DNA of 64,000 bases from Ruegeria intermedia. GTDB taxonomy: Bacteria; Pseudomonadota; Alphaproteobacteria; Rhodobacterales; Rhodobacteraceae. The notes beneath the pieces were generated by a model. That model made no database searches. It had not been told where the DNA came from and saw only the letters and a list, made by a program, of their open reading frames with translations. The stretch's first letter is position 1. Every line of letters starts with the position of its first letter. Below, piece after piece: positions 1 to 64,000 of the stretch. The translations under genes were made by a program, and so were the position numbers. The stretch covers positions 1 through 64,000 of the forward strand of contig NZ_FQVK01000004.1 of assembly GCF_900129345.1 (NCBI RefSeq), given 5' to 3'.

Positions 1-30
1 TTTGATGATCTTTTCCTGAATGCTTGTCAT
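1..30 (-). CDS. Transposase N-terminus, IS481-type (partial)
   Basis: Ten codons (MTSIQEKIIK) follow an AAGGAG box nine bases upstream and run off the left edge of the window. The short peptide resembles the opening of helix-turn-helix IS481-family transposases as I recall them. Nothing of the catalytic DDE domain is visible, so neither integrity nor activity can be judged. Confidence 0.4.
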   Translation of the reverse strand, partial: MTSIQEKIIK

Positions 31-95
31 TGATCGACACTCCTTGCTTGCGCTCCAAAAGAGCAGAAATGTCAGATCAAGTCGTGTGTTTTACA
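1..95 (-). mobile_element. End of an IS481-type insertion sequence, cut by the window edge
   Basis: Read on the minus strand, the segment begins TGTAAAACACACGACTTG, passes a good AAGGAG ribosome binding site, and reaches an ATG whose first ten codons read MTSIQEKIIK. That opening is what I remember from a group of IS481-family transposases, and IS481 ends usually begin with TGT. The boundary near base 95 is set where homology to a different IS3-family transposase starts abruptly at base 97. Only the terminal inverted repeat region and the extreme transposase N-terminus lie in the window, so family assignment rests on few residues. Confidence 0.45.
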
Positions 96-330
96 GATCA
101 AATATGAAGAGGTATACCTGCGCGCCTATGACAGCGTCTCGGCCGCCCGTGAAAGCCTTCGCCGGTATCTGGCATTCTACAACACGCGGAGACCGCATTC
201 ATCGCTGGACGGGCAGACGCCCGATCAGGCATACATCAACCCGTCGCGACCAATCCCGGTCGCGGCATAACCGAGCGGGAAATCCACCTACAAAACGGCT
301 CGAAACTGTTCAAACGAACCGAACCACCTC
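96..330 (+). pseudogene. 3' remnant of an IS3-family element (transposase C-terminus)
   Basis: From base 97 to the TAA at 268-270 the plus strand reads IKYEEVYLRAYDSVSAARES, then a YNTRRPHSSLDGQTPDQAY stretch. This is the C-terminal end of an IS3-family OrfB transposase, the part after the catalytic glutamate. The bases after the stop codon (AACTGTTCAAACGAACCGAA, then CCACCTC) look like that element's right end. The 5' part is missing: an IS481-type end abuts it at about base 95. It must therefore have entered before the IS481-type element. It also cuts the integrase fragment on its right, because integrase similarity stops at about base 332. Confidence 0.75.
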
Positions 331-331
331 T

Positions 332-391
332 ATCGTTCCCTTCTTTTTCTCCAGGATCTTTCATGTCTCGCACCAGAATCGTGGAGTGTCT
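332..391 (-). pseudogene. Internal fragment of the disrupted tyrosine recombinase
   Basis: Minus-strand translation from base 391 gives RHSTILVRDMKDPGEKEGND. This resembles the stretch that follows the first catalytic arginine in phage-type integrases, including the lysine-bearing beta hairpin (VRDMKDPGEK). It picks up close to where the larger integrase fragment on the other side of the IS3 element stops at ILWD, with a few residues missing between the two. The similarity ends at an older IS3 remnant. The H-x-x-R box and the nucleophilic tyrosine are not in the window, so the recombinase is inactive as it stands. Confidence 0.65.
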
Positions 392-425
392 TGATCAGCC
401 CCACCTGAGTGGTCCAGTTTGACTG

Positions 426-1280
426 TTAGTGCATAGTCGGCCTGTGGTCCATCGGGACGACGGTTTCCGGGGCCGGTGGGCGGTAACCCAAGGCGCTGTG
501 CGGTCGTTTCGTGTTGTAGTGCCTCTTCCATTGTTCGATCAGGATCTGTGCCTCGCGCAGGGTATAGAATATCTCGCCATCGAGCAGCTCATCGCGGAAC
601 CGGGCGTTGAAGCTTTCGCAATAGCCATTCTCCCAGGGTGAGCCGGGTTCTATGTAGGCCGTCCTGGCGCCGACCGCGGAAATCCAGTCCCGGGCAGCCT
701 GTGCCACGAACTCCGGGCCATTGTCCGACCGGATGCAGGCCGGCACACCGCGTAGGATGAACAGATCGCTTAGGGCGTCGATGACATCTGTGGAGTTCAG
801 CTTGCGCTTCACCTTAATCGCCAGGCATTCTCGGCTGTACTCATCAAGGATGTTCAGCGTCCGAAAAGCTTTGCCATCGTCGGTTCGACAATGGACGAAG
901 TCATAGGACCACACGTGGTTGCGATACTCTGGTCGAAGCCGGATACATGAACCGTCATTCAGCCAGAGCCGCCCTTTCCTCGGCTGCCTCGATGGCACTT
1001 TCAGCCCCTCCCGTCGCCACAGCCGTTCCACGCGCTTGTCGTTCACATGCCAGCCGGCATCTCTCAGCAAGGCTGCGATCCGACGGTAGCCGTAGCGACC
1101 ATATTGGCGCGCCAGCTCGATCATGTCCGCTACCAGGCGCTCTTCGTCAGCACGTCCCCTCGGCAGCTTGCGCTGTGTCGAGCGGTGCTGGCGCAGCACC
1201 CGGCAAGCACGACGTTCCGAGACGCCCAGTTCGTTGCGGACAAGTTCGATACAAGCTCGACGATGGGCGGGGCTCAGAAG
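426..1280 (-). CDS. IS3-family transposase OrfB (DDE integrase domain), made by -1 frameshift
   Basis: This is the catalytic half of an IS3-family transposase. The chain begins LLSPAHRRAC right after the frameshift site, has an HTH_21-like segment (GRYGYRRIAALLRDAGW) and then an rve-type catalytic core. The three expected acidic residues are visible in WSYDFV, IRSDNGPEF and SPWENGYCESF. The C-terminal YNTKRPHSALGYRPPAPE signature is present. There is no good start codon where homology begins, so synthesis is expected through slippage from orfA to give OrfAB. An internal GTG at base 1199 could also start a shorter OrfB. The reading frame is uninterrupted, so the element may be active. Confidence 0.85.
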   Translation of the reverse strand, partial: LLSPAHRRACIELVRNELGVSERRACRVLRQHRSTQRKLPRGRADEERLVADMIELARQYGRYGYRRIAALLRDAGWHVNDKRVERLWRREGLKVPSRQPRKGRLWLNDGSCIRLRPEYRNHVWSYDFVHCRTDDGKAFRTLNILDEYSRECLAIKVKRKLNSTDVIDALSDLFILRGVPACIRSDNGPEFVAQAARDWISAVGARTAYIEPGSPWENGYCESFNARFRDELLDGEIFYTLREAQILIEQWKRHYNTKRPHSALGYRPPAPETVVPMDHRPTMH

Positions 1281-1552
1281 TTTCCCTTTGCCGCCTCCGC
1301 CAGGATCAGCTTGTCCAGCGTCAGGTCCGACACGGCCTTCCTTAGCCGCTCATTCTCCTTCTGAAGCCGTTTGAGCTCTCTGAGCTGGTCGGTTCCCATC
1401 CCACCATACTGCTTGCGCCAGCGGTAGTAAGTCTGCTCGGTAATGCGAACCTCACGGATCGCATCCACCCGCGCCATTCCTTGCCCGACGAGCACCTCAA
1501 CCTGCCGCAGCTTCGTGACAATCTCTTCCGGCTTGTGTCGTTTCGTTCCCAT
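1274..1552 (-). CDS. IS3-family transposase OrfA (helix-turn-helix)
   Basis: The 92-residue protein opens MGTKRHKPEEIVTKLRQ and has the recombinase HTH (TEQTYYRWRKQYGGM) followed by a leucine-rich coiled segment (LRELKRLQKENERLRKAV). That is the standard layout of OrfA in the IS407-like group, where it binds the inverted repeats. The frame ends with GGA AAC TTC TGA. The overlapping heptamer GGGAAAC (1286 to 1280 on the minus strand) sits in the X XXY YYZ phase, so ribosomes slipping back one base enter orfB two codons before the stop. An AT-rich GAGGATCAG box precedes the start. Confidence 0.88.
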   Translation of the reverse strand: MGTKRHKPEEIVTKLRQVEVLVGQGMARVDAIREVRITEQTYYRWRKQYGGMGTDQLRELKRLQKENERLRKAVSDLTLDKLILAEAAKGNF

Positions 1553-1608
1553 TCTGATCCTCCGTTTTCCTCAACATAACGGCGGACCACTTCAGTGGGG
1601 GAAGGTCA

Positions 1609-2298
1609 ATCCCACAAAATGCGAGAAATTTCGGCTTGGCGTCTTGCGGAGAAAATCGCGAACGGAACAATCTTGCTCATTGGAATCGCCCGAGTGTCGC
1701 GAGTTTCCCGCCGCACAAAGCTTTCCATGAGCGCATCCAATTCGGCAATACTTGGGCGTCTCGTGCGCTTCTTTGATTTTCCAGTAATGCCTAGTGAGGT
1801 CGTGGTTTCTCGGGCTTCCTCGATGACCCTTTTGTCGAAAGGAACATCGAACGCTGGTCTGGCAAGCCGGAGGCAGCCAGCCAAATGGCTCATGTAGTTT
1901 GACGTAGTTGCGGGCGACCGAGCCGCAGATCCGTGTTCGCCCTCTGCTACCTGGATAGCAAACTCGACAAGGTCTGAGGGTCGAAGAGACGTGACTTCTA
2001 AATCAGCGACGTCAAAAAGTTTGATTGTGTTCAGAACCTGAGATTTGGTCTTACCCATCTCCTTGCGCTGGGTGGCGATAACTTGATCGATCAATTCTTG
2101 TACTTTGGTGCGGACCTGATGACTGACGAGTTTCCCAGCATTGAACTCTTTTTCAATCCGTCGGATCCAAGCTGTGGCCGTTGTTTTTCTTGGAAAGGTG
2201 GCCGACTTGGAGAAAACGATCCTCCCATTGTCCTTTTTGATGACCTGCGCTCGGTACTTGATGCCGGATTTGCTCTTGCGCTCAACGATAGTGCCCAT
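1609..2298 (-). pseudogene. Phage-type tyrosine recombinase (integrase), 5' part only
   Basis: The 230-residue fragment starts MGTIVERKSKSGIKYRAQV, which matches the N-terminal arm-binding fold of site-specific integrases. A core-binding helical segment follows. It ends in FAIFSARRQAEISRILWD, the box that carries the first catalytic arginine. At that point the IS3 element begins, and its first bases supply an immediate stop codon. The remaining catalytic residues (lysine hairpin, H-x-x-R, tyrosine) are separated or lost. The gene reads away from dusA and begins 160 bp from its start codon, a position typical of integrases that use dusA as target. GC content is visibly lower than in the genes to the right. 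Confidence 0.85.
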
Positions 2299-2317
2299 TA
2301 TTTCCCATTCTTTATTT

Positions 2318-2385
2318 TTGGCACACCGGTGTTATAGGTTCCCGGTATGCCAAGCTCCAAGTGGGTATGCCAAACGGTATGCCAA
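2318..2385. repeat. Three direct GGTATGCCAA boxes plus one inverted copy
   Basis: GGTATGCCAA occurs exactly at 2344-2353, 2364-2373 and 2376-2385, and a 9/10 match in opposite orientation lies at 2318-2327 (TTGGCACACC). The cluster fills the AT-rich gap between the integrase start and dusA. Spacings of 20 and 12 bp put the boxes near integral helical turns. Arrays like this next to an integrase gene are usually arm-type sites for the integrase or its excisionase; that role is inferred here. They could also regulate the integrase promoter. Confidence 0.6.
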
Positions 2386-2460
2386 AAACTCTAAATATTG
2401 CAAAACCCCGCAAAATAAGGCCCAAACAGGTCATCGTGCAAGCCAACAGAAATTGCCCAA

Positions 2461-3474
2461 ATGACAGATAAGCCCTTAATAACAAAGGCCGCGAGGCTGT
2501 CAGTTGCACCGATGATGGACTGGACGGATCGTCATTGCCGGTACCTGCACAGACTTCTGAGTTCCAATGCGCTTCTCTACACCGAGATGGTGACCGCACC
2601 CGCTCTTGTCCGAGGTGGCGCGCTTCACCTACTGGAGTTCAGCCCTGAAGAACACCCCGTGGCCCTGCAACTGGGCGGGTCCGACCCCGAGGAACTGGCG
2701 CAGGCTGCCATGTTGGGGGCCGAGGCGGGGTATGACGAGATCAATCTGAATTGCGGATGCCCATCCGACCGGGTGCAGTCGGGCACCTTCGGCGCAGTCC
2801 TGATGAAAGACCCCGCGCGCGTGGCGGACTGTGTCGCGGCGATGCGCGCAGCCGTGCGCGTCGAGGTGACGGTGAAATGCCGCATCGGGGTGGACGAGCA
2901 GACCCCCGAAGAGGTGCTGCCCGACTTTCTGGACAGGATCCGGGCCGCCGGATGTCAGCGGGTCACCATCCACGCCCGCAAGGCCTGGCTGCAAGGTCTG
3001 AGCCCCAAGGAAAACCGTGACATCCCGCCGCTGGACTATGAGCTGGTGCATCGGATGAAGGGTGCGTTTCCGGACATGCACATCTCGATCAACGGGGGAA
3101 TCGCGTCGCTGGCCGAGGCGCGTGCCCAGCTTGAGGCCGGGCTGGACGGGGTGATGATCGGGCGGGCGGCCTATCACCAACCCACCGACATTCTGGCCGA
3201 GGCCGATCCGCTGATCTTTGGCACCGGGGCCGCCGCCGATCCGGTCGACGTCGTGCGCAAGATGCTGCCCTATATCGATCGGCACCTTGCCGCAGGGGGG
3301 CGGTTGCACCAGATCACCCGGCACATGCTGGGCCTGTTCGCGGGCCGTCCGGGCGCGCGGGGGTGGCGACGGGCCCTGTCGGAAGGGGCGGTCCGGGACC
3401 ATGCCGGTCCCGAGGTCGTGCTGGAGGCGCTGGCCCGCGTGGCGCCGGACGCCGTCGCCGCCCCGGCAAATTGA
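2461..3474 (+). CDS. dusA: tRNA-dihydrouridine synthase A
   Basis: The FMN enzyme reduces uridine in the D-loop of tRNAs (U20/U20a for DusA). The 337-residue chain has the DusA opening LSVAPMMDWTDRHCRYLHR at residues 13-31. It also has the catalytic cysteine in NLNCGCPSDRVQ (Cys100), the flavin lysine in VTVKCRIG (Lys139), and HARKAWLQGLSPKENR at 171-186, a DusA hallmark. The first dozen residues (MTDKPLITKAAR) and the leader are AT-rich compared with the rest. The 5' end of dusA is a known insertion site for integrative elements, and a broken integrase lies directly upstream, so the present start and promoter may have been supplied by the element. No strong Shine-Dalgarno precedes the ATG. 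Confidence 0.93.
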   Translation: MTDKPLITKAARLSVAPMMDWTDRHCRYLHRLLSSNALLYTEMVTAPALVRGGALHLLEFSPEEHPVALQLGGSDPEELAQAAMLGAEAGYDEINLNCGCPSDRVQSGTFGAVLMKDPARVADCVAAMRAAVRVEVTVKCRIGVDEQTPEEVLPDFLDRIRAAGCQRVTIHARKAWLQGLSPKENRDIPPLDYELVHRMKGAFPDMHISINGGIASLAEARAQLEAGLDGVMIGRAAYHQPTDILAEADPLIFGTGAAADPVDVVRKMLPYIDRHLAAGGRLHQITRHMLGLFAGRPGARGWRRALSEGAVRDHAGPEVVLEALARVAPDAVAAPAN

Positions 3475-3507
3475 CAAGGCCGAAGGGCCGCATACCAAGG
3501 GGGACGG

Positions 3508-4332
3508 ATGCCCGAGACGTTTTTGCTGGTCCAGATGCTGGGCCTGTTGCTTGTGATCGGAGCGCTGGCCGGGGTGCTGGCCGGCCTGCTGGGCGTGGGC
3601 GGAGGGATCGTTCTGGTGCCCGCGTTCTTCTACACCTTCCAGACATTGGGCTATGGCGGCCCGCAACTGATGCAGATGTGCCTGGCGACTTCGCTGGCCA
3701 CGATCATCGTGACCTCTGTCCGCTCGGTTCTGAGCCACAACAAGAAAGGCGCGGTGGACTGGCAGATCCTGCGTGGCTGGGGGCCGGGGATCGCCGTGGG
3801 GGCCATTGTGGGCGTCATGGTCGCCTCCGCCCTGCGGACCGAGGCGCTGCAGGCATTGTTCGGCATTCTCGGCATCTGCATCGGGGCCTATCTGGGCCTG
3901 GGGAAATCCGAATGGCGGCTGGGCGATGGCATGCCCGGCGGGCTGCGTCGGGTGCTGATTTCTCCGATGGTGGGGTTTCTGTCGGTGCTGATGGGGATCG
4001 GCGGCGGCAGTTTCGGCGTGCCTTTGATGAGCCTGTACAACACGCCCATTCACCGGGCCGTCGCCACCGCGGCCGGGTTCGGCGTCATCATCGCGGTGCC
4101 ATCGGTCATCGGTTTCCTGTTTCTGCCCATCGCGCCGGACTATCGCCCGCCTTTCACGATCGGGGCCGTCAACCTGATCGCTTTCGGCGTGGTCGTTGCC
4201 ATGACCATGATCACCGCGCCCTGGGGCGTGAAGCTGGCTCATGCGATGGATCCCAAACCGCTCAAACGCGTCTTTGCGGTCTTTCTGACCCTCGTGGCGC
4301 TGAACATGCTGCGCCAGGCGTTGGGGTGGTGA
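3508..4332 (+). CDS. TauE/SafE family membrane transporter
   Basis: This 274-residue inner-membrane protein has the family's two-fold glycine-rich repeat: AGLLGVGGGIVLVPAFF near residue 28 and LMGIGGGSFGVPLMSLY near residue 165. About eight hydrophobic segments are visible. Members export sulfite, sulfoacetate or other C2/sulfur anions, but substrate cannot be read from sequence. It starts 33 bp after dusA, and its stop codon overlaps the GTG of the next gene, so the two are probably co-translated. A second unrelated-looking member sits after secF at the 38 kb position. Confidence 0.85.
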   Translation: MPETFLLVQMLGLLLVIGALAGVLAGLLGVGGGIVLVPAFFYTFQTLGYGGPQLMQMCLATSLATIIVTSVRSVLSHNKKGAVDWQILRGWGPGIAVGAIVGVMVASALRTEALQALFGILGICIGAYLGLGKSEWRLGDGMPGGLRRVLISPMVGFLSVLMGIGGGSFGVPLMSLYNTPIHRAVATAAGFGVIIAVPSVIGFLFLPIAPDYRPPFTIGAVNLIAFGVVVAMTMITAPWGVKLAHAMDPKPLKRVFAVFLTLVALNMLRQALGW

Positions 4333-5111
4333 GGCCCTTCCGGGCGCGCGGGTGGGAGGTTTTCCCGGCCGAGCCCGCCGTCGCCGACTGGGTGGCGCAT
4401 GCGCTGCCGGCGGCCCGCGCGGCGGTGCGGGATCCGGCCCATCTCCATTGGCTTGACTGTGAAGGGACGTGGTTCATCGGCGTCGACGCCCTGCCAAACG
4501 ACGCGGCGGGGCGGGTTGGCGGTTCGGGGCCGTTGGGCGGCGCGGCGTTTGACTTCCTGCGCGCGCAATACGGTCCGGTCGCGCTGCACCCGGGGCAGGT
4601 CTCGGTGGTCTATCCGGGCTATCCACTGCCGCGCCGGGGCGAGGGCGAAGCCGCCGCCCGATACCGGGCCCGGCGCGACGGGGCCCATGTGGACGGGCTC
4701 AAGCCCACCGGCCCGGATCGGCGCCGCCATGTCGACGAGCCGCACGCCTGGATTCTGGGGCTGCCGTTGACCGAGGCCAGCGCCGATGCGGCGCCGCTGG
4801 TCGTCTGGGATGGCAGCCACCGGATCATGCAGGCGGCATTCCGCCGGGCGCTGGCGGGCGTCGCGCGCGCGGATTGGGCAGGGGTGGACATAACCCAAGC
4901 CTATCAGGCTGCTCGCCGAGAGGTGTTTGAAACCTGCCCCCGGATCGAGATTCCGGCCCGGCCGGGAGAGGCCATCGCACTGCACCGGCATTGCCTGCAC
5001 GGGGTGGCCCCTTGGCGTGACGGTGCAACGGCCGGACCCGACGGACGGATGATCGCCTATTTCCGGCCCGAACTGCCCGGCGGTGTGGCCGATTGGATCG
5101 AAACACCGTAA
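4329..5111 (+). CDS. Phytanoyl-CoA dioxygenase-like protein
   Basis: The 260-residue product begins at a GTG that shares bases with the stop of the preceding transporter gene. Homology-like sequence starts there, while the reading frame upstream is only an open antisense-like extension. The C-terminal half shows the non-haem iron facial triad of the PhyH type: His120-x-Asp122 (GAHVDG), His224 in CLHGVAPW, and a downstream arginine (Arg240 in DGRMIAYFRPE) placed to bind 2-oxoglutarate. Substrate is unknown. Coupling to a TauE/SafE transporter hints at a small organic acid, but that is speculation. No signal peptide is visible, so it should be cytoplasmic. Confidence 0.7.
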   Translation: MRPFRARGWEVFPAEPAVADWVAHALPAARAAVRDPAHLHWLDCEGTWFIGVDALPNDAAGRVGGSGPLGGAAFDFLRAQYGPVALHPGQVSVVYPGYPLPRRGEGEAAARYRARRDGAHVDGLKPTGPDRRRHVDEPHAWILGLPLTEASADAAPLVVWDGSHRIMQAAFRRALAGVARADWAGVDITQAYQAARREVFETCPRIEIPARPGEAIALHRHCLHGVAPWRDGATAGPDGRMIAYFRPELPGGVADWIETP

Positions 5112-5144
5112 CCTCGGGCCATTCTCTGATTTGGAGGCCATTCG

Positions 5145-5873
5145 ATGATTGCGATTCACAAGACGTCTGACGGAGCTTTGCTCGAAATCGAACTGACTGG
5201 AGAAGTCTCCAGCACAGATTACACCAACACTCTGGTTCCCGCGATCGAGGCCGCGCTGCAAGAGCATGACCAGGTTCGGATGCTGGTGATCGTGGGGCCC
5301 AAATTCAAAGGCTACGATCTGGGTGCCGCGTGGGAGGACACCAAGCTGGGACTCAGCCATTGGCGCGGGTTCGACCGGATCGCGGTGGTCACCGACAAAG
5401 CTTGGGCGAAGACCGGCGCGCGGTTGGCGGCTCCGCTGATGCCATGCCCTGTGCAGGTGTTCGAGATGTCGCAACTGGACGAGGCGCGCCTGTGGCTGCG
5501 TGAATCGCTCGGGGCCATTCACGTCGTCGATCTGGGCGGGCCTTGCGTGCAGGTCAGCCTGTTGGGCAAGGTGGACCCCAAGGAGTACGAAGAGGCCGAG
5601 GCGAGCCTGGACAGCTTGCTGAGCCAGAAGGAGGGTTTCCGCCTGCTGATCGATCTGCGCGAGTTCGACGGCTGGCAGGGCCTGTCGGCGCTGGCGGCGC
5701 ATTTCCGGCTGGCGCGCAATCATATCGGCATGCTGGACCGGGCCGCGATCGTGGGCGACAAGGCCTGGCAGCACATGGCGCAGCGCGTCGCGCGGCACAT
5801 CCTGGGCACGCGTACCCAGTATTTCCCGTCCGAAGAGTATGAAGAGGCCAAGACCTGGCTGGCGTCGGGCTGA
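5145..5873 (+). CDS. Tandem SpoIIAA-like (STAS-fold) protein
   Basis: The 242-residue protein is made of two similar units, residues about 1-120 and 125-242. Each has the sequence order LLEIELTGEVSSTDY...LVIVGPKF...FDRIAVVTDKAW...VQVFEMSQLDEARLWL, repeated as VQVSLLGKVDPKEYEE...LLIDLREF...LDRAAIVGDKAW...TQYFPSEEYEEAKTWL. The pattern (strand, acidic helix, DKAW turn, E-x-A-xx-WL end) is that of the SpoIIAA-like family, small lipid-binding or regulatory STAS relatives of unknown cellular role. Single-domain members are about 120 residues; here two copies are fused. It starts 33 bp after the dioxygenase gene with a GGAGG box. Confidence 0.8.
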   Translation: MIAIHKTSDGALLEIELTGEVSSTDYTNTLVPAIEAALQEHDQVRMLVIVGPKFKGYDLGAAWEDTKLGLSHWRGFDRIAVVTDKAWAKTGARLAAPLMPCPVQVFEMSQLDEARLWLRESLGAIHVVDLGGPCVQVSLLGKVDPKEYEEAEASLDSLLSQKEGFRLLIDLREFDGWQGLSALAAHFRLARNHIGMLDRAAIVGDKAWQHMAQRVARHILGTRTQYFPSEEYEEAKTWLASG

Positions 5874-6208
5874 TCCGTCCGGGTCCGCGATTCGGCCGAT
5901 TGGCCCTTGATTTTCCCCGGCTGACCTTGGGTCAGTCCGGGCCGTGCCGAAGGTATTGAATTCGTTACGTTACGTCCGTTGCGCGCCGTCGCCGATGGCG
6001 CGCGCGCGGAAGTATCGGAACTTGCCATGTTTTTTTGTCCATTTGGACAAATTCGTGCGAATTTCAGCGAGGTTTTCCCCTTAATCACGGATCCGAAGTT
6101 CGGTAGGCACCGGTCGCTGCTGCAATCTGCCGTGTATTCCGGTACAGGCATTGTCCCCGAGGGTTCGGCTGGATCGCACCGGCGCCGAGCTGTTCGAAGG
6201 GGGCTGAA
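5874..6208. other. Intergenic region without a convincing gene
   Basis: No reading frame in this stretch looks coding. It contains a short inverted repeat, TTTGTCCATTTGGACAAA (about 6034-6051), and an AT-rich patch around 6065-6090, so a promoter for the small downstream frame is possible. I see no T-tailed hairpin that would end transcription of the SpoIIAA-like gene. Confidence 0.5.
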
Positions 6209-6445
6209 TTGCGACTGTTCAAGCTGATTTCCGGGAAGGTCAGGTGCGGTTCCCCAGGGGGCACGCCTGACGGCGACACCGCAGCGGAAGACCGCGCAAG
6301 AACCAACCGGGCCGAGATCACCCGGCTGTTCCAGCGCGAACTCATGGCCAAGAAGGCAGGCCACAGGGCACCCGACCGGCAAATCGCGTCTGGGTGCGAC
6401 GATCAGGCCTCAAAAAAAGGCTCTGACGGGACGACGGCCCTATGA
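6209..6445 (+). CDS. Possible small hypothetical protein
   Basis: A 78-residue frame opens at TTG eight bases after an AAGGGGG box and reads MRLFKLISGKVRCGSPGG, then a charged, hydrophilic chain with no membrane segment. It ends six bases inside the 3' end of the convergent DUF1289 gene. Codon use is only weakly like that of neighbouring genes and I do not recognise the product. It may be real or a chance frame in a 560 bp gap. Confidence 0.25.
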   Translation: MRLFKLISGKVRCGSPGGTPDGDTAAEDRARTNRAEITRLFQRELMAKKAGHRAPDRQIASGCDDQASKKGSDGTTAL

Positions 6446-6673
6446 CCGATCCAGCCGGGCCGCGCGTCCGCCGCGCCGTTTGGCCAGGCGGGGCTTGCGG
6501 CTGGGCAGCTCTTCCATGATGGCGGCGCGTTCGGTGCTGTCCATCTTCGACCAGCGAGAAATCTCGTCCATGGTGCGGTAGCAGCCGGTGCAGATCTTCT
6601 CGGTCGGATGCACGACGCAGATCTGCACGCAGGGGCTTTCGACCTCGTTCCGTTTCCAGATCATGTTCGTCAT
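6440..6673 (-). CDS. DUF1289 family small cysteine protein
   Basis: The 77-residue protein carries the DUF1289 signature: SPCVQIC, an eight-residue gap, then ICTGCYRTMDEISRWS. Four cysteines are spaced as a C-x3-C...C-x2-C cluster that could bind a metal or an iron-sulfur centre. The C-terminus is basic (RKPRLAKRRGGRAARLDRS). The start chosen is the ATG before TNMIWKRNEVESPC; a longer upstream frame would run through ruvX. It follows ruvX by 17 bp and is probably the last gene of the ccmI-ruvX transcript. Function is unknown. Confidence 0.85.
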   Translation of the reverse strand: MTNMIWKRNEVESPCVQICVVHPTEKICTGCYRTMDEISRWSKMDSTERAAIMEELPSRKPRLAKRRGGRAARLDRS

Positions 6674-6690
6674 GCGCGGTCTCCGACCCG

Positions 6691-7155
6691 TTACAGAAAG
6701 CGCAGCCTGTCCAGCGCCCCTTGCAGGATATAGCCCGCCGCGACGTGATCGATCACCTGTCCGCGACGTTTTCGTGTCGTATCCGCCTCCAACAGTGCCT
6801 TTTCCGCCGCAACTGTGCTCAGGCGTTCGTCCCAGAACCCGATCGGAATATCGGTCAGTTGCGACAGGTTGCGGGCGAAGGCGCGGGTGGATTGGCACCG
6901 CGGCCCCTCGGACCCGTCCATGTTGCGGGGCAGGCCCAGGACGATCCCGCCGATTTCCCGGTCGGTCGCGATTTCCAGAAGGCGCGCCGAGTCGAGCTTG
7001 AATTTCTTGCGCCGCACGGTTTCCAGCGGGCTGGCCACGCCGCGCATCCGGTCCGACACGGCCACACCGATGGTCTTTTCGCCCAGGTCCAGCCCCATCA
7101 GCGCCTGCATAGGGGGCAGGGCGGCGGCAAACTCCTCGAACCCGTCGTGAATCAT
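6691..7155 (-). CDS. ruvX: RuvX/YqgF pre-16S rRNA nuclease, Holliday junction resolvase fold
   Basis: The 154-residue protein has the RNase H-like YqgF layout: LMGLDLGEKTIGVAVSD with the first acidic residue (about Asp22), IVLGLPRNMDGSEGPR in the middle, FWDERLSTVAAEKAL with the catalytic acidic pair, and a C-terminal QVIDHVAAGYILQGALD. The family matures the 5' end of 16S rRNA and was earlier proposed to resolve Holliday junctions. Its ATG overlaps the TGA of ccmI by four bases, which indicates translational coupling. The start at MIHDGFEEF is chosen because of that overlap. Confidence 0.9.
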   Translation of the reverse strand: MIHDGFEEFAAALPPMQALMGLDLGEKTIGVAVSDRMRGVASPLETVRRKKFKLDSARLLEIATDREIGGIVLGLPRNMDGSEGPRCQSTRAFARNLSQLTDIPIGFWDERLSTVAAEKALLEADTTRKRRGQVIDHVAAGYILQGALDRLRFL

Positions 7156-8381
7156 TGCGCGATCCCGGCCTGACGCGCGGCCGAGACGATCATCTCCAGC
7201 GCCTCTTGGTTGTCGGCGAACTTGGCCAGCGCCTCGTCGCGGATCGCGGTGGCGCGCTCGGTTTCGCCCAGAACACCCAGCGCCGAGATCAGCCGCGCCC
7301 ATTCCTGCGGCGTGCCGCCCTCGGTCGCCAGCCTGTCGGACAGCCCGTCAACCATGCCGCGGATCATCTCCTGCCGTTCTTCGGCCGTCATCTCGGCAGC
7401 GGCCTCCATGTCGGCCTGGCTGGGGCCGGCGCCGGCCGGAGCGGCCGAAAGATCGGGGGCGTTGAACACGCCGGCGCGCCAGGCCAGATCGTCGATCTGG
7501 GCGCGGATCGCCTGCGCCCAGGGCGCCTGAGGCGGCGAACTGCGCAGCGTATCCGCCCACACCCGATAGGCCAGATCGGGCCGGCCGATCTGGGCCAGCA
7601 TCTGCCCCCAGTAATAGCGCGCGGGGCCATGGGTGGGGTCGCGTTTCAGGGCTTCACGCAGGGCGTCCTCGGCCTCGGGCGAGACATAGCCGCCCGCCGC
7701 GAGGATCAGCATCTCGGCCAGGTTCGAATAGGCATCGGCCGAGGCATCCGCGCCCGACAGCTCGATGACCTTTTTCTGCGCCTCGTACCCGGCCTTGAAG
7801 TTGCCGGCATTGGTTTCGTGCTGAGCCAGCAGCATGTGCCCCTGCAGGTCGTCGGGGCGGCTGGCCACAGTTTCGCGCAACTGGTCCAGCAGCTTGGCAT
7901 AGCTTTCGTCCAGTTGCGGCGGCTCGACCGGGGGGGCGGCCTGTTCGGCCTCGGCCTGGCCGGGGCGGTTCTCGCGCAGTTCGTCGGCCATTTCCAGGCG
8001 GGCCGACAGAGGTTGGTCGGGATACCCTGCCGCGCCCAGTTGTCGATACAGAGCCAGGGCGCCGCCCATCAGCAGCATGGTCAGAACCACCGGTGCCGCC
8101 ACGCGCATTGCCCGCGAGGGGCCGGACCCCGTCGCGGACGCCTGCATCTGCGCGTCCGCGGCCAGAATGCGGCGCGAGATTTCCGTCCGCACCCGCTCGG
8201 CATCGGCCTGGCCGATCACGCCGCGGGCCAGGTCGCGGTCCACGCTGGCCAGCTGTTCGCGATAGACACGCAGGTCATAGGCCGCCGCCGGTTCTTCGTT
8301 TCGGCGTTCCCGCAGCAGCCCATAGGCCAGGAAAGCCGCGATCAGCAGCGCGAACAAGATGAGCAGAACCCAGAACGTCAT
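7152..8381 (-). CDS. ccmI: Cytochrome c maturation protein CcmI
   Basis: CcmI presents apocytochrome c to the haem ligation complex. The 409-residue protein has an N-terminal membrane helix (FWVLLILFALLIAAFLAYG), a cytoplasmic leucine-zipper-like loop (YDLRVYREQLASVDRDLARG), a second helix near residue 95-115 (VAAPVVLTMLLMGGALALY) and a periplasmic TPR domain from about residue 150. A low-complexity Glu/Ala linker follows the second helix. It is separated from the ccmABCDG block by about 31 kb; ccmE, ccmF and ccmH are not in the window. It heads the minus-strand run ccmI-ruvX-DUF1289. Confidence 0.9.
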   Translation of the reverse strand: MTFWVLLILFALLIAAFLAYGLLRERRNEEPAAAYDLRVYREQLASVDRDLARGVIGQADAERVRTEISRRILAADAQMQASATGSGPSRAMRVAAPVVLTMLLMGGALALYRQLGAAGYPDQPLSARLEMADELRENRPGQAEAEQAAPPVEPPQLDESYAKLLDQLRETVASRPDDLQGHMLLAQHETNAGNFKAGYEAQKKVIELSGADASADAYSNLAEMLILAAGGYVSPEAEDALREALKRDPTHGPARYYWGQMLAQIGRPDLAYRVWADTLRSSPPQAPWAQAIRAQIDDLAWRAGVFNAPDLSAAPAGAGPSQADMEAAAEMTAEERQEMIRGMVDGLSDRLATEGGTPQEWARLISALGVLGETERATAIRDEALAKFADNQEALEMIVSAARQAGIAQ

Positions 8382-8464
8382 GGTCCCTCCGACAATGGTT
8401 GCCCTGACTTAGACCTGCTTGCGGTCCGACAAAAGGGACAAATGGCCGCGAATGGCCTACATGT

Positions 8465-8484
8465 CGCAATAGTGCGATATTGCG
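8465..8484. promoter_or_regulatory. Palindrome upstream of the sarcosine oxidase operon
   Basis: CGCAATA and TATTGCG form a perfect 7 bp inverted repeat around GTGCGA, 74 bp before soxB and inside the divergent ccmI/soxB spacer. Dyads of this size are typical operators for dimeric regulators. A second weaker dyad (GGCAG...CTGCC) follows at 8494-8510. The regulator is not identifiable from the window. Confidence 0.45.
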
Positions 8485-8557
8485 GCGCTGCATGGCAGGG
8501 GTATTCTGCCGCTGCACGGCATATCTTCGGCCAAACACGAACCGGACGGATTCGCTC

Positions 8558-9802
8558 ATGAAACACTATTCAGCCTTTGCCGTGGCGCGCGAGGCGCTGC
8601 GCTATCACACCGGATGGGAGCGCGCCTGGCGTTCGCCCGAACCCAAGAAGCGCTATGACGTCATCATCATCGGCGCGGGCGGGCACGGTCTGGCGACGGC
8701 GTATTACCTGGGCCGGAACTACGGCATCCAGAACGTCGCGGTGATCGAAAAGGGCTGGCTGGGTGGCGGCAATACCGGCCGGAACACGACCATCATCCGC
8801 TCGAACTATCTGCAGGATCCCTCGGCCGCGATCTATGAAAAGGCGCGCGGCCTGTACGAGGATCTGAGCCAGGAGCTGAACTACAACATCATGTTCAGCC
8901 CGCGCGGCGTGATGATGCTGGCCCAGACCCAACACGAGGTGCGCGGCTATCAGCGTACGGCGCACGCCAACGCGCTGCAGGGCGTCAAGACCGAGTGGAT
9001 CGGTCCCGAACGCGTCAAGGAACTGGTGCCGATCATCAACATCGACGGCCCGCGCTATCCGGTTCTGGGCGCGCTGTGGCAGGAACGCGGCGGCACCGCG
9101 CGCCACGACGCGGTGGCCTGGGGCTATGCCCGGGCCTGCTCGAACATGGGCATGGACATCATCCAGCAATGCGAGGTCACGGCCATCCGCTCGGCCAACG
9201 GCCGCGTCACCGGGGTCGAGACGACCAAGGGCGCCATCGAGTGCGACAAGCTGGGCATCGTGGTGGCGGGCCACTCGGGCCAGCTGGCCGAGATGGCGGG
9301 CTTCCGCCTGCCGGTCGAGGCGCTGGCCCTGCAGGCGCTGGTGTCCGAGCCGATCAAGCCTTGCATGGACGTGGTGGTGATGGCCAACACCGTGCATGGC
9401 TACATGTCGCAATCCGACAAGGGCGAGATGGTGATCGGCGGCGGCACCGACGGGTTCAACAACTTCACCCAGCGCGGCAGCTTCCACCATATCGAGGAAA
9501 CCGTCCGCGCCCTGGTCGAAACCTTCCCGATGATCTCGCGGCTGAAGATGCTGCGCCAGTGGGGTGGCATCGTGGACATGACCGGCGACCGCTCGCCCAT
9601 CCTGTCCAAGACGCCGCTGGGCGGTTGCTTCATCAATTGCGGTTGGGGCACCGGCGGGTTCAAGGCCATCCCCGGCTCGGGTTGGGGCATGGCGCAGCTG
9701 ATGGCCACCGGGCATTCCCCGCTGACCGAGGCGTTCTCGCTGGACCGGTTCAAAGAGGGCCGCTTCATCGACGAAAGCGTCGCCGCCGGGGTCGCGCATT
9801 GA
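8558..9802 (+). CDS. soxB: Sarcosine oxidase beta subunit, heterotetrameric type
   Basis: SoxB oxidatively demethylates sarcosine to glycine and feeds the one-carbon unit to tetrahydrofolate in the alpha subunit. The 414-residue protein has a Rossmann FAD site at residues 33-65 (YDVIIIGAGGHGLATAYYLG) and GGGNTGRNTTIIRSNY typical of the family. Its histidine in GGTARHDAVAWGY (His183) corresponds to the residue that carries the covalent FMN in characterised heterotetrameric enzymes. The C-terminus has the DMTGDRSPILSKTPLGG flavin region. The start at MKHYSAFAVAREAL is the family start. It heads an operon soxB-FkbM-soxD-soxA-soxG and overlaps the next gene by one base. Confidence 0.95.
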   Translation: MKHYSAFAVAREALRYHTGWERAWRSPEPKKRYDVIIIGAGGHGLATAYYLGRNYGIQNVAVIEKGWLGGGNTGRNTTIIRSNYLQDPSAAIYEKARGLYEDLSQELNYNIMFSPRGVMMLAQTQHEVRGYQRTAHANALQGVKTEWIGPERVKELVPIINIDGPRYPVLGALWQERGGTARHDAVAWGYARACSNMGMDIIQQCEVTAIRSANGRVTGVETTKGAIECDKLGIVVAGHSGQLAEMAGFRLPVEALALQALVSEPIKPCMDVVVMANTVHGYMSQSDKGEMVIGGGTDGFNNFTQRGSFHHIEETVRALVETFPMISRLKMLRQWGGIVDMTGDRSPILSKTPLGGCFINCGWGTGGFKAIPGSGWGMAQLMATGHSPLTEAFSLDRFKEGRFIDESVAAGVAH

Positions 9803-10599
9803 TGGACATCCAATCCCTTCCCACGGCGATACCTGACCGGCCGCGCCGAAGCCGGCTGGCGTTGCTGGACTTTCTGCTGGCGTGTTTCGACGCCCAGTCC
9901 GACAGCGTTCAGGTGGTGCAGGTCGGGGCCAATGACGGCAAGCTGGATGATCCCATCCTGCCGTACTGGTCGAAGCCGCATTGGAAAGGTGTCCTGATCG
10001 AGCCGCACCCGCTGTATTTCTCGGCCCTTGCGTCGCTGCATGCGGCCAACCCGAACGTGACGCTGGTCAATGCCGCCGTCTCGCAGGTGGCGGGCAGCAT
10101 GACGCTGTATCACCTCGACGAGACCTATTCCGGCGCCTATCCGGGCTGGCTGCGCGGCTGCGCGTCGCTGGACCGTGGCCGGATGGTGGCCGCGATCGAC
10201 CGCGCCAACCGCAGGACGGGGGCGGACGTGCCGCATTCGGCCGTGGCCGAGACAACCGTCGCCGCGCGGCGGCTGGACGACATTCTGGCCGAAACGGGCG
10301 TTTCCGCCGCCGATATCCTGGTGATCGACGTCGAAGGGCACGAACGCTCTGTCCTCGACAGCTTTGATCCCGCGCGCCTGGGGCTGTCGCTGGCCATCGT
10401 TGAATGCAACGCCGGCGACCCGGCCGAACAGGATGCGATCGTCTCGGCCCTGAGCGCGGCCGGTCTGGTCGCCTATCGGCTGGCCAACGACATCGTCGCC
10501 CTGCGCCCGGGCCGCGTCACCATCCCGATCGAGGCGATGTTCCACTTCAACAACCTTGTTCCGCTGACCGCCCAAGAAACGGTCGAGCCGAATCCATGA
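9802..10599 (+). CDS. FkbM family methyltransferase inside the sox operon
   Basis: The 265-residue protein has an SAM-dependent FkbM layout: motif I VVQVGANDGKLDD near residue 35, a post-I acidic GVLIEPHPLYF, and the FkbM signature DILVIDVEGHERSVLDSF near residue 170. Its ATG shares one base with the soxB stop codon (TGATG), and soxD follows 19 bp after it, so it is embedded in the sarcosine oxidase transcript. The family methylates sugars and secondary metabolites; no substrate can be named. Sarcosine operons usually run soxB-soxD directly, so this looks like an insertion by gene gain, though base composition matches its neighbours. Confidence 0.85.
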   Translation: MDIQSLPTAIPDRPRRSRLALLDFLLACFDAQSDSVQVVQVGANDGKLDDPILPYWSKPHWKGVLIEPHPLYFSALASLHAANPNVTLVNAAVSQVAGSMTLYHLDETYSGAYPGWLRGCASLDRGRMVAAIDRANRRTGADVPHSAVAETTVAARRLDDILAETGVSAADILVIDVEGHERSVLDSFDPARLGLSLAIVECNAGDPAEQDAIVSALSAAGLVAYRLANDIVALRPGRVTIPIEAMFHFNNLVPLTAQETVEPNP

Positions 10600-10618
10600 C
10601 CAAAGGTGTTTTGACCCG

Positions 10619-10948
10619 ATGCTGATCCTGACCTGCCCCTATTGCGGCGTCGACGCCGAAGAGACCGAACTGACCGCCGGCGGCGAAGCGCATCTGAAAC
10701 GCTTCGGCCCCGGCTCGTCGGATGACGAGTTCCACGACTATCTGTTCGCCCGTGAAAACCCCAAGGGCGCGCATTTCGAACGCTGGCGCCACAGCAACGG
10801 CTGCGGCAAGTGGTTCCACGCCGCGCGCTGCACCGCCACCCTCGAGGTGTTCGGCACCTATTCGGCCCAGGTCACCGAGCCGCCGCAGGAGATCCGCGAT
10901 GCGATCTCGGCCAAACGGCCGGGCTGGACTTGGAGAGAGTTCTCCTGA
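10619..10948 (+). CDS. soxD: Sarcosine oxidase delta subunit
   Basis: The small SoxD subunit stabilises the heterotetramer and binds zinc in known structures. The 109-residue protein has the expected zinc ligands in LTCPYCGVDAEETE near the N-terminus and NGCGKWFHAARCTATLEV near residue 60-75. It also has the family sentence RENPKGAHFERWRH. It sits between the FkbM gene and soxA, with 67 bp to the latter. Confidence 0.95.
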   Translation: MLILTCPYCGVDAEETELTAGGEAHLKRFGPGSSDDEFHDYLFARENPKGAHFERWRHSNGCGKWFHAARCTATLEVFGTYSAQVTEPPQEIRDAISAKRPGWTWREFS

Positions 10949-11015
10949 TGCCCCGCCCATTCAAGAACATTCCCGCCGGAGGCACCATGCCCTCCATCCG
11001 CGAAAGGTCCGAAAC

Positions 11016-14000
11016 ATGAGCACCCGTCTCGCCAAGCAAGGCCGGCTGATCGACCGGTCGAAACCGGTCACCTTCACTTTCAACGGCACTGCGATGCAGG
11101 GCTATCAGGGCGACACGCTGGCCTCGGCCCTGCTGGCCAACGATCAGATGATGGTCGGCCGGTCGTTCAAATACCACCGTCCGCGCGGCGTCGTGGCCAG
11201 TGGCGCCGAGGAGCCCAACGCGTTGGTTGGTCTGGGGCAGGGCAACCGGTTCGAGCCGAACCAGCGCGCCACCACGACCGAGCTGTTCAACGGTCTGACC
11301 GCGATCTCGCAGAACCACTGGCCCAGTCTGGAATATGACATCGGCGCGGTGAACACGGCGCTGGCGCGGTTCCTGCCGGCGGGCTTCTACTACAAGACGT
11401 TCATCCACCCCAAACCGTTCTGGAAACATGTGTACGAGCCGTTCATCCGCCAGTCGGCCGGTCTGGGCAAGGCCCCCGACAAGGACAGCCGCGACGCGGA
11501 TACCTATGAACACTTCTATGCCTTCACCGACGTATTGGTGATCGGCGGCGGTGTTGCGGGCCTGCAGGCTGCCAAAGCCGCGGCGCAATCGGGTGCCAAG
11601 GTCATGCTGATCGAACAGACCGCCCATTGGGGTGGTCGCGCGCCCGTCGACGGCGGCACCGTCAACGACGAGCCTGTGGATAAGTTCGTGGAACAATTGG
11701 TTTCCGAACTCGAAACAATGGATAACGTCACCCTGCGGTCGCGCTGCATGGGGGCCGGGGTCTATGACCACGGCTACGTGCTGGGATACGAGCGTCTGAC
11801 CGACCACAAACCGGGCACTCAAGGCCCGCGCCACCGCCTGTGGCGCATCCGCGCAAAACAGGTCGTTACGGCGACCGGTGCTATCGAGCGCCCGCTGTCC
11901 TTTGCCGGCAATGACGTGCCGGGGGTGATGCTGGCCTCGGCCATGCGCGACTATGTGGTCAACTGGGGCGTGACCCCAGGCGAGCGCGTGATCGTCGCTA
12001 CCAACAATGACGACGCCTACCGCACCGCGATCATCCTGAAACAGGCTGGCGTGGATGTTTTGCGCGTGATTGATGCGCGCCCGTCGGCCGGTCCGCTGGC
12101 GGACGAGGCGCGCAGCCTCGGCATCCGGGTCGATCCCGGCAAGGCCATCGCCAAGGTCAAGGGCGGCAAGCGGGTCAAGAAGGTCGCGATCTGCAACCAG
12201 GAAGGCATTGGCGGCGCTCGGGAAGAGGTCGAATGCGACGCGGTTGCCATGTCGGGCGGCTGGTCTCCGGTGGTGCACCTGTGGTCGCATTGCGGCGGCA
12301 AGCTGATCTGGGACGAAGCCAACGCCCATTTCCGCCCCGACCCCGACCGTCCGCCGCTGGGCGCGGATGGCGCAGGCTTTGTCGTGCCGGCGGGGTCGGC
12401 CAACGGGCCGCTGGCGCTGGGCGAGGTTCTGGCCGATGCCCATGCCGCGGGCAAGGCCGCGGCCAAGGCAGCCGGCTTCAAGCCGAAGAACACCAAGGCA
12501 CCGCAGGGCGAGGCCGAGACCGAAGCGCCCATGCAGGCCGTCTGGCTGATGCCCGCCAAGGCCGAGGTGCAGCTGCGCATGAAGTCGTGGCTGGACTTCC
12601 AGAACGACGTGAAGGTCTCGGATGTGCAACTGGCCGCGCGCGAGGGCTATGAAAGCGTCGAGCACACCAAGCGTTATACCACGCTGGGCATGGCGACCGA
12701 TCAGGGTAAGCTGAGCAATATCAACGGTCTGGCGATCCTTGCTGATGCACTGGAGTCGGAGATTCCCAAGGTCGGCACCACCACCTTCCGCCCGCCCTAT
12801 ACGCCCATCTCGATGGGCGCCATCGCAGGCGAGGCGCGCGGCGAGGTGTTCCAGCCAATCCGGCGCACGCCGATGCATGATTGGCATGACCGGAATGGTG
12901 CCGATTGGGAGCCGGTGGGCCAGTGGCGGCGCCCCTATGCCTATGTGCGAGCCGGGGAAACCGTGCATGACGCCGTGAACCGCGAGGTCCGGAATACGCG
13001 CGAGAACCTCGGGCTGCTGGATGCCTCGACCCTGGGCAAGCTGATCGTCAAGGGGCCGGATGCAGGCAAGTTCCTGGACATGATGTACACCAACATGATG
13101 TCCACGCTGAAGGTCGGCAAATGCCGCTATGGACTGATGTGCTCGGAAAACGGCTTCCTGATCGACGACGGCGTCGTGGCCCGCATCGACGAGGACACCT
13201 GGCTGTGCCACACCACCACCGGCGGGGCCGAACGCATCCATGCCCATATGGAGGAATGGCTGCAGACCGAGTGGTGGGACTGGAAGGTCTATGTCGCCAA
13301 CGTGACCGAGCAATACGCCCAGATCGCCGTGGTGGGCCCCAACGCCCGCAAGGTGCTGGAGAAGCTCGGCGGCATGGATGTCAGCAAAGAGGCGCTGCCC
13401 TTCATGGAGTGGCGCGACGGCCAGATCGGCGGCTTCGACTGCCGGGCCTACCGCATCTCGTTCTCGGGCGAGCTGTCCTATGAAATCGCGGTGCCCGCCA
13501 GCCAAGGTCAGGCCTTCTGGGATGCCCTGATGGAGGCCGGGAAAGAGTTCGGCGTGATGCCTTATGGCACGGAATGTCTGCACATTCTGCGGGCCGAGAA
13601 GGGCTTCATCATGATCGGCGACGAGACCGACGGCACCGTGATCCCGCAGGATCTGGGGCTGCACTGGGCGATCTCGAAGAAGAAAGAGGATTTCCTGGGC
13701 AAGCGCGCGCAGGAACGCTCTCACATGACCGACCCGGATCGCTGGAAACTGGTGGGTCTGGAGACTGTGGATGGTTCCGTTCTGCCCGACGGTGCCTATG
13801 CGGTTGGCGAGGGCGTAAACGCCAACGGTCAGCGCAACGTGATCGGGCGCGTGACCTCCACCTATTTCTCGGCCAACCTGGGCCGGGGCATCGCCATGGG
13901 GCTGGTCAAGAACGGGCCGAACCGCATGGGAGAGGTGATCGAGTTCCCGAGCACCGACGACAAGATCTACAAGGCCAAGATCGTGGACCCGGTGTTCTAC

Positions 14001-14030
14001 GACAAGGACGGGGAGAAGCAGAATGTCTGA
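11016..14030 (+). CDS. soxA: Sarcosine oxidase alpha subunit
   Basis: The 1004-residue alpha subunit binds NAD and tetrahydrofolate and passes the methyl-derived carbon to 5,10-methylene-THF. Order of regions: an N-terminal ferredoxin-like domain (FTFNGTAMQGYQGDTLASAL, residues about 14-35), the nucleotide-binding fold at about 170 (VLVIGGGVAGLQAAKAA), and a second flavoprotein-type segment (TGAIERPLSFAGNDVPGVML). Last is a C-terminal aminomethyltransferase (GcvT-like) domain from about 610, with RISFSGELSYEIAVP near residue 820. The start at MSTRLAKQGRLIDRS follows a GAAAGG box; frame open upstream is non-coding. The last eight bases overlap soxG, implying coupled translation. Confidence 0.95.
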   Translation: MSTRLAKQGRLIDRSKPVTFTFNGTAMQGYQGDTLASALLANDQMMVGRSFKYHRPRGVVASGAEEPNALVGLGQGNRFEPNQRATTTELFNGLTAISQNHWPSLEYDIGAVNTALARFLPAGFYYKTFIHPKPFWKHVYEPFIRQSAGLGKAPDKDSRDADTYEHFYAFTDVLVIGGGVAGLQAAKAAAQSGAKVMLIEQTAHWGGRAPVDGGTVNDEPVDKFVEQLVSELETMDNVTLRSRCMGAGVYDHGYVLGYERLTDHKPGTQGPRHRLWRIRAKQVVTATGAIERPLSFAGNDVPGVMLASAMRDYVVNWGVTPGERVIVATNNDDAYRTAIILKQAGVDVLRVIDARPSAGPLADEARSLGIRVDPGKAIAKVKGGKRVKKVAICNQEGIGGAREEVECDAVAMSGGWSPVVHLWSHCGGKLIWDEANAHFRPDPDRPPLGADGAGFVVPAGSANGPLALGEVLADAHAAGKAAAKAAGFKPKNTKAPQGEAETEAPMQAVWLMPAKAEVQLRMKSWLDFQNDVKVSDVQLAAREGYESVEHTKRYTTLGMATDQGKLSNINGLAILADALESEIPKVGTTTFRPPYTPISMGAIAGEARGEVFQPIRRTPMHDWHDRNGADWEPVGQWRRPYAYVRAGETVHDAVNREVRNTRENLGLLDASTLGKLIVKGPDAGKFLDMMYTNMMSTLKVGKCRYGLMCSENGFLIDDGVVARIDEDTWLCHTTTGGAERIHAHMEEWLQTEWWDWKVYVANVTEQYAQIAVVGPNARKVLEKLGGMDVSKEALPFMEWRDGQIGGFDCRAYRISFSGELSYEIAVPASQGQAFWDALMEAGKEFGVMPYGTECLHILRAEKGFIMIGDETDGTVIPQDLGLHWAISKKKEDFLGKRAQERSHMTDPDRWKLVGLETVDGSVLPDGAYAVGEGVNANGQRNVIGRVTSTYFSANLGRGIAMGLVKNGPNRMGEVIEFPSTDDKIYKAKIVDPVFYDKDGEKQNV

Positions 14031-14589
14031 ACCCATCAGCGCACTGAACCACGCCAGCTTTGACGGCATCGCCCGGATCGAGGAATGCGGCCTGCAGGGA
14101 ATGATCACCCTGCGCGGCGACCTGTCCGACAAAGTCGTGATCAAGGCGGTCAAGGACGCCACCGGCCAGAAGATGCCCGGCCAGCGCGAGGCCTTCGTCA
14201 ATGGCGAAACCGGGGTCTGCTGGATGTCGCCGGACGAGCTGCTGGTGCTTGTTCCTTACGCCGAGGTCGAGGAAAAACTGGCCGCCATGCAGGGCGCGCT
14301 GAGCGGCATTCATGCCTTGGCGGTCAACGTCTCGGACGCGCGGGCGGTGTTCCGGGTCTCGGGGGCGACCGCGCGTGAGGTTCTGGGCAAACTCGCGCCC
14401 GTCGATCTGTCGCGGGATGCGTTCCAGCCGGGCCAGATCCGCCGCACGCGTCTGGCGCAGGTGGCCGGAGCGTTCTGGATGGACGACGAGGAAACCTTTC
14501 GCGTGGTGTGCTTCCGATCGGTTGCGGACTACGTGTTCAAGCTGTTGAAGGTTGCAGCCCAGCCCGGCAGCGAGGTTGGGTACTACTGA
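14023..14589 (+). CDS. soxG: Sarcosine oxidase gamma subunit
   Basis: The 188-residue gamma subunit belongs to the GcvT-like fold. It contains GVCWMSPDELLVLVPY, NVSDARAVFRVSGATAREVL and FQPGQIRRTRLAQVAGAFWM, as expected for SoxG. It begins within the last codons of soxA and ends 11 bp before an intrinsic terminator, closing the operon. Confidence 0.94.
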   Translation: MSEPISALNHASFDGIARIEECGLQGMITLRGDLSDKVVIKAVKDATGQKMPGQREAFVNGETGVCWMSPDELLVLVPYAEVEEKLAAMQGALSGIHALAVNVSDARAVFRVSGATAREVLGKLAPVDLSRDAFQPGQIRRTRLAQVAGAFWMDDEETFRVVCFRSVADYVFKLLKVAAQPGSEVGYY

Positions 14590-14600
14590 AAGAAAAGGAA

Positions 14601-14627
14601 AGCCCCGGTTCTGCCGGGGCTTTTGTT
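14601..14627 (+). terminator. Intrinsic terminator of the sarcosine oxidase operon
   Basis: AGCCCCGG and CCGGGGCT pair around a five-base loop, followed by TTTTGTT. It lies 11 bp after the soxG stop and touches the convergent 3' end of the next gene. Confidence 0.85.
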
Positions 14628-15015
14628 ACTTTACTTTCGAACAGGTCCCGACTCCGTAGGGCTTGTTCGCAAAATTCCCCCGCAGGAACGCCATGCGAAC
14701 GGCAACCGTGTTGTCGCTTGTGTTCAGATTCGCCTGATATCGTACACGGGCATTGCCCCCCGCGACCATTTTTCGATCGAGGTTCCAGACGATACGATAC
14801 CGGTTGGCACCTCGGTCCTTGAATTTTGCCTTGACCCAATCCTGGTATGAACTGGCGGCCATCGCCGATGCGGTAGAGAGGTCAATCTGGAACCCATACT
14901 CGGGTGCAATCCAGCCATGGGCGTCTTGTTTGGTCATCTTGCAATGATAAGCGATTGTTTCTGCAGCGGCGGTTTGTGCAAAAACTGCGGCAGCAACAAA
15001 TAGGATGAGTTTCAA
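14626..15015 (-). CDS. Secreted hypothetical protein
   Basis: The 129-residue product has a clear Sec signal peptide (MKLILFVAAAVFAQTAAAE, probable cleavage at AAA-E). The mature part is a beta-rich chain with two cysteines (YHCKMT near the new N-terminus, VGTCSKVK at the end) that could form a disulfide across the fold. I do not recognise a family. It converges on the sox operon. A GGTTAAC-rich leader with an inverted TTTTCCTG...CAGGAAAA repeat precedes the gene. It probably acts in the periplasm. Confidence 0.75.
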   Translation of the reverse strand: MKLILFVAAAVFAQTAAAETIAYHCKMTKQDAHGWIAPEYGFQIDLSTASAMAASSYQDWVKAKFKDRGANRYRIVWNLDRKMVAGGNARVRYQANLNTSDNTVAVRMAFLRGNFANKPYGVGTCSKVK

Positions 15016-15120
15016 GTCAATTTTCCTGTGTATTCAGAGGTTAACGCAGGAAAATGACCAGAGCATCACTGAAAGCGCAAGGGTAATTTCTCGTTTAAAG
15101 AGAATTCTTGTCGCCGTATT

Positions 15121-15882
15121 CTATCCCGTGAACAACACGCTTCGGAACTGCGCCAAAGCACTTGGGCTCAGCAGGTCTTTGGCCGAGATTGGCTGCCCGG
15201 CCTCATCGCGCGTGGTCGGATAGAAGGACAGCGCCGCAAGCAGGCCTTCGACCTGTTCGGAACGCTTGCTTTCGTCCAGCAGGGGCGCGTGCAGAGACAG
15301 ATACAGGGCTGGTTTTTGATCCTGCAGCCAATCGGCAAGTGTCGGCAGAACCGCAAATTCGGCCCCTTCGATATCCATCTTGACCAGCGACACGCCGGAA
15401 AGGTCGGTGGCAGAGGCGAACTGATCCCATGCGATGGTCAGGGCGTCGGTTCCGTGCGCGCCGTCATGCAAGAGCGAGCTGGTGGAGTCGCCACGCTCGC
15501 CCCTGACCGAAGCCATGCGGGCCAAGCCGAACCGGTCGGACAAGGCCACGCCAAAGGCCGAGACATTGCGGATGTCGTTCAGGTCGAGGTTCCAGGCCAG
15601 ATGGCGATAGGCGGTCGGGTCGGGCTCGAAACACCAGACATGCCGGGCTTTGCGAGCGCCATACAGAACCGTCGGCCCGATCCACGCGCCGATGTCCAGA
15701 TAGTCGCGATCTGGCGAAAGATGGCGGTCGAGCACGGCGAAGGTTTCGGGCTCCCAGTTGCCGGCCGAGGCCTTGCGCCAGAATTTCGAATGGTAGGGGT
15801 CCAGTCGGAACGGCTCGCCGTTCAGGTTGCCTGCATAATGACCGCGGGCGCGGTAGAACATCTTGCGCGCCTGCGTCAGCAT
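15121..15882 (-). CDS. FkbM family methyltransferase
   Basis: The 253-residue protein has SAM motif I in RDYLDIGAWIGPTVLYGA (about residue 60), the acidic CFEPDPTAYRHLAWN and the signature SLVKMDIEGAEFAVLPTL (about residue 165). The start at MLTQARKMFYRARGHY is preferred because GGAGG lies seven bases upstream; a longer frame exists. It is the second FkbM member in six kilobases but shares little with the one in the sox operon, so a recent duplication is unlikely. Substrate is unknown; roles in glycan or lipid methylation are typical. Confidence 0.85.
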   Translation of the reverse strand: MLTQARKMFYRARGHYAGNLNGEPFRLDPYHSKFWRKASAGNWEPETFAVLDRHLSPDRDYLDIGAWIGPTVLYGARKARHVWCFEPDPTAYRHLAWNLDLNDIRNVSAFGVALSDRFGLARMASVRGERGDSTSSLLHDGAHGTDALTIAWDQFASATDLSGVSLVKMDIEGAEFAVLPTLADWLQDQKPALYLSLHAPLLDESKRSEQVEGLLAALSFYPTTRDEAGQPISAKDLLSPSALAQFRSVLFTG

Positions 15883-15979
15883 CGCGGACCTCCGGGTTTT
15901 CTGCTCTCGGGCCTTGACCTGCGGCGGTTGCCAAAGCATTTAACCTTGGGAACGCAACAATAATTTACAGGGGGCCGAG

Positions 15980-16579
15980 ATGGCTTTTGAACTTCCTGAT
16001 CTTCCTTATGCACATGACGCGCTGGCAGCCAAGGGCATGTCGGCGGAAACGCTGGAATATCACCACGATCTGCACCACAAGGCCTATGTCGACAACGGCA
16101 ACAAGCTGATCGCCGGGACCGAGTGGGAAGGCAAGTCGCTGGAAGAGATCATCGTCGGCACCTACCAGGCCGGCGCGGTGGCCCAGAACGGCATCTTCAA
16201 CAACATCAGCCAGCTGTGGAACCACAACCAGTTCTGGGAGATGATGACCCCGGCTGAATCGAAAATGCCCGGCGAGCTGGAGAAGGCGCTGGTCGAAAAT
16301 TTCGGCTCGGTCGACGAGTTCAAGTCGCAGTTCGCCGCCGCCGGCGCCGGTCAGTTCGGCTCGGGCTGGGCATGGCTGGTCAAGAACGCCGACGGATCGC
16401 TGGCCGTCACCAAGACCGAGAACGGCGTGAACCCGCTGTGCTTCGGCCAGACCGCGCTGCTGGGCTGCGACGTGTGGGAGCATTCCTACTACATCGACTA
16501 TCGCAACAAGCGCCCCGCTTACTTGGAGAACTTCCTGAACAACCTGGTGAACTGGGAAAACGTCGCCTCGCGTATGTGA
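15980..16579 (+). CDS. sodB: Superoxide dismutase, iron type
   Basis: This 199-residue cytoplasmic enzyme dismutates superoxide. The metal ligands are visible: His28 (EYHHDLHHKAYVDN), His82 (LWNHNQFW), Asp164 and His168 (DVWEHSYYIDYRNKRP). Gln78 in NNISQLWNH occupies the position that characterises iron enzymes, while manganese forms place their glutamine later, so Fe or cambialistic use is likely. A GGGGCC box lies just upstream of the start. The gene is monocistronic and ends at a strong terminator. Confidence 0.95.
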   Translation: MAFELPDLPYAHDALAAKGMSAETLEYHHDLHHKAYVDNGNKLIAGTEWEGKSLEEIIVGTYQAGAVAQNGIFNNISQLWNHNQFWEMMTPAESKMPGELEKALVENFGSVDEFKSQFAAAGAGQFGSGWAWLVKNADGSLAVTKTENGVNPLCFGQTALLGCDVWEHSYYIDYRNKRPAYLENFLNNLVNWENVASRM

Positions 16580-16608
16580 CGGTACGGCCCGGAACGCCCG
16601 GATCACGG

Positions 16609-16637
16609 CCCGCCAGCCTGAAAGCTGGCGGGTTTTT
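16609..16637 (+). terminator. Intrinsic terminator after sodB
   Basis: CCCGCCAGC pairs perfectly with GCTGGCGGG around a six-base loop and is followed by TTTTT. It lies 30 bp after the sodB stop. Confidence 0.88.
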
Positions 16638-16767
16638 CGTTGTCCTCCGGCGGCTGTCGGCCAAGATTGCCCCTTTGCCGTTGCAAGTCTCTTTTTGATA
16701 CATAGGTGAACACTGCACGGTCCGCGACGGTTGCGGCCCCAGGCATTCAGATCGACAGGAGGACGAA

Positions 16768-17217
16768 ATGGTGAAGCTGGTACCGGGAACCTGGGTTGTG
16801 ATTGCGGATGGCGAAAAAGCCTTGTTCACCGAGAACACCGCCTCTGGCTGGGAGCCGAAGCTGAAGGTTCTGTCGGTCGAGCAGCAGGACCCCGACGCGG
16901 TGCAGCCCCGTCCGACCGACCGGCCCGGACGCCGGGCCGACGGGGGGCCGAACCAGAAATCGGCCGTTGAAGAAGACACCTGGCGCACCCATGCCCGCGC
17001 GCTGTTCGCGCAGGACCTGGCCGATCTGCTGAACCGCGAAGGGCACAAGGGCGCCTTTTCGCATCTGGTGCTGATCGCAAGCCCCCAGGTTCTTGGGCTG
17101 CTGCGCCGCAACCTGCATGAAACCGTGCAGGCAAAGATCGTGGCCGAGATCGACAAGACCCTGACCAACCATCCGCTGAAGAAGATCGAGAAAGTGCTGG
17201 CCGATCACACGCCCTGA
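16768..17217 (+). CDS. Host attachment protein family (baeRF-like)
   Basis: The 149-residue protein opens MVKLVPGTWVVIADGEKALF, followed by a proline/arginine-rich hydrophilic segment (RPTDRPGRRADGG) and the C-terminal part FSHLVLIASPQVLGLLRRNL. This is the layout of proteins annotated as required for attachment to host cells. They are related in fold to archaeo-eukaryotic release factor domains. No signal peptide is visible, which argues against direct surface action; cellular role is unclear. GGAGGACG provides a strong ribosome binding site. The gene converges with the LOG-family gene, three bases apart. Confidence 0.75.
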   Translation: MVKLVPGTWVVIADGEKALFTENTASGWEPKLKVLSVEQQDPDAVQPRPTDRPGRRADGGPNQKSAVEEDTWRTHARALFAQDLADLLNREGHKGAFSHLVLIASPQVLGLLRRNLHETVQAKIVAEIDKTLTNHPLKKIEKVLADHTP

Positions 17218-17220
17218 GAT

Positions 17221-17772
17221 TCAGGACAACGCCCGACGCAGCGCCGCCATGGCCGAGGGCGCATCGTCCACCCAGGTGATGAACTGCGCGAGCGAGCTTT
17301 CCGCAAAGCCCTGATCGACCACCTGGTCCAGCAGGCTGTGCAGGCTGTCCCAGTATCCTTCGACATTCATCACCAGAATGGGCTTGTCATGCAGGCCCAA
17401 CTGGCGCCAGGTGAGCGCCTCGAACAGCTCGTCCAATGACCCCGGTCCGCCGGGCAGCACCACCACCGCGTCGGCGTTCATGATCATCACCTTCTTGCGT
17501 TCGTGCATGGTTTCGGTGACGACGAAACGTGTCAGGTCGGTCTTGCCGACTTCGCGGCGCAGCAGGTGCGCCGGGATCACGCCAAACGTGTCGCCCCCGG
17601 CGGCCTGCGCGGCGCGGGCAACCTCGCCCATCAGGCCCACGTCGCCCGCACCATAGACCAGCCGCCAGCCTTCGCGGGCCAGAAGTGTGCCAAAGCTTCG
17701 GGCTTGGTCGGAATAGGCGGGGCGGGCGCCATTGCGTGACCCGCAGTACACACAGACGGACTTCTGGGGCAT
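17221..17772 (-). CDS. LOG family protein (TIGR00730), nucleotide 5'-monophosphate phosphoribohydrolase type
   Basis: Members cleave the N-glycosidic bond of nucleotide monophosphates, releasing base and ribose 5-phosphate; some activate cytokinins. The 183-residue chain has the N-terminal VCVYCGSRNGARP, LVYGAGDVGLMGEVARAA at about 38-56, the conserved ERKKVMIMNADAVVVLPGG and the active-site box GGPGSLDE (108-115). The family box is usually PGGxGTxxE, so serine replaces threonine here. It is divergent from the LysM gene and no operon partner is evident. Confidence 0.85.
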   Translation of the reverse strand: MPQKSVCVYCGSRNGARPAYSDQARSFGTLLAREGWRLVYGAGDVGLMGEVARAAQAAGGDTFGVIPAHLLRREVGKTDLTRFVVTETMHERKKVMIMNADAVVVLPGGPGSLDELFEALTWRQLGLHDKPILVMNVEGYWDSLHSLLDQVVDQGFAESSLAQFITWVDDAPSAMAALRRALS

Positions 17773-17898
17773 GGAAAGGCGACTCCGGGGTTGTGTCAGA
17801 GGTTTTGACCCGTGATAGCGGGATTGATAGATTGGCTCAACCGCCCGCAGGAATGCTTTTCAGACAAAGCGGTTGCGCGGCAGAGTGAAAGGGGAAAC

Positions 17899-19260
17899 AT
17901 GGACGCCAAATCGGGAAGCGGACGGTCCGGATCCTTCATCTTTGGGGTTCTGGCCGGTGTTCTGGCGATCCTGGTTGCGGCCGGGTTTTATCTTTTGGGC
18001 GTGTTCTCGGGGTCTTCGCCGTCGGCGCCCGAAGACGCCTTGGTTTCGACGGAGGAACAGCCCCAGCAGGCCGGATCCACGCAGACGAAGCCGCTGACCG
18101 AAGCGCCGCAGAAACAGGACGAGGGCGCCGTCGCGCCGTCAGAGGCCGACGAAACGACGCCCGCCGATACACAGGCCGAAGCACCGGCCAATGGCGCGGA
18201 ACAGGAAAACGCGGCCGAAACCGTACCCGAAAGCACACAGGCCGACTTGCCCCGCCCGGTGCTGGACCAGATCTTCGTCGAACCCGACGGCACTGCCTTG
18301 CTGTCTGGCTCGGCCCGGCCCGGCAGCCGGGTTCGGATCCTGCTTGACGGGGCGCCGGTGCACAGTTTCACCGTCGATGAGAGCGGCCAGTTCGCCGAAT
18401 TCGTGGCCATTCCCTTCAGCGAGGCCGCGCGCGGACTGGTACTGGAAACCACCGAAGGCGACCGAACCGCGCGGTCGGACGACTATCTGATCGCGGCCCT
18501 GCCAAAACCGGTTGAACCGGCTCCGGTTGGTGAGGATATCGCCAGCGCCGATGGCGCGACCGCCAACGAAACCGAAGAGCGCCCGGACCCCGCCGCGACC
18601 GGCGCGACCCAGGCCGAGGATACGACCGCCGAGGATGCCCCGCCCGAGGATCAGGCCCCCGGGACACCGCCCGCGATGACGCCCGAAAATGCCGACGAAC
18701 AGCGGCAGGTTGCGGTTCTGCGCTCGGGGGAAGAGGGGGTGTCGGTGGTGCAATCGCCGTCGGTCCAAAGCCAGGCACCCGATCAGGTCGCGCTGGATTC
18801 GATCGGCTATTCCGAGCAGGGCGACGTGCAACTGACGGGCCGCGTCGTCGAGGGCGCCGCGGTGCGACTGTATCTGAACAACCGCCTGGTCGCCGACATT
18901 ACGCCCGAGCAGGACGGCGATTGGCGCGGCCAGATCGAGGGGATCGATCCGGGCCTGTATACCCTGCGCGTCGACGAGGTGGGCACGGACGGCACGGTGC
19001 TCAGCCGCGTGGAAACCCCGTTCAAGCGCGAGCCGGTCGAAGCCTTGCGCGCGGCGGGGGCGCAGGAGGCGGACTCCGGTCTCGAACCGTCGGCTCCGAT
19101 CCGGTCCGTCACGGTGCAAAAGGGCGATACCCTGTGGGCGATCTCGCGCGAGCGGTATGGCGACGGGATACTGTACGTGCGCCTGGTTGAGGCCAACCGC
19201 GACCTGATCCGCGACCCGGATCTGATTTACCCGGGGCAGGTCTTCACCATTCCCGAATAA
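17899..19260 (+). CDS. LysM domain protein with N-terminal membrane anchor
   Basis: The 453-residue protein has a signal anchor at residues 12-35 (SFIFGVLAGVLAILVAAGFYL), then about 90 residues of acidic, Ala/Glu/Pro-rich linker. Two Ig-like beta units follow (LLSGSARPGSRVRILLDGAP and VQLTGRVVEGAAVRLYLNN), separated by another acidic linker. The C-terminal LysM is VQKGDTLWAISRERYGDG...YPGQVFTIPE. LysM binds peptidoglycan, so the protein probably tethers the inner membrane to the wall or scaffolds wall enzymes. The start after GAAAGGGGAAAC is chosen for its ribosome binding site; an upstream extension is possible. A weak hairpin separates it from the ABC transporter gene. Confidence 0.85.
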   Translation: MDAKSGSGRSGSFIFGVLAGVLAILVAAGFYLLGVFSGSSPSAPEDALVSTEEQPQQAGSTQTKPLTEAPQKQDEGAVAPSEADETTPADTQAEAPANGAEQENAAETVPESTQADLPRPVLDQIFVEPDGTALLSGSARPGSRVRILLDGAPVHSFTVDESGQFAEFVAIPFSEAARGLVLETTEGDRTARSDDYLIAALPKPVEPAPVGEDIASADGATANETEERPDPAATGATQAEDTTAEDAPPEDQAPGTPPAMTPENADEQRQVAVLRSGEEGVSVVQSPSVQSQAPDQVALDSIGYSEQGDVQLTGRVVEGAAVRLYLNNRLVADITPEQDGDWRGQIEGIDPGLYTLRVDEVGTDGTVLSRVETPFKREPVEALRAAGAQEADSGLEPSAPIRSVTVQKGDTLWAISRERYGDGILYVRLVEANRDLIRDPDLIYPGQVFTIPE

Positions 19261-19277
19261 AGGCGTAGGTCTGGTGC

Positions 19278-19298
19278 CGGCCGGGGCTTTCCCGGCCG
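19278..19298 (+). terminator. GC-rich hairpin, weak terminator candidate
   Basis: CGGCCGGG pairs with CCCGGCCG around a five-base loop but no T-run follows. It may attenuate rather than stop transcription from the LysM gene into the ABC transporter gene. Confidence 0.35.
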
Positions 19299-19319
19299 CA
19301 ACCGTGTTTGGGTAGCTAC

Positions 19320-21143
19320 ATGAGAAGACTTGCGCCGATGAATTCCGAGGACCTGCCACAGATGGATGAACGCAAGTCGGGTTGGTTGACCATCCGCAAG
19401 GTCGCCCCGTACCTGTGGCCGGCGGACGAGCCTTGGGTCAAGCGGCGGGTGGTGCTGGCCATGGCCATGTTGTTTCTGGCCAAGCTGATCGCGGTCTATA
19501 CGCCGATCCTGTACAAGAGCGCGGTCGATGCTTTGGCGGGCGAGGGCGCACCGCCGCTGGCGCTGGGCGCCGTGGGGCTGACGGTGGCCTATGGCGTGGC
19601 CCGGATGATGACCGTGGGGTTTCAGCAGTTGCGCGATGCGCTGTTCGCGCCGGTGGGGCAACGCGCGCTGCGGGCTCTGGCGCTGGAAACCTTCCAGCAC
19701 ATCCACCAGCTGTCGATGCGCTATCACGTGACCCGCCGGACGGGCGGCCTCAGCCGGATCATCGAGCGTGGGGTCAAGGGCGTGGAGTTCCTGCTGCGTT
19801 TTCTGCTGTTTTCGATCGGCCCTCTGATCCTTGAACTGCTGCTGGTAGCGGTGGTTCTGATGTGGCTGTTCGACGTCTGGTATCTGGTCGTGGTGGCCGT
19901 CACCATCGCGCTTTACATCTGGTTCACCTTCACGGTCACCGAATGGCGCGTGAAGCTGCGGCGCGAGATGAATGATCAGGACACCGAGGCCAACCAGCGT
20001 GCTATCGACAGCCTGCTGAATTTCGAAACCGTCAAGTATTTCAACGCCGAGCGGCGCGAAGCTGAACGATATGACGTGTCGATGAAGGCCTATGCGCAGG
20101 CCGCGTTGAAAACGGCATACTCGCTGGCCTTCCTGAATTTCGGTCAGTCTTTCCTGATCACATGCGGGTTGATCGGGGTGATGGTTCTGGCCGCGATCGG
20201 CGTTCAGAACGGGCAGTTGACGGTGGGCGATTTCGTGATGGTCAACGCCTACATGATCCAGATCACCGTGCCGCTGAACTTCCTGGGCACCGTCTACCGC
20301 GAGATCCGACAGGCTCTGGTGGATATGGGCCAGATGTTCCAGTTGCTGGAGCAGCCGGCCGAAGTGGTGGACAAGCCAGACGCCAAGCCCCTGCAGATCA
20401 CCGAAGGCCGGGTCGAACTGGACGATGTGCATTTCGGCTATGACCCCGACCGCGAGATCCTGCGCGGTGTCTCTCTTGTGGTGCCGGGGGGGCAGACCGT
20501 TGCCATCGTGGGCGCGACCGGCTCGGGCAAATCCACCATCGGGCGGTTGCTGTTCCGGTTCTACGACGTGACCCAGGGCGCATTGCGGATCGACGGGCAG
20601 GACGTGCGCGACGTGACGCAGGAAAGCCTGCACGCTGCCATCGGCGTGGTGCCGCAGGATACAGTGCTGTTCAACGATACGATCCGGTACAACATCGCCT
20701 ATGGCCGCGAGGGGGCCTCGCAGGCCGAGATCGAAGCCGCCGCAAAGGCCGCCCAGATCCACGACTTCATCACCTCTCTGCCCGAAGGATACGAGACCAA
20801 GGTGGGTGAGCGTGGCCTGAAGCTGTCGGGCGGCGAGAAGCAGCGCGTGGGCATTGCGCGGACGCTGTTGAAGAACCCGCCGATCCTGCTGTTGGACGAG
20901 GCCACCAGCGCGCTGGATACCGACACCGAGCAGGACATCAAGGATGCCCTGGCCCGCGCCGGCGAAGGGCGTACGGTGATCACCATCGCCCACCGCCTGA
21001 GCACGATTGCCGAGTCCGATCAGATCGTCGTTCTGGAAAAGGGCGAAATCATCGAGCAGGGCACCCATGATGAGCTGCTGCGCCGTGATGGGCGCTATGC
21101 CCAGCTGTGGAACCGCCAGCAATCGGATACGCAGGCGGCCTGA
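19320..21143 (+). CDS. Atm1/HMT-type ABC exporter (half transporter)
   Basis: The 607-residue protein fuses a six-helix ABC exporter membrane domain (about 40-330) to an ATPase domain. The ATPase has Walker A VGATGSGKST, Q-loop VVPQDTVLFNDTIRYNIAYG, signature KLSGGEKQRVGIARTLL, Walker B ILLLDEATSALD and H-loop ITIAHRLST. Strings such as RGVKGVEFLLRF and DSLLNFETVKYFNAE are hallmarks of the mitochondrial Atm1/ABCB7 group. Relatives export glutathione derivatives or a sulfur compound for cytosolic iron-sulfur assembly and protect against heavy metals. The start is uncertain: MRRLAPMNSED is chosen, but the second methionine, 18 bases on, is also possible. Confidence 0.88.
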   Translation: MRRLAPMNSEDLPQMDERKSGWLTIRKVAPYLWPADEPWVKRRVVLAMAMLFLAKLIAVYTPILYKSAVDALAGEGAPPLALGAVGLTVAYGVARMMTVGFQQLRDALFAPVGQRALRALALETFQHIHQLSMRYHVTRRTGGLSRIIERGVKGVEFLLRFLLFSIGPLILELLLVAVVLMWLFDVWYLVVVAVTIALYIWFTFTVTEWRVKLRREMNDQDTEANQRAIDSLLNFETVKYFNAERREAERYDVSMKAYAQAALKTAYSLAFLNFGQSFLITCGLIGVMVLAAIGVQNGQLTVGDFVMVNAYMIQITVPLNFLGTVYREIRQALVDMGQMFQLLEQPAEVVDKPDAKPLQITEGRVELDDVHFGYDPDREILRGVSLVVPGGQTVAIVGATGSGKSTIGRLLFRFYDVTQGALRIDGQDVRDVTQESLHAAIGVVPQDTVLFNDTIRYNIAYGREGASQAEIEAAAKAAQIHDFITSLPEGYETKVGERGLKLSGGEKQRVGIARTLLKNPPILLLDEATSALDTDTEQDIKDALARAGEGRTVITIAHRLSTIAESDQIVVLEKGEIIEQGTHDELLRRDGRYAQLWNRQQSDTQAA

Positions 21144-21170
21144 AACCTCGTCAGCTATGTTTCCAAATGA

Positions 21171-21197
21171 AAACGGGCCGGCAGTACCGGCCCGTTT
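21171..21197. terminator. Bidirectional terminator between the ABC exporter and the RND pump
   Basis: AAACGGGCCGG and CCGGCCCGTTT form an 11 bp perfect stem around CAGTA, with T-rich flanks in both orientations. It sits between two convergent genes and can stop both. Confidence 0.85.
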
Positions 21198-21203
21198 CCT
21201 GTG

Positions 21204-24200
21204 TTACTCCGCCGCTTTCAGCGGATGCCCCGGTGTGTCGCCCGGGCTTTCCTCGGCATCTGCAGCCTCATCGTCGGTCCAGACGATTTCCGATGCCTGC
21301 ATGCGGCGGGCCGAGTCTCCGATCGCCATGTCCTGCGCGATCTGGCTGGATCGGCCGGCGGTCACGCGGGCCAACAGTTTGCCCAGCCGCACGGCATAGG
21401 TGGTCACCCACACCCGCAACGCCAGGAACGAGGGCGTCACGATCAGCGTCAGAACCGTGGCGATGCCCAAGCCGAACACCACCGCCGTCGCCAGCTGCTT
21501 CCACCACAACGCGGTGGGGCTGTCGATGGAATAGCCGCCGTTGATGAAATCCAGCGACAGGCCGAACATCATCGGTGTCAGCCCGGCCATCGTGGTCAGT
21601 GTGGTCAGCAGAACCGGACGAATCCGCGCCTCGGCCGTGCGCACGATGGCGTCGATCCGGGGCATGTAGCGGCTGTATTCCTGGTAGGTGTCGATCAGAA
21701 CGATGTTGTTGTTCACCACGATCCCCGCCAGCGCCACGATGCCCGTCCCGGTCATGATGATCGAGAACGGTTGTTCCATCACCATCATCCCGATCAGCAC
21801 GCCGGTGGTGGACAGAACCACCGCCAGCAGCACCAGCACCGAGTTGTAGAACGAGTTGAACTGCGCCAGCAGGATCACGAACATCAGTCCCAGCGCGGCC
21901 AGGAAAGCGCTGGAAAGGAAGGCCTGGCTCTCGGCCTGATCTTCCTGGTCGCCGGTCCATTCCCAGGTGATCGTGTTGGCAAAGGGCTGAGTGTCCAGCC
22001 ACTCGGTCAATACCGCGATCCGCTCGTTGGGGTTGACCGGCATCAGGCGGGCGTCGCCGTCATCGATGGCGGCCTGCACGTCCCGGAGGGTTTCGGCGTC
22101 GGTCAACTGAACCAAGGTATAGGTCGTTCCATCGGCACCGTTGATCGTAGCCCCTGCAGGCTCCGAGCCTTCGGTCACTTCGCGCACCACGGCCAGCCGC
22201 TGTTCTCCGTCCGAGGTGTCGATCACCACTTTGCTCAGACCGGACTCCACGTCGGCCTTGACGTCGTAATAGCGCTCTTGATCCACGCGGTTGATTTCGG
22301 CCAGCTTTGCCACCGGTTTACGGGTGATGAAGTTCGACAAGGGCACCAGCCCGTCCGCGGTACGGACCTTGAGCGTATCCAACGTGGACAGGACCCGATC
22401 CTGATCGGGCAGGCGCACGCGGATCTCGATCTCTTCATCGACGCTTTCGGGGCGCATTTCGCCCAGAAGGATGCCACGGGTCACCAACTGCACCATCGCG
22501 CCCACGGTTGCCACGTCGGCCCCGAACCGTCCCGCCTTGGCCACGTCGACGTCGATCTGCCAGTCGATGCCGGGCAAGGGCAGGGTGTCCTCGATCTTGA
22601 TCAGGCCCGGGGTGTTTTCGAACATTTCGCGCGCGGTAAGCGTGGCGTTGGTCAGGTCGTCCCAGTTGTCGCCCTTGATCCGCAGATGCACGGGCTTGGC
22701 CGAGGCCGGCCCCTGTTCCAGCGGCAGGATCTCGACCACGAAACCCGGCAGCTTGGCCAGTTCGGCGTTCAACTGGTCGATCACGAAATCGCCGTCATAC
22801 TCGGGCGCCACGGTGTGCTTTTCGAACAACCCGCCCAGAGCGGGCTCCGACACGTTCGGGCGATCCTCCCACGGGATGATCTCGAACTGCACGCGGCCCA
22901 CCGTATCGGCCGGAGCCTGCGCCCCGCCGTTGTTCTGGTTCAGGCCGCCTGCGCCGGCGAACGAGAACACGTTGATCACCGCCGGATGCTGGCTGATCAC
23001 CTGTTCGGCCGCGTAGACCAGAGCGTCCTTTTCGGCCAGCGACAGGTTGCCCCGTGCACGGACATAGGCGGTGGCCTGTTCCGGCTCGCTTTCGACGAAA
23101 AATTCGACGCCGCGGTTGTTCTGGCCGTACATGGTCATCACCGTCATCACCGCGAAGCCCACCGCCACGATCGAGACGATGGGCATGATCGGATTGCCGA
23201 CCAGGAACTTGATGACATACCCGAAGGGCGTATGCTCCTTGGCCGTGTGGACACGTTCGTCCGGCTTGCGCTCGATCCGGGCTGCGCTCAGCGTGACCGA
23301 TCCGGCGAAGGCGCCGAACAGGAACAGCACCACGCCCAGCAGCAGCCCGCCCCGGGCGCCTTCGGGCAACAGGTAGGCGGGGTTCAGCAACTGCATCGCG
23401 CCCAGGAAGATCATGTAGACCGCCGGCGGCACCATGATGGCACGCACCCACCAGGGCGTCCGCGCGCGCAGCCAGTTCGAGCTGCGGTCGAACAGGCGGC
23501 TCAGCCGGCCCGAGACACCGCCCATCACCGGCAGGTAGATCAGCGCCACGATCAGCGAGGCCGACAGAACGAAGATCAGCGTGACCGGCAGCATTCCCAT
23601 GAATTCACCCGGAATGCCCGGCCAGAACAGCATGGGCAGAAAGGCGCACAGCGTCGTCGCGGTGGACGAGACGATGGGCCAGAACATCCGCTGCGCGGCC
23701 TCGACATAGGCGTGCATGGGGCCGACGCCTTCGGCGATGCGCTTGTCGGCATATTCCACCACCACGATGGCGCCATCGACCAGCATCCCCACGGCCAGGA
23801 TCAGGCCGAACATCACGATGTTCGAGATGCTGACCCCCATGATGGCGAGGAACGCGAAACACAACAGGAACGAGGTCGGGATCGCGAATCCCACCAGCAG
23901 CGCCGCCCGCGTGCCCAGCGAGGCCAGAACCACGATCATCACCAACGCGATGGCCGTCAGGACCGAGCCCTCCAACTGGCTGACCATCGAACCCACGATG
24001 CGGCTCTGGTCGTTCGAGGTGCCCACATCCACCGCCGCCTGCAATTCGGGGGGCCATTTCGTTTCGGCCTTGGCGACGGTTTCCTTCACCTGGGCCACGG
24101 TGTCGATCAGGTTGAAGCCCTTGCGCTTGACCACCTGCAGCGCCACGGTCGGTTCGCCGTTGAACCGGGCGGTCCCTTCGCGGTCTTCGAAGGTATAGTT

Positions 24201-24980
24201 GATCTCGGCCAGTTCGCCCAGGGTCACGACGCGGTCGCCATTGACCTTGATCGGCAGGCCATAGACGTCCTCGGGCGTCTTGAACGACGACGGGATCTTG
24301 ACCGAAAACGCGCCCTGTTCGGTTTCGACCTCGCCGGCGGCGATCAGCTGGTTGTTGTTCTGTACCACGTTGATCAGTTCGGCCGCGGTGACGTTGTACG
24401 CCTCGAGCCGCAGCGGATCGATGATCACTTCCAGCATCTCGTCGCGGTTGCCCGCGATCCCGGCCTCGAGCACGGAATCCAGTGCTTCGAGGTCATCCTG
24501 CAGATCTTTGGCGATGCGCGCCATGGTGCGTTCGGGCACCGGACCCGACAGGTTCACGATGACGATCGGGAATTCCGAGAAGTTGATCTCGGTCAGCGTG
24601 TATTGCTCGGCGCCCTCGGGGAACTTGGCCTGAGCGCTGTTCATCGCGTCGCGCACGTCGGCGGTGATGGCGGTCTTGTCCCAGCCAAAGTCGAATTCCA
24701 GCGCGATCCCGGCATAGCCTTCGGCGGCGGTGGCGGTCATTTCCTTCAGACCGTCCAGATCCGCAAGCTCGGTTTCCATCGGCTTGATCAGCAGGTTTTC
24801 ACTGTCCTCGGCCGAGATACCGGGAAATTGCACCGACACGAACAGCGCGGGGATTTCGATGTCCGGCTCGCCCTCTTTGGGCAGACCGACATAGGCATAG
24901 CCGCCGATGATCAGCGAGATGGCGATGAACGCCAGAACCATGCGGGCCCGATCAGCGGCCCAGGAGACGATACCGGTCAT
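21204..24980 (-). CDS. RND family efflux permease (AcrB-like)
   Basis: The 1258-residue inner-membrane protein has the RND plan: a first helix (ARMVLAFIAISLIIGGYAYV), two large periplasmic loops and two helical bundles. Motif-rich helix 4 contains VGMLVDGAIVVVEYADKRI, with acidic charge in the membrane as needed for proton coupling. The C-terminal bundle holds IVALAGIVVNNNIVLIDTYQEY. It is longer than typical AcrB (about 1050), mainly through hydrophilic insertions and a charged C-terminal tail (TDDEAADAEESPGDTPGHPL). It is translationally coupled to its adaptor gene through an ATGA overlap. No outer-membrane channel gene is adjacent. Substrates are unknown. Confidence 0.92.
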   Translation of the reverse strand: MTGIVSWAADRARMVLAFIAISLIIGGYAYVGLPKEGEPDIEIPALFVSVQFPGISAEDSENLLIKPMETELADLDGLKEMTATAAEGYAGIALEFDFGWDKTAITADVRDAMNSAQAKFPEGAEQYTLTEINFSEFPIVIVNLSGPVPERTMARIAKDLQDDLEALDSVLEAGIAGNRDEMLEVIIDPLRLEAYNVTAAELINVVQNNNQLIAAGEVETEQGAFSVKIPSSFKTPEDVYGLPIKVNGDRVVTLGELAEINYTFEDREGTARFNGEPTVALQVVKRKGFNLIDTVAQVKETVAKAETKWPPELQAAVDVGTSNDQSRIVGSMVSQLEGSVLTAIALVMIVVLASLGTRAALLVGFAIPTSFLLCFAFLAIMGVSISNIVMFGLILAVGMLVDGAIVVVEYADKRIAEGVGPMHAYVEAAQRMFWPIVSSTATTLCAFLPMLFWPGIPGEFMGMLPVTLIFVLSASLIVALIYLPVMGGVSGRLSRLFDRSSNWLRARTPWWVRAIMVPPAVYMIFLGAMQLLNPAYLLPEGARGGLLLGVVLFLFGAFAGSVTLSAARIERKPDERVHTAKEHTPFGYVIKFLVGNPIMPIVSIVAVGFAVMTVMTMYGQNNRGVEFFVESEPEQATAYVRARGNLSLAEKDALVYAAEQVISQHPAVINVFSFAGAGGLNQNNGGAQAPADTVGRVQFEIIPWEDRPNVSEPALGGLFEKHTVAPEYDGDFVIDQLNAELAKLPGFVVEILPLEQGPASAKPVHLRIKGDNWDDLTNATLTAREMFENTPGLIKIEDTLPLPGIDWQIDVDVAKAGRFGADVATVGAMVQLVTRGILLGEMRPESVDEEIEIRVRLPDQDRVLSTLDTLKVRTADGLVPLSNFITRKPVAKLAEINRVDQERYYDVKADVESGLSKVVIDTSDGEQRLAVVREVTEGSEPAGATINGADGTTYTLVQLTDAETLRDVQAAIDDGDARLMPVNPNERIAVLTEWLDTQPFANTITWEWTGDQEDQAESQAFLSSAFLAALGLMFVILLAQFNSFYNSVLVLLAVVLSTTGVLIGMMVMEQPFSIIMTGTGIVALAGIVVNNNIVLIDTYQEYSRYMPRIDAIVRTAEARIRPVLLTTLTTMAGLTPMMFGLSLDFINGGYSIDSPTALWWKQLATAVVFGLGIATVLTLIVTPSFLALRVWVTTYAVRLGKLLARVTAGRSSQIAQDMAIGDSARRMQASEIVWTDDEAADAEESPGDTPGHPLKAAE

Positions 24981-26203
24981 TGCGACGCATCCCGATAGGT
25001 CGGCTCGACGGCCACGCCGGCGGTCACGAATTCCTGGCCGACCACGATGACGTCGGCGGTTTCAGGCAGTCCGCCCACCCAGACCCCGTCGGCGCTGTCG
25101 CGCAGCAGGCGGACGGGCAGGAAGTTCACGATGTTGCCCGATCCGACGGTGCGCACGCCGAGTTGACCCTCGTTGTTGAGAGTCAGCGCCGATTGCGGCA
25201 GCAGATGCGCCTTGGCGCCTTCGGCCGCGATCTGGATGCTGGCGGTCTGCCCGTCGCGGATCAGCAGTTCGGGGTTGGGCACGGTGATTTCCACCTCGAA
25301 GGTGCGGGTGGTCTCATCGGCGGACCGGCTGAGGAAGGTCACGCGGCCCTCGACCTGCAGGCCGGTGACCAGCTGTGCCTGAGCCGGGGCGCCGACCGTG
25401 ATGCGGTTGACCGAGGTTTCGGGGACGAACCCGACCAGCTTGATCGGGTCCAGCTGGATCACGGTGGCGCACAGCGATCCGGGCTGCATCAGGCTGCCCA
25501 GCTCGGCCGCGTCGCTTTCCAGCAGGCCACGGAACGGCGCCTTGATCGTCAGGCGGTCCACCTCAAGTTGGGCGGCGTCCACCGCGGCTTCGGCGGCCTC
25601 GATGCTGGCCTGGGTGGATTTCAGTTGTGCCTCGGCCGATTTCACTCCGGCCAGGGCGGCGGCCATTTCGGCTTCGGCGGAAATCTTGCGGGTTTCCGAG
25701 CCAAAGCCGGTTTCGGACAGCTTGCGGGCGGCGCGCAGGTTGATTTCGGCCTCGGCGACGCGCGCATTGGCCTCTTGCAATTTGGCCTCGGCCTCGGGGA
25801 TTCGGCTTTGGGCCTCGAGCAGAGCAGCCTTGGCCTGTTCCAATTGGGCCGGGCGCGGTCCGGGATCAAGCTGGCACATGACATCGCCGGGCTCGACGAA
25901 GGCGCCCTTGCGCAACGGTTCCGAGATCACGGTCGACGTGGTTTCGGCCAGGACCTGCACCTGGCGGTTGGCCTTGGTCTGGCCACGCAGCAGAACCGCG
26001 CTGTCGATCTCGCGGGCGGTGGACCGCAGGGCTACGACACGGACGGCCTTGGTCGGGGCGGTATCGGCGGCCTCGGCCGGGGCCTCGGTCTGCGTGGCCG
26101 GGTCCTCGCGGCCGGCAAAGGCAAACAGGGCATCGCGCTCGAATACCAGAAAATACAACGCTACTGTGACCAGAACGGCGTTGATCAGGGATATCAACCG
26201 CAT
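24977..26203 (-). CDS. RND efflux periplasmic adaptor (HlyD/MFP family)
   Basis: The 408-residue adaptor links the RND permease to an outer-membrane channel. It has one N-terminal anchor (RLISLINAVLVTVALYFLVF) and a half-lipoyl motif (VLAETTSTVISEPLRKGAFVEPGD). A long alpha-hairpin follows at about 130-220, rich in Ala/Glu/Leu heptads, then the second lipoyl half (LTIKAPFRGLLESDAAELG) and a beta-barrel with LIRDGQTASIQI. The start at MRLISLI follows AAGGAGAG; an open frame further upstream, reaching past 27 kb, is antisense to yfgM and is rejected. It is first in the adaptor-permease operon. Confidence 0.92.
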   Translation of the reverse strand: MRLISLINAVLVTVALYFLVFERDALFAFAGREDPATQTEAPAEAADTAPTKAVRVVALRSTAREIDSAVLLRGQTKANRQVQVLAETTSTVISEPLRKGAFVEPGDVMCQLDPGPRPAQLEQAKAALLEAQSRIPEAEAKLQEANARVAEAEINLRAARKLSETGFGSETRKISAEAEMAAALAGVKSAEAQLKSTQASIEAAEAAVDAAQLEVDRLTIKAPFRGLLESDAAELGSLMQPGSLCATVIQLDPIKLVGFVPETSVNRITVGAPAQAQLVTGLQVEGRVTFLSRSADETTRTFEVEITVPNPELLIRDGQTASIQIAAEGAKAHLLPQSALTLNNEGQLGVRTVGSGNIVNFLPVRLLRDSADGVWVGGLPETADVIVVGQEFVTAGVAVEPTYRDASQ

Positions 26204-26286
26204 GCCGTGTCTCTCCTTGAAATTGGGGCCCGAAATACGCAAACGTGTGGCAAGAGATGGGGTGGGCCGGGCCACTTGTCCATACT

Positions 26287-26300
26287 GAACTGAATAGTTC
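26287..26300. promoter_or_regulatory. Inverted repeat upstream of the efflux operon
   Basis: GAACT-GAAT-AGTTC is a perfect 14 bp dyad, 84 bp before the adaptor start and inside the 222 bp divergent spacer to yfgM. TetR-type repressors of efflux genes use such sites, but no regulator gene is adjacent, so the role is inferred only. Confidence 0.4.
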
Positions 26301-26425
26301 GGTTCGATTTCTTTCGCAAGAGTGGAGGCAGCCGGCGCATTTGTGCGTTTGTGCCACTTGGCTTGATGGTGGCGGCGGGGTATGACATGTCGCCAGACAG
26401 ATGACGAAATCCCCCGGGGGCAGGA

Positions 26426-27097
26426 ATGAGCGACGTCGACAGTTTCATTGATGAAGTCACCGAAGAGGTGCGCCGCGACAGGCTTTACATGCTGTTGCGC
26501 CGGTGGGGCTGGGTCGGCGTGGCCTTGGTGGTGCTGATCGTCGGGGGCGCCGCCTTCAACGAATACCGCAAGGCCCGCAGCACCGCCCAGGCCCAGGAAC
26601 TGGGCGATGCGATTCTGGCGGCGATGGTTCAGAACGAACCCGCGGACCGCGCGGCGGCGCTCGAGGGGATCGAGGCGCACACGCCCGGCGGCGACGCGGT
26701 GGTGAACTTCCTGCTGTCGGCCTCGCTGGCCGAGGCGGGGTCGGTTCCGCAGGCGGTCGAGCGGCTGAACGCCATCGCCGTGCAGGGGGACCTGCCAGAG
26801 ATCTACCGCGCGATCGCCAGCTTCAAGGCGCTGTTGCTGCAGGCTGATACCCTGCCGGCGGCGGATCGCCGTCAGCAGTTCGAAGCTCTGGCCGTGCCGG
26901 GCGCGCCCTTGCGCCTGCTGGCCCAGGAGCAGCTGGCCCTGATCGACGTCTCCGAGGGTGACGTACCGGCCGCGCTGGACCGGCTGCAGGCCCTGCGCCT
27001 GGATGCCGAGGCCGGAGCCGAGATCCGGCAGCGGGCCGGGCAACTGATCGTTGCCCTGGGGGGCACGCCCGAACCGGTCGTGGCCCAACAGGGTTGA
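26426..27097 (+). CDS. YfgM-like membrane-anchored TPR protein
   Basis: The 223-residue protein has a cytoplasmic N-terminus (MSDVDSFIDEVTEEVRRDRL), one membrane helix at about 29-48 (WGWVGVALVVLIVGGAAF) and a periplasmic helical-repeat domain. This is the plan of YfgM, which associates with the SecYEG translocon and periplasmic chaperones. It is followed by bamB and der, an order (yfgM-bamB-der) conserved in proteobacteria, which supports the call. A GGGGGCAGG box precedes the ATG. Confidence 0.85.
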   Translation: MSDVDSFIDEVTEEVRRDRLYMLLRRWGWVGVALVVLIVGGAAFNEYRKARSTAQAQELGDAILAAMVQNEPADRAAALEGIEAHTPGGDAVVNFLLSASLAEAGSVPQAVERLNAIAVQGDLPEIYRAIASFKALLLQADTLPAADRRQQFEALAVPGAPLRLLAQEQLALIDVSEGDVPAALDRLQALRLDAEAGAEIRQRAGQLIVALGGTPEPVVAQQG

Positions 27098-27144
27098 GGC
27101 GCGACAGCCAGCACGCAATGCAAGACAGGCGAGTACCGATTTCC

Positions 27145-28467
27145 ATGTCAAAACCACTTATTTCCCGCGTTGGCTTGACGGTTGCGGCGCTCGCCCTGAC
27201 TGCTCTGAGCGCCTGCGAAGAGCCCGAGATCATCCTGCCCGGAGAACGCGAAGACATCCGCCCGTCGCAGGATCTTGAAACCGTCCAGCGCAGCGGGTCC
27301 AAGCCGATCAGCCTGCCTGCGGCGCAGCGCAATACCGCTTGGGCGCAAAGCCCCGGCACCCAGTCCTTCCGCACCACGAATGCGGCCCTGTCGGCGACAC
27401 CTCAGCGTGTCTGGTTCGCAGATATCGGCAAAGGTGACGGGCGCAAGCAACGCATCACCGCCGAGCCGGTGGTGGCGGGCGGCCTGATCTACACGTTGGA
27501 TTCCGGCGCGACGGTCTCGGCGGTATCGCCGCAGGGGCAGGTGGTGTGGAGCACCAACCTCGTGCCTTCGACCGAACGGGACGATCAGGCCACCGGTGGC
27601 GGTCTGGCCCATGCCGACGGCGTTCTGTACGTCTCGTCAGGCTTTGGCCGGCTGACGGCGCTTGACGCCAAGACGGGCGCGATCCGCTGGCAGCAGAAAC
27701 TGGACGCGACCGGCAGCGGCGCACCGCTGGTGTCGGGCGGTCTGCTGTATCTGGTCGCCGGAGATCAGACCGGCTGGGCCATCGACATCAAGGACGGGCG
27801 CGTTCTGTGGCAGATCGAGGGCATTCCCAGCGTTGGCAACGTTCTGGGGGCGCCGGCCCCGGTGCTGGCCTCGGAATTCGTGGTCTTTGCCTTCGGGTCC
27901 GGCGATGTCGCCGCAGCCTTCCGCAAGGGCGGCATCCGCCGCTGGAACAGTTCGGTCGCCGGTGGGCGGCGCGGGCGCGCCGCGGCGCAGATCCTGGATG
28001 TGACCGGCGGGCCGATCGTGGCAGGCAACACGATCTATATCGGCAACCATTCCGGTCGCACCGTCGCGCTCGATGCCGAATCCGGCGAGCGCAAGTGGAC
28101 GGCCTTCGAAGGCGCGGTCGATACCGTCTGGCCGGCCGGCAACAGCGTGTTCCTGATCAGCGATCGCAGCCAGCTGGTGCGGCTCGATGCCGCTGACGGT
28201 TCGGTGGTCTGGGCCGTTGATCTTCCGGGCTTCGTCAAGGACAAGCCCGGCAAGCGTGGCCCGATCTTCGCGCATTACGGCCCGATCATGGCCGGCGGCC
28301 GGATCGTCATCGCCTCGAATGACGGCTATCTGCGGTTCTTCAATCCGGTGGACGGTGCCCTGGTGCATCAGGTCGAGGTGCCCGGCGGTGCCACCACATC
28401 CCCGGTCGTGGCCGGTCAGACCCTGTTTGTGGTTTCGACCAAAGGGCAACTGCACGCTTTCCGTTGA
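27145..28467 (+). CDS. bamB: Outer membrane assembly lipoprotein BamB
   Basis: BamB is a lipoprotein of the BAM complex that folds beta-barrel proteins into the outer membrane. The 440-residue protein starts MSKPLISRVGLTVAALALTA and has the lipobox LSAC (Cys24). The mature part is a PQQ-type beta-propeller: repeated strands such as VWSTNLVPS, IRWQQKLDATGSGAPLVSGG, VLWQIEGIPS and RKWTAFEGAVDTVWPAG each carry the W motif. The upstream open frame is ignored because the signal peptide begins at this ATG. It lies between yfgM and der. Confidence 0.9.
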   Translation: MSKPLISRVGLTVAALALTALSACEEPEIILPGEREDIRPSQDLETVQRSGSKPISLPAAQRNTAWAQSPGTQSFRTTNAALSATPQRVWFADIGKGDGRKQRITAEPVVAGGLIYTLDSGATVSAVSPQGQVVWSTNLVPSTERDDQATGGGLAHADGVLYVSSGFGRLTALDAKTGAIRWQQKLDATGSGAPLVSGGLLYLVAGDQTGWAIDIKDGRVLWQIEGIPSVGNVLGAPAPVLASEFVVFAFGSGDVAAAFRKGGIRRWNSSVAGGRRGRAAAQILDVTGGPIVAGNTIYIGNHSGRTVALDAESGERKWTAFEGAVDTVWPAGNSVFLISDRSQLVRLDAADGSVVWAVDLPGFVKDKPGKRGPIFAHYGPIMAGGRIVIASNDGYLRFFNPVDGALVHQVEVPGGATTSPVVAGQTLFVVSTKGQLHAFR

Positions 28468-28515
28468 CGGCAAGATGCGCTAAAGGGCGCGTCTGAGTCT
28501 TGAAAGTTGAGTATC

Positions 28516-29970
28516 ATGTCTTTGACCCTCGCCATCGTGGGGCGCCCGAATGTGGGCAAGTCCACCCTGTTCAACCGCCTTGTGGGCAAGCGTCTTGCGC
28601 TGGTCGATGACCAGCCCGGCGTCACCCGCGACCTGCGCGAGGGCGAGGGGCGGCTGGGCGACCTGCGCTTTACCGTGATCGACACCGCGGGGCTGGAGGA
28701 CGCCACCGACGACAGCCTGCAGGGCCGGATGCGGCGCCTGACCGAACGCGCGGTGGACATGGCCGATGTCTGCCTGTTCATGATCGACGCGCGCACGGGC
28801 GTCACCCCCACCGACGAGCTGTTCGCCGAGATCCTGCGCAAACGCTCCAAGCACGTGATCCTGGCGGCCAACAAGGCCGAGGGCGCGGCGGCCGATGCGG
28901 GCGTGCTCGAGGCCTATGGCCTTGGACTGGGCGAGCCGATCCGTTTGTCGGGGGAACATGGCGAGGGCATGACCGACCTGTATGCTGCGTTGATGCCTCT
29001 GGCCGACGCGATCGAGGAGAAGCAGGCCGAGGACGCCCCCGAAACAGACATCGATCTGGACGAGGCCGGAGAGACCGAGGGCGAGGCCCCCGCGATCACC
29101 GCCGCCAAGCCCCTGCAAGTGGCCGTGGTCGGCCGCCCCAATGCGGGCAAGTCCACGCTGATCAACAAGATTTTGGGCGAAGACCGCCTGCTGACCGGCC
29201 CCGAGGCCGGCATCACCCGCGATGCCATCAGCCTGCGCATCGACTGGAACGGCACGCCCATGCGCATCTTTGACACCGCCGGCATGCGAAAGAAGGCCAA
29301 GGTGCAGGAGAAGCTGGAAAAGCTGTCGGTCTCGGACGGGCTGCGCGCCGTCAAGTTCGCCGAGGTCGTCGTGGTGCTGCTGGACGCCGCGATCCCGTTC
29401 GAACAGCAGGATCTGCGCATCGCGGACCTGGCCGAACGGGAAGGCCGCGCCGTGGTGATCGCCGTCAACAAATGGGATGTCGAAGAGGCCAAGCAGGAAA
29501 AGCTGCGCGACCTCAAGGCGCAGTTCGAACGCCTGCTGCCACAGCTGCGCGGCGCACCTCTGGTCACGGTTTCGGCCAAGACCGGGCGCGGGCTGGACCG
29601 GCTGCACGAGGCGATCCTGCGCGCCCACGAAGTCTGGAACCGCCGCATTCCGACCGCGGCCCTGAACCGCTGGCTGACGGCGATGCTGGAACAGCACCCG
29701 CCGCCCGCCCCTCAGGGCCGCCGGATCAAGCTGCGCTATATGACCCAGGCCAAGACCCGGCCACCGGGGTTCGTGGTGATGTGTTCGCATCCCGACAAGA
29801 TGCCGGCCAGCTATTCGCGCTATCTGGTCAACGGTCTGCGGGATGATTTCGACATGCCCGGCACTCCGATCCGCCTGACGCTGCGCGGGCAGGGGGACAA
29901 GAACCCCTACAAGGGCCGGCGAAAGAAGAACGCGGGCGCGTTGGCCAAGCACCTCAGGGGCAGGGCGTAA
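28516..29970 (+). CDS. der: Ribosome assembly GTPase Der (EngA)
   Basis: Der carries two consecutive GTPase domains and a KH-like C-terminal domain and is needed for 50S subunit maturation. In this 484-residue protein the first G domain shows [25 protein letters not shown] and NKAEG. After an acidic linker (about 170-200, rich in Glu and Asp) the second has [27 protein letters not shown] and VNKWDVEE. The KH-like end contains [20 protein letters not shown] and [13 protein letters not shown]. It is the third gene of yfgM-bamB-der. Confidence 0.96.
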
Positions 29971-30133
29971 CCGCGCCAATTTCATGCATTTTCAGGCGTG
30001 GGGCGTGACAGGCCCCACACATCGCGCTAGCATTTGCTGGCGCGCACCCATTTCGCGCGCGGCTTGTGCGCGGGTTCCGCGTGCTTGTTTTCGAAAGGAC
30101 TGTTGAACCGGACCATCGTGGGGAGCGGGCTGG

Positions 30134-31120
30134 ATGGACCTGAGAGAGTACACAAGGCAATATGCGGTGCAGGACAATCGGCTGGCGGCGCTGAGCTATT
30201 TTGGAACATTTGCTGTCTATTTCGCGTCGCTGGCGCTGGCGATCGCCTATGTCGATCGCTGGTACATCCTGATCCCGGCCGGGGTGGTGTTCGCGTTTTC
30301 CGCCGTGCGGCTGTACGTGCTGCAGCACGATTGCGGACATCATTCACTGTTTGAAACCCGGCAGCAGAATGAATGGGCGGGCCATATTCTGTCGCCGTTC
30401 ACCTTCGCGCCGTTCGAGGTGATGAAGCAGAACCACAATCTGCACCACGCGGGCATCGGCAACCTGGAACACCGCGAAACCGGTGAGATCCACACCATGA
30501 CCCTGCGCGAATGGAACGCGGCCGACTGGAAGGCGCGGCTGTTCTATCGGTTGTACCGCAACCCGTTCATCCTGGTGCCGGTCGGGGCGTTGTTCACCTA
30601 TTTCATCCGCTATCGCTGGCCCAAGAACACGATGCGGTTCGGGGTGCGCGGCGTGCTGCTGCACAACCTATCGATCGTGGTGTTCCTTGGGCTGCTCTAC
30701 TGGATCGCCGGGCTGACCGGCATTCTGGTCTGGCTGGTGTTTTCACTTTTGGGCGGCATGCTGGGCGTGTTTCTGGTGTATCTGCAGCACAATTTCGAGG
30801 ACACCTACTGGGACCGCCGACCGGACCTGGATCCGCAGCTTGCAGCACTGCAGGGGTCGTCGGCGCTGGATTTCGGATGGTGGTTCGACATGGCGGTGGC
30901 CTGTATCACCTTGCATGACATCCACCACTTCAACGCGCGCATCCCGTCTTATCGGTTGCGGGCCTGCCACTACAACCTGCCGCCCGAGTACACCCCGCGC
31001 CGGATCAAGTTCCCCGAGGCCGTGGCCGCGCTGAACCTGAAACTTTGGGACGAGGACGCGAAGCGTTTGGTTCCCTTCCCCAAAAAGAACAACTCGGGCA
31101 GTTTCGCACCCGTCAATTGA
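30134..31120 (+). CDS. Membrane fatty acid desaturase family protein
   Basis: The 328-residue integral membrane protein has the three histidine boxes that bind the di-iron centre: HDCGHHSLF near residue 59, HNLHHAG near 100, and HDIHHFNARIP near 260. Hydrophobic segments flank the first two boxes, as in acyl-lipid desaturases and related hydroxylases. The position of the introduced double bond cannot be deduced. It lies 163 bp after der with a GGGAGCGGG leader and is probably transcribed alone. Confidence 0.88.
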   Translation: MDLREYTRQYAVQDNRLAALSYFGTFAVYFASLALAIAYVDRWYILIPAGVVFAFSAVRLYVLQHDCGHHSLFETRQQNEWAGHILSPFTFAPFEVMKQNHNLHHAGIGNLEHRETGEIHTMTLREWNAADWKARLFYRLYRNPFILVPVGALFTYFIRYRWPKNTMRFGVRGVLLHNLSIVVFLGLLYWIAGLTGILVWLVFSLLGGMLGVFLVYLQHNFEDTYWDRRPDLDPQLAALQGSSALDFGWWFDMAVACITLHDIHHFNARIPSYRLRACHYNLPPEYTPRRIKFPEAVAALNLKLWDEDAKRLVPFPKKNNSGSFAPVN

Positions 31121-31211
31121 TATTCGAGCCGCAGGTGCCATGCGTCTGGGGCAGTGAATGGCTTGGTGCGCGGGGCTGGATCGCTGCCTTCGAAATCGAA
31201 AGGACATTTGA

Positions 31212-31763
31212 ATGACATCAGTGACAAACGTGCGTGGTGTGGGCAAGGCCTTGGGTCAGGAGCTGTCACGTCGGGGAATCAAGACCGCGCAGGACCTTGC
31301 CAGTGCCGACCCCGGAAACCTGGCCGCGATTCCGCGTATCGGCCCCCGGCGCGCGCAAGCACTGATCCTGGCTGCAAACCAGGCGGTTGCGGGTGGCGCA
31401 ACACCCGCCCAGCCAAAAGCCCGATCTGCAACCGGGCCAAAGCCGAAATCTGGCCGCGCGGAGCCCGGCAAGTCAGAGGCACCAGCACCGAAGATTGAAG
31501 CCGCAGCGAAGAAACCCGATGCGGAGGCCAAGGCCCGCAAGGCGGCCAAGATCAGGGCCAAGGCCGAAAAGGCGGCCCGCAAACGCAAGGAAATGGAGGA
31601 AGCGATCCGCAAGGCCAAGGAAAAGCTCAAGGCCAAGTGGAAGAAGGAAAAGAAAAAGGAAAAAGAAAGAAAGGCCCGGAAAGAGGCGGAAAAAGGCAAG
31701 GGAAAGACGGGCAAAAAGGACAAGAAGTCCAAGAAGGAAAAGAAAAAGGCGAAGAAGAAATGA
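31212..31763 (+). CDS. Helix-hairpin-helix protein with a long lysine-rich tail
   Basis: The 183-residue protein has an N-terminal HhH fold: NVRGVGKALGQELSRRGI and LAAIPRIGPRRAQALILAA are the two glycine hairpins (residues about 5-55), which usually grip DNA backbone. A Pro/Ala linker follows. From about residue 95 the chain is almost wholly Lys, Glu, Arg and Ala and ends in repeated KKDKK, KKEKKK and KKAKKK. Such a tail recalls histone H1-like proteins and should bind nucleic acid without sequence preference. GAAAGGAC precedes the ATG. No operon partner; serS converges from the right. I do not know a named family with this exact combination. Confidence 0.75.
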   Translation: MTSVTNVRGVGKALGQELSRRGIKTAQDLASADPGNLAAIPRIGPRRAQALILAANQAVAGGATPAQPKARSATGPKPKSGRAEPGKSEAPAPKIEAAAKKPDAEAKARKAAKIRAKAEKAARKRKEMEEAIRKAKEKLKAKWKKEKKKEKERKARKEAEKGKGKTGKKDKKSKKEKKKAKKK

Positions 31764-31803
31764 CTTCTCCGCCAATTGCCGTCAGGCCGCGATCCGTATC
31801 GGA

Positions 31804-33096
31804 TCAGGCCAGCGTGCCGTCCTTTTGCAGGGTCAGCTTGCCACCCAGATAGGGGGCCAAGGCCTCGGGCAGCACCACGGTGCCGTCGGCCTGCTGGCCG
31901 TTTTCAAGAACCGCGATCAGGCAGCGCCCCACAGCCAGGCCCGAGCCGTTCAGCGTATGCACATATTCCGGCTTGCCGCCGCCCTCGGGGCGGAAACGCG
32001 CGTTCATGCGGCGAGCCTGGAAATCGCCGCAGGTGGAAACCGAGCTGATCTCGCGATAGGTGTTCTGCCCCGGCAGCCAGGCCTCGATGTCATAGGTCCG
32101 GCGCGCGCCGAACCCCATGTCGCCGGTGCACAGGATCACGGTGCGATAGGGTACGCCCAGCTTCTCCAGGATGCACTCGGCGCAGCGCAGCATGCGCTTT
32201 TGTTCCTCATCCGACTTGTCGGGATGGGTGATCGAGACCATCTCGACCTTTTCGAACTGGTGCTGGCGCAGCATGCCGCGGGTGTCCTTGCCGGCCGATC
32301 CGGCCTCGGACCGGAAGCACAGCGAATGCGCGGTGTAGCGGCGCGGAAGATAGCTCTCCTCGATCATCGTGTCGTTGACGATGTTGGTCAGCGACACCTC
32401 GGAAGTGGGGATCAGCCACCACCCTTCGCGGGTCTGATAGCTGTCCTCGCCGAACTTGGGCAACTGGCCGGTGCCCATCATCATTTCGGACAGAACCAGA
32501 ACCGGGGCGTTCACCTCGGTCAGGCCGTTCTCGTTGATATGCGTGTCCAGCATGAACTGCGCCAGCGCCCGGTGAATGCGCGCGACGCCGCCCGACAGCA
32601 GCACGAAACGCGAGCCCGCCAGCTTGGCCGCGGTTTCGAAATCCATGCCGTTCTGGACCGCTTCGATCTCGAAATGCTCCTTGGCGTCGAAATCGAACGC
32701 GCGCGGGGTGCCCCAGCGGTTCACCTCGACATTGTCGTTTTCGTCCTTGCCGTCCGGCACGTCCTCGGCCGGCAGGTTGGGAATGCGGATCAACTGATCG
32801 GTCAGCAGCGCGTCCAGATCCTTGGCCTCGGTCTGCATGCGGGCGATCTCGGCCTTTTTCTCGGCCACCAGTGCGCGCAGGCGCTGGAACTCGGCCTCGT
32901 CGCCGCGGGCCTTGGCGGCGCCCACTTCCTTGCTGGCCTTGTTCTGTTCGGCCTGCGCGGTCTCGGCGGCCAGGATCTTGGCGCGGCGGGCTTCATCCAG
33001 GCGCAACAGCTCGGCCGAGATCGGCGCTTCGCCCCGGCGGGCAAGGGCGGCGTCGAAGGCAGCTGGGTTTTCGCGGATTGCGCGGATGTCATGCAT
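31804..33096 (-). CDS. serS: Seryl-tRNA synthetase
   Basis: This class II synthetase has 430 residues. The N-terminal coiled-coil arm that touches the tRNA long variable arm is visible at about 30-100 ([20 protein letters not shown] through [20 protein letters not shown]). The catalytic core shows motif 2 in [20 protein letters not shown] and motif 3 in [20 protein letters not shown]. It is monocistronic, with the MscS-type gene upstream on the same strand 78 bp away. Confidence 0.96.
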
Positions 33097-33174
33097 GGCT
33101 CAGATCCCTGGCAAATGAATCACTCTGCCCGCTTATGCACCATCTGGCGCGCGGGGTGTAGCGCCGGATTGGCA

Positions 33175-34836
33175 TCAATCATCAGTGTCTTCGCGCGCGT
33201 CATGGGCCAGTCGCCCGTCCCAGGGCGCCGAAGGGATCTTGGGTTCGGGCGGATCGGCCATGTAGGACGGGGTCATGATCTGCACGCCGTTTTCATTGAA
33301 CACCGCCACGATGTTGCGGTGCAGGTCCGAGCGGATCTTGGGGATCGAATTGCCGCGGGTCGTATAGGCGTTGATCTGGTAGTTGATGGCATAGTCGGCC
33401 AGCGCGGTCCACAGAACGAACGGGGCCGGGCGGACCTTGAGCCCCTTGGTGCGCCGCGCCGCCTCGATCAGCATTGCCTCGATCTTTTCGGGTGGCTCCT
33501 CATAGCCGATCCCGACGGTGGTGTGCACCAGAAGGCCGTTGCCGTCGGTCGGTTTGGAAAAATTGATCACGTCCGAATTCATCAGCTGCGCATTCGGGAT
33601 CGAGATCAGTTCGTTCTTGATGGATTTCAGATGGGTTTCCATCAATTTGATCTGCACGACGTCGCCGATATGGTCGCCGATCTGGATGCGGTCCCCGATC
33701 GAGGTCGACCGGCGATAGATCACGAACAGCCCCGCCAGCATGTTGCTGACCACCGAGTTCGCGCCCAGCGACAGCATCGCGCCGACCAGGATCGTCAGCC
33801 CCTGGAAGGCCGCCGAATCCGACCCCGGTATGTAGGGCACGGCAAAGACCAGCGCGATCAGGATCACCACGACGCGGGCGATGTTGAACGTGGGGTTGAC
33901 CCAGTGTTTCTCGAAATCGCCCAGCTCGAAGGTCCCGGCTTCGACGGCGTCGAAGAACACGCGCATGCCCTTGTTGATGTACATCGCCACCCAGGCGATC
34001 AGCGCCAGCATGATCAGGTTCGGAATGTAGGCGATGATGCCCCTGAAGATCAGCAGCACCGGTTCGGTCAGGTAGGTCAGCAGCAGTTGGGCGAAATACC
34101 GGGTCTCGGCAAAGGACAGCAGGACGAAAGACAGATAGTAGTAGAAGCCCAGGAAAAAGAGGATCAGCAGGATGAAATTCAGCGCGTACCGGATCAGGGC
34201 GGCGATGGCCTCGGCCTGTACGCTCTTGGCGGTGGCTTCCTCGACATCGCGCAGATAGCGCCGGACGACACTCAGGGTGCGGCGCCGGATGCGCCGGTGC
34301 AGCCACAGGATGGCCGCGACAAAGACCACAAAGCCCAGCGTCCAGGCGCCGGCCTCGATCGCGCCGGACACGCGCGCCTCGTCCGTGCGGTTGGCGCGAT
34401 AGGACCGGATCGCCTCGCGGATCGCGTCGGCATGCAGAGCGGTCAAGACCTTCAGGTCCATCTGGTCCAGTTCGGCATCGGCCTCGGTGACGATCGAGAC
34501 CATCACCCCGTCGGCAAGGATGCGGGTGCCCAGATCGGTTTCTTCGAAGGTGATGCTGACGTCGGGCCGGTCCGACGACTCGGCCACGGTGATGATGGCA
34601 TTCTGGATGTTCTCGGCCCGTTCGGGGGCGGGCAGGGCGCTGGACCCGCGAATGTGGAACAGCGTATCGCCGTCCACGATCACCGGGGCCCGGAAAGCTT
34701 CGGCCTGGGCGATCTCTTCTTCGCTTGGCTGGGGCGGGGTTTCTTGCGCGCTGGCGGGCGGCGATGCCACCGCCGTCAGGGTGAGGGCGCACAGCAAAAG
34801 AGCCAATCCGAACAGCGGTTTGAAGAAATGTCGCAT
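33175..34836 (-). CDS. Large MscS-type mechanosensitive channel
   Basis: The 553-residue protein starts with a signal peptide (LFGLALLLCALTLTAVASPP...ASAQE), followed by a periplasmic domain of about 110 residues. Four to five membrane helices lie between about 150 and 330. The pore-lining helix and beta domain read GLTILVGAMLSLGANSVVSN, then RSTSIGDRIQIGDHIGDVVQ, the MscS signature. The C-terminal vestibule follows. The start is chosen for the GGAGGG box seven bases upstream and the signal peptide; a longer open frame is non-coding. It should release osmolytes on hypo-osmotic shock. Confidence 0.88.
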   Translation of the reverse strand: MRHFFKPLFGLALLLCALTLTAVASPPASAQETPPQPSEEEIAQAEAFRAPVIVDGDTLFHIRGSSALPAPERAENIQNAIITVAESSDRPDVSITFEETDLGTRILADGVMVSIVTEADAELDQMDLKVLTALHADAIREAIRSYRANRTDEARVSGAIEAGAWTLGFVVFVAAILWLHRRIRRRTLSVVRRYLRDVEEATAKSVQAEAIAALIRYALNFILLILFFLGFYYYLSFVLLSFAETRYFAQLLLTYLTEPVLLIFRGIIAYIPNLIMLALIAWVAMYINKGMRVFFDAVEAGTFELGDFEKHWVNPTFNIARVVVILIALVFAVPYIPGSDSAAFQGLTILVGAMLSLGANSVVSNMLAGLFVIYRRSTSIGDRIQIGDHIGDVVQIKLMETHLKSIKNELISIPNAQLMNSDVINFSKPTDGNGLLVHTTVGIGYEEPPEKIEAMLIEAARRTKGLKVRPAPFVLWTALADYAINYQINAYTTRGNSIPKIRSDLHRNIVAVFNENGVQIMTPSYMADPPEPKIPSAPWDGRLAHDAREDTDD

Positions 34837-35040
34837 GGGCCCTCCAATCGTTTCGAATATAACCGAGGTGACCGGTGTTGATAGTGTAATCCTGCAACGT
34901 TTTGCCCCGGTGTGCCCTGCCGTTGCCCCACAGCCGCGCGAATCCAGGGCGGCGTTGCTTGCAAAGGTCGATTGCAGGGCATAGTTTCCCGCCAAATTCG
35001 CGGCGTTCCATCCGCGACCTCAAGAAAAAAGGAATATCCC

Positions 35041-35328
35041 ATGGAAGGTGGCGCAATCGCCCAGTTTCTCCCGCTCATCCTGATCTTCGCGATCATGTAC
35101 TTCCTGCTGATCCGTCCGCAGCAGAAGAAGATGAAGGAACATCAGGCCATGGTCGAGGCCGTGCGCCGCGGCGATCAGGTGGTCACGCAGGGCGGCCTGA
35201 TCGGCAAGGTGTCGAAGGTCAAGGAAGGCGAGAACGAGATCGAGGTCGAAATCGCCGATGGCGTGAAGGTCCGCGTGATCAAATCGACCATCGCGCAAGT
35301 TTTGAACAAGACCGAGCCGGCAAAGTAA
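35041..35328 (+). CDS. yajC: Preprotein translocase accessory subunit YajC
   Basis: The 95-residue protein has the YajC plan: one membrane helix (AQFLPLILIFAIMYFLLIRP), the conserved PQQKKMKEHQAMVEAVRRGD and the soluble GGLIGKVSKV fold. It starts the yajC-secD-secF set, 33 bp before secD, and is preceded by AAAAAAGGAATATCCC as ribosome binding site. It associates with SecDF and the translocon. Confidence 0.95.
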   Translation: MEGGAIAQFLPLILIFAIMYFLLIRPQQKKMKEHQAMVEAVRRGDQVVTQGGLIGKVSKVKEGENEIEVEIADGVKVRVIKSTIAQVLNKTEPAK

Positions 35329-35361
35329 CTTTGCGCGACAATCCACGGAAAAGGCAGGGTA

Positions 35362-37023
35362 ATGCTGCAAATTGACACCTGGAAACGGGTCCTGGTCTGG
35401 CTGGTCTGCGTGGTTGGCTTGCTGTTGGCCCTGCCGAACGCCTTCTACACGCGGGTCGAGCAATCGAACGACGCCAGGGCGGCCATTGAACTGGGCAACG
35501 ACACACCCGAGATGCAGGCGCAGGCCGCGCAATGGCCAAGCTGGCTGCCGTCATCGCTGGTCAATCTGGGGCTTGATCTGCGCGGTGGAGCGCATCTGCT
35601 GGCCGAAGTGCAGGTCAGCGATGTGTACGAAACCCGGATGGAGGCCATGTGGCCGGAAATCCGAAACGCGCTGCGCGACGTGCGCTCCGAGGTCGGCACG
35701 ATCCGCCGGCAGCCGTCTGAGCCCGATGAGATTCGCGTCCGCATCAGCCGGCCCGAAGGCATGCCCCGCGCGCTGGAAGTGGTGCGAGGTCTGGCCCGCC
35801 CGATCCAATCGCTGACCGGGGCAGGCGCCACCGATATCGAGGTGCGCGCCGAGGGCGACACCATCGTGGTGCAATTGTCCGAGGCCGAGAAACTGGCCTC
35901 GGACGACCGCACCGTGCGCCAGGCGCTCGAGATCGTGCGCCGCCGGATCGACGAGGTCGGCACCCGCGAACCCACGATCCAGCGCCAGGGCACCGACCGT
36001 ATCCTGATCCAGGTGCCCGGTATCGGCAGCGCCAGCGAGTTGAAAGAGATCATCGGCACCACCGCGCAGCTGACTTTCAACCCCGTGGTCTCGCGCGGGA
36101 CGGACCCCGACGCCCCGGCGGGAATCGGCGAAAAGGTCGTGCCCTCGATCGACGAAAACGGCGTGTACTACACCATCGAGGCCGCCCCCGTCGTGACCGG
36201 CGAAGAACTGGTGGACGCGCAGCCGTCCTTCGATCAGAACGGCCGCCCGGCCGTCAGTTTCCGGTTCAACACAACGGGCGCGCGCAAGTTCGGCGACTAT
36301 ACCCGCGACAATATCGGCGCGCCCTTCGCCATCGTGCTGGACGACGAAGTGATCTCGGCGCCGGTCATCCAAAGCCACATTCCCGGCGGCTCGGGCATCA
36401 TCACCGGCAATTTTACCGTCGAGGAAAGCACCAACCTGGCCGTCCTGCTGCGCGCCGGAGCGCTGCCTGCGGGGCTGGAGTTCCTGGAAGAACGCACCAT
36501 CGGCCCCGAATTGGGGCAGGACAGCATCGAAGCGGGCAAGGTGGCGACCATCGTGGCCTTTGCCGCAGTGCTGGTCTTCATGGCGCTCAGCTATGGCCTG
36601 TTCGGCATCTTCGCCAACATCGCGCTGCTGATCAACGTGGGGCTGATCTTCGGCCTTCTGTCCCTGATAGGGGCCACGCTGACCCTGCCGGGCATCGCCG
36701 GTATCGTTCTGACGGTGGGCATGGCGGTGGACGCCAACGTTCTGATCTTCGAGCGTATCCGAGAGGAACTGAAATCGGCGAAAGGCCCCGCCCGGGCGAT
36801 CGAACTGGGCTATGAAAAGGCGCTGTCGGCCATTCTGGACGCCAACGTCACCACATTCATCACCGCCGTGATCCTGTTCGCAATGGGCAGCGGCCCGGTA
36901 CGCGGCTTTGCCATCACCTTGGGCCTGGGCATCCTGACGTCCGTGTTCACGGCGATCTTCGTGACCCGCCTGATGGTCGTCATGTGGTTCGAACGCCGCC
37001 GCCCGAAAACGATCGAGGTTTGA
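35362..37023 (+). CDS. secD: Protein translocase subunit SecD
   Basis: SecD uses the proton gradient to pull secreted chains into the periplasm. The 553-residue protein has TM1 (VLVWLVCVVGLLLALPNAFY) and LGLDLRGGAHLLAEV, the D1 family signature. A periplasmic head follows, and then a five-helix bundle from about 390. The bundle holds LTLPGIAGIVLTVGMAVDAN, with the conserved aspartate, and VLIFERIREEL. It is coupled to secF with a one-base gap between stop and start. Confidence 0.96.
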   Translation: MLQIDTWKRVLVWLVCVVGLLLALPNAFYTRVEQSNDARAAIELGNDTPEMQAQAAQWPSWLPSSLVNLGLDLRGGAHLLAEVQVSDVYETRMEAMWPEIRNALRDVRSEVGTIRRQPSEPDEIRVRISRPEGMPRALEVVRGLARPIQSLTGAGATDIEVRAEGDTIVVQLSEAEKLASDDRTVRQALEIVRRRIDEVGTREPTIQRQGTDRILIQVPGIGSASELKEIIGTTAQLTFNPVVSRGTDPDAPAGIGEKVVPSIDENGVYYTIEAAPVVTGEELVDAQPSFDQNGRPAVSFRFNTTGARKFGDYTRDNIGAPFAIVLDDEVISAPVIQSHIPGGSGIITGNFTVEESTNLAVLLRAGALPAGLEFLEERTIGPELGQDSIEAGKVATIVAFAAVLVFMALSYGLFGIFANIALLINVGLIFGLLSLIGATLTLPGIAGIVLTVGMAVDANVLIFERIREELKSAKGPARAIELGYEKALSAILDANVTTFITAVILFAMGSGPVRGFAITLGLGILTSVFTAIFVTRLMVVMWFERRRPKTIEV

Positions 37024-37024
37024 C

Positions 37025-37993
37025 ATGAGACTGAAACTCGTACCCGAAAACACCTCGTTCGATTTCTTCAGCCGCTGGAAGCTTTGGCTGGGCATCTCGG
37101 GGCTGATGATGGTTGTCGCCTTCACGTCGTTCCTGCTGCAGGGGCTGAACTTTGGCATCGACTTCCGCGGCGGCACCACGATCCGCACGCAAAGTGCGCA
37201 GGAAATCGATGTGGGCCTGTACCGGGATGCGATCACCCCGCTGGGCCTGGGCGACGTGTCGATCACCGAAGTGTTCGATCCCACCTTCGGCCCCGACGAA
37301 AACGTGGCCATGATCCGCATTCAGGCGCAGGACGATGCCGAGGCCGTCTCGGCCGCGACCATCACCGCGATCGAAGATGCGCTGCGCGCCGTCGTACCCG
37401 ACATCCAGTTCGTGTCCGTCGAATCGGTGGGGCCCAAGGTCTCGGGCGAGCTGATCCAGACCGCCGTGATCGCCGTGGTTCTGGCGATCGGGGCGGTGCT
37501 GGTCTACATCTGGCTGCGCTTCGAATGGCAGTTCGCGCTGGGTGCCGTGGCCGCGCTGGTGCATGACGTGCTGTTGACGATCGGCATCTTCTCGGAACTT
37601 CAGATCCGCTTCGACCTGGCGATCATCGCGGCCCTGCTGACCATCGTCGGCTACTCGCTGAACGACACCGTGGTCGTGTTCGACCGGGTGCGCGAGAACC
37701 TGCGCAAACACAAGAAGAAAGACCTGAAGGAGGTTCTGAATCTCTCGATCAACGAGACCCTCAGCCGGACGGTGATGACCTCGGTCACGACCCTGCTGGC
37801 GCTGGTCTCGCTCTATGTCCTGGGCGGTGACGTGATCCGCGGGTTCGTCTTCGCAATGATCTGGGGCGTGATCGTGGGGACCTATTCGTCGGTCTTCGTG
37901 GCCTCGACGATCCTGCTGTGGCTGGGGGTCAAGCGCGACTGGTCCAAGCCGTCGAACACGGCCGGAAACCAGTTTGCCAATATCGACGCCTGA
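37025..37993 (+). CDS. secF: Protein translocase subunit SecF
   Basis: The 322-residue partner of SecD has GLNFGIDFRGGTTIRTQ after the first helix and the RND-like helices. Conserved strings are LTIVGYSLNDTVVVFDRVRE and TTLLALVSLYVLGGDVIRGF. The last 20 bases overlap the start of the following TauE/SafE gene, which suggests shared translation. Confidence 0.96.
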   Translation: MRLKLVPENTSFDFFSRWKLWLGISGLMMVVAFTSFLLQGLNFGIDFRGGTTIRTQSAQEIDVGLYRDAITPLGLGDVSITEVFDPTFGPDENVAMIRIQAQDDAEAVSAATITAIEDALRAVVPDIQFVSVESVGPKVSGELIQTAVIAVVLAIGAVLVYIWLRFEWQFALGAVAALVHDVLLTIGIFSELQIRFDLAIIAALLTIVGYSLNDTVVVFDRVRENLRKHKKKDLKEVLNLSINETLSRTVMTSVTTLLALVSLYVLGGDVIRGFVFAMIWGVIVGTYSSVFVASTILLWLGVKRDWSKPSNTAGNQFANIDA

Positions 37994-38732
37994 TCTGTTC
38001 GGCCAGCCCCCCGCGGGGCTGGCCATCGTCGTTTTTGCGGCGCTTCTGGGCGGGCTTGTGCGCGGGTTCACCGGGTTTGGCACCGCGCTGGTTTTTCTGC
38101 CGATTGCAACACCGCATCTGGGCCCGTTCGGCGCCCTGATCGCCCTGACCTGCATGGACGTGTTCGGCCCTCTGCCGAACCTGCGCCGCGCCTGGGCGCA
38201 TGTCGAGCGCCCCGATCTGACACGCCTGATCACGGGCTGCGCCCTGACCTTGCCGGTGGGGCTGTGGGTGCTGTCGCAGGTCCCGCCCGAGCTGTTCCGT
38301 TATGCCGTCAGCACGCTCAGCCTTTCGATGCTGGCGGCGCTGGTCCTTGGTCTGCGCTACACCGGCCCGGTCCGTCGTGGCATGGTCGCGGCCATCGGCG
38401 CGGCGGCGGGCTTCCTCGGCGGCGTTGCAGGTCTGCCCGGGCCTGCCGTCATCCTGTTCTACATGTCGCGGCCGCTGCCCGTGACGGTCATACGCGCAAC
38501 GGTTCTTCTGTTTCTGTTTGCCTTCGATTTCCTGATCTTCGGCTATCTCGGCGTGATGGGCCGCCTCACGGTTGCAACGACCGTGCTGGGCCTGACGCTT
38601 GCAATCCCGAACCTACTGGGTAATTGGCTGGGCGGTTGGCTATTCCGCCCGACACATGACCGCCTCTACCGCGCCATTGCATACGCCGCCATCGCCGCAT
38701 CGGCCTTGTCGGGCCTGCCGCTTTGGGGCTAA
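37974..38732 (+). CDS. TauE/SafE family membrane transporter
   Basis: The 252-residue integral membrane protein has the duplicated family motif GLVRGFTGFGTALVFLPIA (about 28-46) and AGFLGGVAGLPGPAVILFY (about 143-161). About eight hydrophobic segments are visible. The best start is a TTG inside the 3' end of secF; no ATG fits near the N-terminal helix. It lies between secF and the Mth938-like gene, eight bases before the latter, so it rides on the sec/ccm block. Substrate unknown; proteins of this family move sulfur or carboxylate anions. Confidence 0.8.
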   Translation: MPISTPDLFGQPPAGLAIVVFAALLGGLVRGFTGFGTALVFLPIATPHLGPFGALIALTCMDVFGPLPNLRRAWAHVERPDLTRLITGCALTLPVGLWVLSQVPPELFRYAVSTLSLSMLAALVLGLRYTGPVRRGMVAAIGAAAGFLGGVAGLPGPAVILFYMSRPLPVTVIRATVLLFLFAFDFLIFGYLGVMGRLTVATTVLGLTLAIPNLLGNWLGGWLFRPTHDRLYRAIAYAAIAASALSGLPLWG

Positions 38733-38740
38733 AAGATCCC

Positions 38741-39094
38741 ATGCGCCTGAACGAGATCACTTTCACCGACGCCACCCCAATAGACGGCTACGGCCCCGGT
38801 TTCTTCCGTATCGGCGGTCAGGTGTTCCACGGTGCTGTCCTGACGGGACCCGGCGGCACCGGCCCGTGGTCGGGCCTGCAGGATACCGCACCCTTGCTTG
38901 ATCTTGCCGGACAGATTGATGTGCTGTTCATCGGCACCGGCGCCGATCTGTCGCAGATCCCGCCCGAGTTGCGCACAGCCCTCGAAGAGGTCGGCATCGG
39001 GGTCGAGATCATGAACTCTCCCGCCGCCTGCCGCACCTACAACGTGCTGTTGTCCGAAGGCCGCCGCATCGCTCTGGCCCTGTTGCCGGTCTGA
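38741..39094 (+). CDS. Mth938-like domain protein
   Basis: The 117-residue protein matches the small Mth938/AMMECR-like fold: an N-terminal ITFTDATPIDGYGPGFFRIG, DVLFIGTGADLSQIPPELRT and a C-terminal AACRTYNVLLSEGRRIALALLP. This includes the conserved NSPAACRTYN segment. Mitochondrial relatives (NDUFAF3) assemble complex I; bacterial role is not established. Genes of this family commonly sit after secDF in alphaproteobacteria, which agrees with the context here. Confidence 0.82.
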   Translation: MRLNEITFTDATPIDGYGPGFFRIGGQVFHGAVLTGPGGTGPWSGLQDTAPLLDLAGQIDVLFIGTGADLSQIPPELRTALEEVGIGVEIMNSPAACRTYNVLLSEGRRIALALLPV

Positions 39095-39105
39095 CCGCTT
39101 CATCT

Positions 39106-39150
39106 GGCCTCAAATATCCCGGGGAGCGTGAGGGGCTGGCCCCTCACATC
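39106..39150. repeat. Intergenic hairpin repeat (roseobacter-type CTCAAATATCCC element)
   Basis: The sequence CTCAAATATCCCGGGGAGC is followed by a perfect hairpin, GTGAGGGG (39128-39135) and CCCCTCAC (39140-39147) around CTGG. I recall this CTCAAATATCCC plus hairpin arrangement as a common intergenic repeat in Rhodobacteraceae genomes. Only one copy is visible here. It may act as a transcript end for the Mth938-like gene. Confidence 0.45.
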
Positions 39151-39219
39151 CGCCCCGCCAACAGGCCCTGCGGCAAATCCGTCCTTTTTCCCCCGCAACC
39201 AATCGGATAAGCGGGTCTC

Positions 39220-39834
39220 ATGACGCTGACCGTGACCGACCTTGCCATTGCCCGAGGGGGCGTGCCCGTGCTCGAAGGCCTCAGTTTCGCGCTGCCCGCG
39301 GGCAAGGCGCTGATCCTGCGCGGCCCGAACGGGATCGGCAAGACCACCCTTTTGCGCACGCTGGCCGGTCTGCAACCGCCGCTCTCGGGCCGGATCGAGG
39401 GGGCCGAGGACCGGATCGCCTATGCCGCCCATTCCGACGGGCTCAAACCCACCCTGACCGTGACCGAGAACCTGACCTTCTGGGCATCGGTCTTTGGCAC
39501 GCGCGACATCCAGCCCGCGCTGGAGGCCTTTGCCCTGAACGAACTGGCCGATCGTCACGCGGGCAACCTGTCGGCGGGTCAGAAACGCCGGCTGGGTCTG
39601 GCGCGGATGCTGGTGACCGGCCGCCCGATCTGGATGCTGGACGAACCCACCGTGTCACTGGACAAGACCGCCGTGGCAATGTTCGCCGATGCGGTGCGGG
39701 CGCATCTGAGGCAGGGCGGCTCGGCCCTGATTGCCACCCACATCGATCTGGGCCTGGATGGTGAGGTCCTGGATGTCGGCCCCAACAAGGCGCGCCCCAA
39801 GGCGCTGGATGACTTCGACGGAGGCTTCCTGTGA
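39220..39834 (+). CDS. ccmA: Haem exporter ATP-binding protein CcmA
   Basis: The 204-residue ABC ATPase has Walker [20 protein letters not shown], signature [16 protein letters not shown] and Walker [16 protein letters not shown]. It powers the CcmABCD complex that releases haem-loaded CcmE during cytochrome c maturation. It overlaps ccmB by four bases (GTGA). Confidence 0.95.
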
Positions 39835-40487
39835 TCGCCCTGCTGTTGCGTGACCTGAAACTGTCCTTCCGCGCGGGGGGCGGGTTTGGCCTCGGGCTGG
39901 CCTTCTTCCTGATCGTCACCGTTCTGGTGCCGTTTTCGGTGGGTCCGCAATCCTCGCTGTTGGCGACCATCGCGCCGGGGGTGCTGTGGCTGGGCGCATT
40001 GCTGGCCTGTCTGCTGTCGCTGGATCGTCTGCTGGCACTGGATTGGGAGGACGGGTCGCTCGACCTGCTGGCCACCGCGCCGCTGCCGTTGGAATCGGTG
40101 GTCACGATCAAGGCGCTGGCGCATTGGATCACCACCGGCCTGCCGCTGGTGCTGGCCGCGCCGGTGCTTGGGGTGCTGCTGAACCTGCCCGGCCCCGGCT
40201 TCGGCTGGCTGGTCGTCTCGCTGTTGATCGGCACGCCCGCGCTCAGCGTGATCGGCACCTTTGGCGCAGCCCTGACCGTGGGGCTCAAGCGCGGCGGCCT
40301 GCTGCTGTCGCTGCTGGTGCTGCCGCTTTATGTGCCCACGCTGATCTTCGGGGCCGAGGTCGCGCGCCGCGGCGCCACCGGGATGGAGGTCCAGACCCCG
40401 CTGCTGATGCTGGCCGGGATCACTGCCGCCGCGGTCGCCCTTCTGCCTTTTGCCAGCGCGGCGGTGCTGCGCATCAACCTCAGATGA
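39831..40487 (+). CDS. ccmB: Haem exporter permease CcmB
   Basis: The 218-residue membrane subunit starts at a GTG overlapping the ccmA stop. It has six hydrophobic segments, with family strings [16 protein letters not shown] and [19 protein letters not shown]. It works with CcmA and CcmC. About 59 bp separate it from ccmC, the largest gap in the block. Confidence 0.95.
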
Positions 40488-40546
40488 GTGGGGCACGTTG
40501 ACCGATGCCAATTGAGATACACCCCGATTCGGACTAGATAGAGCCC

Positions 40547-41320
40547 ATGTCGATAGCAGCCAAAGCCAATGCCCTGTGGGAATACGCCAACCCGCGCAAG
40601 TTCCTCGCCACCAGCGAGCGGGTCCTGCCGTTCTTCTGGATCAGCTCGGCCCTGTTTCTGGTCGTCGGGCTGGTGTGGGGGTTCTTCTTCACGCCGGATG
40701 ACTACAAGCAGGGGTCGACCGTCAAGATCATCTACCTGCATGTGCCATCAGCACTGATGGCCATCAATTGCTGGCTGATGATGCTGGTCACCTCGCTGGT
40801 CTGGCTGGTGCGCAGGCACCATGTCAGCGCCCTTGCCGCACGCGCCGCAGCGCCGATCGGCATCGTGATGACCCTGATCGCGCTGGCCACCGGCGCCATC
40901 TGGGGGCAGCCGATGTGGGGCACCTGGTGGGCCTGGGATCCGCGCCTGACCTCGTTCCTGATCCTGTTCCTGTTCTATCTGGGCTACATCGCCCTGTGGG
41001 AGGCGATCGAAGACCCCGACACGGCGGCGGACCTGACCTCGGTCTTGTGCATCGTGGGGTCGGTCTTTGCCATTCTCAGCCGCTATGCGGTGAATTTCTG
41101 GAACCAGGGCCTGCATCAGGGCGCATCGGTGATGCGCGCAGGAGCGATCACCGGCACGGACACCACCGAGAAGGTCAGCAACGTGTTCTTCTACCCGCTG
41201 CTGACCTGCATCATCGGCTTCGTGCTGCTGTTCATCGCGCTGGTCCTGTACCGGACCGGCACCGAAATCCGCGCGCGGCGCATCAAGGCGTTGCTGGCAC
41301 GGGAAAGGGTTAACGGATGA
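40547..41320 (+). CDS. ccmC: Haem delivery protein CcmC
   Basis: The 257-residue membrane protein carries the tryptophan-rich haem-handling motif WGTWWAWDPRLTS in a periplasmic loop and flanking histidines (YLHVPSALMAINCW, and NFWNQGLHQGASV). It loads haem on CcmE. Its stop codon overlaps the ATG of ccmD. Confidence 0.95.
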   Translation: MSIAAKANALWEYANPRKFLATSERVLPFFWISSALFLVVGLVWGFFFTPDDYKQGSTVKIIYLHVPSALMAINCWLMMLVTSLVWLVRRHHVSALAARAAAPIGIVMTLIALATGAIWGQPMWGTWWAWDPRLTSFLILFLFYLGYIALWEAIEDPDTAADLTSVLCIVGSVFAILSRYAVNFWNQGLHQGASVMRAGAITGTDTTEKVSNVFFYPLLTCIIGFVLLFIALVLYRTGTEIRARRIKALLARERVNG

Positions 41321-41475
41321 TGCCTGATCTGGGAAAATACGCCGAAACGGTTCTGTCTTCCTACGCGGCCTCGATCGTTTTGCTGGTGGCACTGGTGGTT
41401 TTCAGCATCCTGCGTGGTCGCAAGGTCCGGGCCGAGATGGAAAAGATCGAACAGAGGATGTCGCGCAATGGCTAA
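41317..41475 (+). CDS. ccmD: Haem exporter accessory protein CcmD
   Basis: The 52-residue protein reads MMPDLGKYAETVLSSYAAS, then one membrane helix (IVLLVALVVFSIL) and a basic tail (RGRKVRAEMEKIEQRM). The KYAxxVLxSYAAS opening is characteristic of CcmD, which helps release the CcmE-haem complex. Two consecutive ATG codons offer alternative starts. It overlaps ccmC by four bases and ccmG by eight, so ccmC-D-G are translationally linked. Confidence 0.9.
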   Translation: MMPDLGKYAETVLSSYAASIVLLVALVVFSILRGRKVRAEMEKIEQRMSRNG

Positions 41476-42007
41476 GATCTCGCCGTTGATGATTGCTCCG
41501 CCGCTGATCTTCGGCGCCTTCGCCGTGCTGGCGGCCATCGGGATGTTCCGCGAAGACCCCAACGCGCTGCCCTCGGCCCGCGAAGGCCAGCCCGCGCCGC
41601 CCGTTGTCCTGGCCGAGTTTCCAGGCAAACAGAGGTTCGACGACGCGACCCTGCGCGACGGCCAGGTCAAGCTGGTGAACTATTGGGCCAGCTGGTGTGC
41701 ACCCTGCCGTGCCGAGCATCCGAACCTCGAGAAACTGGCGCAGGAAGGTATTCCGGTCTACGGGATCAACTACAAGGACAAACTGGCGAATGCCGATGCG
41801 TTCCTGGCTGAACTGGGCGATCCCTATGCCGCCATCGGGCGCGATGAAAATGGCCGCATGGGGTTGGACTGGGGCGTCTACGGCGTGCCCGAGACCTACG
41901 TGATCGATGGTGACGGCACGATCATCCTGCGGTTTGCCGGCCCGATCACCCAGCGCGTGATCGAAAACACCATTCGCCCGGCGCTGGAGAAAGCCGCCGC
42001 GCAGTAA
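41468..42007 (+). CDS. ccmG: Thiol:disulfide oxidoreductase CcmG (DsbE)
   Basis: The 179-residue protein has an N-terminal anchor (LMIAPPLIFGAFAVLAAIG) and a periplasmic thioredoxin domain with NYWASWCAPCRAEHP (WCAPC at about residue 76-80) and GVYGVPETYVID with the cis-proline. It reduces the haem-binding cysteines of apocytochromes. It ends the ccmABCDG block; a convergent dehydrogenase gene follows eight bases later. Confidence 0.95.
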   Translation: MAKISPLMIAPPLIFGAFAVLAAIGMFREDPNALPSAREGQPAPPVVLAEFPGKQRFDDATLRDGQVKLVNYWASWCAPCRAEHPNLEKLAQEGIPVYGINYKDKLANADAFLAELGDPYAAIGRDENGRMGLDWGVYGVPETYVIDGDGTIILRFAGPITQRVIENTIRPALEKAAAQ

Positions 42008-42015
42008 CGCCGGGG

Positions 42016-42717
42016 TTAAAGGCGATACCCGCCCGAGACGGTCAGAACCTCTCCGGTGATGAAGGACGCGTCTTCGGATGATAGAAAGCGAACTGCGCGC
42101 GCGATGTCTTCGGGGGTGCCAACACGCCCCAGCGCGGTGTTCTGAACGAACAAAGCGGTCAGGTCGTCTGGCCTGGGGGCTTCGGGGATGTTGATCGCTC
42201 CGGGTGCCACCGCGTTGACGCGAATGCCGTCCGGACCCAGTTCTTTCGCCATGGCGCGGGTCCAAAGGTTCAGCGCGGCCTTGCTGGCCCCGTAGGTCGC
42301 GGCGTCGCGCGGGGGAAGTTCGGCGTTGACCGACGAGATGCTGACGATCGACGCCCCGCGCCGCAGGTGAGGCAACGCGGCAGCCAGAAGCGCGGCCGGA
42401 ACGAGCAGGTTGAGGTCAAGAATGGCCCTGTGATCCTTTTGGCTGAACCGGTCCTTGGGCGTGGCCTGAACCAGCCCGGCATTGTTGATGATCACATCCA
42501 GCCGGCCGAAACTGTCGATGACGCGGCGCACCACGTCTTCGGGCTGGCTTTCCTGCGTCAGATCGCTGTGCAGGGTCAGCGCCGGCCGATCATTGGGCAA
42601 GGGCTGCGGTTCGGTCCTGTGCCAGGTCAGGGCGACGCGATGATCCGCGGCCAGATCGCACGCGATGGCGCGGCCAATTCCACGCGCGCCGCCGGTTATC
42701 AAGGCAACTTTTTCCAT
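42016..42717 (-). CDS. Short-chain dehydrogenase/reductase
   Basis: The 233-residue enzyme has the classical SDR pattern: VALITGGARGIGRAIA (NAD(P)-binding glycines), NNAG near residue 80, SISSVNAELP with the catalytic serine, and YGASK with Tyr and Lys (about 141-145). A C-terminal ITGEVLTVSGGYRL is also present. The start is set at MEKVALITGG; a longer open frame lacks SDR homology. No neighbour indicates a substrate. Confidence 0.9.
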   Translation of the reverse strand: MEKVALITGGARGIGRAIACDLAADHRVALTWHRTEPQPLPNDRPALTLHSDLTQESQPEDVVRRVIDSFGRLDVIINNAGLVQATPKDRFSQKDHRAILDLNLLVPAALLAAALPHLRRGASIVSISSVNAELPPRDAATYGASKAALNLWTRAMAKELGPDGIRVNAVAPGAINIPEAPRPDDLTALFVQNTALGRVGTPEDIARAVRFLSSEDASFITGEVLTVSGGYRL

Positions 42718-42776
42718 GCCCCCAGCAGACCGCTTCTCTGCACGGAACACAACGCGATAGTGGCCAGACCTGAAAC

Positions 42777-42804
42777 GAAAAAGAGCGCCCGTTCGGGGCG
42801 CCCT
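42777..42804 (-). terminator. Intrinsic terminator of acnA
   Basis: On the minus strand GCGCCC and GGGCGC pair around five bases, followed by TCTTTTTCG. It lies 24 bp after the aconitase stop. Confidence 0.75.
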
Positions 42805-42827
42805 TGCGTTCTTGGCTTTGTGCCTGC

Positions 42828-45518
<2,691 letters not shown>

Positions 45519-45745
45519 CTGTGGCCTCCCTCTCAAATGACGTGGAATTGGGATTCGCTGAGCGGTATCTGCATCACCAAGGCCTGCGGTTCAAGGTCCA
45601 ACAGGGCGGGTGCGGCAATTTTTGTATACCATTGCACACATTTTTGCGGATTGCCGCCGAAACCGGTCTCAAGAAACCTTGATTGGCCCTTGATGCGGCC
45701 GGGCTGTAAACCGGTTCCCGTGAACCACAAGCCCCCGAGCCGACC

Positions 45746-46444
45746 ATGCCGCGACATCGCCTGACTGCCGCCGTTCTGTCCTTGTTTCTTGCCGTCCCGG
45801 CCGCGGCCGACGGCCCGGTGGTGGTCGAACTTTTCACCTCGCAGGGCTGTTCCTCGTGTCCGCCGGCGGATGCGATCATGCACGAACTGGCCAAGCGTGA
45901 TGACGTGATCGGCCTGGCCCTGCACGTGGATTACTGGGATTATATCGGCTGGACGGACGAATACGGCGACCCGTTCCACACCACGCGCCAGCGCATCTAT
46001 GCGCGCCGGGGCGGGCGCGACATGATCTATACGCCGCAGATGGTGGTCAACGGTCAGCAGGATATCGTGGGGGCCAGACATGAACAGTTGGAACGGGTGA
46101 TCGATGCCCATTTGGGTGCGCCGCCGATGGCGCAGGTGTCGGCGACGCGAACCGGTGACACCGTTTCGGTCCAGGTCGCCCCGGTCGATCTGCCATCGGG
46201 CGCCGTCTATGACGTCCGGGTCGTGCAATACACGCCATTGCGTCACGCCTCGATCCGCCGGGGCGAACTGGCCGGGCGCGAGCTGGACTATGCCAACGTG
46301 GTCGACGCCTGGCATGCCGGCGGGCAATGGGATGGCGCCGGGCCGCAGGTGTTCCAGGTCTCGGGGGTGTCCGAGTTGCCGGCCGTGGTCTTGGTTCAGC
46401 AGGCCGGGCACGGGCCGATCATCGCGGCCGCGCGGGTGGATTGA
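45746..46444 (+). CDS. DUF1223 family secreted thioredoxin-like protein
   Basis: The 232-residue protein has a signal peptide (LTAAVLSLFLAVPAAA-D) and the DUF1223 core: VVVELFTSQGCSSCPPADAI, with a CSSC redox pair near residue 36, and LHVDYWDYIGWTDEYGDPFH. YTPQMVVNGQQDIVGA completes the core. The fold is thioredoxin-like with a C-terminal beta domain. Function has not been established; the periplasmic CxxC suggests thiol chemistry. It converges with the acyltransferase gene four bases downstream. Confidence 0.88.
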   Translation: MPRHRLTAAVLSLFLAVPAAADGPVVVELFTSQGCSSCPPADAIMHELAKRDDVIGLALHVDYWDYIGWTDEYGDPFHTTRQRIYARRGGRDMIYTPQMVVNGQQDIVGARHEQLERVIDAHLGAPPMAQVSATRTGDTVSVQVAPVDLPSGAVYDVRVVQYTPLRHASIRRGELAGRELDYANVVDAWHAGGQWDGAGPQVFQVSGVSELPAVVLVQQAGHGPIIAAARVD

Positions 46445-46448
46445 GGGT

Positions 46449-47372
46449 TCAGGGCATGTCCTCGGGCTGAACGCCCAGGCCGTTCCAGGCTTTCCAGCGC
46501 CGGTGGATCCAGAACCACTGACCCATGTGCTGGCGCACTATTCCTTCCAGATCATCATTGATGAACTGGGTCATGGTCTTGGGGTCGGAATGCGGCACCG
46601 GGTCATGCAGAACGATCTCGAAATCGATGCCATTGGGTTGGCGCACCGCATAGCAGGGGATCAGCACTGCATCGTATTTCATAGCCAGCTCGGCATTCAG
46701 AACCGAGGTCACGGCCGGTTTGCCGAAAAACGTCAGCTCTTCGCCGCCATGGGCGTGCAGGTCGGACACGATGGCGATGATGCCACCATTCTTCAACGAC
46801 CGCACCATTTCCACCATGCCCCGGCGCCCCTGTTCGAACATCGGCTTGCCGGTCTTGTGGAAGGCTTCCACATACATCTCGTTGAAATAGGGGTTGGCCA
46901 TGCGCCGGTACAGGCAGCCGATCTGTTTGCCGCAGCGCGCCTGCAGTGCGATCCGCGCGGCCAGGTAATGCCCGAAATGCGCGGTGATCATCATCACCGG
47001 GCGGCCCTCGGCCACGGCACGGTCAAAGGCAGCCACGCCCGGCCCGGTGACGACGGCGGTCTTCTGCCGTTCGGTGAAATCCTCGGGCGAGAAATGCTCC
47101 ATGATCGCGCGGCCCGCATTGTCCGGTACTGCGCGGCAGATGCGTTTGACCTCGCTTTCGGGCAGCTCGGGGCAGGTCAACCTCAGGTTGCTGCGCACCC
47201 GCTTGGTGAACCCCACCAGAGGCGACAGCGCGCGTGCAATCGCGCCCATCGCGGCGATCCGCCGCTCGTACGGCAGCAGGCGCATGGTGCCGATCACGCC
47301 CTTCAGGAACAGGTTGGCAACATAGTATTTGGCAAGCTGAATGCGGCTCAGTTCCGACTTTTCGGCGGGCAT
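46449..47372 (-). CDS. Lipid A acyltransferase-like protein (LpxL/HtrB family)
   Basis: The 307-residue protein has an N-terminal membrane segment and the family blocks VMMITAHFGHYLAARIAL, IGCLYRRMANPYFNEMY, GGIIAIVSDLHAHGGEELTF and the C-terminal GQWFWIHRRWK. Family enzymes add a secondary acyl chain to lipid A using an H-x4-D/E catalytic pair. Here His132 is followed at +5 by Leu137 where Asp or Glu is expected, and the alternative His135 has arginine at +5. The enzyme may be inactive, act on another acceptor or use a different residue. The start at MPAEKSELSRIQ is chosen over a longer upstream frame. Confidence 0.8.
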   Translation of the reverse strand: MPAEKSELSRIQLAKYYVANLFLKGVIGTMRLLPYERRIAAMGAIARALSPLVGFTKRVRSNLRLTCPELPESEVKRICRAVPDNAGRAIMEHFSPEDFTERQKTAVVTGPGVAAFDRAVAEGRPVMMITAHFGHYLAARIALQARCGKQIGCLYRRMANPYFNEMYVEAFHKTGKPMFEQGRRGMVEMVRSLKNGGIIAIVSDLHAHGGEELTFFGKPAVTSVLNAELAMKYDAVLIPCYAVRQPNGIDFEIVLHDPVPHSDPKTMTQFINDDLEGIVRQHMGQWFWIHRRWKAWNGLGVQPEDMP

Positions 47373-47467
47373 GCGAGGGTCTCGACGGGTTATGTGATTT
47401 GCGAGGCCAGACATACAGAGGGTGCCGGGCGACCACAAGCACCGTATGGGCGGGCGGCCGGGCGGGA

Positions 47468-48565
47468 TCAGTCCCCGCCCTCGGCCTCCTCTTCGATCAA
47501 GGTGATCGTGCCGTCATCGACCAGCGCGCGGATGGCGCCCACGACCTGGGTCATGGCGTCTTCGGCGTCGGCTTGCTTGACCTTGCCACGCTCGGCGACT
47601 TCTTCGCGCAGGTTGTCGGCCATGCGCGACGACATGTTGGAAAGCAGGAATTCGGCCGAGGCCTTGTCTTCTTCGCTGTTTGCCCCGGCCAGCGCGGTGA
47701 CAAGAACGGGCTGCTCGATCCCGCGCAAGATTGCCGGAACATCCCGCGGCGCGATGCGCTTGGCGATGTGGGCAAAGGTGAAGATCGAGCGGCGCACCGC
47801 TTGGGCAAAGCTTTTGTCTTCTTCTTCGAGGGCGCTCAACAACTCCTCCCGGGTGGCCGCCGAAGATTGGTTCAGAATTGCCCCCACCCGGGCGCCGGGG
47901 TCGTCGCCGAAGGCCGGGGTCGGGCGCTGATCCAACTGCGCGGCCAGCGACCAGCCGATGCGTTCGACCGCCTCGGGCGAGACATTGGTGGTTTTCGAGA
48001 CCGCATAGGTGATCCGGCGCGCCACCGGGCCGGGAAGATGCCCCAGCAGTTTCGCGGCCTTTGCCGTATCCAGCTTGGACAGCATGACCGCCGCCACCTC
48101 GGTGCTTTCGGCCTGGGCCATGCGGGCCAGATCCTCGACCGGGACGTCGCGCAGGCGCTGCCACGGGTCGCCCACCTGGCGCATACCCGCCACTTTGCGC
48201 AGCCGCGCGGCCGTCGTGGGGGCGATCTTGCCGTTCACCGCGTCCAGCGCACCCGCCAACCCGTGCGGAAACGCCAGCCCGACACTGTCGAGCGCATCGG
48301 CGAATTCCTGGGCCACCGCCGCCAGCGTCACCCGATCGACCAGACCCATCTGCCCCAGTTGCACGGTCAACCGTTCTTGCAACTCGTCCGGCAATTCCTC
48401 GAGCGGGAAATCCGCGCCCTCGTTCAAAAGCAGGCGCACGATGATCGCGGCCTTTTGTCCGGGTGTCAGGTGACGGGGAACGACGCGCGGCGCGTCGTCC
48501 TGTTGTTCGGCCACCGGAGGCGCGGCGCCCGGGGCCGTCTGTACCAAAGCGTTGGAGTCTTGCAT
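47468..48565 (-). CDS. fliG: Flagellar motor switch protein FliG
   Basis: The 365-residue protein has the three FliG domains: an N-terminal part (LTPGQKAAIIVRLLLNEGAD), the middle ARM domain with TEVAAVMLSKLDTAKAAKLLG, and the C-terminal torque domain. In the torque domain FTFAHIAKRIAPRDVPAILR and FLLSNMSSRMADNLREEV align with the charged ridge that meets MotA. The EHPQ box of the middle domain is degenerate here (AESTEV). No other flagellar gene is in the window. The C-terminus is acidic (LIEEEAEGGD). Confidence 0.82.
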   Translation of the reverse strand: MQDSNALVQTAPGAAPPVAEQQDDAPRVVPRHLTPGQKAAIIVRLLLNEGADFPLEELPDELQERLTVQLGQMGLVDRVTLAAVAQEFADALDSVGLAFPHGLAGALDAVNGKIAPTTAARLRKVAGMRQVGDPWQRLRDVPVEDLARMAQAESTEVAAVMLSKLDTAKAAKLLGHLPGPVARRITYAVSKTTNVSPEAVERIGWSLAAQLDQRPTPAFGDDPGARVGAILNQSSAATREELLSALEEEDKSFAQAVRRSIFTFAHIAKRIAPRDVPAILRGIEQPVLVTALAGANSEEDKASAEFLLSNMSSRMADNLREEVAERGKVKQADAEDAMTQVVGAIRALVDDGTITLIEEEAEGGD

Positions 48566-48631
48566 CTGCCTGTGCTGTCAAATTCGTTGCGCAGACAGAT
48601 TAGCGAGAGTCGCGTAAAGAAAAGCTGAACC

Positions 48632-49171
48632 CTAGTAGCTGTAGGTGAGCCCCGTGCGGATCGCCCGGCGCAGCGACGCTTCGGCCCAACTGCCTTCACC
48701 GCCCCGGGCCTTGATCTCGCGCCATTGGGCGATGGCAAGGTCGGTCTTGCCTTCGGCCACGAAACCCTGACCCATGTAGCTGCGTGCCAAGATGTTGTCG
48801 GGGTTCGCCGCAATCGCGCGCTGGTAAAAGGCGTTGGCCAGATCGACCTTTCCCATCTTGCGGTAGGTGAAGCCCCAATAGGTCAGGACGCGGTCATCGT
48901 CCTGATCCATGACGCGCAGCACGGATTGGGCGTTTTCGTATTGGCCGGCATAGGCCATCTCGCGCACGGCCTGATACAGCTGGTCGTCGGTGAAATTGGT
49001 CTTGTTGGGCTTGACGCAGCGGCCTGCGGCCTCGTCATAGACCCGGCCGAACAGGCATTTCTTGGTGGTGTTCGTCGGTTTCGGGGGGCTGCTGTCCCCG
49101 CCCGCGGCGCTGACCGCGGGGGCAAAGGCAAAACTTTGAAGGGCAATCGCCGAGGCCAACAAAAGGCGCAT
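48632..49171 (-). CDS. Secreted tetratricopeptide repeat protein with a cysteine motif
   Basis: The 179-residue protein has a signal peptide (RLLLASAIALQSFAFAPAVSA). A short cysteine loop follows (KKCLFGRVYDEAAGRCVKP, about residues 37-55) and then two to three TPR units (LTYWGFTYRKMGKVDLANAFY, ILARSYMGQGFVAEGKTDLA). GGAG lies before the second methionine of the open frame, so that start is used. The loop is also found in the adjacent 50-residue peptide gene. Role unknown; periplasmic scaffolding is plausible. Confidence 0.8.
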   Translation of the reverse strand: MRLLLASAIALQSFAFAPAVSAAGGDSSPPKPTNTTKKCLFGRVYDEAAGRCVKPNKTNFTDDQLYQAVREMAYAGQYENAQSVLRVMDQDDDRVLTYWGFTYRKMGKVDLANAFYQRAIAANPDNILARSYMGQGFVAEGKTDLAIAQWREIKARGGEGSWAEASLRRAIRTGLTYSY

Positions 49172-49271
49172 GTCAAACTCCATCTCGAAATTGGCTTGGG
49201 CAAACCATAGCGCGTTCCGAGGAAAAGCTAACAGGAAATCGTCCGGGTCAGTTCACAACTGGGTCAGACGC

Positions 49272-49424
49272 TCAGCTGCTGGCGTTTTTCACGCAGCTTT
49301 CCGAGGCCGAATCCCAAGTCGTGCCGGGCGCACAGGATTGAGTCTGCTTGCTGTGGCCTTGGCAGGCGATTGCGGACGACGCAGACAGGGCAAGGGCCAG
49401 TGCGCAGAGGGTCGTGCGGATCAT
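49272..49424 (-). CDS. Small secreted cysteine peptide
   Basis: A 50-residue product starts MIRTTLCALALALSASSAIA, a typical signal peptide with cleavage at AIA-C or just after. The mature part is about 30 residues, CQGHSKQTQSCAPGTTWDSA, then SESCVKNASS. AAGGAGAG lies seven bases before the ATG, which supports translation. The mature peptide carries three cysteines, and the C-x2-G-x2-W-D-x5-C loop repeats the loop in the neighbouring TPR protein. Its location between purB and the TPR gene suggests co-transcription with purB or its own short transcript. Function unknown. Confidence 0.75.
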   Translation of the reverse strand: MIRTTLCALALALSASSAIACQGHSKQTQSCAPGTTWDSASESCVKNASS

Positions 49425-49485
49425 GGTGGGCTCTCCTTGAACGGAAATTGCCCACCCAGCATAGCCGATTTCGGACGTTTCCGCA

Positions 49486-49523
49486 AAAGACAGCGGCCCG
49501 GATCGCGCCGTGCGACCCGGGCC
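49486..49523 (-). terminator. Probable terminator of purB
   Basis: On the minus strand GGCCCGG and CCGGGCC, with inner TCGC/GCGA pairing, form a long stem followed by GCTGTCTTTTG. It lies 28 bp after the purB stop. Confidence 0.6.
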
Positions 49524-49550
49524 CCCAAAAAGCCGTTCCTGCGTCGAGGG

Positions 49551-50855
49551 TTACTCGCCGAACACCCGCTCGAAGATCGTGTCGACATGCTTGGTGTGAT
49601 AGCCGAGGTCGAATTTCTCTTCGATCTCTTCCTTGCTCAGCGCTGCGGTCACGTCCGGGTCGGCCAGCAGTTCGGTTTTGAAGTCCTTGCCTTCTTCCCA
49701 GACCTTCATCGCGTTCCGCTGCACCAGGCGATAGGCGTCTTCGCGGCTGACGCCGGCCTGGGTCAGGGCCAGCAGCACGCGCTGGCTCATGACCAGACCG
49801 CGGAACTTGTTCATGTTGGCCAGCATGTTGTCCGGATAGACCACCAGCTTGTCGATTACCCCGGTCAAGCGGTGCAGGGCGAAATCCAGGGTCACGGTGG
49901 CGTCGGGGCCGATGTTGCGCTCGACCGAGCTGTGGCTGATGTCGCGCTCGTGCCACAGCGCCACGTTCTCCATCGCCGGGATCACGGTCATGCGCACCAG
50001 CCGGGCCAGGCCGGTCAGGTTTTCGGTCAGCACCGGGTTGCGTTTGTGCGGCATCGCCGACGAGCCCTTCTGGCCTTTGGAAAAGAACTCCTCGGCCTCC
50101 AGAACCTCGGTGCGCTGCATGTGGCGGATTTCGATGGCGATGTTCTCGATGCTGCTGGCGATCACGCCCAGCGTGGCAAAGAAGGCCGCGTGGCGGTCGC
50201 GCGGGATGACTTGCGTGCTGATCGGCTCGGGCACCAGGCCCAGCTTTTCGCAGACATGCTCTTCGACGCGGGGGTCGATATTGGCGAAGGTGCCGACCGC
50301 GCCGCTGATGGCGCCGGTGGCGATCTCGGCGCGGGCGTCGCGCATCCGCGACAGGTTGCGGTCCATCTCGGCGTAGAAGCGCGCGAAGGTCAGCCCCATG
50401 GTGGTGGGTTCGGCATGAATGCCGTGGCTGCGGCCGATGCGGACGGTGTCCTTGTGCTCGTAGGCGCGGCGCTTGAGCGCGGCCAGCAGGCCTTCGAGAT
50501 CGGCGATCAGGATGTCGGCGGCGCGGGTCAGCTGCACGTTGAAGCAGGTATCCAGCACGTCCGAGCTGGTCATGCCCTGGTGGACGAAGCGGGCCTCTTC
50601 ACTGCCGACATGTTCAGCCAGATGGGTCAAAAAGGCGATGACGTCATGCTTGGTGACGGCCTCGATCTCGTCGATGCGGGCCACGTCGAATTCCACGTCC
50701 TTGGCCTTCCAGACGGCTTGGGCGTTTTCGCGCGGGATGACGCCCAGATCGGCCATCGCGTCGCAGGCATGGGCCTCGATCTCGTACCAGATGCGGAACT
50801 TGGTCTCGGGCGACCAGACGGCGACCATTTCGGGGCGGGAATAGCGGGGGATCAT
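49551..50855 (-). CDS. purB: Adenylosuccinate lyase
   Basis: PurB cleaves SAICAR and adenylosuccinate in purine synthesis. The 434-residue protein shows the superfamily signature GSSAMPHKRNPVLTEN near residue 265, TSSDVLDTCFNVQLT near 86, and RSHGIHAEPTTMG with the catalytic histidine. The ATG before IPRYSRPEMVAVWS is chosen because PurB proteins begin there; a TTG-started nine-residue extension is possible. No Shine-Dalgarno stands out. Confidence 0.95.
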   Translation of the reverse strand: MIPRYSRPEMVAVWSPETKFRIWYEIEAHACDAMADLGVIPRENAQAVWKAKDVEFDVARIDEIEAVTKHDVIAFLTHLAEHVGSEEARFVHQGMTSSDVLDTCFNVQLTRAADILIADLEGLLAALKRRAYEHKDTVRIGRSHGIHAEPTTMGLTFARFYAEMDRNLSRMRDARAEIATGAISGAVGTFANIDPRVEEHVCEKLGLVPEPISTQVIPRDRHAAFFATLGVIASSIENIAIEIRHMQRTEVLEAEEFFSKGQKGSSAMPHKRNPVLTENLTGLARLVRMTVIPAMENVALWHERDISHSSVERNIGPDATVTLDFALHRLTGVIDKLVVYPDNMLANMNKFRGLVMSQRVLLALTQAGVSREDAYRLVQRNAMKVWEEGKDFKTELLADPDVTAALSKEEIEEKFDLGYHTKHVDTIFERVFGE

Positions 50856-51021
50856 GGGCGGCAGCACCTTCGTGATTGGCAATGGGTGACGGTGCGGGTC
50901 TTAGCCGCCTCCGGCGCATGGGACAAGCCGCGACGGGCGGACTGAGACGGTTTGCCCCTGCACAAGCGCCGTTCTGGCGGCCCGCCCGCCGATCCCCGGT
51001 CGGTCTTTGCCTCGGGCCGGG

Positions 51022-52260
51022 TCAGACCGTAACGACCCGGTCCTGCGCCGGAAGCAACTCGGTCGTGATATGGGCCGAGTTCTCGAGCGTGCGATGTACC
51101 GGGCATTTGTCGGCGATTTCAAGGAGCCTGGCCCGCTGGGCCTCGTCCAGAGGCCCATCCAGGCGGATCTTGCGGCGGAACTGGTCCACTTTGCCATCGC
51201 CGGCCAGCCCCGCATCCTGCGCATGCACCTTGTCGTGACAGACATCCACGGTGATCCCTGTCAGCGGCCATTGCTTGCGCCGGGCGTACATGCGGATGGT
51301 CATCGAGGTACAGGCGCCAAGGCCCGCGGACACGAATCCGTAAGGTGACATGCCCCGATCGGTGCCGCCGTAGGAAACCGGTTCATCGGCGACGGCATGG
51401 TGGTTCGGGCCTGACTGGATGTCCTGCAGGAATCCGTTCGGGTCCACCTCGGTCACGCGCACCACGCCTTCGGGGGCGCCCGGCGGTGGGGCGGGCGGCG
51501 ACAGCGGCACATAGCGCGACACCCAGGCGGCGATGACGTCGGCGGCATAGTCCGCGTCCCTGGGCCGGGTGATCAGGTGGTCGGCATCGTCCAGCGTGAC
51601 AAAGCTTTTGGGGTGCTTGGCGGCCAGAAAGATCGTGCTGGCATTGTCGATGCCCACGGTTTCGTCGCGCGGGGCGTGCAGGATCAGCAGCGCGGCCTTC
51701 AGGTACTCGATTGCCGGGATCAGCGCCGATTCCGAAATGTCGCGCACGAAGTCCCGCCCGATGCGGATCGGACGCCCGCCCAACAGAACCTCGGCGCTGC
51801 CATCCTGTTCGATCTGCCCGCGCGCGCTCTCGAAGTGATGAGCCACATGGCCGGGGTCAGCCGGGGCGCCGATGGTGACCACCGCCTTGACCGAGGGGAT
51901 CCCGGCCCGCGCCCGCAACACCGCCGCCCCGCCCAGAGAATGCCCGATCAGAAGATCGGGTGCCATGCCACGCCCGGCCAGATACTGCGCCGCCGCGATC
52001 AGGTCCTGCACGTTCGTGGTAAAGGTCGTGTTGGCAAACTCGCCTTCGGAATGGCCAAGGCCCGTGAAATCGAACCGCAGCACCGCAAAGCCCATCGCCG
52101 CCAGCCGCGCGCTGATGCGTCGGGCGGCGGGGATGTCCTTGGAGCAGGTGAAGCAATGGGCAAACAGCGCCGTCGCCAGCACCGGCCCGTCGGGCAGATC
52201 CAGGCGTGCGGCCAATTGGCTGCCGTCATGTCCGGCAAAGGTGATGCGTTCGGTGGGCAT
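51022..52260 (-). CDS. Alpha/beta hydrolase fused to an OsmC-like domain
   Basis: The 412-residue protein joins two enzymes. Residues 1-255 form an alpha/beta hydrolase with the nucleophile elbow LLIGHSLGGAAVL (serine about 117), LRFDFTGLGHSEG and a late histidine in LDDADHLI. Residues 270-412 form an OsmC/Ohr domain with the peroxidatic cysteine in SAGLGACTSMTIRMYA and the second in ADKCPVHRTLENS. Fusions of this type are known; a link between ester hydrolysis and peroxide or acyl-thiol handling is inferred. No signal peptide. Its promoter lies in the 249 bp spacer shared with the small gene on the right. Confidence 0.88.
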   Translation of the reverse strand: MPTERITFAGHDGSQLAARLDLPDGPVLATALFAHCFTCSKDIPAARRISARLAAMGFAVLRFDFTGLGHSEGEFANTTFTTNVQDLIAAAQYLAGRGMAPDLLIGHSLGGAAVLRARAGIPSVKAVVTIGAPADPGHVAHHFESARGQIEQDGSAEVLLGGRPIRIGRDFVRDISESALIPAIEYLKAALLILHAPRDETVGIDNASTIFLAAKHPKSFVTLDDADHLITRPRDADYAADVIAAWVSRYVPLSPPAPPPGAPEGVVRVTEVDPNGFLQDIQSGPNHHAVADEPVSYGGTDRGMSPYGFVSAGLGACTSMTIRMYARRKQWPLTGITVDVCHDKVHAQDAGLAGDGKVDQFRRKIRLDGPLDEAQRARLLEIADKCPVHRTLENSAHITTELLPAQDRVVTV

Positions 52261-52470
52261 GGCCGCTCCTTACGTTGATCGGGTTCCGGCAATACTGGGG
52301 TCCGCGCGCGGGGGCCTCAACCCCTGTATCACGCTCGTCACGCCAAGGTGAGGGGGGAGCGTCGAATCGTGAGAGGCCAGCGGATTGTTTGTCTCGGGAC
52401 AGTTTTGGTTCAGCAATTGTGATGATGATCCCGTCAATTATTCGTTTCAGGAATGTTGAATCTGCTCCCA

Positions 52471-52498
52471 TGTTCATGGTTCGTCGAACAATGAAACA
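52471..52498. promoter_or_regulatory. Quasi-palindrome before the small basic peptide gene
   Basis: TGTTCATGGTTCG and the reverse complement of the right half, TGTTTCATTGTTCG, match closely and enclose the perfect dyad GTTCGTCGAAC (52479-52489). It ends just before the GGAG ribosome binding site of the downstream small gene, so it could be an operator or a hairpin in the leader. Confidence 0.4.
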
Positions 52499-52509
52499 GG
52501 AGTTCCTCG

Positions 52510-52701
52510 ATGACACATGCTGAACCGATCCATCTCCGTCACCGCCATCACCCCCGGCTTTTGCCGGGGCTGTTGCTGGCTGCTGCGCTGGGTTTCGCTG
52601 CGGGCCAGACCTGGCCGTTGGACTCCGAACAAGCCGGCATCGAGCGGCCCGCGCCCGAGGATTGGCACGGAAATGTGCGTCGTTCGCACTGGGCGGAATG
52701 A
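52510..52701 (+). CDS. Small His/Arg-rich single-helix protein
   Basis: The 63-residue product starts MTHAEPIHLRHRHHPR, continues with one hydrophobic helix (LLPGLLLAAALGFAAGQ) and ends in a polar tail containing GIERPAPEDWHGNVRR. A GGAG box lies seven bases before the ATG, and the reading frame stops three bases before the 3' end of dddP, with which it converges. The basic N-terminus predicts a membrane protein with its tail in the periplasm. I do not recognise a family. Confidence 0.55.
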   Translation: MTHAEPIHLRHRHHPRLLPGLLLAAALGFAAGQTWPLDSEQAGIERPAPEDWHGNVRRSHWAE

Positions 52702-52704
52702 GGG

Positions 52705-54048
52705 TTATTCGAGCCCCATGAGGGCGGCATCGAACGGATAAGTGGTCAGGTTTTCATAGCCATCTTCGGTGATCAGAACCTGATCTTCCAGCTTGATCGA
52801 GAAATCGCCGCCCACTTCGCCCACGGCGGCCTCGACGCACAGAACCATGCCGGGTTCCAGCGGATAGTCATAGGCGCCGGGCACCGCCTTGTCGGGATAG
52901 GCCACCAAGGGCCACTCGTCGCACAGTCCCACGCCATGCATCAGGCAGCCGTATTTCTGCGCCTGGAACCTGTCGTCCAGCCTGTGGCAGTTGGCGGTCA
53001 GGTCGGGGATCATCACGCCGGGCTTCAGCATCTCCATGTTGGTCATGATGTGCTCGTGCGCGTGCTGCATGGCATAGATCATGTCGGGGCGCGGCTTTTC
53101 ATCGCCGATCCACCAGGTGCGCGAGATGTCGACGCAGATGCCGTAGCTGCCGATCAGATCGGTATCGAAGGCGATGATCTCGTTTCTCTGCGTGATCCGC
53201 GGCCCGCATTCCTGAAACCACGGGTTGGTGCGCGGCCCCGAGGCCAGCAGGCGGGTTTCGATCCATTCACCGCCGCGCTTGATGTTCTCGGCATGCAGAA
53301 CGGCCCATATGTCATCCTCGGAGGTCTTGCCGTCTCCGACATGGGCGCGGGCGAACTTCTCCATCTCGGCCACGGCGGTTTCGCAGGCGTGGCTGGCGCA
53401 GCGCATGGCCAGGATCTCGTCGGGACCCTTGATGGCACGGGTCTTTTCGGTGACCTCCTCACCTTCCATGATCTCGAAGCCCTGCGCCTCGAGCGCGCGG
53501 AGGCCGTGCAGCATGATCTTGTCCACCGCCAGCCGGGTGTGGCCGGGGGCGTGGTTCTGCATCAGAACCCGCACCTCGTTGGCGAACACGTCCGCCTGCA
53601 CATCTACTTTGTCGCCCCGGTCGAAATAGAACAGGTCCGCGCCCGAGCGCTGTTCTCGCACGAGCGGGTTGAATTTCGACAGGAAGGGCGAGTTCTTGTA
53701 GTCCCAGATCACCATGTAGCCATCGGCGCACAGCAGCACGGCCCGGAACGGGTTGTGGGTGTTCCAAAGCTGCATGTTGGTGCTGTCGGTCGCATAGCGG
53801 ATGTTGAGCGGGTCGAACATCAGCAGCCCGCCATAGCCCCGGTCGACGATCGCCTGGGTCAGCCGCTTCCAGCGATATTCGCGCATCCGGTCCAGGTTGG
53901 GCAGTTGCAGGCCAGCGGCGGCCCATTCGCTGAACGCCAGTTGGGTGGGGCCGATCTCGATCCGGTCATTGTCGTTCGGCGTGCCGTCGCCCAACGTCGC
54001 GCCACGGCTTGGGTCGATCTTGCGGGTGTCTCGGTAGTGGTGGTTCAC
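52705..54048 (-). CDS. dddP: DMSP lyase DddP
   Basis: DddP cleaves dimethylsulfoniopropionate to acrylate and dimethyl sulfide. It belongs to the M24 peptidase fold but is not a peptidase. With the GTG start after GGGAGG the protein has 447 residues, the usual length. Metal ligands fall at exactly the positions reported for the Ruegeria lacuscaerulensis enzyme: Asp295 and Asp297 (FDTD), Asp307, His371, Glu406 and Glu421. Asp377, proposed as catalytic base, and Trp95 and Tyr366 are also present. The N-terminal DPSRGATLGDGTPNDNDRIE is characteristic of DddP. A longer open frame upstream is rejected. It is divergent from the oxidative N-demethylase homologue, 123 bp apart. Confidence 0.95.
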   Translation of the reverse strand: MNHHYRDTRKIDPSRGATLGDGTPNDNDRIEIGPTQLAFSEWAAAGLQLPNLDRMREYRWKRLTQAIVDRGYGGLLMFDPLNIRYATDSTNMQLWNTHNPFRAVLLCADGYMVIWDYKNSPFLSKFNPLVREQRSGADLFYFDRGDKVDVQADVFANEVRVLMQNHAPGHTRLAVDKIMLHGLRALEAQGFEIMEGEEVTEKTRAIKGPDEILAMRCASHACETAVAEMEKFARAHVGDGKTSEDDIWAVLHAENIKRGGEWIETRLLASGPRTNPWFQECGPRITQRNEIIAFDTDLIGSYGICVDISRTWWIGDEKPRPDMIYAMQHAHEHIMTNMEMLKPGVMIPDLTANCHRLDDRFQAQKYGCLMHGVGLCDEWPLVAYPDKAVPGAYDYPLEPGMVLCVEAAVGEVGGDFSIKLEDQVLITEDGYENLTTYPFDAALMGLE

Positions 54049-54171
54049 GGCGCGCCTCCCTGCTTGCCGGTTCAGCCTGACGGGGCAGGGCGGCCCCGTC
54101 TGGGTGAATTGCGACGATTTGCCAGTCGCTTTTTGACCGACAAGGTCCGTTTGGGGTGCTAACCCAGCGCC

Positions 54172-54915
54172 ATGACAGCCATTCTGCAAAGAACACTGCC
54201 CTACGATCCGACCCAACAGCGCCCGCTGCCGGGCATCGCGCCGACGACGATGGAGGACTGGCTGCATCGCGATGATGCCTTCGCCGCGCAGATGCGCCAC
54301 CGCCAGCACCTGCTGGAAACCCGTCGGGACGACGTTCTGGCGCTGGACGGGCAGGCCCATCCGGCCGCCGTCGAACTGCTGGATCTGGTTCTGGCGCAGG
54401 CCTATCCCGAGGCGACCGACGCTGCGCAGCGCCCGGATGGCGTGGCCGTTCCGATTGACCGCGACAACCCTCTGGATACGCTTTGCCTGCTGGCGCAGGA
54501 GGATTTCTGCATCCTGCAGAAACGGGGCGACGAGCATGTGCTGACCGGCGCCATCCTGTGCTTTCCCGCCAGCTGGCGTCTGTCCGAGAAATTCATGCGA
54601 CCGCTGATCGCCATTCACGCGCCGGTCGACAGCTATGATCCCAACATCGCGCGCCGGGTACAGCGCCTGTTCGACGGGATTCAGGTCGGCCGGCCTTTGT
54701 GGCGCTTCAACGCGCTGTGGTACGACGACCCCGAACTGCACCAGCCCCGCAGTGCCAGCACCCCGCGCGAGATCCGTGACCGTGGTACTGCCCGATACCT
54801 GCGCAGCGAGCGACAAGCGCTTTTGCGGTTGCCCGAGACACGGGCCGTGGTGTTCTCGATCCACACCTATGTCGTGCCGGTCGGGCACCTGCCGGTAATG
54901 GAAAACCCCGCCTGA
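54172..54915 (+). CDS. Haem-dependent oxidative N-demethylase alpha-subunit-like protein (DUF3445)
   Basis: The 247-residue protein matches the HODM alpha family, in which a PAS-fold domain binds haem and oxidises dimethylamine. Visible family blocks are LCLLAQEDFCILQKRG, GAILCFPASWRLSEKFMRPL, IHAPVDSYDPNIARRVQRLF and LRSERQALLRLPETRAVVFSI. The reductase subunits that partner the known enzyme are not adjacent, so activity as an isolated gene is uncertain. The promoter lies in the 123 bp divergent spacer with dddP. A TTGACC box 39 bp before the ATG would give a very short leader. Other methylamine substrates are possible. Confidence 0.82.
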   Translation: MTAILQRTLPYDPTQQRPLPGIAPTTMEDWLHRDDAFAAQMRHRQHLLETRRDDVLALDGQAHPAAVELLDLVLAQAYPEATDAAQRPDGVAVPIDRDNPLDTLCLLAQEDFCILQKRGDEHVLTGAILCFPASWRLSEKFMRPLIAIHAPVDSYDPNIARRVQRLFDGIQVGRPLWRFNALWYDDPELHQPRSASTPREIRDRGTARYLRSERQALLRLPETRAVVFSIHTYVVPVGHLPVMENPA

Positions 54916-54923
54916 CGGCGGGG
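54902..54923 (-). terminator. Terminator of the minus-strand membrane protein gene
   Basis: On the minus strand CCCCGCC and GGCGGGG pair around four bases and are followed by TTTTCC. The hairpin overlaps the stop codon of the convergent N-demethylase gene. Confidence 0.65.
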
Positions 54924-54951
54924 CCTCCAAGGAGGGTTCTTCGAATTTCGG

Positions 54952-55848
54952 CTACATGCCCAGCGCGTTGGCCGCTCCGGCAATCGCACCGCTGGAGCTC
55001 AGCGAAACGATGGCCACGGTATAGGCGAGGACTTGCGTGTTCAGTCGGAAATCTTCTCCGCGTATCAGGTTCACCGCCGTCATGGACAAGGCAATCGGCG
55101 CCGAGATCGTGGCAACAGCGCCGGTCAGCGCCCAGCTTGCCAGACGCAGCGCATCGCTGGGGCGGTCCTCGTCCTCGGTCACCTGTTCCTGCGGTTCGTC
55201 CGCCTCGGCCCTGAAGGCGATGCTCAGCAATTGGTCATCCGTCAGCTGGATCGGGCGGCCGCTGTTTGCCTTCGGGGCCGGCGGTTCGACGCTCTCGGCG
55301 TCGGTGCTTTCGGTCTGCAGCCCGGCAAACGGTCCGCTGATGACCCGGAATGCGTCGCGCTGGCTGCGAGCCTTGCGCGGCATGAACGTGTCGAAGGCGC
55401 CCATGAACTGCTCGGTCGTCAGAACGGTTTTCGGCGACAGCCATTCCACGCGCTGGGTGGTGCAGATATCGACCATCCGGTACAGCATCACCACCAGCAT
55501 CAGTTCCGAGATCTCGGAATCGTCGAGCAGCCCGGACACGGGCGACAACGTCACCGTCAGACGGTTTCTGGGACGGGCCGCGGCGGGGCGGATGATCGCT
55601 TTCAGCCCGGCCATCTGATCGCGACGGCATTGCGGAGGCGTTTCCGGATCGTCCGTTTCGACGATGAGGGAAACCAGATACTGGCTGGTTACGATACTGG
55701 CCTCGGTCGCGCTGAGCAGAGCCTTGCGCTCGACCAGATGGCCGTAGTCCTCAAGCGTGGCCGCCGCGATCTCACCGAAGCGTTCAAGCGCGCCATCCGG
55801 GTCGCCCTGGAACTGCAGGCCACCGTGATATGAGTGCTTCGAGGTCAC
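54952..55848 (-). CDS. Unrecognised protein with C-terminal membrane helices
   Basis: The 298-residue product is not one I recognise. The N-terminal 190 residues look soluble and helical (ALERFGEIAAATLEDYGHLV, ISELMLVVMLYRMVDICTT), followed by an acidic linker rich in Glu, Pro and Asp. Two hydrophobic segments close the chain (LASWALTGAVATISAPIALS and VLAYTVAIVSLSSSGAIAGA). The GTG start is chosen because AAGGAAAG lies just upstream; a TTG five codons earlier is an alternative. It is monocistronic with its own terminator. It may be a tail-anchored regulator, but nothing in the sequence names a function. Confidence 0.75.
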   Translation of the reverse strand: MTSKHSYHGGLQFQGDPDGALERFGEIAAATLEDYGHLVERKALLSATEASIVTSQYLVSLIVETDDPETPPQCRRDQMAGLKAIIRPAAARPRNRLTVTLSPVSGLLDDSEISELMLVVMLYRMVDICTTQRVEWLSPKTVLTTEQFMGAFDTFMPRKARSQRDAFRVISGPFAGLQTESTDAESVEPPAPKANSGRPIQLTDDQLLSIAFRAEADEPQEQVTEDEDRPSDALRLASWALTGAVATISAPIALSMTAVNLIRGEDFRLNTQVLAYTVAIVSLSSSGAIAGAANALGM

Positions 55849-56044
55849 AAGACTTTCCTTCAAGTCGGCATCATTGACGGCAAACTAGCAGGACATCGGG
55901 GAGAAAATTTGACCATTCTGCAAAAAAGTGTGGAATTCCGCCGATTGATTACGCTTTGGAAACCAAGAAATTAGCCCGAAATCTTGGGCACTGTGGCGAC
56001 ATTGTGGCAAAATTGGGGGCGCGGCCGGTGGTGCCAGCCAGGCG

Positions 56045-56839
56045 TCATTCATCGATTCGGGCAGCCATGATCGCGATGGCCTGCTGATAGACGCTGGCCG
56101 CGTTCCATTGCTGCAACACCGCGAAATTCGGCTCTCCCGGTTGATAGCCACGGCCGGGCTTCCACCCTTTCTTGCGCAGGAAATTTGCGGTCGAGGCCAG
56201 CGCGTCGGTCGGGTTGTAGAAATCGACCCTGCCGTCTCCGGTGACGTCCACGCCATAGCGCAGGGCGTTCCCGGGCAGAAACTGTGTGTGGCCCAGCTCG
56301 CCATGTTTTGCCCCTTTTGTTGCCATCGAAATACTGCCTTGATCGACCAGTTTCAGGGCGCCGATGGCGTGGGGAATGAAGAACTCGGATCGGCGACAAT
56401 CATAGGCCAGTGTTGTGATTGCGGAAACGACCTGGCTGTCTCCCATGAAGCGGCCAAACCCGGTTTCCATGCCGTGAATGGCGATCAGAACACCGGCCGG
56501 CACGCCGTATTGGCGTTCGAGCGCGGCATAGAACTGCGGGTTGCGCGCCTTGCGTTTGCGGCCCTGCGCCACGATCGTGTCGGCACCACGGATCTGCATG
56601 AATTTGCCCAGCGGATATCTGAAGCTTTTTTGATTGCGGTCGGCCGCGATCGTGCCGGTTGCATACCGGGTTTCGGCCAATGCCTGCAGCCCCTTCTTCC
56701 GGACGCCAGCCCTGCGGGCCTGTTGGGCGAAACTGGTTTTCCAGGTTTCGAAACCGCTGCCGTCATTGCCGCAAGGGGCCGCGAGGGCGGCCGTCGCCGC
56801 AAGGGACAGCGCGAAAAAAAGCAGGGCTGCGCAGATCAT
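56045..56839 (-). CDS. Lytic murein transglycosylase (MltB-like)
   Basis: The 264-residue protein has a signal peptide (AALLFFALSLAATAALAAP) and the MltB fold: IHGMETGFGRFMGDSQVVSA with the catalytic glutamate, LAYDCRRSEFF, and GHTQFLPGNALRYGVDVTGD. The GRGYQPGEPN end is typical of the short proteobacterial form. It cleaves peptidoglycan with formation of 1,6-anhydro ends in the periplasm. About 180 bp separate it from the next minus-strand gene; no hairpin is obvious there. Confidence 0.88.
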   Translation of the reverse strand: MICAALLFFALSLAATAALAAPCGNDGSGFETWKTSFAQQARRAGVRKKGLQALAETRYATGTIAADRNQKSFRYPLGKFMQIRGADTIVAQGRKRKARNPQFYAALERQYGVPAGVLIAIHGMETGFGRFMGDSQVVSAITTLAYDCRRSEFFIPHAIGALKLVDQGSISMATKGAKHGELGHTQFLPGNALRYGVDVTGDGRVDFYNPTDALASTANFLRKKGWKPGRGYQPGEPNFAVLQQWNAASVYQQAIAIMAARIDE

Positions 56840-56930
56840 CGCATCAATCCGTTCAAAAAATGACTGAGGCCAAGATTACAGCCTGTCGGCAACACCATAA
56901 AGCGCTTTGCTGAACCCGGAGGGCCGAAAT

Positions 56931-56960
56931 AAAAAAAGGGGGGCCCCGCAAGGCGCCCCT
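56931..56960 (-). terminator. Intrinsic terminator of glnA
   Basis: On the minus strand GGGGCGCC and GGGGCCCC fold with a TTGC loop and one mismatch, followed by a run of seven T. It lies 26 bp after the glnA stop. Confidence 0.8.
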
Positions 56961-56986
56961 GAAAAGGATGCGTCAACCGGCTGCGA

Positions 56987-58393
56987 TCAGCAGCTGTAGT
57001 ACATGCCGTACTCGACCGGGTGCGGGGTGTGTTCGTAGGTTTCGACCTCTTCCATCTTCAGCGCGATGTAGCCGTCGATCTGGTCCTTGGTGAACACGTC
57101 GCCCTGCAGCAGGAAGTCGTGGTCGGCGGCCAGGGCCTCGAGCGCCTCGCGCAGCGAACCGCAGACGGTCGGGATGCCGGCCAGTTCCTCGGCGGGCAGG
57201 TCATAGAGGTTCTTGTCCATCGCCTCGCCCGGATCGATCTTGTTCTTGATGCCGTCCAGACCGGCCATCAGCAGCGCCGCAAAGCACAGGTAGGGGTTTG
57301 CCGACGGATCGGGGAAGCGGGCCTCGACGCGCTTGGCCTTCGGCGATTCCGTCCACGGAATACGGACGCAACCCGAACGGTTGCGGGCCGAGTAGGCGCG
57401 CAGAACGGGGGCTTCGAAGCCCGGGATCAGGCGCTTGTAGCTGTTGGTCGACGGGTTGGTGAAGGCGTTCAGGGTCTTGGCGTGCTTGAGGATGCCGCCG
57501 ATGAACCACAGGGCCTCGTCCGACAGGTCGGCATATTTGTCGCCGGCAAACAGCGGCTTGCCGTCCTTCCAGATCGACATGTTCACGTGCATGCCGGTGC
57601 CGTTGTCGCCTGCGATCGGTTTCGGCATGAAGGTGGCCGACTTGCCGTAGGCGTGCGCGACGTTGTGGATGACGTACTTGTATTTCTGCAGCTCGTCCGC
57701 CTGCTTGGTCAGGCTGTCGAAGATCAGGCCCAGCTCGTGCTGGCACGAGGCGACTTCGTGGTGGTGCTTGTCGACCTTCATGCCCAGACGCTTCATGGTC
57801 GACAGCATTTCCGAACGCAGGTCCTGCGCCTCGTCGATCGGGTTCACGGGGAAATAGCCACCCTTGACGCCCGGACGATGGCCCATGTTGCCCATCTCGT
57901 ATTCGGTGTCGGTGTTCCACGACGCGTCGGTTGCATCAACTTCGTAGGATACCTTGTTGATGCTGTTCGAGAAACGAACGTCGTCGAACAGGAAGAACTC
58001 GGCCTCGGGGCCCATGTAGGCAACGTCGCCGATGCCCGACGCTTTCAGGTAGGCTTCGGCCTTCTGTGCGGTTCCGCGCGGGTCACGCTCGTAGGGTTCA
58101 CCGGTGTCGGGCTCGACGACCGAGCAGTGCAGGCAGATGGTCTTTTCCGCATAGAACGGATCGACATAGGCGCTTTCGGTGTCGGGCATCAGTTTCATGT
58201 CCGATGCTTCGATCGACTTCCAACCTGCGATCGACGAGCCGTCGAACATGAAGCCTTCCTCCAGGAAGTCCTCATCGACCTGGTCGGCCATCACGGTCAC
58301 GTGCTGCAGTTTGCCGCGCGGGTCGGTGAAGCGGATGTCGACATATTCGGCACCCTCTTCCTTGATCAGCTGAAGAACTGCGTCCTTGCTCAT
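56987..58393 (-). CDS. glnA: Glutamine synthetase type I
   Basis: GlnA assimilates ammonium into glutamine. The 468-residue protein has [16 protein letters not shown] near residue 50, [17 protein letters not shown], the ATP/metal box [18 protein letters not shown] and RSGCVRIPW. The adenylylation tyrosine lies in [10 protein letters not shown], so GlnE control is expected. It follows glnB by 32 bp, the standard alphaproteobacterial glnBA operon. Confidence 0.97.
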
Positions 58394-58425
58394 TATCCTG
58401 TTCCTCTAGATTTGCAGAATTGCGA

Positions 58426-58770
<345 letters not shown>

Positions 58771-58875
58771 TCACCTCGCATGGTTGTCAGGACCGCAATC
58801 ACCACGTCTAAGATCGTCGGGCAATCCGAATGCGGGTTTGCGGGCCGGCCGGGCGGCGCAAAACGAAGGGCAGTT

Positions 58876-58905
58876 CAAAAAATGGGCGACTTGCACAAAA
58901 AATGG
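58876..58905. promoter_or_regulatory. Direct repeat CAAAAAATGG in the glnB/nnr spacer
   Basis: CAAAAAATGG occurs at 58876-58885 and 58896-58905, exactly 20 bp apart, and the match continues as NCGA after both copies. Two-turn spacing suggests a protein binding the same face of the helix. The repeats lie 112 to 141 bp before glnB and 28 to 58 bp before nnr. Confidence 0.45.
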
Positions 58906-58933
58906 ACGAAACTGAATCGACAGGAGGCATGAC

Positions 58934-60508
58934 ATGGCGGAATTGCTGACGGCGGCGCAGATGCGGACGATCGAGCAGGAGGCAATCGAGTCCGGTCAGG
59001 CCACCGGGCTGGACCTGATGGAGACGGCCGGGCGCGGCATTTTCGAGGCGATTTTGGAAGAATGGCCCGATCTCGCCAAAGAGCCCCAGCGTGCGGTTGT
59101 CCTGTGCGGACCGGGCAACAATGGCGGCGACGGATTCGTCGTTGCGCGTCTGATGCGGGACTGGGGGTGGGAGGTCGGCGTCTATCTATACGGCGACCCT
59201 CGAAACCTGCCGCCGGACGCCAGGGCGAACTTTGACAGGTGGACGGCGCTGGGCGGGACCGTTCAGTCCATCGAGGCGTTTACTGGTGCGCTGCCGGAGC
59301 GTCCCTCGGTGGCGGTCGATGCTCTGTTCGGAACAGGGTTGTCCCGCAGGCTGGACACAGTGGTCACGCGGGCGCTGGGGGTGCTGGGTGCGATGCGTCA
59401 GGGGCCCTTAGTGGTTCGGGTGGTCGCGGTGGACATGCCGTCGGGATACTGCGCAGACAGCGGTCGCCCGTTGTTCGAAGTGCAGGCCAATCCGGGCGCC
59501 GACCTGACGGTGACCTTCGAACGCCCCCGGCTGGGGCATCGGTTGGCCGAAGCGGCGGCCGTTTCGGGCAAGGTAGCGGTCAAGCCGCTGGGGATCCGGC
59601 ACCGCGACGGCGGCGCGCTGTACGACAGCAAGACCCCGATCGCGCGGGACTGCCGGGTGCTGCCGCATCTGCTGTCCAAGGCCGGTGCCGGGCACAAATA
59701 TGCGCATGGTCATGCCTTGGTCCTGACCGGTGGCTCGGGCAGGACCGGAGCGGCGCGGCTGGCCGCGCGCGCGGCGTTGCGGATCGGGGCGGGGCTGGTG
59801 ACTTTGGGGGTGCCGCCGTCTGCCCAGTTGGAGGTGGCCGGCCAGATCACCGCCCTGATGTTGCGGCGCGTCGACGGAGCGGAGAGCCTGGTCGCGCTTT
59901 TGGCGGATGAGCGTCTGAACGCCCTCTGCCTTGGCCCCGGACTGGGGATCGACCGCGCGAGACAGCTGGTACCCGCGGTTCTGGGCGGTGGCGTGAAACC
60001 TCGGCCGACCGTTCTGGATGCCGACGCTCTGACCGCCTTTGCCGAAGACCCGGACACCCTGTTCGCGCGTCTTCACGAGGATTGCGTTCTGACCCCCCAT
60101 GGCGGTGAGTTCGCCCGTCTGTTCCCGGATCTTGCTGTCCGGCTGACCGAAGTTCCGGTCAAAGGGCCGGCCTATTCCAAGGTTGATGCCGCGCGCGACG
60201 CTGCAAGGCGGGCGGGTTGCACGGTTCTGTTCAAGGGCGCAGATACGGTCATCGCCGCGCCGGATGGCGGCTGTTCCATCAACTCGGCCCATCACGACCG
60301 TGCCGTTCCCTGGCTGGCGACGGCCGGGGCCGGGGATGTGTTGTCGGGGTTCATGGCCGGGCTGCTGGCGCGCGGGTTGCCCGCATCGACGGCGGCCGAG
60401 ATGGCCGCATGGCTGCATGTCGAGTGCGCCCGCAGTTTCGGGCCCGGCCTGATCGCCGAGGATCTGCCCGAACAGCTACCGACGGTGCTCAAACTGTTGA
60501 ATCTATGA
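58934..60508 (+). CDS. nnr: Bifunctional NAD(P)H-hydrate epimerase/dehydratase
   Basis: The enzyme repairs hydrated NADH and NADPH. The 524-residue fusion has a YjeF N-terminal epimerase domain (residues about 1-215; DLMETAGRGIFEAIL, VVLCGPGNNGGDGFVVARL) and a ribokinase-like dehydratase domain (about 240-520). The latter has ALVLTGGSGRTGAARLAARA and ATAGAGDVLSGFMAGLLARG, the AGDVL nucleotide-site signature. GGAGGC precedes the ATG. It is divergent from glnBA. No terminator with T-run follows, only a 16 bp GC dyad at 60547-60562. Confidence 0.93.
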   Translation: MAELLTAAQMRTIEQEAIESGQATGLDLMETAGRGIFEAILEEWPDLAKEPQRAVVLCGPGNNGGDGFVVARLMRDWGWEVGVYLYGDPRNLPPDARANFDRWTALGGTVQSIEAFTGALPERPSVAVDALFGTGLSRRLDTVVTRALGVLGAMRQGPLVVRVVAVDMPSGYCADSGRPLFEVQANPGADLTVTFERPRLGHRLAEAAAVSGKVAVKPLGIRHRDGGALYDSKTPIARDCRVLPHLLSKAGAGHKYAHGHALVLTGGSGRTGAARLAARAALRIGAGLVTLGVPPSAQLEVAGQITALMLRRVDGAESLVALLADERLNALCLGPGLGIDRARQLVPAVLGGGVKPRPTVLDADALTAFAEDPDTLFARLHEDCVLTPHGGEFARLFPDLAVRLTEVPVKGPAYSKVDAARDAARRAGCTVLFKGADTVIAAPDGGCSINSAHHDRAVPWLATAGAGDVLSGFMAGLLARGLPASTAAEMAAWLHVECARSFGPGLIAEDLPEQLPTVLKLLNL

Positions 60509-60805
60509 TCTTTCCGCGCCGTTTCCACCGTGGGCTGCGGAAATCCCGGCGGAATTCCGCCGTCAAGTCCGCATGTCAGCATAGCCGATGTTTGCCATGC
60601 GCATGACGAAATGGCAGAATTCCTTTGCGGGAGCGGAAACGTTGCTTGCCGAAAACATTTAATGCATTGAAAACATTTCGCTATTTCCTGTCAGTGAGTC
60701 ATTGAATGTGGCGAATTTGCAATGCCGGGCCTCTGTGGGATGAAGGCCACTGGAAACGCGAGGTTCGACTGAACATCTGAGCAGTATCCGAAACCTGAAC
60801 CATTC
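60509..60805 (+). promoter_or_regulatory. Porin upstream region with a paired GAAAACATTT repeat
   Basis: No gene is visible here. GAAAACATTT occurs at 60651-60660 and 60669-60678, separated by the palindrome AATGCATT, so the site reads repeat-dyad-repeat. A 16 bp perfect dyad CGGCGGAATTCCGCCG lies at 60547-60562, about 40 bp after the nnr stop, and may end that transcript weakly. The rest of the leader before the porin is about 125 bp. Confidence 0.45.
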
Positions 60806-60817
60806 ATGGTGAACGAC

Positions 60818-61939
60818 ATGACATTCAATCTCAGACTTCCCTCGGCCGCAGCGCTGCTGGCGGCCACCACGGCGATCCCCGCCGCAGCTGAAATGAAATA
60901 CGAAAACAACTCGGGCGGATATGTCCTGCTGTATGGGCAACTGAACCCGGCAATCATCTCGGTGGATGATGGGCAGGAGTCCGACACCCGCCTGCTGGAC
61001 AACGACCTGTCCAACAGCCGCGTCGGCCTGAGCCTGATGCAGCCCTTCGGGCAGAACGAGTTCACCTTCCGCTTCGAGACCGCGCTGGGTCTGCCGAACT
61101 CGACCGAGTGGAACCAGAACGGCACCGATTTCAGCGGCTGGACCCGTGAAGACATCCGCCATGTCGATTTCGGGCTGAAGGGCAGCTGGGGTAAATTCTC
61201 GGCCGGTCAGGGCAGCATGGCCTCGGACGGGGCGGCGGAAACCGACCTGTCCTATGTGGGGACAGCGCTGTATTCCTATACGGCCGACGAAAACTCGGGC
61301 TTCTTCTACCGTGGAACCAACGGGGCCCTGAGCGGCATTACCGTGGGCGATACCACCAGCAACTTTGACGGTGCGCGCCGTGGCCGCGTGCGGTATGACA
61401 CCCCTGACTTCAGCGGATTCTCGGCCAGCTTCGCCTATGGCCAAAACATCCTGTCCAGCAGCGATGACGACGACTATTACGACGTGGCGGTGAACTACAA
61501 CAACACCTTCGCCGGTGGTGTCGAGTTTGCGGCCAGCGTCGCCTATGCCGTGCGCGACTTCGACAATGGGTCGGGCGAGCGCAATGATGCCGTGGGGTCG
61601 GCCTCGGTGCTGTTGCCCAGCGGTTTCAGCTTTGCCGCGGCGGCGGGCACCCGTGACAACGTCGCAGGCCAGAGCGACCCGAGCTTCTGGTACACCAAGA
61701 TCGCTTATGAAGGCGACTGGGTGTCTTGGGGCAAGACGGGCGTCGGCATCGACTATTATGACGGCTCGGACTTTGACACCGATGGCTCCAGCACCGAATC
61801 CTGGGGCATCGCCGTGGTCCAGCGGATCGACAGCATCAACACCGATGCCTACCTGAAATACCGCAACCACGACTTCGACGACGGCACTTCGTTCGACAAG
61901 AACGAAGCCTGGGTTCTGGGCGCGCGCTGGAAGTTCTGA
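60818..61939 (+). CDS. Outer-membrane porin
   Basis: The 373-residue protein has a signal peptide (LRLPSAAALLAATTAIPAAA-E) and then the alternating pattern of a 16-strand porin: GYVLLYGQLNPAIISVDDGQ, RVGLSLMQPFGQNEFTFRFE and GVEFAASVAYAVRDFDNG. It ends in aromatic Phe (ARWKF), needed for insertion by BAM. Many Asp residues on loops suggest a cation preference. The second in-frame ATG, directly before TFNLRLPS, is used as start; the first adds four residues. It is transcribed alone to a strong terminator. Confidence 0.88.
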   Translation: MTFNLRLPSAAALLAATTAIPAAAEMKYENNSGGYVLLYGQLNPAIISVDDGQESDTRLLDNDLSNSRVGLSLMQPFGQNEFTFRFETALGLPNSTEWNQNGTDFSGWTREDIRHVDFGLKGSWGKFSAGQGSMASDGAAETDLSYVGTALYSYTADENSGFFYRGTNGALSGITVGDTTSNFDGARRGRVRYDTPDFSGFSASFAYGQNILSSSDDDDYYDVAVNYNNTFAGGVEFAASVAYAVRDFDNGSGERNDAVGSASVLLPSGFSFAAAAGTRDNVAGQSDPSFWYTKIAYEGDWVSWGKTGVGIDYYDGSDFDTDGSSTESWGIAVVQRIDSINTDAYLKYRNHDFDDGTSFDKNEAWVLGARWKF

Positions 61940-61964
61940 TCGCGCCATCCCGTCAATCCAAGCG

Positions 61965-61990
61965 CCCCGGCCCAGTCCGGGGTTTTTTTT
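61965..61990 (+). terminator. Intrinsic terminator after the porin gene
   Basis: CCCCGG and CCGGGG pair around six bases and are followed by eight T. It lies 25 bp past the porin stop. Confidence 0.85.
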
Positions 61991-62122
61991 ATGGGGCAGG
62001 GCGGCAAATCGGGGCGGAACTGGCACCTTGCCCCTTGCCCTTCGGCGGCTGGGCAAATAGAAGGCGTCAAATTTGCCCGGCGCGCCGCTTTGCGCGCCCC
62101 GAATCCTATGGGGACTACCAGA

Positions 62123-63454
62123 ATGCAGGTTACCGAGACGCTGAACGAAGGTCTGAAACGCGGCTACAACATCGTTGTCACCGCCGCCGAGCTGGACGAG
62201 AAGGTCAACGAAAAGCTGGCCGAAGCCCAGCCGGAAATCGAGATGAAAGGTTTCCGCAAAGGCAAGGTGCCGATGGCGCTGCTGAAAAAGCAGTTCGGCC
62301 AGCGTCTGCTTGGCGAGGCCATGCAGGAAACCATCGACGGCGCCATGAACAAGCATTTCGAAGAGAGCGGCGACCGTCCTGCCCTGCAGCCCCAGGTCAA
62401 GATGACCAACGAGGACTGGAAAGAGGGCGACGACGTCCATGTCGAAATGACCTATGAGGCGCTGCCGGAGGTTCCCGAGGTCGATCTGAAGTCGATCAAG
62501 CTGGAAAAGCTGGTGGTCAAGGCCGATGACGCCGCCGTGGACGAGGCGCTGAAGAACCTGGCCGAGACCGCGCAGGACTTCAAAGCCCGCCGCAAGGGTT
62601 CGAAGGCGAAAGAGGGCGATCAGGTTGTCATCGATTTTGTCGGCAAGATCGATGGTGAGCCTTTCGAAGGCGGTTCGGCCGAAGACTATCCGCTGGTTCT
62701 GGGGTCGAACAGCTTCATCCCCGGGTTCGAGGATCAGCTGGTCGGTGTGAAGGCCGAAGAGGTCAAGGACGTGACCGTGTCCTTCCCCGAGGAATACGGT
62801 GCCGAGCATCTGGCCGGCAAGGAGGCCGTGTTCACCTGCACCGTGAAAGAGGTGAAAGAGCCGGTTGCCGCCGAGATCAACGACGAACTGGCCCAGAAAT
62901 TCGGTGCCGAGGATCTGGACGCGCTGAAAAAGCAGATCGCCGAGCGGCTGGAGGCCGAATATGCCGGTGCCTCGCGTGCCGTGATGAAGCGCGCCCTGCT
63001 GGACGAGCTGGACAAGATGGTGTCGTTCGAACTGCCGCCGTCGCTGGTCGAGGCCGAGGCCAAGCAGATCGCCCATCAGCTGTGGCACGAAGAAAATCCC
63101 GACGTCCAGGGCCATGACCACGACGAGATCGAGCCCACCGAGGAGCACACCAAGCTGGCCGAGCGCCGCGTGCGCCTGGGCCTGCTGCTGGCCGAGCTGG
63201 GCCAGAAGGCCGAGGTGGAAGTCACCGACGCCGAGATGACCCAGGCGATCATGAACCAGGCCCGCCAGTACCCGGGTCAGGAGCGCCAGTTCTTCGAATT
63301 CGTTCAGCAGAATGCACAGATGCAGCAGCAGCTGCGCGCGCCGATCTTCGAAGACAAGGTCGTCGACTATGTGGTCGAACTGGCCGATGTGACCGAGAAG
63401 GAAGTCAGCAAGGACGACCTGCAGAAAGCCGTCGAAGCGCTGGAAGAGGAATAA
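62123..63454 (+). CDS. tig: Trigger factor
   Basis: Trigger factor is the ribosome-bound chaperone with peptidyl-prolyl isomerase activity. The 443-residue protein has the ribosome-docking loop [17 protein letters not shown] (residues about 44-60), the FKBP-type domain with [20 protein letters not shown] and the helical C-terminal arms. The start at [15 protein letters not shown] is the family start; a five-residue extension is possible. It ends before two hairpins. Confidence 0.96.
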
Positions 63455-63460
63455 CCTCTG

Positions 63461-63518
63461 TCAGCCGGAAGCCGGCTGACCGGAATGTTCAAAGGCCCCC
63501 GCGCAGGGGGCCTTTTCT
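63461..63518 (+). terminator. Double hairpin terminator after trigger factor
   Basis: The first stem, TCAGCCGG/CCGGCTGA with a three-base loop (63461-63479), is followed by AAAGGCCCCC/GGGGGCCTTT around a five-base loop (63491-63515) and then TTCTTTT. The second is a canonical terminator; the first may add stability to the mRNA end. Confidence 0.8.
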
Positions 63519-63548
63519 TTTGTCCGCCCCATGTCTGAGACGTCCTTC

Positions 63549-63587
63549 AAAAAAAAAGCGGAGCCGCCTGAAATGAGACGGCTCCGC
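63549..63587 (-). terminator. Intrinsic terminator of the right-edge gene
   Basis: On the minus strand GCGGAGCCG and CGGCTCCGC pair around 12 bases and are followed by a run of nine T. It lies 34 bp after the stop of the minus-strand gene that runs off the window. Confidence 0.82.
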
Positions 63588-63620
63588 ATGGGTGGCTTTT
63601 GTTCTTATGAGGTGAGGGGG

Positions 63621-64000
63621 TCAGGCCTCATGAGCAAAAGCACGGGGGGTCTGAAGAAGGGCTGTCTTCTGTTCGGGCGTGAACTTGTCCGACAGCGCCT
63701 CGATAAGGTTCAGCACGGCCTGGCGTTCGGGTTCGGTCTTGGCCGCGGCCATCTGCTCGACGAAATAGGTTTCAAGCTCGGTCAGCGGTTTGTGGTCGCG
63801 GTTCGCCGGCGACATTTGTGCCGTTTCGATCTTGTCGAAAAGGTTGCGGGCCTGCTCGTCGCTCAGGAACACGTCATGGTCGATTCCCGCGTAGTTCCGG
63901 ATGGACGAGATCCGCTCTTCCGAGCAATCCATCAGGGCGGCCATGGCCACGACCTTGCCCATCGGTTTGGCTGTTCCGACATAGTCGTACGGCGCATTGC
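63621..64000 (-). CDS. Conserved hypothetical protein, 5' end outside the window
   Basis: The frame remains open to the right edge: the residues before the methionine at 63962 read NAPYDYVGTAKP and continue the same pattern, so the gene begins beyond the window. The visible 125 residues are soluble and helical (MAALMDCSEERISSIRNYAG, TELETYFVEQMAAAK, AVLNLIEALSDKFTPEQKTA). I do not recognise the family and cannot see its N-terminus. It ends at a T-tailed hairpin and converges on trigger factor. Confidence 0.65.
   Translation of the reverse strand, partial: NAPYDYVGTAKPMGKVVAMAALMDCSEERISSIRNYAGIDHDVFLSDEQARNLFDKIETAQMSPANRDHKPLTELETYFVEQMAAAKTEPERQAVLNLIEALSDKFTPEQKTALLQTPRAFAHEA

Follow-up and report, generated by a model that had tools for sequence, protein, structure and literature searches.

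A broken dusA-associated integrase, an element-borne dusA start and putative arm-type sites in Ruegeria intermedia

The window, the whole 64,000-nucleotide stretch analysed here, is the left end of contig C4 in a draft genome of 86 contigs. It very probably contains one end, that on the integrase side, of an integrative element specific for dusA. Such an element would have recombined in the part of dusA that encodes APMMDWTD and given the gene a new leader and about 14 codons; it would later have decayed, leaving dusA with its element-borne start. Repeats in the leader are probably arm sites. The junction, the borrowed start, the broken integrase and the repeat layout are all shown by comparison with related sequences. 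The window contains no tRNA, and no Rfam family is found in it at the gathering score.

The junction at dusA

The dusA gene (2461..3474, plus strand, 337 codons) matches the DusA family model NF008774 with 490.6 bits against a cut-off of 269. A tyrosine integrase gene lies ahead of it and reads away from it. The N-terminal 230 codons of the integrase occupy 1609..2298 on the minus strand; the start codon is at 2298 and the dusA ATG is at 2461, which leaves a gap of 162 bp. This is the arrangement given in the original prediction, which put the gap at about 160 bp and called it AT-rich. The GC content of the gap is 0.444; dusA from 2503 onward has 0.674 and the whole window 0.636, and a value this low occurs in only 5 of the 3019 windows of 162 bp taken from 3474-64000. 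The first dozen codons of dusA had been said to deviate together with the leader. The leader does; codons 1-14 have a GC content of 0.476 and are only mildly unusual when taken alone (205 of 6049 42-bp windows are as low). This composition is not rare, which counts against the preferred explanation, as does the lack of a plus-strand promoter match in the gap; the promoter scan gave one match, on the minus strand.

When a collection holding a single genome for each species was scanned, one relative of the integrase stub came up, in another genus, in Zongyanglinia marina. The Zongyanglinia integrase (L011) is intact, has 359 aa and adjoins dusA in the same divergent arrangement. The stub is 79% identical to it over the remaining 230 residues and 75% identical at the DNA level. 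The similarity extends across the gap and into dusA. The leader (2299..2460, plus strand) is 77% identical to the Zongyanglinia leader, and the first 32 nt of dusA, within codons 1-14 (2461..2502, plus strand), are the same in both; after codon 14 the two dusA genes are 71.5% identical at the DNA level. The congener G065 shows the opposite pattern. It has the DusA closest to that of the window (95%) among 54 congeneric genomes, and no integrase of the dusA-associated family was found within 1.5 kb upstream of its dusA. Starting at the core, 500 bases of G065 are 92.6% identical to the window; the preceding 204 bases (2299-2502) reach 50%.

The crossover is bracketed to 2493-2530; agreement with Zongyanglinia on the element side ends after 2492, and agreement with G065 starts at 2509. 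The bracket lies in or near the attachment core (2503..2525, plus strand), which matches the degenerate core without a mismatch. On these alignments the crossover is placed within the APMMDWTD-coding core, in keeping with the expectation that recombination occurs in the dusA 5' end and that similarity to a close integrase-free relative breaks there. The leader and start are shared with Zongyanglinia and the sequence changes abruptly at the core relative to G065; by this comparison the leader and the first 14 or so codons of dusA therefore arrived with the element. The replacement of the native start had also been predicted, and leader and first codons do travel with the integrase in Zongyanglinia. 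We infer that dusA is expressed from the leader of the element; for another dusA element, a lacZ fusion described in the available text of PMC8409611 shows that the element supplies both promoter and N-terminus to dusA.

Repeats around the attachment core

The gap contains three exact copies of the 10-mer GGTATGCCAA, all on the plus strand (2344..2353, 2364..2373 and 2376..2385), and the rest of the window has none. An inverted copy with one mismatch is also present (2318..2327, minus strand). These four are regarded as putative arm-type sites. The window shows the integrase side of the layout only. In Zongyanglinia the corresponding set of repeats is accompanied by two more, inverted, beyond the far core.

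The layout was surveyed across the family in seven phage records, hand-picked from the first 21 phage matches listed for the orthologue, and in those 36 of 80 IMG/VR loci in which 195 bp or more precede the integrase. In 41 of the 43 loci, a dusA-like core precedes the integrase start by 157-206 nt; the exceptions are L137, where only about 310 bp is available, and L139. Twenty of the 41 sites do not continue into dusA after the core, as judged by eye, and together with the Zongyanglinia far end they make up a set of 21 sites for which both sides are available. For 14 of the 21, all 60 dinucleotide shuffles gave fewer repeats common to both sides than were observed, and for 17 at most two of 60 gave as many; the misses are L131 (10 of 60), L090 (19), L170 (19) and L151 (60). 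Over the 21 sites, and with those misses, the family has repeated sites on both sides of the core.

The best inverted match between the sides of one element has a mean score of 10.29, compared with 7.61 for 420 mismatched pairs, and none of 20000 re-pairings reached the observed mean. The signal of single sites is uneven: for 11 of 21, the integrase side of another element outscores the cognate one. In 19 of 21 sites the best match follows the core at a distance of 47-71 bp. As a control for the composition of each individual genome, 13 windows located 110-1280 bp after the core score 6.9-7.7, compared with 10.0 for the first window. Direct orientation also gives a raised value in the first window (9.38), which would follow from repeats of both orientations on the integrase side.

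The structure predicted for the intact orthologue (pLDDT 88.6) is that of a lambda-like integrase, and it aligns with residues 75-356 of lambda Int at Z 19.1 (rmsd 3.1, 253 aligned) and with full-length lambda Int at Z 18.4 (rmsd 9.0, 302 aligned). Residues 1-59 are predicted to form three strands and one helix (pLDDT 87.4), which is the layout of arm-binding domains in the available text of PMC8138268. A fold search with this N-terminal domain alone gave no match at E <= 0.001, and a second look gave a best Z of 6.2; the matches listed for it include no arm-binding integrase domain. Over 882 pairs from 43 elements, repeat similarity correlates at 0.298 with the N-terminus and at 0.234 with the catalytic part; the partial correlations are 0.238 and 0.146. 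Repeat similarity thus tracks the N-terminus slightly better, which is suggestive only. We infer that the N-terminus of the integrase would bind the repeats; those in the leader probably serve a lambda-like integrase as its arm sites on the integrase side.

It is rather unlikely, though it deserves some weight, that the flanking repeats bind an excision factor (RdfN- or PrtN-like) or a repressor instead of the integrase. Sites for excision factors can be direct repeats one helix turn apart, according to the text of PMC7498355 that was available, and a pair spaced 11-13 bp apart is present on the far side in 8 of 21 sites; the available part of PMC8409611 describes RdfN as required for the excision of dusA elements. 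Such a reading fits less well with the same element-specific motif flanking the core on either side, in either orientation, with the predicted three-strand, one-helix N-terminus, or with the correlations above, although the difference between the latter is weak.

For the dusA-targeting elements as a group, we think it likely that they share a single, unreported att layout. The core would mimic dusA at the distance from the integrase start seen in the survey. Element-specific arm-type repeats would flank it, two to five on the integrase side and with far-side best matches at the spacing found above, and these would change together on both sides. The integrases would be hetero-bivalent in the manner of lambda Int. 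The att site would double as a working dusA start; a dead element could then not simply be lost, and its arm-site leader would remain at the head of dusA, as it does in the window. In the main text of the openly licensed PMC papers searched, no description of arm sites was found for the dusA-associated integrase family. If the layout is true, it would help to explain how integration and excision are controlled in a widespread integrase family. It would also make complete and decayed dusA elements easy to test for by sequence.

Origin of the dusA start and decay of the element

The dusA start of the window, MTDKPLITK, is found in none of the 53 other congeneric genomes. At least 9 of the 54 genomes, including that of the window, have an integrase of the family within about 1.5 kb upstream of dusA; this number is a lower bound, as the search used two integrase queries. 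Two of the genomes (L024 and L040) have less than 270 bp upstream of dusA. The codons before ARLSVAPMMDW in the 54 genomes (L016-L045, L179-L202) form recurring start types which are hardly alike. One type, ending in NALKNNAQKAARLS, is found in genomes with and without an upstream integrase. Elements since lost may have left these types as scars.

The gene upstream of dusA in G065 was considered as a guide to the ancestral gene order and rejected. Its counterpart here is on contig C22, with no displaced dusA start after it. At E <= 1e-60 the protein is limited to 2 of the 54 congeneric genomes and the genes upstream of dusA vary between congeners, so the flank is no guide to the ancestral order. 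By eye we take the G065 gene to be an M48 protease; the genes after the M48-like gene on contig C22 are presumably BlaR/MecI-like. The M48 member is one of a gene pair (L062:3912-6902 on contig C22, and L017) which adjoins dusA through this member in G065 and is on another contig here. Its partner in the pair is, again by eye, presumably an FtsH-like AAA protease.

This variation of dusA starts within the genus would also be seen if the leader and start were native to the lineage and the integrase fragment were coincidental or a separate arrival, and no second att site was found in the draft genome to argue otherwise. Such an origin is nevertheless very improbable: another genus has this combination of leader, start and integrase, the start is absent from the other 53 congeneric genomes, and the dusA-like core is found at a similar distance before the integrase start in nearly all family loci. 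The preferred explanation remains a start brought in by the element.

The integrase gene itself is in two pieces. The stub keeps the region of the first catalytic arginine only and ends after it, where an insertion sequence of the IS3 family (392..1608, minus strand) interrupts the gene. The transposase matches NF033516 (225.9 bits, cut-off 160). The ends of this insertion sequence are inverted, with 17-nt arms that are 82% complementary, and no target duplication is found at them (TCT left, ATC right). Beyond it lies a detached piece of the integrase gene of 20 codons (332..391, minus strand), which matches the Zongyanglinia integrase with 81-89% identity over 19-21 residues. The piece is followed by the remnant of a second, multicopy insertion sequence (102..331, plus strand). 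The end of this remnant, at 331, is found again where seven other contigs end, with differing sequence beyond, and the frame at 107-270 is presumably the C-terminus of an IS3-type transposase. The contig begins inside the tail of a further multicopy repeat, probably an insertion sequence (1..101, strand not assigned); bases 1-95 or 1-101 recur with 98-100% identity at the ends of three other contigs.

The intact orthologue aligns through H304, R307, H330 and Y339 (L011 numbering); all four fall in the part missing from the window integrase, which is thus not a complete integrase with catalytic tetrad and tyrosine. The stub alone matches no Pfam or NCBIfam family at E <= 0.001; its intact relative matches PF00589 with 45.3 bits against a cut-off of 27.1. 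The rest of the integrase has no close match elsewhere in the draft assembly. The best are two stretches on contig C19 (L012 at 3053 and L013 at 65677), 39-44% identical over about 50 residues; these resemble tyrosine recombinase C-termini, and lie in open frames of 463 and 434 aa. A tyrosine integrase is present as originally predicted, but the 230-aa frame is not a whole gene, being cut by the insertion sequence that ends at 1608. The death of the element had been missed.

As the integrase is broken by two insertion sequences, the element cannot excise by its own means, and on its sequence it is a dead remnant rather than an active member of its family. It is possible that a second integrase acts on the remnant from elsewhere. 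In the proposed course of events, a dusA-specific element would recombine in the APMMDWTD-coding core, integration would give dusA a new leader and about 14 first codons, and two insertion sequences would later break the integrase, leaving dusA with an element-borne start. The window is a worked example of what a dying dusA element leaves behind, namely a borrowed start still on the host gene.

The island was expected to extend to the left of the window, with a second copy of the dusA 5' sequence as its other end. The contig stops at base 1, in the multicopy repeat. No second att core was found by a DNA search of the assembly with 2280-2620. A search of the assembly with the degenerate core, allowing up to three mismatches, gave the dusA copy and three hits with three mismatches; the one of the three that was inspected has no dusA-like start. 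The far-arm pair is also absent from the draft assembly at up to three mismatches. The expected second copy is therefore missing here, and with neither a second att site, far arm nor integrase C-terminus in the assembly, the far end of the island is never seen, which counts against the preferred explanation.

The expected pair of att sites exists in Zongyanglinia. That genome has two copies of the att core, where the draft genome of the window has one; leader, start and core are present twice in Zongyanglinia, 16 kb apart. To the left of the far core, a stretch of about 300 bp (L064:14919-15217) is 83% identical to the integrase-side end of the element next to it and includes the first integrase codons. 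From its sequence it looks like the stub of an older element displaced by a newer one; as we read it, the second element entered a dusA which had already been given its start by the first. In the window genome the rest of the island may have been lost or may lie in assembly gaps; decay is favoured because the integrase carries two insertion sequences. That the element is whole and active and hidden only by the assembly is scarcely credible: a contig end in a multicopy repeat and 86 contigs do leave room for unseen sequence, but the integrase is interrupted within the contig at 1608 and 331, which refutes an intact element for this copy, and no close match to its C-terminus was found elsewhere in the assembly.

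Comparison with known systems

By homology, the integrase is a member of the dusA-associated family already described in print. The 40 phage matches listed for the orthologue, out of 167, include AH2, DC1, BcepIL02, BcepMigl and H66. These are five of the six carriers named in the available text of PMC4482086; the sixth, mEp460, is not among the 40 listed. The specific group of dusA-targeting integrases that had been proposed is thus borne out. In the same text, recombination of dusA-associated elements takes place within a conserved part of dusA, and the gene receives a new 5' end from them. The window resembles them in its homologous integrase reading away from dusA, in a crossover in the 5' part of dusA and in an element-supplied dusA start. 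Unlike them, the window copy is broken by two insertion sequences, and its far end is not found in the draft. Repeats flanking the core are not described in that text.

IMEVchUSA3 of Vibrio is complete and mobilisable with RdfN in the available text of PMC8409611, whereas no partner gene is seen in the window. The lambda-like integrases described in PMC4880445 and PMC8138268 have the same domain order as that predicted here, and repeats on both sides of the core. The number, spacing and sequence of the sites differ from those systems and vary between dusA elements, and the sites are putative here. The nearest characterised relative of the dusA-associated integrases is Rci (PMC4482086, available text), which lacks an arm-binding domain (PMC8138268, available text). 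The junction is thus of a known kind, and the putative arm sites are the fresh part.
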